A stretch of 42,555 bases of DNA from Thermoguttaceae bacterium (lineage in GTDB: Bacteria > Planctomycetota > Planctomycetia > Pirellulales > Thermoguttaceae). Position numbers and translations under genes: made by a program. The stretch is taken from assembly GCA_029975295.1 (NCBI GenBank), contig JARKPK010000031.1, forward strand, positions 1 through 42,555. Direction: 5' to 3'. Under the pieces are notes generated by a model. That model was not told where the DNA came from. It worked only from the letters and a program-made list of their open reading frames with translations, and searched no databases. Below, in pieces: positions 1 to 42,555 of this stretch (positions within the stretch are counted from its first letter, which is position 1; the number at the start of each line of letters is the position of its first letter).

Positions 1-124
1 TCTTCAACGAGTGCCCATCGGCCGCGAGGCTGCGGCGGCCTTCGTCGACGGCCACATAGGGCAGCCCGCGGAGGCGGAGATACTCCTCGAAGGCGGATTC
101 GTAGTGGTTGTCGCGGTTGGCCAT
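1..124 (-). CDS. HYExAFE-family protein, N-terminal part
   Basis: Only the first 41 codons are inside the window; the gene runs off the left edge. The ATG at 124-122 opens with MANRDNHYESAFEEYLR, which carries the HYExAFE signature (here HYESAFE, residues 7-13), followed by LPYVAVDEGRRS. I recognise this as a small family seen mainly in planctomycetes; its biochemical role is not known to me. It is the last visible gene of the minus-strand block that holds tig, two clpP genes and a lipoprotein, but a 291-base gap separates it from that lipoprotein, so co-transcription is unproven. The start is chosen because the signature follows directly. Confidence 0.8.
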   Translation of the reverse strand, partial: MANRDNHYESAFEEYLRLRGLPYVAVDEGRRSLAADGHSLK

Positions 125-415
125 CGCGGACCTCTACTGCCTGCTTCAAAGAGTTCACATGGCCCAGACGCCTCGAACGACGAGGGCCACCAAGCCAACC
201 GGAGGCAGACCGGCGGTTCTCACGGGGAACCGACAAGAGATTCTACCAGCCGGCCGCGGTTCGACCAAGGCGAACGCAGCGACGCAGGACAGAGCGCCGA
301 TGCGGAAACGGCCGTGCGGCTCCTCTTGAGCCGTCAACGCGTGCCAACGGAAGGCCAAGGAAACGCGCGCTGTTTGCAAAAAGGGGCTTGCCGTTCTTGG
401 ACGGCTCGGTCGGGC

Positions 416-1555
416 TTATCGCCGTTCGGGCGACCAGGTCGGCCGTTTCAACGCAGTCGTCGGCCGCGAGGGGGTTGCAGCCGGCCGCGGCGTTTCGCGC
501 CGGCCGGTTGTTTCGGGCGGGGCGGGTTCGTCGGCGGTGGTCCGCACTTCGACGGATGGAGCCGCGCCTCGGCCGTCGGCGGCGGTTTCACCCGCAGCCG
601 GCGCGCTGCGGGGCAACAGCGGTGTGGGCGCAGCCGACGCCATCGGCGCCGGCGAGGATTTGCCGTCAGGTTCGCCTGATGGATCGCCGGCAGGTTGGCC
701 AGTGAGCATCGGCCCGACTTGAGCCGGTTGCGCGGTGCGCGGCGGCGCATCGGCAAGCTCGATCTTGATCGGCCGATCGGCCTGGAGCTTGCGGCCGTCG
801 GCGGTGATGTAGCGGACGAACAGGTGCAGATCTTCGTTTTGGGGCGGTTCGGCCGGCCAAGGGAGTTCCAAATGCAAGCCCGGCGCCGGCCCATCAGTCA
901 CCAACAGCGCCTCGGCCTCTTCGGCGGCGAAATCCCAGCGGGCGATTCGACCGACATCGCCCGGCAGCGAAGGATCGACGACAACGACATTGATTTGGCC
1001 GCTGGCGGCCACGATTCGGCCTTGTGCGTCGCGCGGTTCGATGACGACCATCACGCCCTCGTGTCCGGCGGCTCGTCCGCGGCGGAATCCGCCGGTGGCC
1101 AGCCGGTTCAGCTCGATGGCGGCCACCTGCCGGCTGTTTCCGGCGACAACGGCCGGCCTGCGCTGCAAGCCCGCGCCGCGAACCGGAAAGCCCGGGCCCG
1201 CCGGGCCTGCCGGCGGTGCGGCGCCGGAGGGTTTCGTCTCGCCCGAATCGCCCGGGATGATTACGGAAGGGATGGCCTCGGGCACGATGGCGCCGGGAGT
1301 TGTTTCGGGCCGGGGGGCGCGGGCGGAAGGGCGCCGCGAGGCGTCGGCCCCCGCCGGATTGCGCTCGGCTTGTTCGAGCTTGCGGCGAGCCGACTGCAAT
1401 TCGTCGTTGCACAACTCCAACTCATCCCGGAGTTGATAGATTTGGTCCTCCTGCAATCGCAGCTCGCGCTCGAGCAAGGCGATGTTCGGGTCGGTGCGGC
1501 AAGCGGCCGCGCCCAAGCAAAGGGCCAGCACGACGAACGGCATCCATGCCTTCAT
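416..1555 (-). CDS. Putative coiled-coil lipoprotein, proline/alanine-rich
   Basis: A 379-residue protein of unknown function. The ATG at 1555 opens MKAWMPFVVLALCLGAAAC, a lipoprotein-type signal with the likely lipidated Cys at residue 19; the -3 position is Ala rather than Leu, so the lipobox is imperfect. The open frame extends 51 codons further upstream but that extension has no signal-like character. After the signal, a charged heptad-like stretch of about 40 residues (ALLEREL...QIYQLRDELELCNDEL...RRKLEQAE) predicts a coiled coil. A Pro/Ala/Gly-rich linker follows, then a more ordered middle (VVVIEPRDAQGRIV, LFVRYITADGRKLQ) that could be a beta-sandwich. The C-terminal 100 residues are low-complexity Pro/Ala/Thr and basic. 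It lies 273 bases downstream of clpP on the same strand. I infer an envelope-tethered structural protein; no enzyme motif is visible. Confidence 0.75.
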   Translation of the reverse strand: MKAWMPFVVLALCLGAAACRTDPNIALLERELRLQEDQIYQLRDELELCNDELQSARRKLEQAERNPAGADASRRPSARAPRPETTPGAIVPEAIPSVIIPGDSGETKPSGAAPPAGPAGPGFPVRGAGLQRRPAVVAGNSRQVAAIELNRLATGGFRRGRAAGHEGVMVVIEPRDAQGRIVAASGQINVVVVDPSLPGDVGRIARWDFAAEEAEALLVTDGPAPGLHLELPWPAEPPQNEDLHLFVRYITADGRKLQADRPIKIELADAPPRTAQPAQVGPMLTGQPAGDPSGEPDGKSSPAPMASAAPTPLLPRSAPAAGETAADGRGAAPSVEVRTTADEPAPPETTGRRETPRPAATPSRPTTALKRPTWSPERR

Positions 1556-1828
1556 AACGCACCTGGTCTGACAAGGCGTTGGTGATACTTTCCGGATCAA
1601 CGCGTCCTTGCGATTCCGGACGATCGCTCCTCGCACCAAAACGCGCGCCGCCGGATTCACGCCCTTGCGATTCTCGGAGAATCCAAGCGCATCCGCCGCG
1701 GCGCTCATGTCCGCGGAGGCCGGCTTTTGCCGAGCCGGCCTTTGCTGAAAGGGCCTTGTTGCGTTCCTGAGTTTGAGGGGCGATTCCTGTTCTATCGTTC
1801 AGCGGCGCGCCCGGCGGCCTGTTGCCGA

Positions 1829-2422
1829 TCAGCCGGAGGACGGCGCGTGTTCGATCACACTGTCGATGATGCCGTAGCTGAGGGCTTCTTCGGCGGTCAT
1901 GAAGCGATCGCGGTCGGTGTCTCGCTGAATCTGTTCCAGCGGCCGGCCGGTGTGCTTCAACAAAATCTGGTTGAGGCGGTCTTTGATTTTCACGAATTCG
2001 CGGGCGTGGATGAGGATGTCTTCCGCCGTGCCTTCCATGCCCGCCAGCGGCTGATGAATCATGATCCGCGAGTTGGGCAACGCCCGCCGCTTGCCCGCCG
2101 TGCCGGCGGCCAAGAGGATGGCGCCCATCGACGCGCATTGGCCGACGCAGTAGGTGGCCACGTCGCAGTTGATGAACTGCATCGTGTCGTAGATCGCCAA
2201 GCCGGCCGAGATGCTCCCGCCGGGCGAGTTGATGTACATATGCACGTCGGCCTTCGGGTCTTCCGCCTGGAGGAAGAGCAGTTGGGCGACGATGGCGTTG
2301 GCCACTTCATCATTGACTTGCGAGCCGAGGAAAACGATGCGGTCTTTCAGCAGGCGGCTGTAGATGTCCATCGCCCGCTCTTCGCGGCCGCTTTTCTCGA
2401 TCACAAAGGGCACCAAAGGCAT
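1829..2422 (-). CDS. clpP: ATP-dependent Clp protease proteolytic subunit (canonical copy)
   Basis: A 197-residue ClpP, the barrel-forming serine peptidase that degrades proteins fed by ClpX or ClpA/ClpC. The triad is complete: Ser98 in GQCASMGA, His123 in MIHQP and Asp172 in DTDRDRFM, almost the same numbering as mature E. coli ClpP. The oxyanion loop [12 protein letters not shown] (residues 63-74) is intact. The usual GQAASMGA reads GQCASMGA, placing a Cys two residues before the nucleophile. It lies 86 bases downstream of a second, different clpP and behind trigger factor, the classic tig-clpP order. With its neighbour it may form a mixed ClpP1P2 barrel; that is inference. Confidence 0.97.
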
Positions 2423-2508
2423 GGCACGCTCCGCGGTATGGGTCGGTCCGTGACTGATTCGGTTGCGTTGGAAGCGAGCAGCCGGCTCGGGCGGCGCGAT
2501 TGCTCCGG

Positions 2509-3144
2509 CTACTCGTCTTCGCTCTCCTTGCCGCCGGGGACTTGATGCTTTTGCAGCACTTCGTCAACCACCCCGTACTCCTTGGCCTGTTGGGCGGTCA
2601 TGTAGAAATCGCGATCGGTGTCTTTGGCGATTCGCTCGATCGGCTGGCCGGTGTGCGTCGCCAAGATTTCGTTGATCGTGGTGCGGCTGCGGAGGATTTC
2701 GTCGGCTTGAATCTCGATGTCGGACACCTGCCCGCCCACCGCACCGTACGGTTGGTGGATCATCACCTTGGCGTGGGGCAGGGCGAATCGTTTGCCCTTG
2801 GCCCCTCCGGCCAAGAGCACGGCGCCTCCGCTGGCCGCCAGCCCGAAACAATAGGTGTTCACCGGGCAGCTGAGAATCTGCATCGTATCGTAGATCGCCA
2901 GCGTGGCCGTCACGCTGCCGCCGGGCGAATTGATGTAGAAGTGGATGTCTTTCCGCCGGTTTTCGCTTTGCAGGTAAAGAAGCTTCATCACGACCTCGCT
3001 GGCGTTCAGGTCGTGGATTTCCCCCTGCAAGACGATGATGCGGTTTTCCAGCAGCAGGTCGCCGAGGGTCATCTGGCGTTGCCGCTGATAGTCGCGATAG
3101 GAAAGCTGCGGCACGGCGCCGGTCAACCGATGGGAATCGCTCAT
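2509..3144 (-). CDS. clpP: ATP-dependent Clp protease proteolytic subunit (second copy)
   Basis: A 211-residue ClpP paralogue with a full triad: Ser105 in [11 protein letters not shown], His130 in MIHQPYG and Asp179 in DTDRDFYM. It differs from the downstream copy in the nucleophile elbow (AASGG instead of ASMGA), in a longer N-terminal segment (residues 1-33, rich in Arg and Gln) and in a C-terminal tail ending KESEDE. It keeps [12 protein letters not shown] and the handle region with [17 protein letters not shown]. The two copies are clearly divergent rather than a recent duplication. Position directly behind tig, 119 bases away, suggests that chaperone and protease are made from one transcript. 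ClpX is not in the window. Confidence 0.96.
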
Positions 3145-3198
3145 GAATCAACCTCCGTGTTCAAATATCTTCGCCGCGCGGTTCGCGCCTCGGCCGCT

Positions 3199-3232
3199 GC
3201 GCCGCCGGTGGCGCGGCAGGGCCGAAGGCCCT
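3199..3232 (-). promoter_or_regulatory. Two intercistronic hairpins between tig and clpP
   Basis: In the 119-base gap between the tig stop and the clpP start there are two perfect stems. Bases 3199-3203 pair with 3210-3214 (GCGCC/GGCGC, 6-base loop), and 3218-3223 pair with 3227-3232 (AGGGCC/GGCCCT, 3-base loop). There is no T-run on the minus strand, so they are not standard intrinsic terminators. They could be mRNA-stabilising or processing structures that set the tig:clpP ratio. Short GC stems arise easily by chance in this DNA. Confidence 0.3.
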
Positions 3233-3263
3233 CGGCCCGATCGCCCGCCGCCATGAAGCGGCA

Positions 3264-4817
3264 TCACCCAAAGCGACGCGGTTCGCCCGGTCGGCCGCCT
3301 TCGGCCGGGGCCGCTTCCGCCGAGGTGGCCTCGGGGATCTCGCTGACCACCGCCCCGCAAACCGAAATGTGCGAGGCCGCTTCCTCCGTCCTCCTGGGGA
3401 ACTCGAAGGGAATGTGCTCGTACTGGGCGTTCTCCATGATCAAGTCCACCACCTTGCGCTCGACGATCTGATTGGACAGCACGTCCATCCCGCCGGCCTT
3501 CTCCAACTGGGCGCGGATCCGCCGCGGGCTTACGTTCTGACGCGAGGCGATCGTGCGAATTTCGTCCTCGAAATCCCGCTCGTCGACCGTGATCTTCTCT
3601 TCTTCGGCCACGCGCTCGAGGATGAAATGCTCTTTCAAGGCGGCGGCCACCATTTCGCCGGCGTTTCGGCGGAGCTTGTTCTCGTGGGCCAGAATTTCGT
3701 CTTCGCTGAAACCGCTCGATTGCAGGTCCAACACGGCGCGGTGGAGCTCGCGAGCGGTTTGCCGTGCAAGCAACTGCGGCGGCAACTCCCAGTCAGCCGC
3801 CTCGGTCAACAAGGCCGAAATCTGCTCGCGGGCCGCTTGCCGCTGCCGATACTTCAACTGGTTGGTCAACGAATCACGAATCGCGTCGCGCAGTTCCGCT
3901 TCGCTGCCGAACGAACCCATCTCTTCGAGCAGCGCCGGCGTGACCGCCGCCGCTTCGACCCGTTTGACTTCATGCACGTGGAACTCGGCATCCACTTGCT
4001 GGCCGCGCAACGCCTCGTTGGAAGCGGACGGCGCCACGCGGGCCGAGAGGGTTCGCGACTCGCCCGCCGTCACGCCGGCCAACCCCGACCCGAAGTCCTC
4101 GATCTCGGCGTCCACTATGCTCAACTTCGGCAACAGCCGCAGCATTTCGTCTTTGTATCGGGCAAGTTCCTTGCCCTCGTGGCGGAACACAATGTCGCAA
4201 ACGACATAGTCTTCGGCTTCGGCCGGGCCGTTGTGGGGGACCAGCCGGCCGCGATTCTCCAGCAAGCGCTTCAAGTGATAATCGATGTCGGCGTCGGTCA
4301 CCTCGCGCTGCGGCACGCGCAGCTTCAGGCCCTTCCATTGAGGCAGGTCGAACTCGGGCCGCACCTCGATCTCGAACTCGTACACCATTTCGCCTTCGTC
4401 AGGCAACTGCACGGCGTCGATGTCGATCGACGGCTCGCTGATCGGCGTCAAATGATAATCGGCGTTGATCTGCTCCACGCTGTCGTAGAGCAGTTGCGTC
4501 TTGACCTTCTCGCCGATCTGCTTGCGAAACTGCTTTTCCACCAGCCGCCGCGGCGCCCGACCCGGCCGAAAACCGGGCACGTGGGCCTCGGGCATCAACT
4601 CGGAGAACTCTTTGTTGAAATAGCGATCGATATCCTCGCGCGAAACCCGCACGACGATCCGCCGCTCGCAGGCCGAGGGCTTGTTGATCTCGACTTGAAG
4701 TTGCAGCTTGGGCTGCTCTTCCGCCTCGTTCGAAGCTTCGGCCGATGCCGTCTCTGCGGGCAGTTCGCCGGTCGCGCCGGTCAGGTCGTCGTCAGGTCGA
4801 TCGGTCTGGTCTGACAT
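3264..4817 (-). CDS. tig: Trigger factor, ribosome-associated chaperone
   Basis: A 517-residue trigger factor, which binds the ribosome next to uL23 at the exit tunnel and shields nascent chains. The ATG at 4817 gives MSDQTDRPDDDLTG; the frame stays open 25 codons upstream but that stretch lies in the hairpin-rich leader. A 35-residue acidic, disordered N-terminus is unusual. The ribosome-binding domain follows (LQLQVEINKPSACERRIVV) with the signature loop GFRPGRAPR at residues 82-90. Next comes the FKBP-like domain (about 195-290, PAEAEDYVVCDIVF) and the C-terminal arm domain (FGSEAELRDAIRDSL onwards), where IASRQNVSPRRIRAQLEKAG is typical of the family. The last 40 residues (AEAAPAEGGRPGEP) are low complexity. 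It heads the [11 protein letters not shown] block. Confidence 0.95.
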   Translation of the reverse strand: MSDQTDRPDDDLTGATGELPAETASAEASNEAEEQPKLQLQVEINKPSACERRIVVRVSREDIDRYFNKEFSELMPEAHVPGFRPGRAPRRLVEKQFRKQIGEKVKTQLLYDSVEQINADYHLTPISEPSIDIDAVQLPDEGEMVYEFEIEVRPEFDLPQWKGLKLRVPQREVTDADIDYHLKRLLENRGRLVPHNGPAEAEDYVVCDIVFRHEGKELARYKDEMLRLLPKLSIVDAEIEDFGSGLAGVTAGESRTLSARVAPSASNEALRGQQVDAEFHVHEVKRVEAAAVTPALLEEMGSFGSEAELRDAIRDSLTNQLKYRQRQAAREQISALLTEAADWELPPQLLARQTARELHRAVLDLQSSGFSEDEILAHENKLRRNAGEMVAAALKEHFILERVAEEEKITVDERDFEDEIRTIASRQNVSPRRIRAQLEKAGGMDVLSNQIVERKVVDLIMENAQYEHIPFEFPRRTEEAASHISVCGAVVSEIPEATSAEAAPAEGGRPGEPRRFG

Positions 4818-4841
4818 GATTCTCGCCGTCGATTGTCTTGC

Positions 4842-4923
4842 GGCCTTGCGACAAGGCCATACGCACGGTTCCGGCCGCACACGGCGCAACAACGCGCCGG
4901 ATGGGCGACAGGCAACTCCTGTC
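4842..4923 (-). promoter_or_regulatory. Triple-hairpin leader upstream of tig
   Basis: The 147 bases between tRNA-Gly and the tig ATG contain three consecutive perfect stems. 4842-4848 pairs with 4852-4858 (GGCCTTG/CAAGGCC, 3-base loop). 4882-4887 pairs with 4894-4899 (CGGCGC/GCGCCG, 6-base loop). 4907-4912 pairs with 4918-4923 (GACAGG/CCTGTC, 5-base loop). The first lies 24 bases before the start codon. No long T-run follows any of them. They could mark tRNA 3' processing, transcript stability or translational control of tig. The structures are visible; the role is inference. Confidence 0.4.
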
Positions 4924-4964
4924 CGCCGCCCGATCGCCGCCTCGGCCCGGGATTAATGAAAAAG

Positions 4965-5037
4965 AGCGGGTGATGGGACTCGAACCCACGACAACCACGT
5001 TGGCAACGTGGCGCTCTACCAACTGAGCTACACCCGC
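4965..5037 (-). tRNA. tRNA-Gly (anticodon GCC)
   Basis: A complete 73-base cloverleaf on the minus strand. The acceptor stem is GCGGGTG paired with CACCCGC and discriminator T. The D-arm is GCTC-AGTTGGTA-GAGC. The anticodon stem CCACG/CGTGG carries loop TTGCCAA, so the anticodon is GCC and the tRNA reads glycine GGC and GGT. The variable loop is TTGTC. The T-arm is GTGGG-TTCGAGT-CCCAT with one G-T pair. The 3' CCA is not encoded. A CTTTTTC run directly follows the discriminator base and could end or pause transcription before tig. Confidence 0.97.
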
Positions 5038-5408
5038 TGATCGAAACAATCGGGTCCGCCGATCTCGGGCCCCGCGGCCGCAATCACCATGCGGCGTACG
5101 AAGCCCTCCGACGAATCCCGAGATTATAGGTTGTCCGTCTTGTGTTTCAAGGGCAGTTGCCACCTCGCAAAGGGGATCCCATACGGCAAACAATGCTATT
5201 CTATCAGGGCCGCCCAGGCTTCCAAGCCCCCCCATTCCCCGCCCGACAGCCCAAAACCGCGTGGCTTCCCGCGTCACGGGCGACCCGCTGCCCGGCTTCA
5301 ACCATTCTGGTCGGGCATTGCTCCATCGATGGCCTATAGGCCGCGCTGCCGAGGTGGCGATGTGGCCGCGGCTCGCCACAGGCCGCGGATGGACTCGCTT
5401 GCCGGGCA

Positions 5409-5434
5409 GATATTGTTGCTGCGGCGGCAATATC
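5409..5434 (+). other. 11-bp hairpin with TGCG tetraloop
   Basis: Bases 5409-5419 pair with 5424-5434 around the loop TGCG at 5420-5423. The stem reads GATATTGTTGC/GCGGCAATATC, with nine Watson-Crick and two G-T pairs when read as plus-strand RNA; the minus strand would have two A-C mismatches instead. There is no T-run after it. It is the clearest structure in this spacer and may belong to an unannotated small RNA or an mRNA leader. Confidence 0.35.
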
Positions 5435-5601
5435 GCCTCCGTTGCCGCGCTTCACCGCGCGCGGATCCACCGCGATCGGTTCGTTTGGCGGTCGAATCGG
5501 AATCGTCGGCGCCTCGGGCCTTGCTGACCACCAAACGGAACGCTCGGTCGATCCCCGCATCATCCGATCGCGCTCGGCCGCGCCTGCAACGAGGAAAAAC
5601 A

Positions 5602-5630
5602 TTGTTTACGCGATCGGGGAATGGTATTTT
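5602..5630 (+). promoter_or_regulatory. Candidate sigma-70-type promoter
   Basis: TTGTTT (5602-5607), a 17-base spacer and TATTTT (5625-5630) sit in an unusually AT-rich patch of the spacer. This would drive the oxidoreductase at 5924 with a leader of about 285 bases. The match is only 4 of 6 in each box. Confidence 0.25.
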
Positions 5631-5923
5631 TTATGACATCGCCAACTGGGGAGTCCTATGGGGCGACTGTCCGCTGCACCCCGACGCGCCCGGTTAAGCC
5701 CGGCAAGCGACGGCCCGAAGGAACGCCTCAGGCGATTCGGCCGCCCGGTTGCGCGAACCGAAATGCGTCCTCCGGCCCGACCACTTGCGTACGCACGTCG
5801 GCAAACGATTCGCGGCGAGCAGACGACCACGAGGGGGAAAACAGAACGGCGCCCTGGCGGTCGCCCAAGCGATTTGGCCAGTATCCCAAGAGCAGCACCC
5901 TCGGAATTAATGGAACACCCGCC

Positions 5924-7327
5924 ATGCAACATCCGGCAAGCCTCAATCACCATTGCCTCAGCAATCACTTGGCCGAGAAAAAGGCCGGGCGAATCGACGC
6001 GCTCCATTGCGAAGTCGGCCTGCGGCGACGAACGTTTCTCGGCGCGATGGCCGCGGCCGCAGCGCCGTGGGTAATCCCCTGCCGGGCGCTGGGCGCCGAC
6101 GGCGCACCGCCGAGCGAACGGATTCGTGTCGGGCTGATCGGCTACGGGCGGCAGACGCATTTCTATAACTTCAAACTCTTCGCCCGCGAGCCCGATGCCG
6201 AAGTGGTTGCCGTTTGCGAGGTCGATCGCTGGCGGTTAGAGCAGGGCAAGCAGGCGGTCGAAACGTTTTATGCCGACCAGTCGGGCAAGCCGTCGTTCCG
6301 CGGCTGTTCGATCTACCGCGACTACCGAGACCTGCTCGGCCGGACCGACATCGACGCGGTGATGATTTCTACGCCCGATCATTGGCACGTGCCGATGACG
6401 CTCGACGCCTTTGCCGCCGGCAAAGACGTGGCGTGCGAGAAACCGGTCAATCGCAGCATTGCTCAAGGCCGGGCGGTGATGGCCGCCGCGAAGAAGTACG
6501 GGCGGGTGTACCGCGTCGATAGCGAGTTCCGCTCGCTGGCGAATTTTCATCGGGCAGTGGAGCTGGTGCGCGGCGGGGCGATCGGCCGGTTGAAGCGGAT
6601 CGTTACCGGCGTGCCCGCCTCCGACGATGTCGAGTGCCCACCGTCGCCGCCGATGAACGTGCCCGAGGAACTCGACTACGATCTGTGGCTGGGGCCGGCC
6701 CCGAAGGCGCCGTACACCGAGAACCGCGTCCACGCGCCGAAGAAGTTCGATCGGCCCGGCTGGATGCGGATCCTCGACTACAGCGACGGCATCATCACCA
6801 ACTGGGGCGCGCACCTGAACGACATCGCCCTTTGGGCGGCCGACAAAGAGCGCACCGGGCCGGTGCAGATCCGCGCCCAAGGCGTTTGGCCCGCCCCGGG
6901 CAAGCTGTGGAACGTGCTGCGGACCTTCGAGGTTCACTACCGCTTTGCCGACGGACTGGAGTTGATCTACAAGACCGATCGCCCCTACGCGCGCTTCGAA
7001 GGCGAAGGCGGTTGGATTCAGGCCGACTTTCCTAAGAAGCTCGAGGCCGAGCCGGCCGGGGTGCTGCAAACGCAACTGCCGGCCGACGCCCCGCGATTTC
7101 CGCTGAAAAGCGAGAAACGGGATTTTCTCGATGCCGTCCGCGCGCGCGGCGCCACGCTGGAAGACGCCGAGGTGGGTCATCGGGTGACGAGCCTGTGCCA
7201 CTTAGGGCACATCGCCATCCATTTGGGACGCGAGCTGCGGTGGGACCCGGCGGCCGAGCGGTTCGTCGATTGTGCCGAGGCCGACCGCTACATCGACAAA
7301 CCGATCACCGCCCTGCCGCAAGGCTGA
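5924..7327 (+). CDS. Tat-exported Gfo/Idh/MocA-family oxidoreductase
   Basis: A 467-residue NAD(P)-dependent oxidoreductase of the glucose-fructose oxidoreductase/inositol dehydrogenase/MocA family. The N-terminus holds a twin-arginine signal, LRRRTFLGAMAAAAAPW (residues 33-49), so it is probably exported folded with its cofactor. The Rossmann loop is VGLIGYGRQ (69-77), and the catalytic-site EKP motif is at 172-174 (CEKPVNRS). A later WGAHLNDIALW belongs to the substrate-binding C-domain. The C-terminal block GHRVTSLCHLGHIAIHLG...LRWDPAAERF is the form common in planctomycetes. The ATG at 5924 is the last good start before the signal; a frame open back to 5621 has no homologous-looking content. 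There is no clear Shine-Dalgarno site. Substrate is unknown, probably a sugar or polyol. A second Tat member lies at 17086. Confidence 0.88.
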   Translation: MQHPASLNHHCLSNHLAEKKAGRIDALHCEVGLRRRTFLGAMAAAAAPWVIPCRALGADGAPPSERIRVGLIGYGRQTHFYNFKLFAREPDAEVVAVCEVDRWRLEQGKQAVETFYADQSGKPSFRGCSIYRDYRDLLGRTDIDAVMISTPDHWHVPMTLDAFAAGKDVACEKPVNRSIAQGRAVMAAAKKYGRVYRVDSEFRSLANFHRAVELVRGGAIGRLKRIVTGVPASDDVECPPSPPMNVPEELDYDLWLGPAPKAPYTENRVHAPKKFDRPGWMRILDYSDGIITNWGAHLNDIALWAADKERTGPVQIRAQGVWPAPGKLWNVLRTFEVHYRFADGLELIYKTDRPYARFEGEGGWIQADFPKKLEAEPAGVLQTQLPADAPRFPLKSEKRDFLDAVRARGATLEDAEVGHRVTSLCHLGHIAIHLGRELRWDPAAERFVDCAEADRYIDKPITALPQG

Positions 7328-7561
7328 CTCGGACGGAAGCGGGAAATCGGCGGAGAAGTGGAACGGGAGACTGAATCATCGGCCGGGCCGACGGCGGATC
7401 GCCCCGGGCGCTGGTCGGCAATCGGACGGAAAACCGGCGTTGTGTAGCGACCTGATGAACGATAATCCAAGCGGCATGTTTGCAAAGGGGAAAGGAAGCA
7501 GAAGGGGCAGAATCGCTATAGGTTGACCGTTTGGAGGTTCGTTTGAGGCGGGGAGGTAACG

Positions 7562-8470
7562 ATGAAGCGACGGCACGCATTCACATTGGTCGAGTTGTTG
7601 GTGGTGATCGCCATCATCGGCATCTTGGTGGCGTTGTTGATGCCGGCCGTGCAGGGGGCGCGGGAGTCGGCCCGAAGGATGCGGTGCAGCAACAATCTGT
7701 ATAACCTCGGCCGCGGCTTCCAGGGGCACGAAGAGACCCACGGGTTCTTTCCCACGGCAGGTGGCCCCGATTGGACGTGGCACATGACCTATGCCGATGG
7801 GGTGCCCACCGTGGGTGAACGGCAGCACGGGGGATGGGGCTTCCAGATTCTCAAGCACATTGAAGCGACAGCCGTTTGGGTAGGCGGCGACAAGAACGCC
7901 ACCGACCAAGACCGTTCGATCCTGGCGATCAGCACGCCGAACCCGATCTTCTTCTGCGCCAGCCGCCGCCGGCCGGAAGTGGTCGTCGCTGCCGACTGGT
8001 TGAAGAACCCGTGGAACACCGGGCGAACCTTCGGCCACGCCAAGATTGACTACGCCGCCGCCACGCTCGACTGCCCCTCGGACCAACCGGCCGGAGCGGG
8101 CATCGTGACGCGAATGAAGACGACCCAGGCGGCCCATGTCCGCGACGGGCTCTCGAACACCATGCTGCTGGCCGAGAAGAGGCACAACTTGAATTGCCTC
8201 GGACGGTTGGTCGTCAACGATAATGAAGGCTACACCTGCGGCTGGAACCACGACACGCTCCGCTACACCAGCCGCCAGCCGATGCCCGACTTCTACAGCG
8301 ACGACTGCGGCGATGCCGGCAACGATCTGTTCGGCTCGTCGCATCCGGCCGGCTTCAACGCCGTGATGGGCGACGGGGCCGTGCGGTTTTTCGCGTTCGA
8401 CGTCGATTTGGCCACTTTCCGCAACCTGGGCAACAAGGCCGACGGGAAGGCCGTCGTCCTGCCCGATTGA
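7562..8470 (+). CDS. DUF1559 prepilin-like (pseudopilin) protein
   Basis: A 302-residue protein with a type IV pilin-like N-terminus: a short basic leader MKRRHA, then [20 protein letters not shown]. This gives a methylation-type cleavage site before Phe and a hydrophobic helix. The next stretch, [19 protein letters not shown], and the C-terminal [13 protein letters not shown] are the hallmarks of DUF1559, a family expanded to dozens of copies in planctomycetes. A consensus GGGAGGT ribosome site precedes the ATG by a few bases. The function is unproven; an extracytoplasmic, membrane-anchored structural role is usually assumed. A small lipoprotein follows on the same strand, a pairing common in these genomes. 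Confidence 0.95.
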
Positions 8471-8805
8471 ACAGGTCACCGCAATGACGGAAGCGGCGGA
8501 AATCCGGAGCGAAGCGGCCGATTGCGATCCTCGCCCGCTAGGACGGCTTCTCGTGTTCCGCGGTTTCTCCGATCGGCGCGAACTCGGCCGCGGCAACAAG
8601 CGCCGCCCAACGCGGCGATTCTTTTGCCGAAAGAGGGAACGTTGGCCGACGACGAGATGCAACCATTCTTGAAACTTCGATTCCTTACCGGCCGAGATGA
8701 ACGGACCGGCCGAAATGGACGGCTGTTCGATGCGCCGAATTGCTCCGATCCGGCGGCCTGGGAAGCGGCCTGGGAAACAGATTTTTGCCGAAAGGACTTC
8801 ATAAG
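8471..8805. other. Spacer with a terminator-like hairpin
   Basis: 335 bases between the DUF1559 gene and the lipoprotein gene. No frame in it looks coding; the apparent open frames change composition and overlap the next gene out of frame. The only structure I can support is the hairpin at 8601-8625. Confidence 0.5.
8601..8625 (+). terminator. Candidate intrinsic terminator after DUF1559 gene
   Basis: CGCCGC (8601-8606) pairs perfectly with GCGGCG (8612-8617) over a 5-base loop and is followed by ATTCTTTT (8618-8625). It sits 130 bases past the DUF1559 stop. The T-run is interrupted, so efficiency is uncertain. Confidence 0.4.
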
Positions 8806-9297
8806 ATGCTTCTGCGACCGTGTGGCAACGATGATTCCGAACGTCCGCTCGGGATGTGCGCAAGCCTCCACGGGCTGGTTGCGTTGGTGACGATCGGCGC
8901 GATGGCGGCGGCGATCGCGTCGATCGGGTGCGGCAAGTCGGGGCCGAAAACCGTGCGCGTCACCGGACGAGTCTTGCTGAAGGGACAACCGCTCGCGGTC
9001 ACTCCCACCGAGGCTCAGTTGGGCGCGGTGCAGCTTCGCTTCATCGAGTTGGGCGCCGACGGATCGCCCAGCGGGCCGTCGTACTCGGCCAACGCCAAGC
9101 CCGACGGGTCGTTCAACGTGCTGGGCATCGGTGGTCGCGGGCTGCCGCCGGGCAAGTACCGAATTGCCGTTTATCAATACGACCCCTATCCCGAAGACAA
9201 GCTCGGCGGGCGATTCAGTGACGAGCGATCGCCGATCGTGCGGCAGATCGACGCCGACACCGACCTGGGCGCAATCGACTTGGCCGAGGTCAAGTGA
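8806..9297 (+). CDS. Small lipoprotein with transthyretin/carboxypeptidase-regulatory-like fold
   Basis: A 163-residue protein. The ATG at 8806 has AAAGGA about 10 bases upstream and gives a long n-region, a hydrophobic core (LVALVTIGAMAAAIAS) and a likely lipidated Cys at residue 42 in SIGCGKSG; the lipobox is weak. An internal ATG at 8854 is an alternative start. The mature part begins VRVTGRVLLKGQPLAV and continues through NAKPDGSFNVLGIGGRGLPPG to KYRIAVYQYDPYPEDK, the pattern of a single regulatory-like beta-sandwich domain abundant in planctomycete lipoproteins. It commonly accompanies DUF1559 genes, as here. Role unknown; probably surface or periplasmic. Confidence 0.85.
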   Translation: MLLRPCGNDDSERPLGMCASLHGLVALVTIGAMAAAIASIGCGKSGPKTVRVTGRVLLKGQPLAVTPTEAQLGAVQLRFIELGADGSPSGPSYSANAKPDGSFNVLGIGGRGLPPGKYRIAVYQYDPYPEDKLGGRFSDERSPIVRQIDADTDLGAIDLAEVK

Positions 9298-9363
9298 GCG
9301 CGCCGATCTCGCATCGAGTTCCTTTCGGCATTGTTCCCGCGGCCGCGACGAATCGGCACATCT

Positions 9364-11943
9364 ATGATCCCGGACGGAGCGATTCGGGAATGCGACGAGG
9401 AGCAACGCCCGAGGGCTCGATCCCAAGGGCCAGGCGGCGGGCCCTTGTCTGTTGCGACTGAGTCGATCGCCTCGCCGTGGCAACCGGCCGTGGCGCTGCT
9501 GGCGGCGGCCACGATGGGCATCGCGGCCGATCGTTGGATGCCGTTGCCGCCGGCGGCGTATCTTTTGGGGGCTGCCGCTGGGTTGGGTCTTTGGATGATC
9601 GCGCGGCGCCGCGGGCGTCATGCCCTCGCCTTGGCGCCGCTGCTGGCGGCCGTTGCTCTTTTGGGCGCGGCACGGCATCACGGGCATTGGCGCTGCTATC
9701 GCGATGATGAGTTGGGCCGAAGCGCCGCGATTCGCGCCCAGCCGGTTGCCGTGGAACTGATTGTCGCTTCGCCGCCTTATCGGCTGGCCACCGCCGACGA
9801 CGGGCCGGCATGGGCGTCGGAAACGCTTTGGGCGTTCACGGCTCGGGCGGAACGAGTGCGCGACGGGCTCGACTGGCGCGCGTGCTCAGGCAAAGTCCGT
9901 GTTATCATCGCGGCCGAGCAGTTCGAGGCTGCCCCCGGCGACCGATTTCGCGCCTTCGGCGCGCTGGCCGCCCCAAGCCCTCCGATGAATCCGGGCGGAT
10001 TCGACCGCGCCGCCCATGCCCGCGCCGACCGCTGCCTTTCCCGCTTGCACATCGGCACTCCCGAGTGCCTCGCTCCGCTCGATCGCAGCTCGGCCTACCT
10101 GCCGCAGCGGGCGATTGGGCGTTTTCAAGCCGCCTGCCGCGGGCAATTGGCCGCTGCTGTCGCTCCCGAGCGTCTGCCGCTGGCCGAAGCGTTGCTGCTC
10201 GGCCGGCGCGAAGAACTCGACGAACCGCTCCGCGAGGCATTCTTGACGACAGGCACGATTCATCTTTTGTGCGTTTCCGGCCTGCACGTCGGTTTGCTGG
10301 CGGCCGCTTTCGGGGCATTGCTTGTCCGAGTTCCAGGAGTCCGCCGGCGGCATCGCACGATTCTGGCGGTGGCTGCGGCCGGCTACGTGCTGCTGGTCGG
10401 CGCTCAGCCGCCGGTGATCCGCGCGGCCATCATGCTTTGGGTCGCGCTGGCCGCTGCCGCCGTCGGCCGAAGGCCCCTTTCGGCCAACACCTGGGCTGTT
10501 GCCGGGCTGGTTGTGCTGGCAATCAATCCGGCCGATCTGTTCCGCACCGGACCGCAGTTGTCGTTTCTTTGCGCGGCGTGTTTGGCGGCGGCAGTCGGCT
10601 CGGCACCTCGCGGCCCGGCAAATCGGATCGGCGGCGCGGCGGACCGGTTCGGGGCCCGAATGGCCCGGCGGTTCGCCCAATGGGTTCTTGAGTCTTCTCG
10701 GGTCAATGGGCGACTGTGGCTGCTCAGCGCTCCGTTGGTGCTGGCGCGATTCAACATCATGCCGCTTCTGCCGATGCTGCTGAACTTGGCGCTGATTCCG
10801 CCGGTCGCTCTCGCCCTCTGTTTGAGCGCAGCGACGATGCTCTTGGGCGGAATGCCTTGGATCGGACCGGCCTTGGGCGTTGCCGCCGGAGGCACGCTGG
10901 GAGCGATCGAAGCAACCGTCGATGCCGCGGCACGCCTGCCTGGCGGGCATTGGTGGCTGCCGGGTCCGTCGGCATGGTGGCTGTTCGGGTTCTATGCCGG
11001 CGCGGCCTGTTTCTGGGCGTGGCCCGCCCATCTGCCTTCGCGCCGCCGTTGGACGCTGTTGGCCTTGTGGACTCTGGTTGGGCTGGGCGCCTCGTGGTGG
11101 GCCAAACCGCGCGACGAGTTGCGTTGCACCATCATTGCCGTGGGGCATGGGTGCTCGGTATTGATCGAGTCGCCCGATGGCCGGGCAATGCTCTACGACG
11201 CCGGCGGGATGGGTGATCCGAAATCGGTCTCAAGACAGATTGCCGGAGTGCTTTGGCATCGCGGCATCACGCATTTGGATGCGATTGTCCTGTCGCATGC
11301 CGACAGCGACCACTTCAACGCGGCGCCCGAATTGTTGCGCAAGTTCGGCGTCGGCGTTGTTTATGCCTCGCCGGCGATGTTCGGCGATGATCGCATTGCC
11401 TGGCACGCCGATCCGACGGCGGGACAACGGGCCGAGTCGGCCTTGCAATCGCTCGTCGCGGCGCTGCGCGCCGCCGGCGTGCCCATGCGAACAATCGCCG
11501 CCGGCGACCGGCTCGTTCTCAGCGCCGACCGCCGCGCGCTGATCGACGTGTTGCATCCCCCGCGGCGTTCGGCACTGGGTGATGACAATGTCAACAGCTT
11601 GGTGGTCGAGGCCTCGTTCGGCGGTCGAACGTTGTTGCTTACCGGCGATCTGGAAAAGGCCGGCCTGCTCGACCTGCTGGCCGAGGAGCCTCGGGATTGC
11701 GACGTGCTGCTGGCCCCGCACCACGGCAGCCGACAAAGCCGGCTCGACGACCTGCTGACCTGGTCGTCGCCCGAGTGGGTCGTTGTGAGCGATTCCCGAA
11801 ACCGCACCGCGACCGCCGCCCCGAACGAGTTGGGCGACCCCGTCGGCGCAACCACCCTGCACACAAGCCGATCCGGAGCGATCGAGGTCCGATTTCGGGA
11901 CGGCGAAGTCGAGGTGTCGGCGTTCTTTCCCGGGGGGCGATAA
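9364..11943 (+). CDS. comEC: ComEC/Rec2-type DNA internalisation channel with metallo-beta-lactamase domain
   Basis: An 859-residue polytopic membrane protein for uptake of transforming DNA across the inner membrane. The N-terminal part has membrane helices and a DUF4131-like soluble region. The competence domain follows, with LPLAEALLLGRREELDEP and GTIHLLCVSGLHVGLLAAAF, which are diagnostic, then many hydrophobic helices. The C-terminal third is a metallo-beta-lactamase-like domain: CTIIAVGHGCSVLIESP, the metal-binding LSHADSDHFNAAPELL (HxDxDH), LLLTGDLEKAG and LLAPHHGSRQSR. All expected blocks are present, so it looks functional. The start is uncertain; an in-frame ATG at 9331 would add 11 residues and neither has a good ribosome site. 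No other competence genes are adjacent, as is usual for comEC in many genomes. Confidence 0.93.
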   Translation: MIPDGAIRECDEEQRPRARSQGPGGGPLSVATESIASPWQPAVALLAAATMGIAADRWMPLPPAAYLLGAAAGLGLWMIARRRGRHALALAPLLAAVALLGAARHHGHWRCYRDDELGRSAAIRAQPVAVELIVASPPYRLATADDGPAWASETLWAFTARAERVRDGLDWRACSGKVRVIIAAEQFEAAPGDRFRAFGALAAPSPPMNPGGFDRAAHARADRCLSRLHIGTPECLAPLDRSSAYLPQRAIGRFQAACRGQLAAAVAPERLPLAEALLLGRREELDEPLREAFLTTGTIHLLCVSGLHVGLLAAAFGALLVRVPGVRRRHRTILAVAAAGYVLLVGAQPPVIRAAIMLWVALAAAAVGRRPLSANTWAVAGLVVLAINPADLFRTGPQLSFLCAACLAAAVGSAPRGPANRIGGAADRFGARMARRFAQWVLESSRVNGRLWLLSAPLVLARFNIMPLLPMLLNLALIPPVALALCLSAATMLLGGMPWIGPALGVAAGGTLGAIEATVDAAARLPGGHWWLPGPSAWWLFGFYAGAACFWAWPAHLPSRRRWTLLALWTLVGLGASWWAKPRDELRCTIIAVGHGCSVLIESPDGRAMLYDAGGMGDPKSVSRQIAGVLWHRGITHLDAIVLSHADSDHFNAAPELLRKFGVGVVYASPAMFGDDRIAWHADPTAGQRAESALQSLVAALRAAGVPMRTIAAGDRLVLSADRRALIDVLHPPRRSALGDDNVNSLVVEASFGGRTLLLTGDLEKAGLLDLLAEEPRDCDVLLAPHHGSRQSRLDDLLTWSSPEWVVVSDSRNRTATAAPNELGDPVGATTLHTSRSGAIEVRFRDGEVEVSAFFPGGR

Positions 11944-12313
11944 CACGGCTCAAGTGAGCGGCTTGGGCGGCCGATGCTCTTATGATTCTCCATCGAATTG
12001 GCCGTGCCAAGTCGCCGCAACCGACGTCTACCCCACTCCGATCCGCTCGCGCTGCACGCGGAGCAACGCGGCAGTATAATGTACATCCATATACGCCCGG
12101 AAGGCGCGGTGGTGGCAAAATCGTTCCTGCGGCCGTAGCGGCCCTGTTAATGTCGGTATTGCAGGAGGTTTAGGACAAGATTCTATCAGTCGTATTCACC
12201 TCATCCACGAGCGAGAAAGCTGCGGTGGGGGGCAACGGCGATGCCTAAGGAAACTGGGACCACGACCGGAAGAATCATTTGATGAGGACGGCTCGCGGCA
12301 GTTTTACCGAGGG

Positions 12314-12341
12314 TTGCAATCCGCTTGGGAACTGCTAGACT
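12314..12341 (+). promoter_or_regulatory. Candidate rpsO promoter
   Basis: TTGCAA (12314-12319), a 16-base spacer and TAGACT (12336-12341) lie about 128 bases before the rpsO start. Each box matches the sigma-70 consensus at 4 of 6 positions. This is the best promoter-like pair in the lower-GC half of the spacer. Confidence 0.3.
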
Positions 12342-12411
12342 ATGTGTTTTCGGTAGTGGGTTAAAGAGGTTGTAGGTATTAGGGTTCGTTCCAAGTACGG
12401 TGGGAGGATCG

Positions 12412-12430
12412 TGCTTCGTTCGCCGAAGCA
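12412..12430 (+). promoter_or_regulatory. Hairpin in the rpsO leader
   Basis: TGCTTCG (12412-12418) pairs perfectly with CGAAGCA (12424-12430) over the loop TTCGC, ending 38 bases before the rpsO ATG. In several bacteria S15 represses its own mRNA by binding a structured leader; the fold differs between phyla. This hairpin is a plausible part of such an element, but I cannot show S15 recognition features. Confidence 0.4.
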
Positions 12431-12468
12431 GACCGGGCCGACCGAGGCAGCAGCAGTCGCGGTAGCAG

Positions 12469-12738
12469 ATGACTATCACCAAAGATCGCAAACAGGCAGT
12501 GATTGGGGACTTCCGCCGGAAGGACGGAGACACTGGTTCTCCGGAAGTGCAGATCGCCTTGTTGACCGCGCGGATCAACGGGCTGACCGAGCATTTGCAG
12601 TCGCATAAGAAGGATTATGCGTGTCGGCGGAGTTTGTTGATGCTGGTGAGTCGTCGCCGCCGGTTGCTCGATTATCTCAAGCGAGTCAGCCCCGATCGCT
12701 ATCTCGACGTGATCCGTCGTCTCGATTTGCGGAAGTAA
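12469..12738 (+). CDS. rpsO: 30S ribosomal protein S15
   Basis: An 89-residue S15 (uS15) of normal length. It binds the central domain of 16S rRNA early in 30S assembly. The sequence follows the family throughout: DTGSPEVQIALLTARINGLTEH, HKKDYACRRSLLMLVSRRRRLLDYL and YLDVIRRLDLRK. There is only a weak ribosome site (GGTAGCAG), fitting a gene that may be under translational control. pnp follows 496 bases downstream on the same strand, the rpsO-pnp order known from many bacteria, although the gap is unusually long. Confidence 0.98.
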   Translation: MTITKDRKQAVIGDFRRKDGDTGSPEVQIALLTARINGLTEHLQSHKKDYACRRSLLMLVSRRRRLLDYLKRVSPDRYLDVIRRLDLRK

Positions 12739-13234
12739 GCGGTTTGGCGCGCCCCGCAGGGGTGCTGCCGCTGCGGCTCGGTCGCTGGTTGGTCGGCAAG
12801 GTGATCTCGGCAGCGCTTTCGGTCGCGTTGCATGCGACGGTTCGGTTTCTGCCGCAGTCGTGCGGTTAGGCGATTGTCATCGCGGCTATCTCGGTTCGTC
12901 TGATCGGCGCACGCGCCGTTAGGGGCGGCTTTTCAGGTTGGGCTACGGCCGCGCCGACGAGCAGCGGCGTTGTCGCCGCGAGTGGTTTCGCCTTGTTGCC
13001 CGCTTCGGCGCGCGTCGGTTCCGTTGCGCCGATGTCCGTTGCGACGGTTGGTCGCGATTCCGATCCGTTGGGTTGGGGCGTCTTTGCCTCGGCCTTCGTC
13101 AGGCGCGGCTCAGCCGATGCGTTGCCCGTTGCTTGGGTTCCGGTTGTCCGTCGCCCCGGTGCGATCCGTTTCGCAGCCTGTCGCGCATTCGGCGCGAACC
13201 CCCAAATCCATTCATGGGAAGGTAGGAAGATCCA
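12739..13234. other. A-depleted spacer between rpsO and pnp
   Basis: 496 bases without a credible gene. From 12961 to 13200 I count 14 A against 63 T on the plus strand. The lack of A removes stop codons, so three overlapping plus-strand frames stay open there; none looks like protein. A weak terminator-like hairpin sits at 12915-12933. A GGAAGGTAGGAAG purine tract before position 13231 is the likely ribosome site of pnp. Confidence 0.6.
12915..12933 (+). terminator. Weak terminator-like hairpin downstream of rpsO
   Basis: GCCG (12915-12918) pairs with CGGC (12926-12929) over a 7-base loop and is followed by TTTT (12930-12933). The stem is only 4 bp, so this may be a partial terminator that separates rpsO from pnp, or chance. 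Confidence 0.25.
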
Positions 13235-15451
13235 TTGAAAGCACGAGTTGAACGCAAGATCGGCGCATCGACACTATCCATTGAAACAGGGGAATTGGCG
13301 AAACAGGCCGCAGGCAGTTGTTTGGTGCGCTATGCCGATACGGTGGTGTTGGCCGCGGCGGCCACCGGTCCGGCGCGCGTGGGAGGCGGCGATTTCTTTC
13401 CGCTCACCTGCGACTATCGCGAGCGCGTGGCCGCTGCCGGCAAGTTTCCCGGCGGATTCATGAAGCGCGAAGGCCGTCCGACGGTGAAGGAAACGTTGAC
13501 CGCGCGGCTGATGGATCGCCCGATTCGCCCCTTGTTCCCCAAGGGCTTCCGCGACGAGGTGCAGATTCAGTCCTTCGTGCTTTCCAGCGACCGCCAGAAC
13601 GACGGCGACGTGCTGGCGATGAACGGGGCCAGCGCCTCGTTGACGATCTCGGCGTTGCCGTTTCTCGGTCCGATCGGCTCGGTGCGCCTGGGATTGATCG
13701 ACGGCCAATGGACGCCTTTCCCCACGCACGACCAATTGGAGTCGAGCGATCTGGACCTAATCGTTTCCGGCAGCAAGGAATCGATTTTGATGATCGAAGG
13801 CTTCGCCCGCGAGCTGCCCGAGAGTCGCATGGTGGAAGCGATCATGGAGGCGCACGGGTACATTCGCGAGATCTGTGCGATGCAGGAGGAATTGGCCGCG
13901 CAGTTGGGCGTGGTCAAGCCGCCGTTCGTCGCCGCCGCCAACGACGACCTGCTGAAGCTGTTGACCGACCGCTACTACGAGGCCTTCCGCGACGCGAAGC
14001 GCACCGAGGGCAAGCAAGCCCGCGCCGAAGCGTGCGCCGCCCTCCGCGAGCGTGCTGTGGCCGAGGTGCTCGCCGTCGAGAGCGAAACGCCCGTGCTGCC
14101 CGACGCCTTTGCCGCCGCATGGCATCAATTGGAAGGGCGCGTAGTGCGCGACCTGATCCTCTCCGGCACGCGTCCCGACGGGCGCGACGCCAAGACGCTT
14201 CGCCCGATCGAGTGCCGCGTCGATCTGCTGCCCCGCGTCCACGGCTCGGCCCTGTTCCAGCGCGGCGAAACGCAATCGCTGGTCACCGTTACGCTGGGCA
14301 CCGGGCGCGACGAACAGCGCGTTGACGGGCTGGTCGAGGAGTATTCGCAGAAGTTCATGCTGCACTACTACTTCCCGTCGTTCAGCGTGGGCGAAGTTCG
14401 GCCGATTCGCGGGCCGGGCCGGCGCGAGATCGGGCACGGGGCGCTGGCCGAACGCAGCGTCAAGCCCGTGCTGCCCGACGTGGAGAAGTTCCCCTACACG
14501 ATCCGCATTATTTCCGACATCCTCGAATCGAACGGCTCCAGCTCGATGGCGAGCGTTTGCGCGGCGACGCTGGGGCTGATGGCCGCCGGCGTGCCGATTT
14601 CGAATCCGGTGGCGGGCATCTCCATCGGGTTGGTGAAAGAGCCCGATCGCTACACGCTGCTGACCGACATCATCGGCGATGAAGACCACTTCGGCGACAT
14701 GGATTTCAAAGTCGCCGGCACGCAGAACGGCATCACCGGCATCCAGTTGGACTTGAAGATCGACGGCATCAGCGAAGAGATCGTCCGCGGAACGCTGGCC
14801 CAGGCGCGCGAAGCGCGGATCGAGATTCTGCGCAAGATGCTCACCGCCATCCCGCGGCCGCGCGCCGACATTTCGCCGTGGGCTCCGCGGCTGTTCATGA
14901 CGCATATCGACCCGGAGAAGATCGGGTTGCTGATCGGGCCGGGCGGAAAGACGATCCGCGCCATTCAGGAATCGACCGGCGCGCTGATCGAAGTGGAAGA
15001 CGACGGCACGGTGACGATCGCCTGCCAGCAGATGGAAGGCGCCAAGGAGGCCCTCGCGCGGGTCGAGGCGCTAACGGCCACCGTCGAGATCGGCAAGATC
15101 TACGACGGGCGGGTGATCAGCGTCAAGGATTTCGGGGCGTTCGTGGAAATTCTTCCCGGCAAAGACGGCCTGTGCCACATCAGCGAGTTGGCCGACGACT
15201 ACGTTTCGTCCGTGGCCGACGTGTGCAAAGTAGGCGATCCGGTCAAGGTGAAGGTCATTGCGATCGACGACCAAGACCGCGTGAAACTCAGCCGAAAGCA
15301 AGCCATGCGCGACCTGGGCCTGGCGCCCGAGCCGGCCGAGGGCGGCGAACGTCGCCCCAACGGCGGCGAGCGCGAACGCAGCGGGGATCGTGGCGACCGC
15401 GACCGAGGTCGGCGCGGCGGCGACCGCGACCGAGGCCGGCGCGATCGCTAA
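13235..15451 (+). CDS. pnp: Polyribonucleotide nucleotidyltransferase (PNPase)
   Basis: A 738-residue PNPase, the trimeric 3'-5' phosphorolytic exoribonuclease. The start is a TTG at 13235 behind GGAAGGTAGGAAG; no in-frame ATG fits better. The first RNase PH-like domain carries GGDFFPLTCDYRE and GRPTVKETLTARLMDRPIRP. The second carries GSALFQRGETQSLVTVTLG, GRREIGHGALAERS and the catalytic region DIIGDEDHFGDMDFKVAGT. A KH domain (about 556-615) has the GPGG loop in IGLLIGPGGKTIRAIQ. An S1 domain (about 620-690) starts KIYDGRVISVKDFGAFVEI. The last 45 residues are an Arg/Asp/Gly-rich tail made of GDRDRGRR-type repeats, which could add RNA binding or partner contacts. Confidence 0.97.
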   Translation: MKARVERKIGASTLSIETGELAKQAAGSCLVRYADTVVLAAAATGPARVGGGDFFPLTCDYRERVAAAGKFPGGFMKREGRPTVKETLTARLMDRPIRPLFPKGFRDEVQIQSFVLSSDRQNDGDVLAMNGASASLTISALPFLGPIGSVRLGLIDGQWTPFPTHDQLESSDLDLIVSGSKESILMIEGFARELPESRMVEAIMEAHGYIREICAMQEELAAQLGVVKPPFVAAANDDLLKLLTDRYYEAFRDAKRTEGKQARAEACAALRERAVAEVLAVESETPVLPDAFAAAWHQLEGRVVRDLILSGTRPDGRDAKTLRPIECRVDLLPRVHGSALFQRGETQSLVTVTLGTGRDEQRVDGLVEEYSQKFMLHYYFPSFSVGEVRPIRGPGRREIGHGALAERSVKPVLPDVEKFPYTIRIISDILESNGSSSMASVCAATLGLMAAGVPISNPVAGISIGLVKEPDRYTLLTDIIGDEDHFGDMDFKVAGTQNGITGIQLDLKIDGISEEIVRGTLAQAREARIEILRKMLTAIPRPRADISPWAPRLFMTHIDPEKIGLLIGPGGKTIRAIQESTGALIEVEDDGTVTIACQQMEGAKEALARVEALTATVEIGKIYDGRVISVKDFGAFVEILPGKDGLCHISELADDYVSSVADVCKVGDPVKVKVIAIDDQDRVKLSRKQAMRDLGLAPEPAEGGERRPNGGERERSGDRGDRDRGRRGGDRDRGRRDR

Positions 15452-15763
15452 CGGGTTTCTTACGGCGCCCTTTCCCCCGAGGTCGAAACGCCGGCCGCCA
15501 AGTCGCCGTTGCGCTGCCCGCGCGGCGGCGATCGTGACCACCGACGGGCCGGGGGCGAACTGCCGGACGGGCCGGCGCACGGTCGACGGCTCCGTGCCGC
15601 GTCGGCCGCGCGCTTGGTCGCGCCCCGGAGGGCGGGGGAGCCATCGCCAAGTCTGTTGATGTTCGGGTTCGCAATGTTGGGGTACGGCTTGCGTTTCTCC
15701 GGCCGACCCCGTTTCATTAAGCGAGACGGCATTCTTTCCGGAAGAACCGTGCCGAGTTGAGCC
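15452..15763. other. Spacer between pnp and histidine kinase
   Basis: 312 bases. I see no gene, convincing terminator or promoter in it. Apparent reading frames here are low-complexity Arg/Gly/Pro products of the GC-rich sequence. Confidence 0.5.
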
Positions 15764-16525
15764 ATGCCGATGTCGTCAGGTTCCACGCTGGCCGAACGCA
15801 ACCAGCAGTTGATCGATCGCTATACGGAGATCGCGCGTTTGGCGGGCGGCCTGGCGCACGAGATCAAGAATCCGCTTTCGACGATCCGCTTGAACATGGA
15901 CCTGTTGGCCGAGGAGTTCGCCGACTCCGATTCGCCGCGCGACAAACGGGTGATGCGCAAAGTGGAGATGGTGCGCAACGAATGCCGGCGGCTGGAGGAA
16001 TTGCTCAACGAATTTCTCAGTTTCACCAAGCCGCACCAACTGAAATTGGAGCCGACCGACCTGAACGAACGCATCCGCGCGGCGATCGACTTCTTTCGGC
16101 CCGAAGCGGCGGCTGCCCGGATTGAAATAATCGATTATCTGCTCAGCGATCTTCCCACGGTGCTGCTCGACCGAGAGGCGTTTCACGGGGTGCTGATCAA
16201 TCTGATTCGCAACGCCCGGCAGGCAATGCCCGAGGGCGGCCAGTTGGTGGTGCGCACCTACGTTTCGGCCGACGGCGTGGCGCTCGACCTGATCGATACC
16301 GGCGTGGGCATGGATGCGGCGACCCAGGCGAAGGTGTTCGACGCGTTCTTTTCGACGAAGCCGGGCGGGGCGGGCTTGGGTTTGCCGATGGCGAAGAAGA
16401 TTGTCGAGGCCCACGGCGGGACGATCCGAGTGCAAAGCGAGCCGGGCCGCGGCACGCAGTTCACCATCACACTGCCCTTGCCCGCCCGACTGCCCCGTGA
16501 AGGGGCCTCATCCGCCGGCGCGTGA
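15764..16525 (+). CDS. Soluble sensor histidine kinase without input domain
   Basis: A 253-residue histidine kinase consisting only of the dimerisation and ATPase modules. The H-box is LAGGLAHEIKNPLST with the phosphorylated His at residue 32, immediately after a 22-residue start. The ATPase carries INLIRNARQAMPEGG (N-box), LIDTGVGMD (G1) and GGAGLGLPMAKKIVEAHGG (G2). There is no membrane segment, PAS, GAF or HAMP domain, so its signal must come through a partner or the short N-terminus. The H-box type resembles NtrB-like kinases that pair with sigma-54 activators. No response regulator is adjacent; the next 560 bases are empty. An ATG at 15770 is an equally possible start. Confidence 0.93.
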   Translation: MPMSSGSTLAERNQQLIDRYTEIARLAGGLAHEIKNPLSTIRLNMDLLAEEFADSDSPRDKRVMRKVEMVRNECRRLEELLNEFLSFTKPHQLKLEPTDLNERIRAAIDFFRPEAAAARIEIIDYLLSDLPTVLLDREAFHGVLINLIRNARQAMPEGGQLVVRTYVSADGVALDLIDTGVGMDAATQAKVFDAFFSTKPGGAGLGLPMAKKIVEAHGGTIRVQSEPGRGTQFTITLPLPARLPREGASSAGA

Positions 16526-17085
16526 CGGTTCCATGGACGTTCGACAAATCAAAGCGATTCCGCGGCAGCGCGCAGCAATGCTGTCGGCTGGGCCCGGCCG
16601 CGTGTGTGTCCGGCTTGCCGCGGCGCGATGGTGAACCGCAACGAAGACGCGGTCGCCGTGCCGCCGGGCAAGCTCATCAGCTTCCGGCCGATCCGCCCGC
16701 TCGCAAGACCTCGAACCGATCGTCGCCCCGGCTGAGATTCCGCCGGGCATCTGCCGGGTTGATTGCGATGCGTTTTTCGCGGAAGTTGACATGATCGCGG
16801 CGGGCGATTAGGCTGCCGATCATGGGGTTCGCGCCGGCGTCGCGGTCGCTCGTGCGAAGACTCACGCGTTTTCCCCGGCGATGAACGCGCGGCAGAACGC
16901 GATTTGGGTGCGAACCCGGCGAAAGAACCTGTCCCCGTTTGCCCCTCGGATCAAACATGCAACGAACGCCGACGGGCGCCCCGCCGATTTCCCATGAAGC
17001 GCGCGAGCCCGCCGCGGCGCCGCTTTGCCGTGGATCACTGCGTAATCTCAATGATCGCTTTTTCCGTTCTCGGGAGTTCACGAAA
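16526..17085. other. Gene-free spacer of 560 bases
   Basis: It lies between the kinase and the second oxidoreductase. Small open frames here have no family features. I looked for remnants of a response regulator (DD, DxxMP, KP motifs) and found none. A promoter-like sequence is at 16786-16814. Confidence 0.5.
16786..16814 (+). promoter_or_regulatory. Candidate promoter with perfect -35
   Basis: TTGACA (16786-16791) is a perfect -35 box; a 17-base spacer leads to TAGGCT (16809-16814), a poor -10. It would drive the oxidoreductase at 17086 with a leader of about 265 bases. Confidence 0.25.
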
Positions 17086-18462
17086 ATGACCGCATCGACC
17101 GTCACTCGCCGTCGTGTCTTGAAAATGGCCGGCTCCGCGTTGGCCGTGCCGATGATTCTGCCCGGCCGCCTGCTGCAAGCGGCGCCCAGCGAGACCGTTC
17201 GCGTGGGGATCATCGGGTTGGGCGGTCGGTCGCGCTCGATTGTCAATGAATCGCGCGAAGTGAAGGGCTGGAAGATCGCCGCCGTGTGCGATTGCTTCCA
17301 GCCAAGGGTCGATGCCTTCATCAACCAGTTGGGCAAAGATGCCGGCTGGAACGGTTACGAGTGCTTCCGCACGATGATCGAGAAGGAAAAGCTCGACGGC
17401 GTGATGGTGCAAACGACGACGCACGCTCGGGCTTGGATCACTGTGCTGGCCATGCAGGCCGGCATGGACGTGTACATCGAAAAGCCGATGGCCCTGTCGA
17501 TCGCCGAAGGGCGCTACCTCGTCGAGGCTGCGCGCCGCTATCAGCGGGTCACTCAGGTGGGCACGCAGCAGCGGTCGATCCCCATCAACAACTGGGCCAG
17601 CGATTTGGTGAAGAAAGGCGCGCTGGGCAAATGCCTGACCGTGTTGGCGCCGAACTTCGTCGGGCCCGACCGCTGGACCTCGACCGAATCGAAGCCGCTG
17701 CCCAAGGGCGGCAGCGAGAACTGGTGGGACGTTTGGACCAACCAAGCCGAGTTTCGGCCCTACCACCCTCAACTGCATCACGGCTGGTCGCGGTGGTACG
17801 ACTACGACGGCGGCGGGCTGTGCTTCGGCGTGACCGGTTGGGGCACCCATTCCTACGACCAGATCAATCGCGCCCTGGGAACCGACGACACCGGCCCCAG
17901 CGAAATCCTGCTGGAGGAACCGGTTGAAGTGAAACCAACCGGCAAATACGCCGCCGATCAGGTGCCCGAAGACGACACGGGCTTGGCCTATCACGGGCTG
18001 GCCAAACCGGTCGTGGGGCCGCGGGCGAAAATGTCGATGACCTTCGCCAGCGGCACGCAATTGAAGTTGCATCTCGACGGCGATCGCGGGCCGGGCTTGG
18101 GGGCGATCTTTACATGCGAGAAGGGGAAGATCGAAATCAACCGCAACAAGTTGGCGTCGAACCCCAAAGAGATCATCCTATCGCCCGACAATCCCGGCCC
18201 GAATCCTCGGCCCGAAACCGAAGCCCATATTCAGAACTGGGTCGATTGCATCAAGTCGCGGGCCCGATGCAACGCCGATGTCGAGATTGGACAACGAGCG
18301 ACGACGCTTTGCTACTTGGTGAACATCGTTCGCCAAGTGGGGCGGGTGGGCGAACCGATCCGCTGGGATCCGGCCGCCGAGCGGTTCACCAACTGCGACG
18401 AGGCCAACAAGCTGCTTTCGCGGGCCCGCCGCAAAGGCTATGAGTTGCCCGCGCTGACGTAG
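17086..18462 (+). CDS. Tat-exported Gfo/Idh/MocA-family oxidoreductase
   Basis: A 458-residue NAD(P)-dependent oxidoreductase. The ATG at 17086 gives MTASTVTRRRVLKMAGSALA, a twin-arginine signal; a frame open back to 16939 is non-homologous. The Rossmann loop is VGIIGLGGRS (40-49) and the EKP motif is at 132-134 (YIEKPMALS). The sequence VTQVGTQQRSIPINNWASD and the C-domain WYDYDGGGLCFGVTGWGTH are characteristic of the planctomycete subgroup. Compared with the copy at 5924 it is a distant paralogue with a different substrate-domain sequence. The end RWDPAAERFTNCDEANKLL resembles the tail of the other copy. No neighbouring transporter or sugar hydrolase hints at the substrate. The PpiC-like gene converges 90 bases away. 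Confidence 0.92.
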   Translation: MTASTVTRRRVLKMAGSALAVPMILPGRLLQAAPSETVRVGIIGLGGRSRSIVNESREVKGWKIAAVCDCFQPRVDAFINQLGKDAGWNGYECFRTMIEKEKLDGVMVQTTTHARAWITVLAMQAGMDVYIEKPMALSIAEGRYLVEAARRYQRVTQVGTQQRSIPINNWASDLVKKGALGKCLTVLAPNFVGPDRWTSTESKPLPKGGSENWWDVWTNQAEFRPYHPQLHHGWSRWYDYDGGGLCFGVTGWGTHSYDQINRALGTDDTGPSEILLEEPVEVKPTGKYAADQVPEDDTGLAYHGLAKPVVGPRAKMSMTFASGTQLKLHLDGDRGPGLGAIFTCEKGKIEINRNKLASNPKEIILSPDNPGPNPRPETEAHIQNWVDCIKSRARCNADVEIGQRATTLCYLVNIVRQVGRVGEPIRWDPAAERFTNCDEANKLLSRARRKGYELPALT

Positions 18463-18552
18463 CCCCCTCGGCCCGTTTCAGCCCGGCCGATGGCGCGCCG
18501 GTTGGTTCCGCGCGGCGCTATGGGCTGGCCGATTACGCCGGCTTTGGGCGGT

Positions 18553-20565
18553 TTAGCGCGGCTTCAGCGGCACCGTGGCGTGCCGGGCGCCTTCGGCCGG
18601 CGGCGCGCCGCCGTCGGTCCGTCGCTGACCCTCGGCCACGCGCTCGGTCGGTTGCTTGGTGGGCGAACTGCTGGTGCCGGCCAGGTAGTTGTCGATCGTC
18701 GCCGAGTTGCGCAGATGTTCGAAGTATTCGTACATCGCCAACCGTTGTTTTTTCTCGTAAAGATCTCGATGGATGTCGGCGCGGACCTTGGCGTAATCGA
18801 CTTCGACGGGTTGCGTGTACCCTTCGCAGAAGAGGATCACCCATTTGTCGTCCACCTGGATGATTTCGGAAAGCTCGCCCGGCTTGAGGGCGAAGGCCGC
18901 TTTCTCCAGCAGAGGTTGACCGCCGTGCTTGCGGATCGGCGGCACCTCGCCGCGCAGCGCCTGGCTTCCCGGCTCGACGGAGTAGGTTTCGGCCAGCAGG
19001 CCGAAGTTCTCGGCCGTCGGCTTGCGCCGCGCTAATTCCCACACTTCCTGGGCGCGCCGCCCGTTGTTCAACACGATGGCGCGGCAGCGGACGCGCGGGC
19101 CGAAGTTCGCTTCAAACCCTTTTTGCAGGTCTTCTTCGGTCACCTTCACGGCGTCGCCGACCAGCTTCTTGAGGGCCACGGCCGGCCAGACGGCGTCTTG
19201 GCGGTAAACCTCGACGGTGGTGTGCTGCTCCTCGGTGACGGTCTTCAGCCAAGCCTCGACATCGGGCGAGCCGTCGGGCCGAGGGGGAACCATTTGCGCC
19301 GCGGTTTCGGCGATTTCTTCGTCGAGCTCGCGATCGCTGACGGCGATGTTCCGCTTCTTGCACGCCAACTCGAGCAGCCGGCGGTTGATCAATCCTTCGA
19401 GCACCTCTTCGCCGTGACGATCGAGGCATTGGTCGGCCAGTTCGCTCATCGAGATCGGTTTGCCGTTGATCGTCGCCGCCACGCCCGGCATCGCGCGCCG
19501 CTTGGCCGGATCGTTGAGGATGTTCTCGACTCGGGCCTGCTGCTGAAGCTGCTGGAAGGTTTCGGCCGCGACGGTCCGCATTTTCCGCTCGCGCACCACT
19601 TCTTCCAATTGCGGCGCAACGCGCTCGATCGCCACCTGAGAGGCGGGCAGCTTGCACTCGCGCTTGAGGATCAAATACTGATTTCCCACCTGCACGACCC
19701 GCGACACTTCTCCGTCGCGCAGCTCCTCGAAGGCCACGCGTTCGATTTCGGGAAAGCTGCCATGGCGGCGGATCGGCGGGATGACGCCTTTGACCGACGC
19801 GCTGGCGTCTTCCGAGTGTTCCTTGGCCAGGTTGCCGAACTCGTCGGGCCGGGCGGCCGCCTCGGCGCGGACCTGCTCGGCGCGCGCTTTGTCGCGCACG
19901 GCGATCAGACGGCAGCGAATCGATTCGCCGTAGTGCATTTCCCAAGCGGCGCGAATTTCGGCCTGATCGACGGTGAGCCGGTCGCCCGCCAGCCGCCGCA
20001 GGGCCAACGTAGGCCAGATGATGTCGGCCGCGTACTGCACGGCGCTGATGCCGCGCTCTTGCTTGAGCAGCTTGAGCCACTGCTCGACGGGCAGATTGAA
20101 CCGCTGCGCCATCCGCTCGATTTCGCCATCGACCTCGGCCCGAGTGATCACGATGTTCCGCCGCTTGCATTCCTCGGCAATGAGGAACTTGTTGACCATG
20201 CCTTCCAGCAGTTCTTTGCCGTGCCGGCGCAGGCATTCTTCGGCCAGTTCCTCGCGGGTGATCGCCACGCCGTTGACTTGCGCCACCACTTTGCCGGCCG
20301 TTGGCTTGGCAGCCGCGGGCTGTTCGCCCGTCGCCGCGGGGGCGCTGTTGCGCGCGGTCGGCGCGGCAATCGGCTGGGCCGGTTGAGCCCGCGCCGCCGG
20401 CCGTTGCACGTTGGGATTCTGCGGCCCTTGAGCTTCGGCCTGCTCACCCCCGCTGAACAGCCGGATCGCCACGGTCAGAGCAATAACCGAAAGGCCCACG
20501 CCGATCATTCCCCACCGCAGCGTTTTCCCGCGGATCGGGGCAGTTTGGTTGAGGTCTTGGTTCAT
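18553..20565 (-). CDS. Membrane-anchored protein with duplicated SurA/parvulin-like units
   Basis: A 670-residue predicted periplasmic foldase or chaperone. An excellent GAGGAGGG ribosome site precedes the ATG at 20565. Residues 17-37 form one membrane anchor, followed by a Pro/Ala/Gln-rich linker to about 90. Two homologous units follow. Unit 1 is about residues 92-335 (VVAQVNGVAITREELAEECL) and unit 2 about 361-620 (VAATINGKPISMSELADQCL). Each has a SurA-N-like helical part with RHG-E-LLEG-(V/I)N and (K/R)RNI and a PpiC-like part ending GVIPPIRRHG or GEVPPIRKHG then a D/GEVS or GELSE hydrophobic strand. The C-terminal 45 residues are low complexity. The parvulin active-site residues are not clearly preserved, so chaperone rather than isomerase activity is possible. 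It is monocistronic and convergent with the oxidoreductase. Confidence 0.85.
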   Translation of the reverse strand: MNQDLNQTAPIRGKTLRWGMIGVGLSVIALTVAIRLFSGGEQAEAQGPQNPNVQRPAARAQPAQPIAAPTARNSAPAATGEQPAAAKPTAGKVVAQVNGVAITREELAEECLRRHGKELLEGMVNKFLIAEECKRRNIVITRAEVDGEIERMAQRFNLPVEQWLKLLKQERGISAVQYAADIIWPTLALRRLAGDRLTVDQAEIRAAWEMHYGESIRCRLIAVRDKARAEQVRAEAAARPDEFGNLAKEHSEDASASVKGVIPPIRRHGSFPEIERVAFEELRDGEVSRVVQVGNQYLILKRECKLPASQVAIERVAPQLEEVVRERKMRTVAAETFQQLQQQARVENILNDPAKRRAMPGVAATINGKPISMSELADQCLDRHGEEVLEGLINRRLLELACKKRNIAVSDRELDEEIAETAAQMVPPRPDGSPDVEAWLKTVTEEQHTTVEVYRQDAVWPAVALKKLVGDAVKVTEEDLQKGFEANFGPRVRCRAIVLNNGRRAQEVWELARRKPTAENFGLLAETYSVEPGSQALRGEVPPIRKHGGQPLLEKAAFALKPGELSEIIQVDDKWVILFCEGYTQPVEVDYAKVRADIHRDLYEKKQRLAMYEYFEHLRNSATIDNYLAGTSSSPTKQPTERVAEGQRRTDGGAPPAEGARHATVPLKPR
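18706..20292 (-). repeat. Two tandem SurA_N-PpiC-like coding units
   Basis: Unit 1 lies at 20292-19561 and unit 2 at 19485-18706 (minus strand). Aligned positions include NGVAITREELAEECLRRHGK with NGKPISMSELADQCLDRHGE, ECKRRNIVI with ACKKRNIAV, and PPIRRHGSFPEIERVAFEEL with PPIRKHGGQPLLEKAAFAL. The duplication is old: the protein similarity is evident but the DNA has diverged. Confidence 0.8.
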
Positions 20566-21365
20566 GAGCGGTTCCCTCCTCTCATTGGTGTTGTTTGAGG
20601 CAGCTTCTCGGGCCCGATGGCTTTGAGGCTCGCGCCTGCCGGCTGGCGGCCGCCGATGGCGAAGCGCCGGGCGATCGATGCTCGATCACCCGGTCGGCGC
20701 GATTCAGCCCGAACTCGTCACCGCAAGCTGGCCGTGCCTTGCAACGCGGTGATCTGCCTTGCCCGGCCAGTGAGTGCTCCTCCATGCCGCACTGGCGGCG
20801 CGAGGCCACGGCCCGCGCCTTTTCGATCTGGGCGCGGCAGTATAGAGAACTGACGGAGTACGGGGCAAGATCGGTTTTTTCGCGTTGGCGGACCGGGATT
20901 ATTCAGCAGGATGTGAAGCAATTTGGTCCGGCTGAATACGACGTAAGTATCGATTGCGTAATATATTAGCGTGATTGAGGTTCGATCGGCGCGGAGTCGG
21001 TTGTGGTGCGGAAAAATGGTCCGCCGATTGTTGGGCTGACTGGGGGAGCGTTCAGGCCAGGGTCGTAAGAACGGACCAATCGCAGGTTTCTGACGAACCA
21101 AACGCCACTGGGCCGCGTATCAACCCTTGGTCGGGCGCGGTTGCCTACGGCGCAGGCAGGGGGGCTTGGGGGATGCTCTTCCCGCCCTTAAATCATCGTC
21201 TTCGTTCCGAAGCGATCGATCTCTGATCCCGGCCGAGCGATGCTGCTGCCGAGCGGTGCCGCTGCCGTGCGACGGCGGGGCTGTGCGGCCCGGGGGCTGC
21301 CGGGCGTCGGGGGGGCCGCCGTCGATGCGCATTGTTCCTTGTTCCTTCTCGGAAGAAGCTGATCC
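20566..21365. other. 800-base divergent intergenic region
   Basis: It separates the minus-strand parvulin-like gene from the plus-strand ABC operon. No gene is supported; the open frames are Arg-rich and lack start signals. It has the most AT-rich patch of the window, around 20940-20980, with a near-palindrome listed separately. Promoters for both directions should lie here but I cannot place them confidently. Confidence 0.6.
20956..20971. promoter_or_regulatory. AT-rich palindrome, candidate operator
   Basis: GCGTAATATATTAGCG has the perfect 10-bp core palindrome TAATATATTA at 20959-20968 and imperfect outer arms. It stands out in very GC-rich DNA about 400 bases before the ABC operon. Its half-site GCGTAAT resembles the TCGTAAT half-site of some Zur boxes. 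Binding by a metalloregulator is inference only. Confidence 0.3.
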
Positions 21366-22055
21366 ATGCTTAAGCTGCGCGAAGTGGTGAAGAACTATGT
21401 CCAGCCGGACGGCGGCGTGCTGCACGTTTTGGACATCGAGCAGTTCGATGTGGCCGAGGGCGAGCAGATTGTGATGATGGGCCGGAGCGGCTGCGGCAAA
21501 ACCACCCTTCTGCACTGCATCGCCGGCATCAGCCGACCCGATTCGGGCCGCATCTGGATCGACGGCTGGGACATCACCCTGATGAGCGAAGCAGAGCGCG
21601 ATCGATTCCGCGCCGAGAAGATCGGTTACGTCTTTCAAACGTTCAATCTGCTGCCCGGTTTCACCGCGTTGGAGAATGTTCTGCTCGCCATGCGGTTCAC
21701 TGGGCGGAAGGTGGATCGGGCCCGGGCAAGGCACCTGCTGGAGCGCGTCGGCCTTCAGCATCGCGAAGGCCATCGACCCACGCAGCTTTCCGTCGGCGAG
21801 CAGCAACGCGTGGCCATCGCTCGCGCCCTGGCCAATCGGCCCAAACTGTTGTTGGCCGACGAGCCGACGGCGAACATCGATACGGGCAACCAGGCGCAGG
21901 TGCTCGAATTGATCCGCTCGACCTGCCGCGAGGAGAACGTGTCGCTGGTGCTGGTGACGCACTCGCCCGAGGTGGCGTCGCAATTCGCCCGCGTCGAGCG
22001 GTTGGAAGAGTTCAAACGGGCAGCGCAGACGAAGCAACGGGAGAAGGTGGGATGA
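21366..22055 (+). CDS. ABC transporter ATPase, LolD/MacB type
   Basis: A 229-residue nucleotide-binding subunit. Walker A is GRSGCGKTT, the Q-loop is YVFQTFNLLPGFT, the signature is QLSVGEQQRVAIARAL (LSVGE in place of LSGGE), Walker B is LLLADEP and the switch His is in VLVTHSPE. NLLPGFTALENV places it in the MacB/LolD/FtsE class that works with FtsX-type permeases, powering mechanotransmission or extrusion rather than uptake through a channel. The ATG overlaps nothing upstream; its stop overlaps the permease start in ATGA, so the two are translationally coupled. The C-terminal tail REKVG is short. Confidence 0.93.
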   Translation: MLKLREVVKNYVQPDGGVLHVLDIEQFDVAEGEQIVMMGRSGCGKTTLLHCIAGISRPDSGRIWIDGWDITLMSEAERDRFRAEKIGYVFQTFNLLPGFTALENVLLAMRFTGRKVDRARARHLLERVGLQHREGHRPTQLSVGEQQRVAIARALANRPKLLLADEPTANIDTGNQAQVLELIRSTCREENVSLVLVTHSPEVASQFARVERLEEFKRAAQTKQREKVG

Positions 22056-23638
22056 GCCTCTGGAAGGTCGCTTGGCGGAGCATTCAGCAACGGGCGCTGG
22101 CCTCGGCGCTGACGGCGTTTTCCGTCGGGCTGGGCGTGGCGTTGGTGGTGGCCGTCTTGGTCATTCACAATGTGATCGACCGCTCCTTCCGCCGCGGGGC
22201 GCAGGGCTATGATCTGGTCGTCGGCGCCAAGGGCAGTCCGCTGCTGCTTGTCTTGGGCACGGTGTTCCATCTGAACCTGAATCGCCCGCTGGATAACATC
22301 CCGTGGTCGTACTATGAAGAATTTACGGAAGGGCGATTCGTTCATGCGGTCGAGGCGGCGGTGCCGGTTTGCACGGGGCACGATTTCAAGGGTTGTCCGG
22401 CCATTGCCACCACCCCGGCGATGTTTGATGAGTTGACCTACCAGGACGATCGCAAGTACGAATTCACCGCCGGGCGAAACTTCAAGGCGGACAAACCGTT
22501 CGAGGCAGTGATCGGCGCCACGGCCGCGCGGCTCACCGGTTTGAAGGTGGGCGAGACGTTCCGGCCGGTGGCATCGGGCCCTGGCGGCCACGAAGACGAG
22601 GTGGACTTCGAAATCGTCGGCATCCTTGCGCCCACCGGCACGCCGAACGATCGGGCGATCTTCATGAACATCGAGGGCTTCTTCCGCTGCCCGACCCATC
22701 AGCAAGGTCCCTCGGCGATGCAGCGCGTGTTGGGCGGCGGCGCGAAGGAGAAAGACGCCGCCAAGCCGTCGGACAGCGCCCCGAAGGCCGACGGGGCCGC
22801 CCAGGGCGACGCTAAAAACGAGGCGAAGTCGGAGGAACTCCCGGCAACAGAGAGAGGACTGTTCCACGAGGGCGAATTGCCCGATGATCCCGCCACAACC
22901 GAGAATCGCCCCGATTCGGGCGAAATGCGCGACGCCCCGGCGACCGGGGCTAAGCCCGATGCCGCCGCCGCAGCGGCCAAGCCCGGCGAACAGGCAACCG
23001 GGAGCAAGCCGGCGGCCGACGGCCACGACCATCAATGCGACGAGCATTGCGATCACGATCACGCCCACGATCACGAACGCAATCGGGAGCTGACGGCGAT
23101 TCTGGTGCGCACCAACAGCAAGGCCCCGCATTTTTCGATGTCTTTGCCCGATGCGATCAATCGGGAGGCGACCGCTCAAGCAGTCTATCCCTCGCGAGAA
23201 ATCTTCCAGTTTTTCGACACCGTGGTGGGCAACGTGCAGTTGATGTTGCTGATTCTGGCTGTTTTGGTGGTTGTCGTGGCCAGCATCGGCATTTTGGTGA
23301 GCATCTATAATTCCATGAGCGACCGCCGCCATGAGATCGCCATCATGCGCGCCTTGGGCGCCAGCCGGCTGATCGTCATGGGCGTGATCCTGCTCGAATC
23401 GATTCTCCTATCGCTTGGGGGCGGAGTGGTGGGGATCGTGCTGGGGCACGGGCTGATTGGCGCGATGGGCCCGATGATCACCGATCAAACCGGCGTGCAG
23501 GTGGCCATGTGGGACTTCCAACTGATCGAGCTCGTTTTGATTCCCGGTTTGATCTTCCTGGCGACGGTGGTAGGCTACCTGCCGGCGGCCGTGGCCTATC
23601 GGACCGATGTCGCCCGATCGCTGCAAGCGGGAACGTGA
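22052..23638 (+). CDS. FtsX/MacB-type ABC permease with His/Cys-rich periplasmic insert
   Basis: A 528-residue permease. One N-terminal membrane helix (about 18-40) is followed by a large periplasmic MacB-PCD-like domain starting FRRGAQGYDLVVGAKGSPL, then three C-terminal helices (about 394-419, 440-470, 490-515) with the conserved loop SMSDRRHEIAIMRALGAS of the FtsX family. Residues 227-345 form a low-complexity Ala/Lys/Asp/Pro insert that ends in a metal-binding-like run: seven His and two Cys between residues 325 and 341. VVGAKGSPL and YPSREIFQFFD are features of the permease type found beside DUF3299 genes. Together with the ATPase (4-base overlap) and the DUF3299-like gene 49 bases downstream it forms one operon. 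I infer a metal-responsive, possibly zinc-linked, system. Confidence 0.9.
   Translation: MSLWKVAWRSIQQRALASALTAFSVGLGVALVVAVLVIHNVIDRSFRRGAQGYDLVVGAKGSPLLLVLGTVFHLNLNRPLDNIPWSYYEEFTEGRFVHAVEAAVPVCTGHDFKGCPAIATTPAMFDELTYQDDRKYEFTAGRNFKADKPFEAVIGATAARLTGLKVGETFRPVASGPGGHEDEVDFEIVGILAPTGTPNDRAIFMNIEGFFRCPTHQQGPSAMQRVLGGGAKEKDAAKPSDSAPKADGAAQGDAKNEAKSEELPATERGLFHEGELPDDPATTENRPDSGEMRDAPATGAKPDAAAAAAKPGEQATGSKPAADGHDHQCDEHCDHDHAHDHERNRELTAILVRTNSKAPHFSMSLPDAINREATAQAVYPSREIFQFFDTVVGNVQLMLLILAVLVVVVASIGILVSIYNSMSDRRHEIAIMRALGASRLIVMGVILLESILLSLGGGVVGIVLGHGLIGAMGPMITDQTGVQVAMWDFQLIELVLIPGLIFLATVVGYLPAAVAYRTDVARSLQAGT
23024..23074 (+). other. Coding segment of His/Cys-rich metal-binding-like motif
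   Basis: It encodes residues 325-341 of the permease, HDHQCDEHCDHDHAHDH. His325, 327, 332, 335, 337, 339 and 341 plus Cys329 and Cys333 alternate with acidic residues, a pattern typical of Zn, Ni or Cu chaperone and transporter loops. It lies on the periplasmic side by topology prediction. Confidence 0.75.
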
Positions 23639-23687
23639 TCGCGTGTGCGCCGGCCCCTGGGCCGGGCCGCCAGCGGGAGTTGGAACC

Positions 23688-24365
23688 ATGTCGAACGTTT
23701 CTTTGATCGGCGCGCAGGCCGGAGGCGAAACCGTGGCGCCGATCCGCTATCGAGCCGTGGCCCCGGCCGCGGTGCTCAGCGTGGTTTTCGGGGCGGCGTC
23801 GATCGCAGTTTTCTTTCACTGGTTGGCTGTAGCTGTTCCGTTGTGCGGGTTGATCTTCGGTTGGCGGGCCCTCAAGCAGGTCGAGCGAAGCGTGCAGGAA
23901 ACCACCGGCGCCGGCTTGGCGATGGGCGGCATGGCGCTGAGCATGGGCATGGGGTTGCTCGGCGGGGTTCTCTATTTATGGACCGGCCGCTACGAGGTGC
24001 CCATCGGCTACAAGGTCATCACCTTCGACGACCTGTTGCCCGATGAAAAGAAGCCGCTGGAAGTCCCTCCGGCCTTGGACAAGCTCGAAGGCGAACGGGT
24101 GTTCGTCCGCGGCTTCATGTTCCCCGGAAGGCAAGTAGCCAATCTGAAAGAGTTCATCCTGGTGCCGTCGATGGGGCACTGCAATTTCTGCTCGAAGCAA
24201 CTGAAATCGACCGAGATGATTCAGGTGGTGATGGGCGGCGACTTGCGGGCCCAGTACACCACGAAGATGACGCGCGTGGGCGGACGGTTGAAGATCGATC
24301 GCGAGGCGTACAAGATCCCCTACGGCAGTCTGCCGATTAAGATCGAGTGCGACTACGTGCGATAG
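23688..24365 (+). CDS. DUF3299-like membrane protein with DUF4190-like N-terminus
   Basis: A 225-residue protein. The ATG at 23688 follows GGGAG and is preferred over an upstream frame extension that overlaps the permease. Two hydrophobic hairpin helices (about 26-58 and 74-98), with FGWRALKQVERS between them, resemble a DUF4190 membrane module. The C-terminal part (105-225) has VRGFMFPGRQVANLKEFILVP and a short conserved strand set like DUF3299. Where family members I remember have a Cys plus a proline run, this protein has GHCNFCSK, giving a CxxC pair (165 and 168) facing the periplasm. DUF3299 genes are, as I recall, neighbours of MacB-like ABC genes and zinc-linked DUF2796 proteins in gammaproteobacteria. 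The third gene of this operon; exact function unknown. Confidence 0.7.
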   Translation: MSNVSLIGAQAGGETVAPIRYRAVAPAAVLSVVFGAASIAVFFHWLAVAVPLCGLIFGWRALKQVERSVQETTGAGLAMGGMALSMGMGLLGGVLYLWTGRYEVPIGYKVITFDDLLPDEKKPLEVPPALDKLEGERVFVRGFMFPGRQVANLKEFILVPSMGHCNFCSKQLKSTEMIQVVMGGDLRAQYTTKMTRVGGRLKIDREAYKIPYGSLPIKIECDYVR

Positions 24366-24428
24366 CCGGCCGTCGCGGTCCATCGGTCGGGCAGCGCTGC
24401 GGAAGCGTCTCAATGGCCGCCCGGGCAG

Positions 24429-24656
24429 TCAGCCCTTTTCGGTCGTCTCGCCGGTCGGCCGCCGCGGGGCGGGCACCAGATGCTTGGCCTGTTGATAGGC
24501 CATGACGCGCCGCAGCACCTCGTCGGGCGACTCGGACACCATCATCCGTTCACCGGTGGTGAGTGTGATGAACGTGTCGGGTTGCGCCTCAACCGTGCAG
24601 ATCAGTTCGGCATTGAGGATGAACGACGATCCGTTCAACCGCGTCAGTTTTATCAT
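24429..24656 (-). CDS. flbD: FlbD-family flagellar protein
   Basis: A 75-residue protein, MIKLTRLNGSSFILNAELI...VEAQPDTFITLTTGERMMVSES, the compact FlbD/SwrD family often found directly after flgE. In Bacillus the relative SwrD promotes swarming by raising motor power. The ATG at 24656 fits the family start; the frame stays open to 24749 without family-like sequence. The C-terminal tail (VPAPRRPTGETTEKG) is a lineage-specific extension. It is the last gene of the flagellar run, 134 bases after flgE, and faces the DUF3299 gene tail-to-tail. Confidence 0.92.
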   Translation of the reverse strand: MIKLTRLNGSSFILNAELICTVEAQPDTFITLTTGERMMVSESPDEVLRRVMAYQQAKHLVPAPRRPTGETTEKG

Positions 24657-24790
24657 CGGTGATCCCCGGGGCGCCGCGGCGGTTGCGGCGGTTGCATTCC
24701 TCGGCCCGTTGCCGGCGCGTTGCTGCGGCGCCGCGGCCTTGCCGACCAAGCGGCTTTGCCGCTGGCGCGCCGCTTCGCTGCCGCGCGCGT

Positions 24791-27649
24791 TTACCGCCGC
24801 AGGGCCAGCAGTTCATCGAACATCTGTTGGACGGTGGTGACCACTCGGGCGTTGCCGCGGTACATCGTCGAGGCGAGGATCAGGTCGATCAGGTTGCCGC
24901 CGATGTCGGTGTTCGACAGTTCTTGCGCGCCGGCGATGATCGACCCGATGCCCTGCTCGTTGGGATTTCCCTCGACCGGCAGGCCCGAGTTGACGCCGGC
25001 CGAATACATGTTTTCGCCCTTCTGCTCGAGGCCGGCCACGTTGCTGAACCGCGCCAGGCGAATCTGGCCCAAGTCGCGGGTGATGCCGTTGCTGAACACG
25101 CCGCGGATTCGGCCGTCTTCGCCGACGATGAAGCTGGTGAGCACGCCGGGGGCCGACCCGTCTTGCCGCGAAATGGCCAACGTGTTGTGATCGGTGGCCA
25201 AGCCGGAAAGCTGCGTGAAATCGAGGTTGAACTCCAGCGGCGAGCGCGACGAAACGTGCGACCGCATCACGGAAACGGTCGAATTCGTCGCGGAGATGAA
25301 GTTGCCTTCGCCGTCGAAGTAGATCAGGCCCGTCCCGCAGGAGATCGACGCCCCGGTCAGCGGGTCGTTGTCGGGCGAATCGGCGTACCAGCGATAGACC
25401 GTGTTGGTGCTGCTGCGGCTTTCCAGCACGGCCGTGATGCGAACGGCCACGGGAATGCCCAGCGAATCGTAAGCGATGAAGTCGGCCACGGCGCTGTTGC
25501 CGGCCGCGCGATGCTGCGCGGTGAAGGGGAGATTGACCGTCCTCCGCCCTTCGGTGGTGACCAATTGCAGCCCCGAAAGCCCGATGCTCACCGCGTTGTC
25601 GACGCCGTTGTTGGCCGTGAACTTGATCCGGCCGTTCTCGACGAAGCCGCCGGCGGCATGGCCGGTATTGGCGTCCAAGGGAATCGGGTGATCGGGATCC
25701 GACCCCGGCGGCTTCTGGATGCCCAGCGCCTGCTCCATGAAGTTGTACAGATCGATCACCTTCGTGGTGTCGTTGATGGTGAACGTCTTGGTGGCCAAGG
25801 TGCGGTCGCCCTTCTTGCCGGAAAACTCCAGCGTGGCGGTGGTGCCGGGGGCGAAGTTGAACACGCGGGCATAGGTCGAGCCGTCGCGGCGGATCACGTC
25901 TTTCAACAGCGTGCTTTGGCTGATCGGCGGGCCGTCGAGATTGAGCGTCCAATGCAGCTTGGCGCCGCCCGGCCCAACGGCATTCAGGTCGGAGATGACG
26001 GAGTCGGGGACCATGTCGGTGTAGCTGAAGTTGCCGTCGACGCGATTGACCGACGTGACATAGTAGAACGTGTTGGCGTCGGTCGAGAGGTTGCGATAGA
26101 TGCGCGTTTCGCAATCATTCGGCGGCCATTGCAGCGTGTCGGTCGTGCCCGGGAAGTTGTAGAGATGCACGCGGCCCGGTTCGACGGTGATGCCCTGCGC
26201 GGTCAGCGGATTGGGCCGGCTTTCCACGCCGGTGGCGCGGTTGTAGTAGGTGACGTAATAGCTGTAGTTGCCCGAGATCGACGGATAGGTGTCGAGCAGA
26301 TGCCGCGTGGACGGGTCGGTGGCCGTGGCGTTGGTCGTGGTGTCGGTGAAGGAGAGCTTGTGAGAGACGGCGGGGCCCAGCCCGGCGTCGTCGGTGATGT
26401 CGGTGAAGGTGGTCGTTCCGGCGGCGATCGATCCCAAGTAGTAATACGTGTCTTGATTCGAGCCGGGGTTCTTCGTGGTGCGGTAGATGCGGGCGAAGGC
26501 GTAGCCGCCGGTGGAAAGCCCGGTCAACTCCACGGCGTTTTGCCCGCTGGCCACGGTGGCTTGCAGGGCGTCGTAGGTTTTCGAGAGCGGACCGTCGGCG
26601 CTGCCCGGCCAAGCGACGTTGGAGTACTCGATGCGGTAGTAGTAGTTGCCCACGTCAACGTCGCCGCCCACGGCATTGATGCCCGTGGCCGACGCGCCGC
26701 TCCAATTGCAGTAGTTCGTGGCGACTTCGCCGACGAAATAGTACTTCGGGTCGTCGGCCGGATGGTTGGTTTCGGTTCGATAGACGCGGACGTAGGAGTA
26801 TTTGTCGTCGGCCGGCAGTCCGTCGATTTGCACCGTTCCGCCGCCGGCCGGCACGGTGACCTGCGTGGAATTGGCCGAGGCGATGCCTTCGGTTCCGCCG
26901 TTGGCCATCGTGTCGTCGGCATAGACGAAGCGGTAGTAGTAGTTGCCCGGTTCGATCGGGCCCGGCGTCGTGGTGCTGTCGTAGGTTACGCCGGAAAGCA
27001 TCATCGGCGTGGCGGCCACCGTGCTGACGGCCGTTTGCGGATAGGTGATGGCCCCGTTGCTGAGCACCCCGGTTTGAATGGTTTCCGCTCGATCGCCGAT
27101 ATCCCCGGTGGGCGAAAGCGTGCCTTCGAGAAACGCCGTGGAGGTGGGCCGAGCCACGGCGGCGGCGCCCAGGGGAATGGTCAACGGGACGAGGTGGGTT
27201 TGCTGGATCTGGTACTGGTCGTTGACGCCGAACCCGAGCACGCGATTGCCGGTGATCGTGACAATCTGGTTTTCCGAGTTCAGCTTGAAAATGCCGTTGC
27301 GGGTGTACAATCGTTCGCCGCTGGTGCCTTGCACGATGAAGAAACCGTCGCCCTGAATCGCCATATCGGTCGGATTCGAGCTGATTTGGATCGTGCCCTG
27401 CGAGAAGTTCGGGGTGATGTCGGCCACCATCGTGCCCAAGCCGACTTGGCGCGGGTTGGTGCCGCCGCTGTTGTTCGTCGGCGCCGACCCGAGGCTCTTG
27501 GTTTGCAAGAACTGGGTGGCGAACGAAGCCGTCGACGCTTTGAAACCCACCGTGTTGGAGTTGGCCAAGTTGTTGCCCACCACGTCGATCGTGGTTTCGG
27601 CCGCGGTCAAGCCGGTCAGGGCTGTGCTTAGTGCAGATGCCAAACCCAT
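24791..27649 (-). CDS. flgE: Flagellar hook protein FlgE, very long
   Basis: A 952-residue hook protein; the family is usually 400-550. The ATG at 27649 has an AGGAGAG ribosome site. The N-terminal rod-like helix LTGLTAAETTIDVVGNNLAN and NTVGFKAS are canonical, followed by FlgE D0/D1 strands (MAIQGDGFFIVQG, YTRNGIFKLN). The C-terminus has EGNPNEQGIGSIIAGAQEL, SNTDIGGNLIDLILAS and YRGNARVVTTVQQMFDELLAL, all standard. The extra length is a surface insert at about 225-550 containing three tandem repeats. A segment at about 625-680 (FNFAPGTTATLEFSGKKG) belongs to the hook D2-like region. The upstream gene flgD is the hook cap, and fliK lies before it, so the hook assembly module is complete. Confidence 0.96.
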   Translation of the reverse strand: MGLASALSTALTGLTAAETTIDVVGNNLANSNTVGFKASTASFATQFLQTKSLGSAPTNNSGGTNPRQVGLGTMVADITPNFSQGTIQISSNPTDMAIQGDGFFIVQGTSGERLYTRNGIFKLNSENQIVTITGNRVLGFGVNDQYQIQQTHLVPLTIPLGAAAVARPTSTAFLEGTLSPTGDIGDRAETIQTGVLSNGAITYPQTAVSTVAATPMMLSGVTYDSTTTPGPIEPGNYYYRFVYADDTMANGGTEGIASANSTQVTVPAGGGTVQIDGLPADDKYSYVRVYRTETNHPADDPKYYFVGEVATNYCNWSGASATGINAVGGDVDVGNYYYRIEYSNVAWPGSADGPLSKTYDALQATVASGQNAVELTGLSTGGYAFARIYRTTKNPGSNQDTYYYLGSIAAGTTTFTDITDDAGLGPAVSHKLSFTDTTTNATATDPSTRHLLDTYPSISGNYSYYVTYYNRATGVESRPNPLTAQGITVEPGRVHLYNFPGTTDTLQWPPNDCETRIYRNLSTDANTFYYVTSVNRVDGNFSYTDMVPDSVISDLNAVGPGGAKLHWTLNLDGPPISQSTLLKDVIRRDGSTYARVFNFAPGTTATLEFSGKKGDRTLATKTFTINDTTKVIDLYNFMEQALGIQKPPGSDPDHPIPLDANTGHAAGGFVENGRIKFTANNGVDNAVSIGLSGLQLVTTEGRRTVNLPFTAQHRAAGNSAVADFIAYDSLGIPVAVRITAVLESRSSTNTVYRWYADSPDNDPLTGASISCGTGLIYFDGEGNFISATNSTVSVMRSHVSSRSPLEFNLDFTQLSGLATDHNTLAISRQDGSAPGVLTSFIVGEDGRIRGVFSNGITRDLGQIRLARFSNVAGLEQKGENMYSAGVNSGLPVEGNPNEQGIGSIIAGAQELSNTDIGGNLIDLILASTMYRGNARVVTTVQQMFDELLALRR
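26003..26953 (-). repeat. Three tandem Fn3-like repeats within FlgE
   Basis: Residues 233-313, 333-422 and 458-549 of FlgE each start with a GNYYYR(F/I) or GNYSYY strand followed by a Tyr (VY, EY, TY), continue to a strand with (V/A/T)R(V/I)YR(T/N), and end with a YYF, YYYLGS or FYYVTS strand. Spacing between the blocks is about 52-55 and 16-20 residues. The aromatic strands and the length suggest a fibronectin III-like beta-sandwich. These units probably decorate the outside of the hook. Confidence 0.75.
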
Positions 27650-27811
27650 GTCTTGCTCTCCTGTCGATTGTCGCCGTTCGGCGGCCGGGCGGCTCCGCGC
27701 CGTTGGGCGTTGGGCCGGGTCGCCGGTTGCTGTCTTGTCATCAAACCTGTGTCAACGATTGCAACGATTCATCACCCCAAAGGGCGGCTTGCCTTGCTTG
27801 TTTCAACGACG

Positions 27812-28303
27812 CTATTCGCCCTGCCCTGCTGGGTTCTCTTGGGCGGTGGACGCTTCTGTGTCGGCTTGGGCGGTTGACCCTTCCGAAGGCTGATCGGGAA
27901 GAATCTTCTGGACGTTCGACAGACTTACCACCTGATCGCCGACATGCAGCTTGGCGGCTCCGTTCTGAAACACCACGCCCGTCACCTTGCCTTGAACCTC
28001 TTTGCCCGAATCGTCCAATCCGGAGATTTTTCGACCGAGCATCGCGGCGGCCGTGTTGAGGTTCTGTCCGAGCATCACGCCGGTCAATGTTGTTGTCAGG
28101 TATTGGTTGGCCTGAATGGCGCGAATCTGGCCGATCTGTTCGACTAGGTCCTTGTTTTTCACCGGATCAAGGGGGTCCTGATTCTGCAATTCGGAAATCA
28201 GCAGTTTCATGAAATCGTCGATGTTCAAATTGGCATAGGCGTCGCTGGTGGTGCTTTGCGCGCCGACCGATCCTTGAATCCCGCCAACGGCCGAGTTCGC
28301 CAT
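27812..28303 (-). CDS. flgD: Flagellar hook cap (hook assembly) protein FlgD
   Basis: A 163-residue FlgD, the scaffold that caps the growing hook. The ATG at 28303 follows AGGAGCG; the frame is open to 28360 without family sequence. The diagnostic N-terminal block FMKLLISELQNQDPLDP is at residues 31-47, followed by LVEQIGQIRAIQANQYL. A small Tudor-like part (LGRKISGLDDSGKEV...VSLSNVQKIL) follows. The protein is shorter than the usual 220 residues because the FlgD-type Fn3 domain between the Tudor halves is absent. The acidic Ser/Thr/Gln tail is disordered. A 162-base gap separates it from flgE. Confidence 0.93.
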   Translation of the reverse strand: MANSAVGGIQGSVGAQSTTSDAYANLNIDDFMKLLISELQNQDPLDPVKNKDLVEQIGQIRAIQANQYLTTTLTGVMLGQNLNTAAAMLGRKISGLDDSGKEVQGKVTGVVFQNGAAKLHVGDQVVSLSNVQKILPDQPSEGSTAQADTEASTAQENPAGQGE

Positions 28304-28364
28304 GATTTCGCTCCTGTTTGCTCCTCGCCTGCGCGCCGCGGGGCTTTGCGCGGGCAACATTCGT

Positions 28365-29978
28365 TCACACGATCACATTCAATCGGCCGTCGCCGCCCAG
28401 GCGCGATTGGGGCGTAGCCTCGACGGCGGGCGGCGCCGCGTTGCCGCGCGCCGGGCCGTGGACGGCCGCCGCCCGTGCCTCGCGCCGCCGCGATTCGTCT
28501 TGCCCGGCGTGGTGCGTTCCACCACCCGGCTGACGATCGGCCACCTCGACATGGAACTGTTGAATCTTGATCTCCTGCCCGGCCAAACGCTCTTTCAGCG
28601 CCGGCAGATGATCGAGCAGCAGGTTCCGCGCCTCGGGCGTTTCGGCCTCAAGTCGGGCCGACATCTGCCCGTTGCGCACAGTGATTTCGATCCGCAGCGA
28701 GCCCAACTCGGGCGGACTCAATTTCAACCGCAGAGTGTTGTTCTGCTCGCTCAATGAACGGAACGCGCCGGCCACACGCTGCACGAACCGCGCCCGATCG
28801 ATTCCGGCGCCCGGCGCGCGTCCGGGCGTTTCGTCCGCCGCGTTGACGGCCGGCGCCGTTCGAGCCGGGCCTTGGCGGACACCGACAGCCGCCGGCGCAG
28901 CTTCGGGCACAATCAACGTCGGCAACGGCGCGGGCGGCGAAGTCGAGACCGTCGAGCCCGAGTGCGCCGGGATCGCCGCGGCGGTCGGCGCGGGCGTCGC
29001 CGTCGATTCCGCCGTCGCCTCCGCGGCGACGGCTTGGGCCGAAGGCAAGTTGCCGGCAGCCGGCTGTTCCGCGGCCCGGGCACGACGGGCACCGCCCATT
29101 CGCGCGTCGGCTCCGGCGGCCGAGCGCCGCGGACCGACCGCGCCCGCGGCGGCGTCGCCCGTCCGGCGGGGATTCGCGGCGTCGCCGGTTGGCACGCGGA
29201 GCGCCTCGACATCGAGTTCCGCTTCCCCGGATCGTGCTTCCGCCGGTTTCTGTTCGATCAGCGGCTCGCGCGGCTGCTCGCCGAAGTCTGACGTTTCGTC
29301 GGCTGCCTCGTTCTTGGTGCGATGGCCTTGCCTCAACGCCGCCGGTGCGGTGGCCGCCGCGGCCGGCCCTTGCGGCTCGACCCCGAGTAGCGCTTGCGCG
29401 TGCTCGTCGGCTCCACCGGGTGTATTCGCGGCCGGCGCTTGCTGCGCGGCATCAAGTTGCGTCCGAACTGTGCCGTCCCCCGCATCGCTTTCCTTCGCCG
29501 GGATCTCGCCCTCCGGCAGCGCAGAAGCAACTTCAGCAACCACGTCGGTCGTTGTCGTCTCGCCAGCGGCAGCTTCGACCGTCTCGTCAGCTCCAATCGC
29601 AACCACGTTGCCATCGATGCGGGGGCCGGACTGCTCGTCGGCCTCGATGGGCGCCGCAGCCTCTGCCCGCTCGGCGTCGTCCGACTCGTCCTCATCGGCC
29701 AAGCGGTCGTCATCGGTGGTTGCCGGTTGCGCCGGGCGATCGGGCGGCGGTGCCGGCGCTGTCGATGCCTCGGCTGGGCGACTGCGATTGGCAGCGTCGG
29801 CCGGATCGTTCTGCGCGATCGGCGGCTCGGGCGGCAGCGGCGAATCGCGCCGTTGCTGCGCGCGGTTCAGCGCGCTTTCGAACTCGCCGCGGCGCGCAGA
29901 ACGCAGGGCGGCCGGATCGGCCAGCAGCACTTCGCTTAGCGCCACGTTGCGTAGCGGATCGGCGCTCATTTGCGACAT
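28365..29978 (-). CDS. fliK: Flagellar hook-length control protein FliK
   Basis: A 537-residue FliK, the secreted ruler that switches export specificity once the hook is complete. The first 380 residues are low-complexity Ala, Pro, Glu and Thr, as expected of a FliK ruler. The conserved C-terminal switch domain has RFVQRVAGAFRSLSEQNN, TLRLKLSPPELGSLRIEIT, RNGQMSARLEAETPEARNLL and LPALKERLAGQEIKIQ. The ATG at 29978 follows TAGGAGC. A 22-bp copy of this start region lies 134 bases upstream. The gene sits between the MotE-like gene and flgD, as in the Bacillus fla/che operon. Confidence 0.93.
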   Translation of the reverse strand: MSQMSADPLRNVALSEVLLADPAALRSARRGEFESALNRAQQRRDSPLPPEPPIAQNDPADAANRSRPAEASTAPAPPPDRPAQPATTDDDRLADEDESDDAERAEAAAPIEADEQSGPRIDGNVVAIGADETVEAAAGETTTTDVVAEVASALPEGEIPAKESDAGDGTVRTQLDAAQQAPAANTPGGADEHAQALLGVEPQGPAAAATAPAALRQGHRTKNEAADETSDFGEQPREPLIEQKPAEARSGEAELDVEALRVPTGDAANPRRTGDAAAGAVGPRRSAAGADARMGGARRARAAEQPAAGNLPSAQAVAAEATAESTATPAPTAAAIPAHSGSTVSTSPPAPLPTLIVPEAAPAAVGVRQGPARTAPAVNAADETPGRAPGAGIDRARFVQRVAGAFRSLSEQNNTLRLKLSPPELGSLRIEITVRNGQMSARLEAETPEARNLLLDHLPALKERLAGQEIKIQQFHVEVADRQPGGGTHHAGQDESRRREARAAAVHGPARGNAAPPAVEATPQSRLGGDGRLNVIV

Positions 29979-30112
29979 GTTCCGCGGCTCCTATTTGTCA
30001 TCTGCCGCAACTGGTTCGTCGGCGGCGGTTGGTTCATCCAACGGCGCGTTGGGCGCTGCCGGACAAGCTGGCGGTGGCACGCAACCGTCCCATCGGCGCT
30101 TTGGTGCGACAT
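29966..30112 (-). CDS. Possible 48-residue ORF with a duplicated fliK start site
   Basis: Directly after the MotE-like stop codon, a CAGGAGC ribosome site leads to ATGTCGCACC... at 30112, a frame of 48 codons that ends at 29966, overlapping the fliK start by 13 bases. The predicted protein is rich in Arg, Gln and Pro and has no family features. Its start is a 22-bp copy of the fliK start. It could be a coupled leader peptide or only a duplication scar. Confidence 0.3.
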   Translation of the reverse strand: MSHQSADGTVACHRQLVRQRPTRRWMNQPPPTNQLRQMTNRSRGTCRK

Positions 30113-30126
30113 GTTCCGCGGCTCCT
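29971..30126. repeat. 22-bp direct repeat around two start sites
   Basis: Bases 29971-29992 and 30105-30126 are identical over 22 positions. Each contains, on the minus strand, AGGAGCC and an ATG followed by TCGCA. The spacing of 134 bases is not a multiple of 3. Confidence 0.9.
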
Positions 30127-30127
30127 G

Positions 30128-30820
30128 CTAGGGCGAGATCGGTTGCGGTTGATTGATCGCCGCGCGGGTTTTGTCGGTGGCCTCGGCCAGCGGCACGCCC
30201 TCGCGCACCCGTTTGAGGATTCGGCTGAGTTGCTCGGCTTCCTCGGGCGTTTTGAACTCGGTGATGATCTTGGCCCGTTTCGAATCGGACATCTGCGAGA
30301 AGATTTCCACCACTTCATCGAGCCGGTCGTCGGCGAGCATCTTGACGATCTGCTCCTTGGCCTGTTTCGGTTTGATGGTTTCCAGGGTGCGCCGCACGTC
30401 GTCGAGTCCGGCGGCCGCGGCGCCCTCGCGCATCGCCGCCAGTTCGTTTTCGAAATTCTCGCGCAGCGTCTTGAGCCGTTTCGTTTCTTCCACCAAGGTT
30501 TGCTGCTGCTGCCGCACTTCGCGCTGAAGGGTTTGCATCGTCTGTTCGCGCAGTTCGAGGTCGCGCGTGGCGCGGGCCCGGCGTTCGAGCATCTCGTCGA
30601 ACGAAGGTTGTTCGGGCGCGGCGTCGCTCTTCGGCGGCGCGGCCGGCGCGGCGGCCGAAGGGAGTTCCAAGCCGTAGGCGGCGGCCAGCATCCGCATCCA
30701 CTTGTCGTGATTGAGCTGCGTTTTATGGATGAAGCCGGCGACAATGATCGCCATCGCCACCACCGTGCCGATGGAGAAGTAGGCCGCGGCCGCACCGAGG
30801 ATGAGGAACAGTTTGCCCAT
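30128..30820 (-). CDS. motE: MotE/YlxF-like flagellar protein
   Basis: A 230-residue protein with one membrane helix (about 9-31), a Pro/Ala linker, a long coiled coil (about 75-135: RRARATRDLELREQ, VEETKRLKTLRENF) and an MgtE-N-like helical domain (about 145-215: AKEQIVKMLADDRLDEVVEI, KRAKIITEFKTPEEAEQL). This is the MotE (COG3334) architecture; rhizobial MotE is a periplasmic chaperone for MotC, and Bacillus YlxF occupies the same place between fliJ and fliK. The ATG at 30820 overlaps the fliJ stop in TGATG and has GGGAGGG behind it; a GTG one codon earlier is an alternative. The function here is probably stator or basal-body assembly. Confidence 0.8.
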   Translation of the reverse strand: MGKLFLILGAAAAYFSIGTVVAMAIIVAGFIHKTQLNHDKWMRMLAAAYGLELPSAAAPAAPPKSDAAPEQPSFDEMLERRARATRDLELREQTMQTLQREVRQQQQTLVEETKRLKTLRENFENELAAMREGAAAAGLDDVRRTLETIKPKQAKEQIVKMLADDRLDEVVEIFSQMSDSKRAKIITEFKTPEEAEQLSRILKRVREGVPLAEATDKTRAAINQPQPISP

Positions 30821-31272
30821 CACACGCCCTCCCGGCGCAGCGCGCGTTGCTGCGCCACTTCATCAAGCCGCTGCATTTCGCGGCGGCCTTCGGTTTGGCG
30901 GAACTGCTCCTCTTGCTTGTTGCGCAGCAGTTCCAGGGTTCGCACCTGCCGATCGGCCTCGACCAGCGCCAGGCGGCGGCGTTCGATTTCTTCAGCGACC
31001 GACGCCTGCTGCCGTTGCAATTGGCCTTGGCGGAATCGCAGGGCCACTTCGTAGCGCTGCGAATCGACCAAGAGATCGACGTTGATCGCGCCGGGACCGA
31101 CGGCGCATCGCTGCTGGCGGCGCAAACTCTCCAGCTCGCGTCCGAGCTGGTCGGCCTGGCGGGCCAGCAGGTCGGCCACGCGATAGGCCTCGGCCAGTTC
31201 GCCGCGGCGCTGGTCGCGTTCCGACTGCCGGAGCCGGAGCACGGTCGATAATCGGAAACGAAACACGCTCAT
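30820..31272 (-). CDS. fliJ: Flagellar export protein FliJ
   Basis: A 150-residue, almost entirely helical coiled-coil protein starting MSVFRFRLSTVLRLRQSERDQ, the typical FliJ opening (F-F-L-VL-LR). FliJ is the soluble stalk of the export ATPase: it inserts into the FliI ring and links it to FlhA. The remaining sequence is Arg, Gln and Glu heptads. It follows fliI by 12 bases and overlaps the MotE-like gene by one base (TGATG). Length is close to the family norm of 147. Confidence 0.9.
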   Translation of the reverse strand: MSVFRFRLSTVLRLRQSERDQRRGELAEAYRVADLLARQADQLGRELESLRRQQRCAVGPGAINVDLLVDSQRYEVALRFRQGQLQRQQASVAEEIERRRLALVEADRQVRTLELLRNKQEEQFRQTEGRREMQRLDEVAQQRALRREGV

Positions 31273-31284
31273 CGTCGCAGTCCG

Positions 31285-32646
31285 TTAGCCCGGCGATTGC
31301 GTTGCCGGGTGTGCATTGTTGGCTTTGCCCGTCGCGCCGGCCGAACGAATCGCCTGGTGCCAGCCGATCAATCGATCGCGCGTTTGTTTGAACTCGGCCG
31401 GTTCGTCCATCGTTTGCCGGAGGAATCGTTGGATTTCCGGGAGTTGTTCAATGGCGGCATCGACCGTGGGATTCGCCCCGCGACGATAAGCCCCGATCGA
31501 AATCAGGTCTTCGTGGTCGCGGTAGGCGGCCAGCAGTTCGCGCATCGCCGCGGCGGCGGCGCGATGCTCGCTGGAGACGACGTCGTTCATCAATCGGCTG
31601 AGGCTTTCCAGAACGTCGATGGCCGGGTAGTGGCCCTTCGATCCCAGTTTGCGGGAGAGCCAGGTGTGCCCGTCGAGCAATCCGCGCACGCAGTCGGCGA
31701 TCGGTTCGTTCGGATCGTCGGCCTCGACCAGCACGGAATAAAACGCCGTGATGCTTCCTCGCGGGCCGCGACCGGCGCGCTCGACCAGCCGCGGCAGCAG
31801 GGCGAACACCGACGGCGGGAACCCGCGGGTGGTCGGCGGTTCGCCGGCGGCCAAGCCGATTTCGCGCTGCGCCAGGGCGAAGCGCGTCAGCGAGTCCATC
31901 ATCAGCAAGACGTTCTTGCCCTGATCTCGGAAGTATTCGGCCACGGCCGTGGCCGCCCAGGCGGCCTGCACGCGGAGCAGGGCCGGTTCGTCGCTGGTGG
32001 CCACGACGACGACGCTTCGGGCCATCCCCTCGGGGCCGAGATCGCGTTGGAGAAACTCGTTCAATTCGCGTCCCCGCTCGCCGATCAGTGCGATCACGTT
32101 CACGTCGGCCGAGGTGTTGCGGGCCATCATTCCCAGCAACACGCTCTTGCCGATTCCCGAGCCGGCGAAGATGCCCATCCGTTGGCCCAGCCCGCAGGTC
32201 AGCATGCCGTCGATGGCGCGGACGCCGGTGGCCAGCGGCTGGGTGATGCGGGGGCGGTCGCAGGCGTGCGGGGGCCGGCGATCGAGTGCGGCGCGGTCGG
32301 GCAGCGCCGGGCGCGGGCCGCCATCGACCGTCTTGCCCGTCGGGTCGATCACGCGGCCCAACAGTGCCGGTCCGACCCGCAGCCACCGCGACGTTCGTTT
32401 CAGCCGCACCCGTTGGCCGCGGCGCACGCCGGAAAGATCACTGAGCGGGTAGAGCAGGGTCAGATCGTCGCGGAAGCCGATCACCTCGGCGGCGAGCGGG
32501 CCCCCGTGCGGCCGCTCGATCTCGGCCAGCGCGCCGATCGGGGCCGGAAACCCGGCCGCCGCCACGGTCAGCCCGACCGAATGCGCAACGCACCCGACAA
32601 TCGCCGTGGGCGTAAGCTGGTCGAGTTGTTCCTCAATGCTCCACAT
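31285..32646 (-). CDS. fliI: Flagellum-specific export ATPase FliI
   Basis: A 453-residue F1-beta-like ATPase of the type III export apparatus. The ATG at 32646 gives MWSIEEQLDQLTPTAIVG; the frame remains open to 32784 but the extension is Cys- and His-rich noise. Walker A is AGSGIGKS at residues 161-168, followed by VNVIALIGERGRELNEFL. Walker B is VLLMMD (246-251), then SLTRFALAQREIGLAAGEPP and GFPPSVFALLPRLVERAG. The DDPNEPIADCVRGLLDGH block near the C-terminus is typical. It lies 169 bases after fliH, a longer gap than elsewhere in the run, and 12 bases before fliJ. Confidence 0.97.
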   Translation of the reverse strand: MWSIEEQLDQLTPTAIVGCVAHSVGLTVAAAGFPAPIGALAEIERPHGGPLAAEVIGFRDDLTLLYPLSDLSGVRRGQRVRLKRTSRWLRVGPALLGRVIDPTGKTVDGGPRPALPDRAALDRRPPHACDRPRITQPLATGVRAIDGMLTCGLGQRMGIFAGSGIGKSVLLGMMARNTSADVNVIALIGERGRELNEFLQRDLGPEGMARSVVVVATSDEPALLRVQAAWAATAVAEYFRDQGKNVLLMMDSLTRFALAQREIGLAAGEPPTTRGFPPSVFALLPRLVERAGRGPRGSITAFYSVLVEADDPNEPIADCVRGLLDGHTWLSRKLGSKGHYPAIDVLESLSRLMNDVVSSEHRAAAAAMRELLAAYRDHEDLISIGAYRRGANPTVDAAIEQLPEIQRFLRQTMDEPAEFKQTRDRLIGWHQAIRSAGATGKANNAHPATQSPG

Positions 32647-32815
32647 CGTCGTTTCACCATGTTTCAGCCGCGCCGCGGGCGACGTTCCGCCGTTCGTGCG
32701 CCGCACTAGCGTTCCGTCCGATTCCGCATCGAGAGCCCTGCCGTGGGAACACGCGTGCGGCTCCACCCGGCAGCAACTGCGCATTGCAACAGCGAATGGC
32801 GTCAGGCGCGCGGCA

Positions 32816-33460
32816 TCAGTCGGTCAATTCCTCCACGATCCGTTTCAACTGCGATTCGATCTGCTGATCAATCACTCCGAATTGGGTTTCCACGCGGCAA
32901 CCGCCGGGGCTGACGCCGGGGTCGGGCACGATTTCGGCGGCCGTCAGCCCGGCCATCTCTTCCACGAGCGACTGCACCTGCTCGGCGATGTGCCGGTGAT
33001 CGGCCGGGGCCAGCGCAATCCGCACGCGCGTGTTGCCGGCGGCTAGTTGCAGCGCTTCGCGCACCAGGCCGACGGGAACCTCGGGCCGGCGGGTCAGCTC
33101 GCCCCGCACCACGCGGGCGGCAATGGCGGCGGCCACCTCGACCGCAGCCTGTTCCCAGTGCCGCAGCCATCCATCTTTCGATTGTTCGATTTGGGCGATG
33201 GCTTGCCGCAGGGCGGGCAGAACGTCGGCTAATTGGGCGGCCACGATCTGCTGTTGGGCCTCCAATGCGGCGCGGCGCCCGTCGATCTCGGCCTGTTTGC
33301 GAATCTGAACCGCTTCGGTTTGCGCCTGGGCGATGATCTTGCCCGCCTCGGCCCGAACCTGATCGAGGTATTGTTTTGCTTGGCGGGCCAAGTCCTCGAA
33401 ATTGAACGTGGCGGCCTGCGTCGAGCGGTGGTGTTCGCCGGGTCTGATGATCGTGGGCAT
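32816..33460 (-). CDS. fliH: Flagellar assembly protein FliH
   Basis: A 214-residue FliH, the stator-like regulator that holds FliI and docks it to the C-ring. The ATG at 33460 follows a perfect GGAGGAA within the end of fliG. The N-terminal half is a coiled coil (QAKQYLDQVRAEAGKIIAQA, FRK-type heptads). The C-terminal half resembles V-ATPase subunit E: AIAARVVRGEL, ALQLAAGNTRVRIALAP, and the closing GGCRVETQFGVIDQQIESQLKRI is the FliH signature. The gap to fliG is 15 bases. Confidence 0.93.
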   Translation of the reverse strand: MPTIIRPGEHHRSTQAATFNFEDLARQAKQYLDQVRAEAGKIIAQAQTEAVQIRKQAEIDGRRAALEAQQQIVAAQLADVLPALRQAIAQIEQSKDGWLRHWEQAAVEVAAAIAARVVRGELTRRPEVPVGLVREALQLAAGNTRVRIALAPADHRHIAEQVQSLVEEMAGLTAAEIVPDPGVSPGGCRVETQFGVIDQQIESQLKRIVEELTD

Positions 33461-33475
33461 GGGCGGTTCCTCCTT

Positions 33476-34501
33476 CTAAGCGGCGATATCCCGCTCGCGG
33501 TGACGCGGAAGGCGGATTCGGCCCTGAGCGGCCAGGCGACGCGCGGTTTCGGCCACCTCGGCGCGGGCGTCTTCCACATCGCTTAAGCGGATGACGCCGG
33601 GCAACTCGATTGCCTCGCGCAGCGCGGCGGCTTGCTCGATGGGCAAGCGGCCGAGGAGCCGAGTGACCAACCGCGGCGGCGCGCCGATCAGCGCCACTTG
33701 CGTCAGCTCGTCGCCGGCCGTGCGGAAGACCAGCGCCAACGAAGCGTCGTCGAGAAGGCTCAAATCGTCGAAATCGACGCCGGGCGGGGCGAATCGCTCG
33801 GCCAGCTTCGGATCGTGAGCGTTGAGGTTCTCGAGAATCTGCATGCCCACCGGCCCGGCACACGACTGGAGAATGCCGGAAACGGCTCCGATGCCCGCCA
33901 CGCGCCGCCGCTGCATCGGCACTTGCTTGTTCAATCGCGATTGCAGCGCGGCCTCAACCTCGGCCAACACTTCCGGATCGATCTCCTCCAGATCGATCAG
34001 CCGGCGAACCACTTCGGCTTGCAAGCCCGATGGGAGCCGCACCAGCACGGCGCCCGACTGCTCCGGCGTGAGATGAGCTAGAACCAGGGCGATGGTTTGC
34101 GGCAACTCGATGCTCAACAGGCTGGCCAGTTTGTCGGCCTCGGCGTCGGCCAAAGCGGCGAAGGGGCGCGGGCCGCTGGGGGCGGATTGAGCGGCCGAAC
34201 GCGGCTTGCTCGAAGCCAGCCCGAGCCGCGCCGCCAGATCGGCATCGAGTTCGACACCGCTGCCGGCCGTGCGCCGCACCGCGTCGGGCGGGGCCGTCGT
34301 CGCTTGGCGGCCGGCGCGCTGGAACTCGTCGAGAACCTGCCGCTGTTCTTCAGGATCGATCGGGCCGAGCCGGCGCATCATGCGGCGGACTTCGGCGGTG
34401 CGCGCCGGGCCGATCTGCCGAAGCAGCGCCTCGGCAGCGCTGGGCTGAAGGCTCGACACGAGAATGGCGACTTTCCGAATGCCTTGTTCCGTTGCGTCCA
34501 T
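33476..34501 (-). CDS. fliG: Flagellar motor switch protein FliG
   Basis: A 341-residue FliG, the C-ring protein that takes up torque from the stator. The N-domain starts IRKVAILVSSLQPSAAEALL and PARTAEVRRMM. The middle domain has LPQTIALVLAHLTPEQSGAVL; the usual EHPQ motif reads ELPQ (132-135), so the His is replaced by Leu. The C-domain has FDDLSLLDDASLALVFRTAG, where the charged residues that face MotA are partly different from E. coli. The C-terminus is a basic extension (RIRLPRHRERDIAA). The gene lies between fliF and fliH. Confidence 0.93.
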   Translation of the reverse strand: MDATEQGIRKVAILVSSLQPSAAEALLRQIGPARTAEVRRMMRRLGPIDPEEQRQVLDEFQRAGRQATTAPPDAVRRTAGSGVELDADLAARLGLASSKPRSAAQSAPSGPRPFAALADAEADKLASLLSIELPQTIALVLAHLTPEQSGAVLVRLPSGLQAEVVRRLIDLEEIDPEVLAEVEAALQSRLNKQVPMQRRRVAGIGAVSGILQSCAGPVGMQILENLNAHDPKLAERFAPPGVDFDDLSLLDDASLALVFRTAGDELTQVALIGAPPRLVTRLLGRLPIEQAAALREAIELPGVIRLSDVEDARAEVAETARRLAAQGRIRLPRHRERDIAA

Positions 34502-34561
34502 GCTTCTCTTCCGTCAACCTCTCCGCGCAATCGTTCTTTTGAAGTTGCATCGACCAAGGTC

Positions 34562-36226
34562 TTAGTTCGAGTTGCTGATCCACGATTTGAGAATGTTCGC
34601 CGCCACGTCGGGGTCCTCCTGAACGAGTTCCGAAAGCTCGTCGCGCAACGATTTGCCGGTTTGGAAGCGGCGCAGACGATTGGCCGACGCCGCGTCGTCG
34701 GCCGCCGGCTCTTCGTCGGCTCCTGTGCCGGCCGCCAACTTCGGGCCGGCGGGCGCCGACGGCAGCGGCAGGGCCGTCGCATTGCCTTGAGGCACGGCTT
34801 TGGCGAGCGAGCGGAGCATGCCGATGGCCGCCAGCGCCACGGCAATCACCCCCAGCGTGCTCCAGTGTTCGAGCAGCCAGTTGAGCGCCTGCGGTCCGAT
34901 GCCCGGCCCGGCCGGTTCCGGCAGCTTGATGTCGGTAAAGTCGGTGACGGTCACCAGCTCGGTGGCGTCGGCGACGCCCTCGACCGGCGGCAGCAATCCG
35001 GCGACATGTTTGCGGATCTTCGTCATTTCCTCTTGCGCGATGGTGCGCAGATCGGCGTCGGCCGGTTTTTTCGGTTCGTCGCCCGGCGTGTCGTTGCGGT
35101 CGTGCCAGAGCTTCTCGAAGTAGCTGCGGGGCACGCCCACGGCCACGCTGACGCGCTTGGGCGTCAGGCCGATCGTCTCTTTCTCGACCTGTTTGCCGCC
35201 CACAAGGTTGATGGTTTCCGTCTCGCTTTCTTCGCCCTCTTCTTTAGTTCCTCGGGCGGCGGCAATGGCGGCCGGAGCGTTGGCTTGTTGGCTGGCGTAG
35301 CCCGGCCTGCCGGCGGGCCCGGCCGAGTCGCGGCTGTGCGTCGAAGACTTTTCGCTGGTTCGCCAGGCGACGGCTTTGGGATCGTGTTGAATCTCTCGCG
35401 TGCGGTTGAGCTTTTCGCGGTCGAGCACAACCGTCGGCTCAACCGTGACATGAGGCACGTAGCTGAGAGCGCTGAGGATCTTCTCTTTCAGCCGTTTTTC
35501 GTGCAGGCCTTGAAGGGTCAGATAAAGGCCGTTCTCCGCGCCGCCGTCGGGCGAATCGCCCACGTACACGCGTCCGTTGAGATCGGCGATGGTGACGTTT
35601 TCCGGCTTCAGGCCCGGCACCGCGCCCGAAACCAGATGCCGGATCGAGGCCACTTTGTTGTCGTCGAGTTGAGTTTCGCCGATCGGTTTGACGCTGACCG
35701 AGGCGGTGGTGTACTTCTCTCGATTCAGTCCGCCCTTGGTCTCCGTGGCGTAGATCACCGAGGCGCACTCGATGCCGGGCATTCGTCCGATGATCAGAGC
35801 CAGTTCCTCTTGCAGGGCGATTTTCGTCCGCTCGCGGCGTTCTTCGCTAGAGACGAACGGATTGCCGCTTTCGTTCGACAACCGATTGAACGCGCTGCCG
35901 AAGTTGGGCGGCAGGGCCCGCTCGGCGGCCAGGGCGGCCATGTAGGTCGATTCTTGCCCGCGCGGCACGAACACCTGCGTGCCGCGAATTTCGAAGTTGG
36001 TCAGTTTGGCTTTGCCGAAGGCCGCGGTCATCGCTTGCAAGTGCGAGGCCGGAACCGGCATGCCGTGCATCAGGTCCACTTCTGGCCCGGCCACCCGCCC
36101 GGTAAAGAGATAGGACGCGGCGACCACCACGGCGGCCAGCAACAAGGCGGTGGTGACCCGCGCGCCGATGGTCATCGATCGGAACAGATCGTTCAGTTGC
36201 TCAATCAATCGGTTGATCGTGTCCAC
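34562..36226 (-). CDS. fliF: Flagellar MS-ring protein FliF
   Basis: A 554-residue FliF, which forms the MS ring in the inner membrane. The start is a GTG at 36226 with AAGGAATC upstream. A first membrane helix is at about 22-43 (VTTALLLAAVVVAASYLF), followed by YscJ-like ring-building motifs (EIRGTQVFVPRGQ, AERALPPNFGSAF, RTKIALQEELALIIGRMPG, ASVSVKPIGE). A second helix lies near residues 447-468 (HWSTLGVIAVALAAIGMLRS). The tail ending LRDELSELVQEDPDVAANIL is the FliG-binding helix. A low-complexity insert with Ala/Glu precedes the second helix. Length is normal. Confidence 0.96.
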   Translation of the reverse strand: MDTINRLIEQLNDLFRSMTIGARVTTALLLAAVVVAASYLFTGRVAGPEVDLMHGMPVPASHLQAMTAAFGKAKLTNFEIRGTQVFVPRGQESTYMAALAAERALPPNFGSAFNRLSNESGNPFVSSEERRERTKIALQEELALIIGRMPGIECASVIYATETKGGLNREKYTTASVSVKPIGETQLDDNKVASIRHLVSGAVPGLKPENVTIADLNGRVYVGDSPDGGAENGLYLTLQGLHEKRLKEKILSALSYVPHVTVEPTVVLDREKLNRTREIQHDPKAVAWRTSEKSSTHSRDSAGPAGRPGYASQQANAPAAIAAARGTKEEGEESETETINLVGGKQVEKETIGLTPKRVSVAVGVPRSYFEKLWHDRNDTPGDEPKKPADADLRTIAQEEMTKIRKHVAGLLPPVEGVADATELVTVTDFTDIKLPEPAGPGIGPQALNWLLEHWSTLGVIAVALAAIGMLRSLAKAVPQGNATALPLPSAPAGPKLAAGTGADEEPAADDAASANRLRRFQTGKSLRDELSELVQEDPDVAANILKSWISNSN

Positions 36227-36304
36227 GCTCTGTGATTCCTTCGTGTCCGAGGGACTTCGGCGGCTGCGTCATGCGGCCGCCCCGCCCTGCTGCGAACCGG
36301 GCCG

Positions 36305-36601
36305 TCAGATTCGGATGGCTTGCACTTCCTCGAACGCTTGCACCAGTTTGTTGCGCACCTGCAACATCATGCGGAAGGCGATGTCGGCCTTCTGCACGGC
36401 GGTGAGCACCTCGGCCGGATTGACGTCGCCGCCAACGGCCAATTGCTCGACGGCTTGATCGGCCGCCGCTTGCATGGCGTTGACTTCATCGATCGATTTC
36501 AACAGGTAGTCGCGAAAGGTCGGACCACCCGCCGCAGCCGCGTCGCCGGCCGGGGCAATCCCGCCCGGCGTTTGCAGCGAAAGACCTTGAATCGGACTCA
36601 T
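36305..36601 (-). CDS. fliE: Flagellar hook-basal body complex protein FliE
   Basis: A 98-residue FliE, the MS ring-rod adapter. It starts after GAGGTGA. The family core is FRDYLLKSIDEVNAMQAAAD, QLAVGGDVNPAEVLTAVQKA and DIAFRMMLQVRNKLVQAFEE. Length matches the usual 95-105. The gene is 60 bases after flgC and 78 bases before fliF. Confidence 0.95.
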   Translation of the reverse strand: MSPIQGLSLQTPGGIAPAGDAAAAGGPTFRDYLLKSIDEVNAMQAAADQAVEQLAVGGDVNPAEVLTAVQKADIAFRMMLQVRNKLVQAFEEVQAIRI

Positions 36602-36661
36602 CGCGGTTCACCTCGATCTTTACGCCGACCCTTCCCCGTCGCCGGGTGCGGCCGGCCGACC

Positions 36662-37081
36662 TTACGCCAGGATCTTCAGTGTTTGGTTGAGCAAGTCCTT
36701 GCTGATGTCCATGGCGCCCAAGTTCGCCTCGTAGGCCCGGGCCGCTTCCAAGGCGTCGGTGAATTCGGTCATCATGTTCACGTTGGGGTAGGCGACGTAT
36801 CCCGCTTTCGGACCTTCCTTCACGGCGTCGGGATGATTGGGTTCGTACTTCCACAGCGGTTCGACCGGATCGACCTCGACTTGACCCACCCGCACCCCGG
36901 CGGCGCCCTTGCCGCCAACCGAATCGTCCGTCTCGAAGACGACGAATCGGGGCTGGTAGGGTTCGGGCTCGCCCTTCTCGTTGTGCGTGGTGGAGATGTT
37001 GGCCAAGTTGCTGGAAATGGCGTTCATCCGCATGCGCTGAGCCGCCAAGCCGCTGGCGCTGATGTCGAGCGATGGAAACAT
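36662..37081 (-). CDS. flgC: Flagellar proximal rod protein FlgC
   Basis: A 139-residue FlgC. The N-terminus MFPSLDISASGLAAQRMRMN and ISSNLANISTTHNEKGEP is canonical, and the C-terminus GYVAYPNVNMMTEFTDALEA, AARAYEANLGAMDISKDLL matches the rod protein family. An AGGAG site is 9 bases before the ATG. The gene lies 102 bases after flgB. Confidence 0.96.
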   Translation of the reverse strand: MFPSLDISASGLAAQRMRMNAISSNLANISTTHNEKGEPEPYQPRFVVFETDDSVGGKGAAGVRVGQVEVDPVEPLWKYEPNHPDAVKEGPKAGYVAYPNVNMMTEFTDALEAARAYEANLGAMDISKDLLNQTLKILA

Positions 37082-37183
37082 GCCGCAACACTCCTATTCC
37101 GCGATTCGATGCCGAGGGGATTCTGCCGTTCAATTCCCGGGGGCCGTGCCCGGCCGGCGCCGTTCGGGCGACGGCGCAGCCGC

Positions 37184-37600
37184 TTAGAGCCGCCCGCCAA
37201 TCGCCGTCTGCAACTGCCGAAACTGATGGACCATGATCTGCAACGCCAAATTGTGCTGCACCTGGTTCTTGACCATCTCCGACACCTGATACTCCATGCC
37301 CACCTTGCTTTCGTCGTGCAGCATGACGGTCGGGGTGTTCTGCGCCGTGACGGCCAGCGGTTCGGCCCCGGCCGCGCCGACTTCACCTGGCGAAACGGGC
37401 GACGGGCGATGCTTCGCCTCGATTGCGCCGCGAAGCCGCTTTTGGAAGTCGGCCACCGCCAAATCCCGCGCCTTGTAGCCGGGCGTGTCGATATTGGCGA
37501 TGTTGCCCGCCAGCACGTTGTGCCGCGCTTGCGTAAAGCTGACGACCTGCTCCAACACCGGAATCGTCGTCGATTGAAACAGTCCGGTCGAAGTGTTCAT
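37184..37600 (-). CDS. flgB: Flagellar proximal rod protein FlgB
   Basis: A 138-residue FlgB, first gene of the structural operon. The ATG at 37600 follows CAGGAAAG; the frame is open to 38017 but the upstream part has no protein-like features and covers the promoter. The core reads VLEQVVSFTQARHNVLAGN, IANIDTPGYKARDLAVADFQ, and the C-terminus YQVSEMVKNQVQHNLALQI, all typical. The sigma-54 promoter lies about 93 bases of leader upstream. Confidence 0.95.
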   Translation of the reverse strand: MNTSTGLFQSTTIPVLEQVVSFTQARHNVLAGNIANIDTPGYKARDLAVADFQKRLRGAIEAKHRPSPVSPGEVGAAGAEPLAVTAQNTPTVMLHDESKVGMEYQVSEMVKNQVQHNLALQIMVHQFRQLQTAIGGRL

Positions 37601-37703
37601 CTTTCCTGCCGCGCCTTGTTCTCGGCGGAGCGGCCCCCGGCGGGCGAAGCGCACAACAGCGCGTCGTTCGCCGGAGGTTCGTCCGTTCGCTATCGTTGTT
37701 CCA

Positions 37704-37719
37704 TGCAAGCGGCGTGCCG
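37704..37719 (-). promoter_or_regulatory. Sigma-54 (-24/-12) promoter of the flgB operon
   Basis: Read on the minus strand the element is CGGCACG-CCGC-TTGCA. It matches the consensus TGGCACG-N4-TTGC(A/T) at all fixed positions except the first T. The invariant GG (37718-37717) and GC (37706-37705) are separated by exactly 10 bases, as sigma-54 requires. The predicted start of transcription is near 37693, about 93 bases before the flgB ATG. The gene just upstream encodes a GAFTGA-containing sigma-54 activator. Confidence 0.8.
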
Positions 37720-37841
37720 TCGTTCGCCGAGGTCGCCGGCGATGCCTCGGCAACGGCGCCGTTGGTTCGTTTCGTGGGTTTCCCTTAAGTTCTGTCGCCG
37801 CCGCTTCCGATAATTCGGCCGTCACCAATCGGCCAAACCTC

Positions 37842-37917
37842 CTGCCGGTTCCTCCGGCAGAAACTGCGCCAAGGCCGACCGGCAGATTCTGCCGTTCGCG
37901 GCGCTTCGTCGCTGCCG
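37842..37917 (-). promoter_or_regulatory. Candidate enhancer: clustered CTGCCG dyads
   Basis: Five copies of the hexamer CTGCCG or its complement CGGCAG begin at 37842, 37855, 37880, 37889 and 37912. They form two perfect inverted repeats: CTGCCGG-5-CCGGCAG (37842-37860) and CGGCAGA-T-TCTGCCG (37880-37894). The cluster lies 123-198 bp upstream of the -24 box, the usual distance for NtrC-type activators acting by looping. The binding protein is inferred to be the neighbouring regulator. Confidence 0.55.
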
Positions 37918-38112
37918 GGCCCGATGGCTTCCGGGCCGGGTTCTCTCCTCTTCGGCGATCACAATTGCGGCCGCGGCGATCCATGCGCCGATGCGGCGAC
38001 CAAATGGGTTGCTCCATTCACTCCTCTCGGTTGCGTCATCAACTTCACAAGTTGTTCCAGCCGATCGGGCGGAGGCCGCAGGGGCTTCGCCCGATTGTCC
38101 GGGGTGTGCTCG

Positions 38113-38133
38113 CTGCCGCTTCGGCCGCGGCAG
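38113..38133 (-). terminator. Hairpin after the response regulator gene
   Basis: CTGCCGC (38113-38119) pairs perfectly with GCGGCAG (38127-38133) over a 7-base loop, 16-36 bases past the regulator stop. There is no T-run, so it would be at best a weak or Rho-assisted terminator; it may instead be another activator dyad. Confidence 0.3.
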
Positions 38134-38148
38134 AGTCGCTGTTGGCGC

Positions 38149-39585
38149 TCAACGTTGTACGAACGATTTCTCCCGCGGGGCATAGCCGTACTGGCGCAGC
38201 TTGCCGGTGAGCGTTCGGACGCCGATGCCCAAGGCCTGGGCGGTTTTGGCTCGATGCCCGCCGAATCGCTCGAGCGTGGCCTCGATCAAACGCCGTTCCA
38301 TCTCCTGCAAACTGACGCTCTCGACCTCGATCGCCGCGCTTGGGGCCGCGGGCGGTTCGCTCCGCCGGCCCGGGGCGTTGACATCGCCGGGCAGCGCCAT
38401 GATCCAGCGTTGCAGTTCGTCGGCGGAGACGGGCTGTCCGGTGTTGAGCACGGCCGCCCGAGTCACCAGGTTTTCCAACTCACGGACGTTGCCCGGCCAG
38501 TGATATTCCATCAGCAACTCGGTGGCCGACGGTTCGAGCGCGCAGGGCGCCCGCATCAGCCGTTCGGCGCAGCGTTCGAAGAAGTACTGGGCCAACTCGG
38601 GTATGTCTTCGCGGCGTTCGCGCAGCGGGGGCACCACCAGCGGCACGACCGCCAGGCGGAAGTACAGGTCTTCGCGGAATCGGCCGGCGGCCACTTCGCC
38701 CTGAAGGTTGCGATTGGTGGTGGCCAGCACGCGGACGTCGACGCGCTGGGTTCGGCTCGACCCGACCCGCTCGAACGCCCTCTCCTGCAAAACGCGCAGC
38801 AGTTTGGCCTGCAAATTCAGATCGATTTCGGTCACTTCGTCAAGCAGGATCGTTCCCCCGTCGGCGGCCTCGAACCGCCCGACGCGGGCGCTGTCGGCCC
38901 CGGTGAAGGCGCCTTTCTCGTGCCCGAACAATTCGCTTTCCATCAACTGGGCGGAGAGCGCCGGGCAATTGAGGCTGACTAGGGGTTTGTCGCAGCGGGG
39001 GCTCGATGCGTGCAGGGCGCGGGCCACCAGCTCTTTGCCGGTGCCGCTTTCGCCGATGATCAACACGGTTACCGGCGTCGGCCCGATTTGCAGAATCCGT
39101 TGGCGCAATTGCTGCATTGCCCGAGAACTGCCGATCATGGCCGGCTGATGCTCGTCCGCCCGCGCCGCTTCCGCCTGGCGCAGCATCCGGCCGTGCTGCA
39201 AGGCGCGAGCCACCAACTGCTCGATCCGATCGGCCGAGAAGGGCTTTTCGAGATAATCGAATGCGCCGTGGCGCATGGCCTCGACGGCCGTGGCCACCGT
39301 GGCGTAGGCGGTCATCATGATCACCTGACCGGGGAACCGGCGCAGTTGGAGCTGGCGAATGAACTCCAATCCGTCCATGCCCGGCATGTTCAGATCGGTC
39401 ACCACGCAGTCGAAGGCTTCGGCGGCCGTGCGGGCCAGCGCCTCGGCCGCGCCGCAGCAGCATTCCACGGCGTGCCCGGCTTGGCGCAAGACGAAGGCCG
39501 TCGACTCGCGGGCTTCGGGATGATCGTCAACGATCAATACGCGGCCGGTGGTTCGGGTTCGGGGTGTTTGCCCAAGTGTGTTCAT
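38149..39585 (-). CDS. NtrC-family sigma-54 response regulator (FlgR/FlrC-like)
   Basis: A 478-residue enhancer-binding protein. The receiver domain has the acidic pair at 20-21 (VLIVDDH), the phosphorylated Asp64 (VVTDLNMPGMDG) and Lys114 (YLEKPFS). The AAA+ domain has Walker A GESGTGKE (178-185), ESELFGHEKGAFTGA with the sigma-54 contact GAFTGA at 225-230, and Walker B GGTILLDE (243-250). The arginine region is VPPLRERREDIPELA, followed by YHWPGNVRELENLVTRA. The C-terminus is a Fis-type helix-turn-helix (ERRLIEATLERFGGHRAKTA, LGIGVRTLTGKLRQYGY). It overlaps the kinase gene by 4 bases and ends 548 bases before flgB. Position and domain content make it the likely activator of the flagellar promoter. 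Confidence 0.95.
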   Translation of the reverse strand: MNTLGQTPRTRTTGRVLIVDDHPEARESTAFVLRQAGHAVECCCGAAEALARTAAEAFDCVVTDLNMPGMDGLEFIRQLQLRRFPGQVIMMTAYATVATAVEAMRHGAFDYLEKPFSADRIEQLVARALQHGRMLRQAEAARADEHQPAMIGSSRAMQQLRQRILQIGPTPVTVLIIGESGTGKELVARALHASSPRCDKPLVSLNCPALSAQLMESELFGHEKGAFTGADSARVGRFEAADGGTILLDEVTEIDLNLQAKLLRVLQERAFERVGSSRTQRVDVRVLATTNRNLQGEVAAGRFREDLYFRLAVVPLVVPPLRERREDIPELAQYFFERCAERLMRAPCALEPSATELLMEYHWPGNVRELENLVTRAAVLNTGQPVSADELQRWIMALPGDVNAPGRRSEPPAAPSAAIEVESVSLQEMERRLIEATLERFGGHRAKTAQALGIGVRTLTGKLRQYGYAPREKSFVQR

Positions 39586-40595
39586 GCCGCCGCCTCCTGC
39601 GCCCGGGTCGGAAAGAAGAGTTCCACCAACGCGCCGCCTTCGGGCCGATTGCCGATGCTCGCCTCGCCGCCGTGGGCTTCGACGGCGCGGGCGACAATCG
39701 CCAAGCCCAGCCCGGTACCTTGCCGCTTGGTGGTGAAGAAGGGCTCGAAGGCGCGGTGCAACGCGTCGTCGCTCAACCCCGGACCGGAATCAGCCACTTC
39801 CACCGCCACGCCGTTGCCGCGGCGGCACGCGGCGATTTTCACCCGGCCGCCATCGGGCATGGCGTCGACGGCGTTGAGCACCAAGTTCATCAGGCAGCGC
39901 TGAATCATGTGTTCGTCGGCGATGAGCCGCAGGTCGGGCGGAATTTCCACCTCGGCCGACACCGACTGGGCCGAAAGCGTGGGGGCCAGCGTTTCGAGCA
40001 AGCCGGCGACCAGCGGCGCCAACCGAAACGGCCGCAATTGCACGGCGCGATCGGAGGCGAATTGCAGCAGGTCGTTCACGGTGCCGTCCACCGCGGTCAG
40101 GCCCGCCAGCGCCTTGTCGAGCACTTCCAGGCTGCCCGAATCGCCGCCGATGCGGCGCTGAAGCAGATCAAGGTAGAGCTTCACCGGCACCAAGCCGTTG
40201 CGCAGTTCATGGGCGACATGCGCGGCCATTTGCCCCAAGTCGGCTAGGCGGTTCTTGCGGGCCAGCTCGCGGTTCTTCACCTCCAGTTCGTCGGTCAGCC
40301 GACGGACCTCGGCGCGAAGCGCTTCGTGGGTGTGCTGAAGCCGTTCCGTGGCGGCGTTCCAAGCGGCCAACACCGCTTGCAACTCGCCCGGCGGCCATGC
40401 GGCCGGATTGCCGCCGGCGGCCTCGGGGGCGGCCCGCTCTGCGCGGTTCTTCAGGGGGTCAGCGGACTGAGTCATATTCGGAACCTCGGGAAAGCGAATG
40501 GTTTCGCTCTCGGCTTCGTCGCAGGGTCGCTCGGGCGGCGCGCCCATCGGCCCCGGGGCGCTTTTGTCGGGCGTCTCCTCAACCGGCGCTGACAT
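39582..40595 (-). CDS. Cytoplasmic sensor histidine kinase (FlgS/FlrB-like)
   Basis: A 337-residue kinase without membrane helices. The first 70 residues are disordered and acidic; residues 75-118 form a coiled coil (LQHTHEALRAEVRRL). The H-box is MAAHVAHELRNGLVPVKLYL with His129. The ATPase has NLVLNAVDAMPDGG (N), VADSGPGLSDD (G1) and GTGLGLAIVARAVEAHGG (G2). The absence of a periplasmic sensor fits FlgS/FlrB-type kinases that read the state of flagellar export from the cytoplasm. It overlaps the FlgN-like gene by 17 bases and the regulator by 4, so the three are co-translated. An internal Met41 is an alternative start. Confidence 0.93.
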   Translation of the reverse strand: MSAPVEETPDKSAPGPMGAPPERPCDEAESETIRFPEVPNMTQSADPLKNRAERAAPEAAGGNPAAWPPGELQAVLAAWNAATERLQHTHEALRAEVRRLTDELEVKNRELARKNRLADLGQMAAHVAHELRNGLVPVKLYLDLLQRRIGGDSGSLEVLDKALAGLTAVDGTVNDLLQFASDRAVQLRPFRLAPLVAGLLETLAPTLSAQSVSAEVEIPPDLRLIADEHMIQRCLMNLVLNAVDAMPDGGRVKIAACRRGNGVAVEVADSGPGLSDDALHRAFEPFFTTKRQGTGLGLAIVARAVEAHGGEASIGNRPEGGALVELFFPTRAQEAAA

Positions 40596-41031
40596 CCAAC
40601 TGACACGCCCCGTCTTGCGGGGGCTCTAGGTACGACTGCCGCGCCTGCGCGGCGCGGTGCGCGCCCTGCAATCGGTGCGCCACTTCGTCGCGACGCCGCG
40701 TAAGCAGCGCCTCGCCTTGTTTCTCACGATTCATCACTTCGGCCAGCAGCAACTCGCACTGCTCCGCCTCGTCGGCGCAACGCTGTTTCACTTCGGCGCT
40801 GCGCCAGCGGCGCGCCTCGGGAGGATCGCCGCGGAAGGGATCGAGCGCGCGCTCGATCCGCTGGAGCTGTTCGATCATCCGTTGCTTGACGACGAGAAGA
40901 TCGAGCAACCGCGTCATGTCGCCGCCGTCGATCAACTCCATCTGACGGTGCGACAGATCGCGCAGTTGCGTCAGGCAACTGCGTTTCGCCCGCAGAAACT
41001 CGTACAGGTGATCGGTGGGAAAGTCGTCCAT
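40579..41031 (-). CDS. FlgN-like flagellar chaperone
   Basis: A 150-residue, wholly helical protein. The ATG at 41031 is preferred to a TTG at 41043. The sequence LYEFLRAKRSCLTQLRDLSH, MELIDGGDMTRLLDLLVVKQ and MIEQLQRIERALDPF resembles FlgN, the export chaperone of the hook-filament junction proteins FlgK and FlgL. The similarity is in pattern only, as FlgN proteins diverge strongly. Its place before the kinase-regulator pair suggests coupling of export status with gene control. The C-terminal tail (PPQDGACQLDVSAG) is disordered. Confidence 0.65.
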   Translation of the reverse strand: MDDFPTDHLYEFLRAKRSCLTQLRDLSHRQMELIDGGDMTRLLDLLVVKQRMIEQLQRIERALDPFRGDPPEARRWRSAEVKQRCADEAEQCELLLAEVMNREKQGEALLTRRRDEVAHRLQGAHRAAQARQSYLEPPQDGACQLDVSAG

Positions 41032-41074
41032 GACTGGTCCCAATGCCGGGGCGGCCGCGCCGTCGCCCGGGAGG

Positions 41075-42555
41075 TTACAATCGTTCGAGGTCGTCGAGAA
41101 CCTCGGTCCATTGGCTTCGAGAAAAGGGCGTCGCGGAGACGAATCCTTCGTCGCCGCTGATTCGTTCCAATACTTGCCGCGCTTGGGCGATGGCCTGCTG
41201 CGCGTCGATCGGGCGTCCCAGCCGCCGATAGAGCGCGATCAATTGCGCGTAGGCGTTCAGGGCGGCCGGTTGATGTTGATAGCGGATGGCCGCGGCGGCG
41301 AACGTGCGCGCCGCCGCTTCATGTTCTCCCAGGTCGGCCAGCGCGGCGCCGATGGCGAAGATCGCATTGCGCAGCATGGCGCGTTCGGCAGGCGTCGGCA
41401 TGCCTGTTTCGTTGCGCGATTGCAAGTCGTGCTGCACGCGGCGATAGAGGGCGAGGGCGGCCTGCAAATCGTCGTGAACCGCTTTGGGCAACACGAGCCG
41501 CGCGCCGGAGTCGGCCGACAATTCGGCGGCGGCCAGCGCGGCGCGGGCGCGGCGGGCCAACACGTCGGCCAAGGCATAGCGCGCCGACACGGCCTGCGGG
41601 GCCTTCGGGTAGCGAGTCAGGGCTTCCTGCAAGCGGGCGATCGCCTGCTCGGCGTCGCCCGTCTCGTGGGCCAGCATGCCCAGGGCGAAGAGGGAGTCGC
41701 GCCACTCGATGCTGTCGGGCGTCAGCGCGTTGCTGCTGAGATTGTCGTTGAGATGTTGCTCGGCCTGCTTCGGCCGGTTCTTTTCCAGGCACGCCCGCGC
41801 CGCCAACAGTCGCGCGCGATGGACCGCCGGATCGCGCGGAAAGAACTCGATGCACTCTTCCAAGGCCTTGCCGGCCGCCTCGACCCGCCCCAACGCCAGC
41901 AACGAGTCGCCCAGCATCAGCAGGGTTTGCGGATGCCGCCGCCGCACTTCGTTGCGGAGGTAGAGCCGAGCCATCCGCACGGCCCCCGAGTAGTCGTGGC
42001 CAAGGTAGTAGCTTTCCGTCGCCGCAAAGAGGTAGTCGGTGTATTCGCGCGACGTGATCTCGACCTGGGCCAATCGTTCGTAGGCGCGGCCGGCCTCGCG
42101 CAGTTTCTCGCGGGCCTCGACGCGCTTTTGCTCGGCGGCCTCGGGGCGCCGTTCGCTCTCGGCTTCGGCGGCCAAGCGGCGTCCCCAGGCGGCCAGCGTT
42201 TCCGCTTCCAACCGGCCGGCTTTGCCCGCGCCCAGCAACGGCGCCGCGTGGCGCGCCAAATCGACGGCCTGCGCTTGGTCGGTCGATGCCAGGAGCCGTT
42301 CGAAGCGGGCCAGCAGGGCCTCGGCGATTTCGGCCGGGGCGACCCATCGATTGCGGAATCCCTCGGCGGCGGCCGCCTTGCCCAATCGGTCCATGATCGC
42401 CATCGCTTCCGAATCGTTGTTCTCGCGCCAAAGCAGCAGCATTTGGCGGAACTCGGCGGCCCAGGCTTCTTCGGTTCCAGGATGCAAACGCGCCAACCGC
42501 GCAAATTGCGCGGCCGCTGCCCGATCGTCGCCCAGCGCCCGAAAACACTCGCCCG
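41075..42555 (-). CDS. TPR-repeat protein, 5' end beyond window
   Basis: At least 493 residues; the frame is open to the right edge, so the start is not visible and the first visible TTG is not a start. The sequence is a solid array of helix-turn-helix units with A-x-x-x-L/Y-P spacings: AAAQFARLARLHPGTEEAW, MARLYLRNEVRRRHPQTLLM, AGKALEECIEFFPRDPAVHR, RLQEALTRYPKAPQAVSARY, LYRRLGRPIDAQQAIAQARQ. Each looks like a tetratricopeptide repeat; I estimate ten or more. No catalytic domain is visible. It ends 44 bases before the FlgN-like gene, on the same strand, so it may be the first known member of the flagellar regulatory transcript, but a general cell-envelope role is as likely. Confidence 0.8.
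   Translation of the reverse strand, partial: GECFRALGDDRAAAAQFARLARLHPGTEEAWAAEFRQMLLLWRENNDSEAMAIMDRLGKAAAAEGFRNRWVAPAEIAEALLARFERLLASTDQAQAVDLARHAAPLLGAGKAGRLEAETLAAWGRRLAAEAESERRPEAAEQKRVEAREKLREAGRAYERLAQVEITSREYTDYLFAATESYYLGHDYSGAVRMARLYLRNEVRRRHPQTLLMLGDSLLALGRVEAAGKALEECIEFFPRDPAVHRARLLAARACLEKNRPKQAEQHLNDNLSSNALTPDSIEWRDSLFALGMLAHETGDAEQAIARLQEALTRYPKAPQAVSARYALADVLARRARAALAAAELSADSGARLVLPKAVHDDLQAALALYRRVQHDLQSRNETGMPTPAERAMLRNAIFAIGAALADLGEHEAAARTFAAAAIRYQHQPAALNAYAQLIALYRRLGRPIDAQQAIAQARQVLERISGDEGFVSATPFSRSQWTEVLDDLERL

Follow-up and report, generated by a model that had tools for sequence, protein, structure and literature searches.

A Zrg-related ABC system of Thermoguttaceae with a predicted metal-binding stretch in its permease

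Zrg-type ABC systems, represented by ZrgABCDE in Vibrio and PA4063-PA4066 in Pseudomonas aeruginosa, combine a split MacB-type ATPase and permease with a DUF3299 protein and the His-rich protein ZrgA. A three-gene set of ATPase, permease and DUF3299-like protein, an order often shared by Zrg operons, lies in the window (the whole stretch of 42,555 nucleotides analysed here, from a Thermoguttaceae bacterium), with a His/Cys-rich stretch inside its permease. The question raised by this locus is whether the permease loop could do in cis what ZrgA does in trans.

The operon and its proteins

The window operon comprises the following genes:

21366..22055, + strand: ABC ATPase subunit of the LolD/MacB/FtsE type, 229 aa (ABC_tran, 129 bits)
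22052..23638, + strand: MacB/LolCE-type permease, 528 aa (MacB_PCD 50.3 and FtsX 56.6 bits, each above cut-off)
23688..24365, + strand: DUF3299-like protein, membrane-anchored, remote ZrgE/PA4066 relative, 225 aa (PF11736, 20.0 bits; cut-off 22)

The earlier note had described a three-gene ABC set with coupled ATPase and permease, and the reading frames bear this out, the first two genes overlapping by four bases (ATGA). For the third gene the longest frame opens at 23607, within the permease; judged from the sequence, the start at 23688 is more likely, as it lies 3' of the permease stop and is preceded by GGAG. This type of operon was found in 55 of the 60 sampled genomes of the window's family and order.

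Its MacB_PCD and FtsX domains, four long transmembrane-type helices (inferred from the predicted fold) and LolD-like ATPase place the system among the MacB/LolCE (type VII) ABC systems. Foldseek on the permease model returned MacB (5gko) as the best match and LolCDE next, and the permease profile A1 matched MacB, LolF and LolE in the PDB. The scores are nevertheless below the level of LolCDE equivalogs, with the best NCBIfam match of the ATPase, LolD, at 201.1 bits (cut-off 307.75) and the permease at 37.7 bits against lolCE (cut-off 362.45). Unlike these systems, that of the window has a His-rich loop and a DUF3299-like partner, and domain profiles run on its three genes and two neighbours detected no adaptor of the MacA type.

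The permease can be divided as follows:

22094..22198, + strand: first transmembrane helix region, residues 15-49 (helix in the model; membrane placement inferred from the MacB/LolCE fold)
22682..23089, + strand: disordered variable loop within the periplasmic domain, residues 211-346 (136 aa), an insert relative to ZrgB-type permeases (MAFFT alignment of 146 permeases; AlphaFold2)
23024..23074, + strand: candidate metal-binding stretch with the His/Cys cluster, residues 325-341 (sequence; loop His-rich in 32/58 aligned permeases)
23189..23629, + strand: C-terminal FtsX domain and three more transmembrane helices, residues 380-526 (FtsX 401-515; membrane placement inferred)

AlphaFold2 predicts a confident MacB-like fold, with C-terminal helices at residues 380-420, 439-471 and 491-526, except for residues 241-334, which are disordered (pLDDT mostly below 50). 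Permeases encoded beside ZrgA mostly have 29-34 residues where the window permease has 136, so the insert measures about 100 aa; the low complexity claimed for it earlier is present, and its size is near, rather than equal to, the 119 residues then given.

The seven His and two Cys that had been counted within 17 residues (325-341) are there in the sequence. The window permease reaches 7 His per 20 residues in the loop and at most 2 in the remainder. Across 58 aligned permeases from 55 genomes of the window's order, His makes up 550 of 4014 loop residues (13.7%) vs 454 of 23313 elsewhere (1.95%). At least 5 His in 20 loop residues were found in 32 of the 58, the other 26 falling below that threshold, and a His-rich loop occurs in 34/177 permeases outside the order; the loop sequence is otherwise unconserved. 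Other FtsX matches in the same genome (14 matches in 11 frames, some of them read partially) have, on their coding strand, no more than 2 His in 20 residues. The contrast within the window permease, the 32/58 His-rich loops and these His-poor FtsX matches speak for more than chance. Absence of the insert from all close relatives had been named among the outcomes that would refute the proposal; instead, the same position is His-rich in 22 of 33 permeases from the window's own family as well as in 32/58 overall.

Two features mark the partner protein:

23763..23990, + strand: N-terminal hydrophobic helices, DUF4190-like anchor, residues 26-101 (DUF4190 27.6 bits; cut-off 35)
24180..24191, + strand: CNFC motif, Cys165 and Cys168 (sequence alignment)

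Its DUF3299 (PF11736) score of 20.0 bits is slightly under the Pfam cut-off of 22, and a search of its own genome with that family accordingly gave zero matches, the window gene falling under threshold. The partner profile A2 found 4hsp as the sole significant sequence in the PDB (E 1.3e-5), and 4hsp, which is PA4066, was also the top Foldseek match of the model (E 4.5e-6). By profile and predicted fold, the third protein is thus a remote DUF3299/PA4066 relative. Helices at residues 26-42, 45-67 and 75-101 form its modelled N-terminal part. Cys165 is invariant across 35 aligned partners; Cys168 is kept in 21/21 sequences of the own family and replaced by Gly (CCFG) in 14/14 from other families, so that only the first Cys is invariant. 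The CxxC pointed out in the earlier note is present. In the available part of its report (PMC8561739), the solved DUF3299 structure offered no hint of a role.

Kinship with Zrg systems and the occurrence of ZrgA

Searched by tblastn, the window permease led to Zrg-type operons in Phaeobacter and Pseudomonas (ZrgA-ATPase-permease-DUF3299), and its profile aligned with that of Zrg permeases at E 3e-64 over 412 columns (hhalign). A profile built from 11 diverse permeases contained no stretch of sufficient conservation for scanning a collection. Together with the PA4066-like partner, these Zrg matches bear out the link drawn in the earlier note. The window system differs in several ways: it is without ZrgA, the permease loop is long and His/Cys-rich, the partner has a membrane anchor and reads CNFC at the place of CIHxPPPPxNQ in ZrgE-type proteins, and no Zur box of the known consensus was found for it. 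In an unrooted tree, the window permease falls in a supported set of 78, made up of 58 from its order and 20 others, on the opposite side of a supported branch from the Zrg permeases. No ZrgA was seen in that clade, with one locus (L307) unreadable.

ZrgA (PF10986) was found in 0/60 genomes, namely the window's own and 59 relatives, and in no frame of the window or of 60 loci; in control records the search detected it in 3/3 whose loci had ZrgA and in 0/2 whose loci had none. Outside the order, 398 genomes from the phylum of genome G348 were searched, 89 gave a match, and 89 loci of 88 genomes were read. ZrgA and a His-rich loop occurred together in none of these, ZrgA alone in 59, the loop alone in 18 and neither in 12. 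Combined with the named set (172 readable loci, five of unreadable state being left out), the loop is His-rich in 0/122 loci with ZrgA vs 30/50 without it, the remaining 20 ZrgA-less loci being below the His threshold. Of nine phylogenetically independent pairs, two to four show a difference in the loop, each in the expected direction (p 0.125-0.5), and with phylogeny so controlled the sign tests do not reach significance, the pairs being too few. The suggestion that the His-rich part moved into the permease thus fits the exclusion, while the direction implied by "moved" is not given by an unrooted tree. Word searches of the open-access literature, which are weak evidence of absence, found no description of such a permease loop or of the ZrgA exclusion.

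Gene neighbours and upstream sequence

Twelve Pseudomonadota members of the clade lack a phosphatase gene, and 7 of them have the His loop. Within about 4 kb, 5 have a Fur-family gene and 3 a COG0523 gene (6/12 with either, 4 of these 6 carrying the loop), compared with 7/59 ZrgA loci and 2/14 other ZrgA-less loci. The COG0523 neighbours score 583-633 bits against ZigA, a zinc metallochaperone GTPase, one being above the cut-off of 600. The Fur protein of locus L294 is nearest to Zur at 51.9 bits (cut-off 167), and that of L297 was detected by our own profile and by NCBIfam Zur at 19 bits, but not by Pfam. Partners in four Pseudomonadota loci of the clade score 26.9-32.7 bits for DUF3299, above cut-off, and a fifth (L303) gives none. 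Within the window's order, one locus (L077) reads ZigA-like, ATPase, permease, DUF3299-like, Fur; its loop is His-poor and its Fur is not nearest to Zur. In the stretches read, the other 57 of 58 loci of the order, the window's included, have no Fur or COG0523 gene, and no metal genes were seen at the window copy. Two ZnuA-family genes lie elsewhere in the window's genome.

Other clade members, from Deinococcota and some Pseudomonadota, adjoin a PhoA-type alkaline phosphatase, an enzyme that requires zinc. These loci (alkaline phosphatase, CPFC protein, ATPase, permease) share the tree side and the lack of a visible ZrgA with the window system, their CPFC partner profile matches the window protein at 32.5 bits, and the loop is His-rich in 5/8. 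They differ in carrying the phosphatase, in a partner gene that precedes the ATPase, and in a partner to which Pfam assigns no DUF3299. Deinococcus radiodurans R1 is one such phosphatase-linked member, with a His-poor loop. Further neighbours include a secreted NTR/HEAT-like gene, often within the operon, in other families of the order; an HlyD-type adaptor beside Ruegeria members; and, at a ZrgA-less locus with a loop just below threshold (L284), a His-rich protein that by eye resembles a cation diffusion facilitator.

Known Fur/Zur consensus boxes showed no excess over shuffled sequence upstream of 50 operons, where the Zur box of this group may differ, and the window upstream has no box resembling known ones. 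A Mur-type consensus was matched at no fewer than 11 of its 14 positions upstream of 5/50 operons vs 2/250 shuffles. The pattern derived from these sites, TGCAAnTnnnTTGCA (the TGCAA-TTGCA box), occurs with 0-1 mismatch upstream of 5/50 operons vs 8/1378 equal-length tiles of the same loci, a background in which the sites themselves were left. All five operons belong to other families, none to the window's own, and the best window site has 4 mismatches; since the pattern was read off these very sites, it is a lead and not a test. De novo motifs were dominated by what we read as conserved sequence at the beginning of the ATPase gene. A set of 20 znuA-like genes shares an upstream palindrome with a log-likelihood of 121 vs 31.5-38.8 in shuffles, 13 of the 20 sites reaching at least 17.9 bits. 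Upstream of the operons it reached the 95% tile score in 3/50, with 2.5 expected and one strong site (L086), and it was not found upstream of the two znuA genes of the window's genome.

Proposed function and alternatives

By comparison, the system is homologous to Zrg, lacks ZrgA, keeps the place of a His-rich loop, fits the mutual exclusion of ZrgA and loop seen among the loci that were read, and has zinc-type neighbours in some members. It is probably a Zrg-related ABC system for zinc or a similar metal, with a predicted metal-binding part built into the permease. The flexible His/Cys loop, in the periplasmic domain of a putative permease dimer, would capture periplasmic Zn2+ or another divalent metal like it; ATP hydrolysis by the LolD-like subunit would shift the periplasmic domains and power transfer of the metal, in which the membrane-anchored, OB-like DUF3299 protein and its invariant Cys may act as partner. 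For the direction of transport, we tentatively favour the acquisition of zinc or its supply within the periplasm. ZnuABC resembles this proposal in metal uptake and, according to the literature, in a His-rich loop of its binding protein; its binding protein and permease differ in kind from those of the window. A precedent for a built-in His stretch is UreG, which has one in all but two genomes without UreE, as given in the accessible part of PMC2770081. Several findings weigh against the proposal: the lack of a Fur or COG0523 gene at 57 of 58 loci of the order, the lack of any enrichment of known Fur/Zur boxes, the loops below the His threshold (26/58 in the order, 20/50 ZrgA-less loci outside it), the too few independent pairs, the dispensable His-rich region of V. 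cholerae ZrgA (PMC9820375) and the unlowered zinc content of the PA4065 mutant described below. To our knowledge, moreover, none of the well-characterised MacB/Lol-type machines is an importer; they export or act as mechanotransmitters. ZepA was considered and set aside, being part of another zinc system; the available text of PMC10957091 contains neither "permease" nor "MacB".

It is fairly unlikely that the system is instead a metal or metallophore exporter, a MacB-type pump that expels excess metal or a chelator complex, with a loop that senses or scavenges. The closest solved fold here is MacB; the HlyD-type adaptor in Ruegeria and the facilitator-like protein at L284 point the same way. 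According to the available part of PMC11481552, deletion of the PA4065 permease in P. aeruginosa leaves zinc content unlowered while cobalt accumulates, and PA4063-PA4066 was proposed as a cobalt-pyochelin exporter. Against export, no adaptor was found among the operon genes and two neighbours scanned, ZigA/Zur-type neighbours suggest zinc shortage rather than excess, and V. cholerae zrgABC knockouts were offered as a basis for zinc import in the available part of PMC9820375.

An energised metal-insertion machine is an unlikely reading of the clade: loop-bound zinc would be passed by ATP-driven domain movement to periplasmic clients, not across the membrane, and ZrgA and the loop would be interchangeable. 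Such clients may be the DUF3299-like partner and, in certain members, also the PhoA-type phosphatase.

A MacB/Lol-like machine with a housekeeping role, acting on envelope proteins or lipids, would have a loop that serves as a charged linker of low complexity, its His being incidental or merely buffering metal. This reading would suit the wide presence of the operon in the order (55/60 genomes), the 26/58 loops that are not His-rich, the NTR/HEAT-like gene in other families, and the box, palindrome and pattern scans, which showed no metal-type regulation for the window's family. We consider it distinctly unlikely, given that His is sevenfold more frequent in the loop than in the rest of the protein while the sequence is otherwise unconserved, that ZrgA and the loop exclude each other in the loci read, and that the genome's other FtsX matches are not His-rich. 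A chance low-complexity insertion in a single genome, for which the unconserved letters might speak, is highly improbable and already refuted by relatives that are His-rich at the same place (32/58 in the order and 34/177 outside it).

The direction of the Zrg ABC systems and the role of ZrgA are disputed, between zinc uptake in Vibrio and cobalt-pyochelin export in Pseudomonas. ZrgA-less relatives with a His stretch in the permease make this dispute testable, as deleting or grafting the loop would separate metal capture from transport. The pattern of a missing ZrgA and a His-rich permease loop recurs in many other bacteria, and it provides a functional lead for DUF3299 and for an ABC system present in 55 of the 60 sampled genomes of the family and order.

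The operon and its predicted proteins

The operon of the window comprises three genes on one strand:

21366-22055, + strand: ABC ATPase (frames and sequence; ABC_tran over the Pfam cut-off)
22052-23638, + strand: permease (MacB_PCD and FtsX, both over the Pfam cut-offs)
23688 (most likely start)-24365, + strand: DUF3299-like third protein (frames and sequence)

The ATG of the permease and the stop of the ATPase overlap by four bases. Scores of the ATPase and permease against the NCBIfam LolD and LolC/E models were far from the cut-offs, and the third protein remained below those of Pfam for DUF3299 (20.0 bits; cut-off 22) and for a DUF4190-like anchor (27.6 bits; cut-off 35). The AlphaFold2 model of the permease, with 58 aligned sequences as input, is confident (mean pLDDT 81) except for residues 241-334. 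Foldseek placed MacB and LolCDE structures on top, and the permease sequence profile matched MacB, LolF and LolE in the PDB. The helices of the model are compatible with a single transmembrane helix ahead of a large periplasmic domain and three behind it, and because of this layout, with the placement inferred from MacB, the variable disordered loop (residues 211-346) would be expected to face the periplasm. The model of the DUF3299-like protein (pLDDT 90) finds its best structural match in 4hsp, the DUF3299 protein PA4066 (E 4.5e-6; TM-score 0.52 when normalised to the target and 0.36 to the query length), which was also the sole significant PDB sequence for the family profile (E 1.3e-5).

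The flanking genes lie on the opposite strand. Upstream lies the gene of a protein whose 670 residues include two rotamase stretches of PpiC type (18553-20565, -); downstream are FlbD, identified by profile search (24429-24662, -), and what we take to be flagellar hook-type genes (24791-28360, -).

The His-rich loop and its distribution

The seven His and two Cys that the earlier note had counted in the permease are indeed there, at residues 325-341. The His-rich loop is real and recurrent: with a threshold of five or more His per 20 residues, it occurs in 32 of the 58 aligned permeases of the window's order (22/33 in the window's family, 10/25 in the other families), and His makes up 13.7% of the pooled loops vs 1.95% of the rest of the protein. 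Elsewhere in the window's genome no FtsX match is His-rich, and at the loci of the order the threshold is reached by 13 of 337 further long called frames, several of them apparently spurious. In one permease (L093), a His-rich stretch occupies a different position of the same protein. A word search found no description of such a loop in the open-access texts it covered.

The permease was matched at some level in all 60 genomes (its own and 59 relatives). The 58 aligned permeases come from 55 of these; the remaining five (G016, G017, G021, G029 and G034) gave weak FtsX-type matches only. By hand count, a DUF3299-like gene lies within the fetched stretch at 42 of the 58 loci, some contigs ending early. 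Among the matches listed for 294 genomes drawn from the phylum, strong full-length ones were found in the window's order and in f21, a large family of the class; several other families gave weaker matches that were still full-length, and two families of the class (f22 and f23) gave nothing but weak ones.

A secreted-looking protein with HEAT-like repeats and an N-terminal ACPFC motif, which resembles an NTR/TIMP start (weak Pfam match), is encoded in 23/23 sampled genomes of the order's other families (L076:5292-6509, L093:5346-6638 and 21 other genomes) and 0/37 of the window's family, often between the permease and DUF3299-like genes. Several other families carry two tandem DUF3299-like genes after the permease (L065, L060, L091, L095 and others).

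Relation to Zrg systems

The window permease, used as query, retrieved plasmid-borne Phaeobacter and Pseudomonas operons of the order ZrgA-ATPase-permease-DUF3299, ZrgA being the current Pfam name of PF10986. Profiles of window-type and Zrg-type permeases match at E 3e-64. The feature is a variant of Zrg-like MacB-type systems, not a new class. ZrgA was absent from the 60 genomes, in a search that recovers it where present. Permeases adjacent to ZrgA differ in their loops, which mostly measure 29-34 residues (from 21 to 65 at the extremes) and contain 1-3 His.

Two samples relate ZrgA to the loop. The first, query-biased, took the best 80 of 563 matches from a genome scan with three permease queries, plus 8 plasmid loci: ZrgA and a His loop co-occurred at 0 loci, with ZrgA alone at 63, the loop alone at 12 and neither at 9; four loci of unreadable ZrgA state all had a His loop. 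For the second, 398 genomes were drawn evenly from the phylum to which one match belongs (G348, the genome carrying the Pseudoalteromonas locus L135); 89 matched at E 1e-40 or better, and 89 loci from 88 of them gave 0, 59, 18 and 12, respectively. With one further unreadable locus set aside, a His loop is present in the pooled samples at 0/122 loci with ZrgA vs 30/50 without (Fisher p 1.6e-20, the rows being related by descent). Because of this relatedness, a tree-based pair test is the fair one: among nine independent pairs on well supported branches, 0 changed in the same direction, 2-4 in opposite directions and the rest showed no difference (p 0.125-0.5). The exclusion is consistent, yet its independence from descent is unproven.

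The permease tree, built without loop columns, is unrooted and comes from a quick search under a simple model, with several long branches. Side 1 (157 rows) holds the ZrgA loci together with several lineages that lack ZrgA and have a His loop. On side 2 (78 rows), ZrgA was seen in none, one Pseudomonadota row being unreadable; it comprises 58 rows from the window's order, 8 that adjoin a PhoA-type alkaline phosphatase, and 12 Pseudomonadota rows, of which 7 have a His loop. DUF3299-like partners at four of these Pseudomonadota loci exceed the Pfam cut-off (26.9-32.7 bits). Those adjoining the phosphatase do not match Pfam DUF3299, so their tie to the window protein rests on our own profile, built from these phosphatase-linked partners, which matches the third protein at 32.5 bits. 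At the phosphatase loci (L115, L118, L117, L100 and L303-L306; Deinococcota and some Pseudomonadota), the enzyme lies beside an ATPase, a permease and a CPFC protein that we read as DUF3299-like; in Deinococcus the annotation is 'hypothetical'.

Zinc-type neighbours, regulation and possible function

Neighbouring genes make the strongest case for zinc in the clade. A Fur-family or COG0523 gene lies within ~4 kb at 6/12 side-2 Pseudomonadota loci, and four of these six also have a His loop; the side-1 comparators gave 7/59 with ZrgA and 2/14 without. The COG0523 neighbours score 583-633 bits against the ZigA zinc chaperone model (cut-off 600, one above). Of the Fur-family neighbours, the one beside L294 comes closest to Zur, and the one at L297 matches weakly. 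One relative (G045) has, besides the usual copy (L082), a second (L077:1989-12566) arranged ZigA-like, ATPase, permease, DUF3299-like, Fur, with a His-poor loop and a Fur not nearest to Zur. At the window copy, and likewise at 56 further loci from its order, the stretch read contains no such neighbour. A Halochromatium locus (L175) without ZrgA reads ZnuA-like, ATPase, probable permease, Fur, ATPase, permease, DUF3299, the ZnuA and first-permease names being our reading.

Fur and Zur consensus boxes were not enriched upstream of the order's operons. The palindrome atTTTTggaTnAtccAAAAat has strong sites upstream of 13/20 znuA-like genes of the order (L308-L327) and is not enriched upstream of the operon in the same genomes. 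A TGCAA-N5-TTGCA box, picked after seeing its sites, precedes the ATPase in 5/50 operons vs 8/1378 tiles; all five (L093, L060, L083, L075 and L095) belong to other families of the order, and the window lacks it. We take this box to resemble a Fur-family (Mur-type) one.

The permease loop may act in cis as a metal-collecting element. The clearest published parallel is UreG, which is reported to bear a His stretch in every genome without UreE except two (PMC2770081). Zur control and a zinc response of Zrg-type genes have been described (PMC4542158, PMC11761036). Vibrio Zrg has been interpreted as zinc uptake (PMC9820375, PMC9817125), PA4063 as a chaperone or sensor (PMC8561739) and PA4063-PA4066 as pyochelin-cobalt export (PMC11481552). 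Since these readings of the transport step conflict, we assign no firm direction, and only lean towards zinc acquisition or periplasmic zinc supply as the role of the window system.
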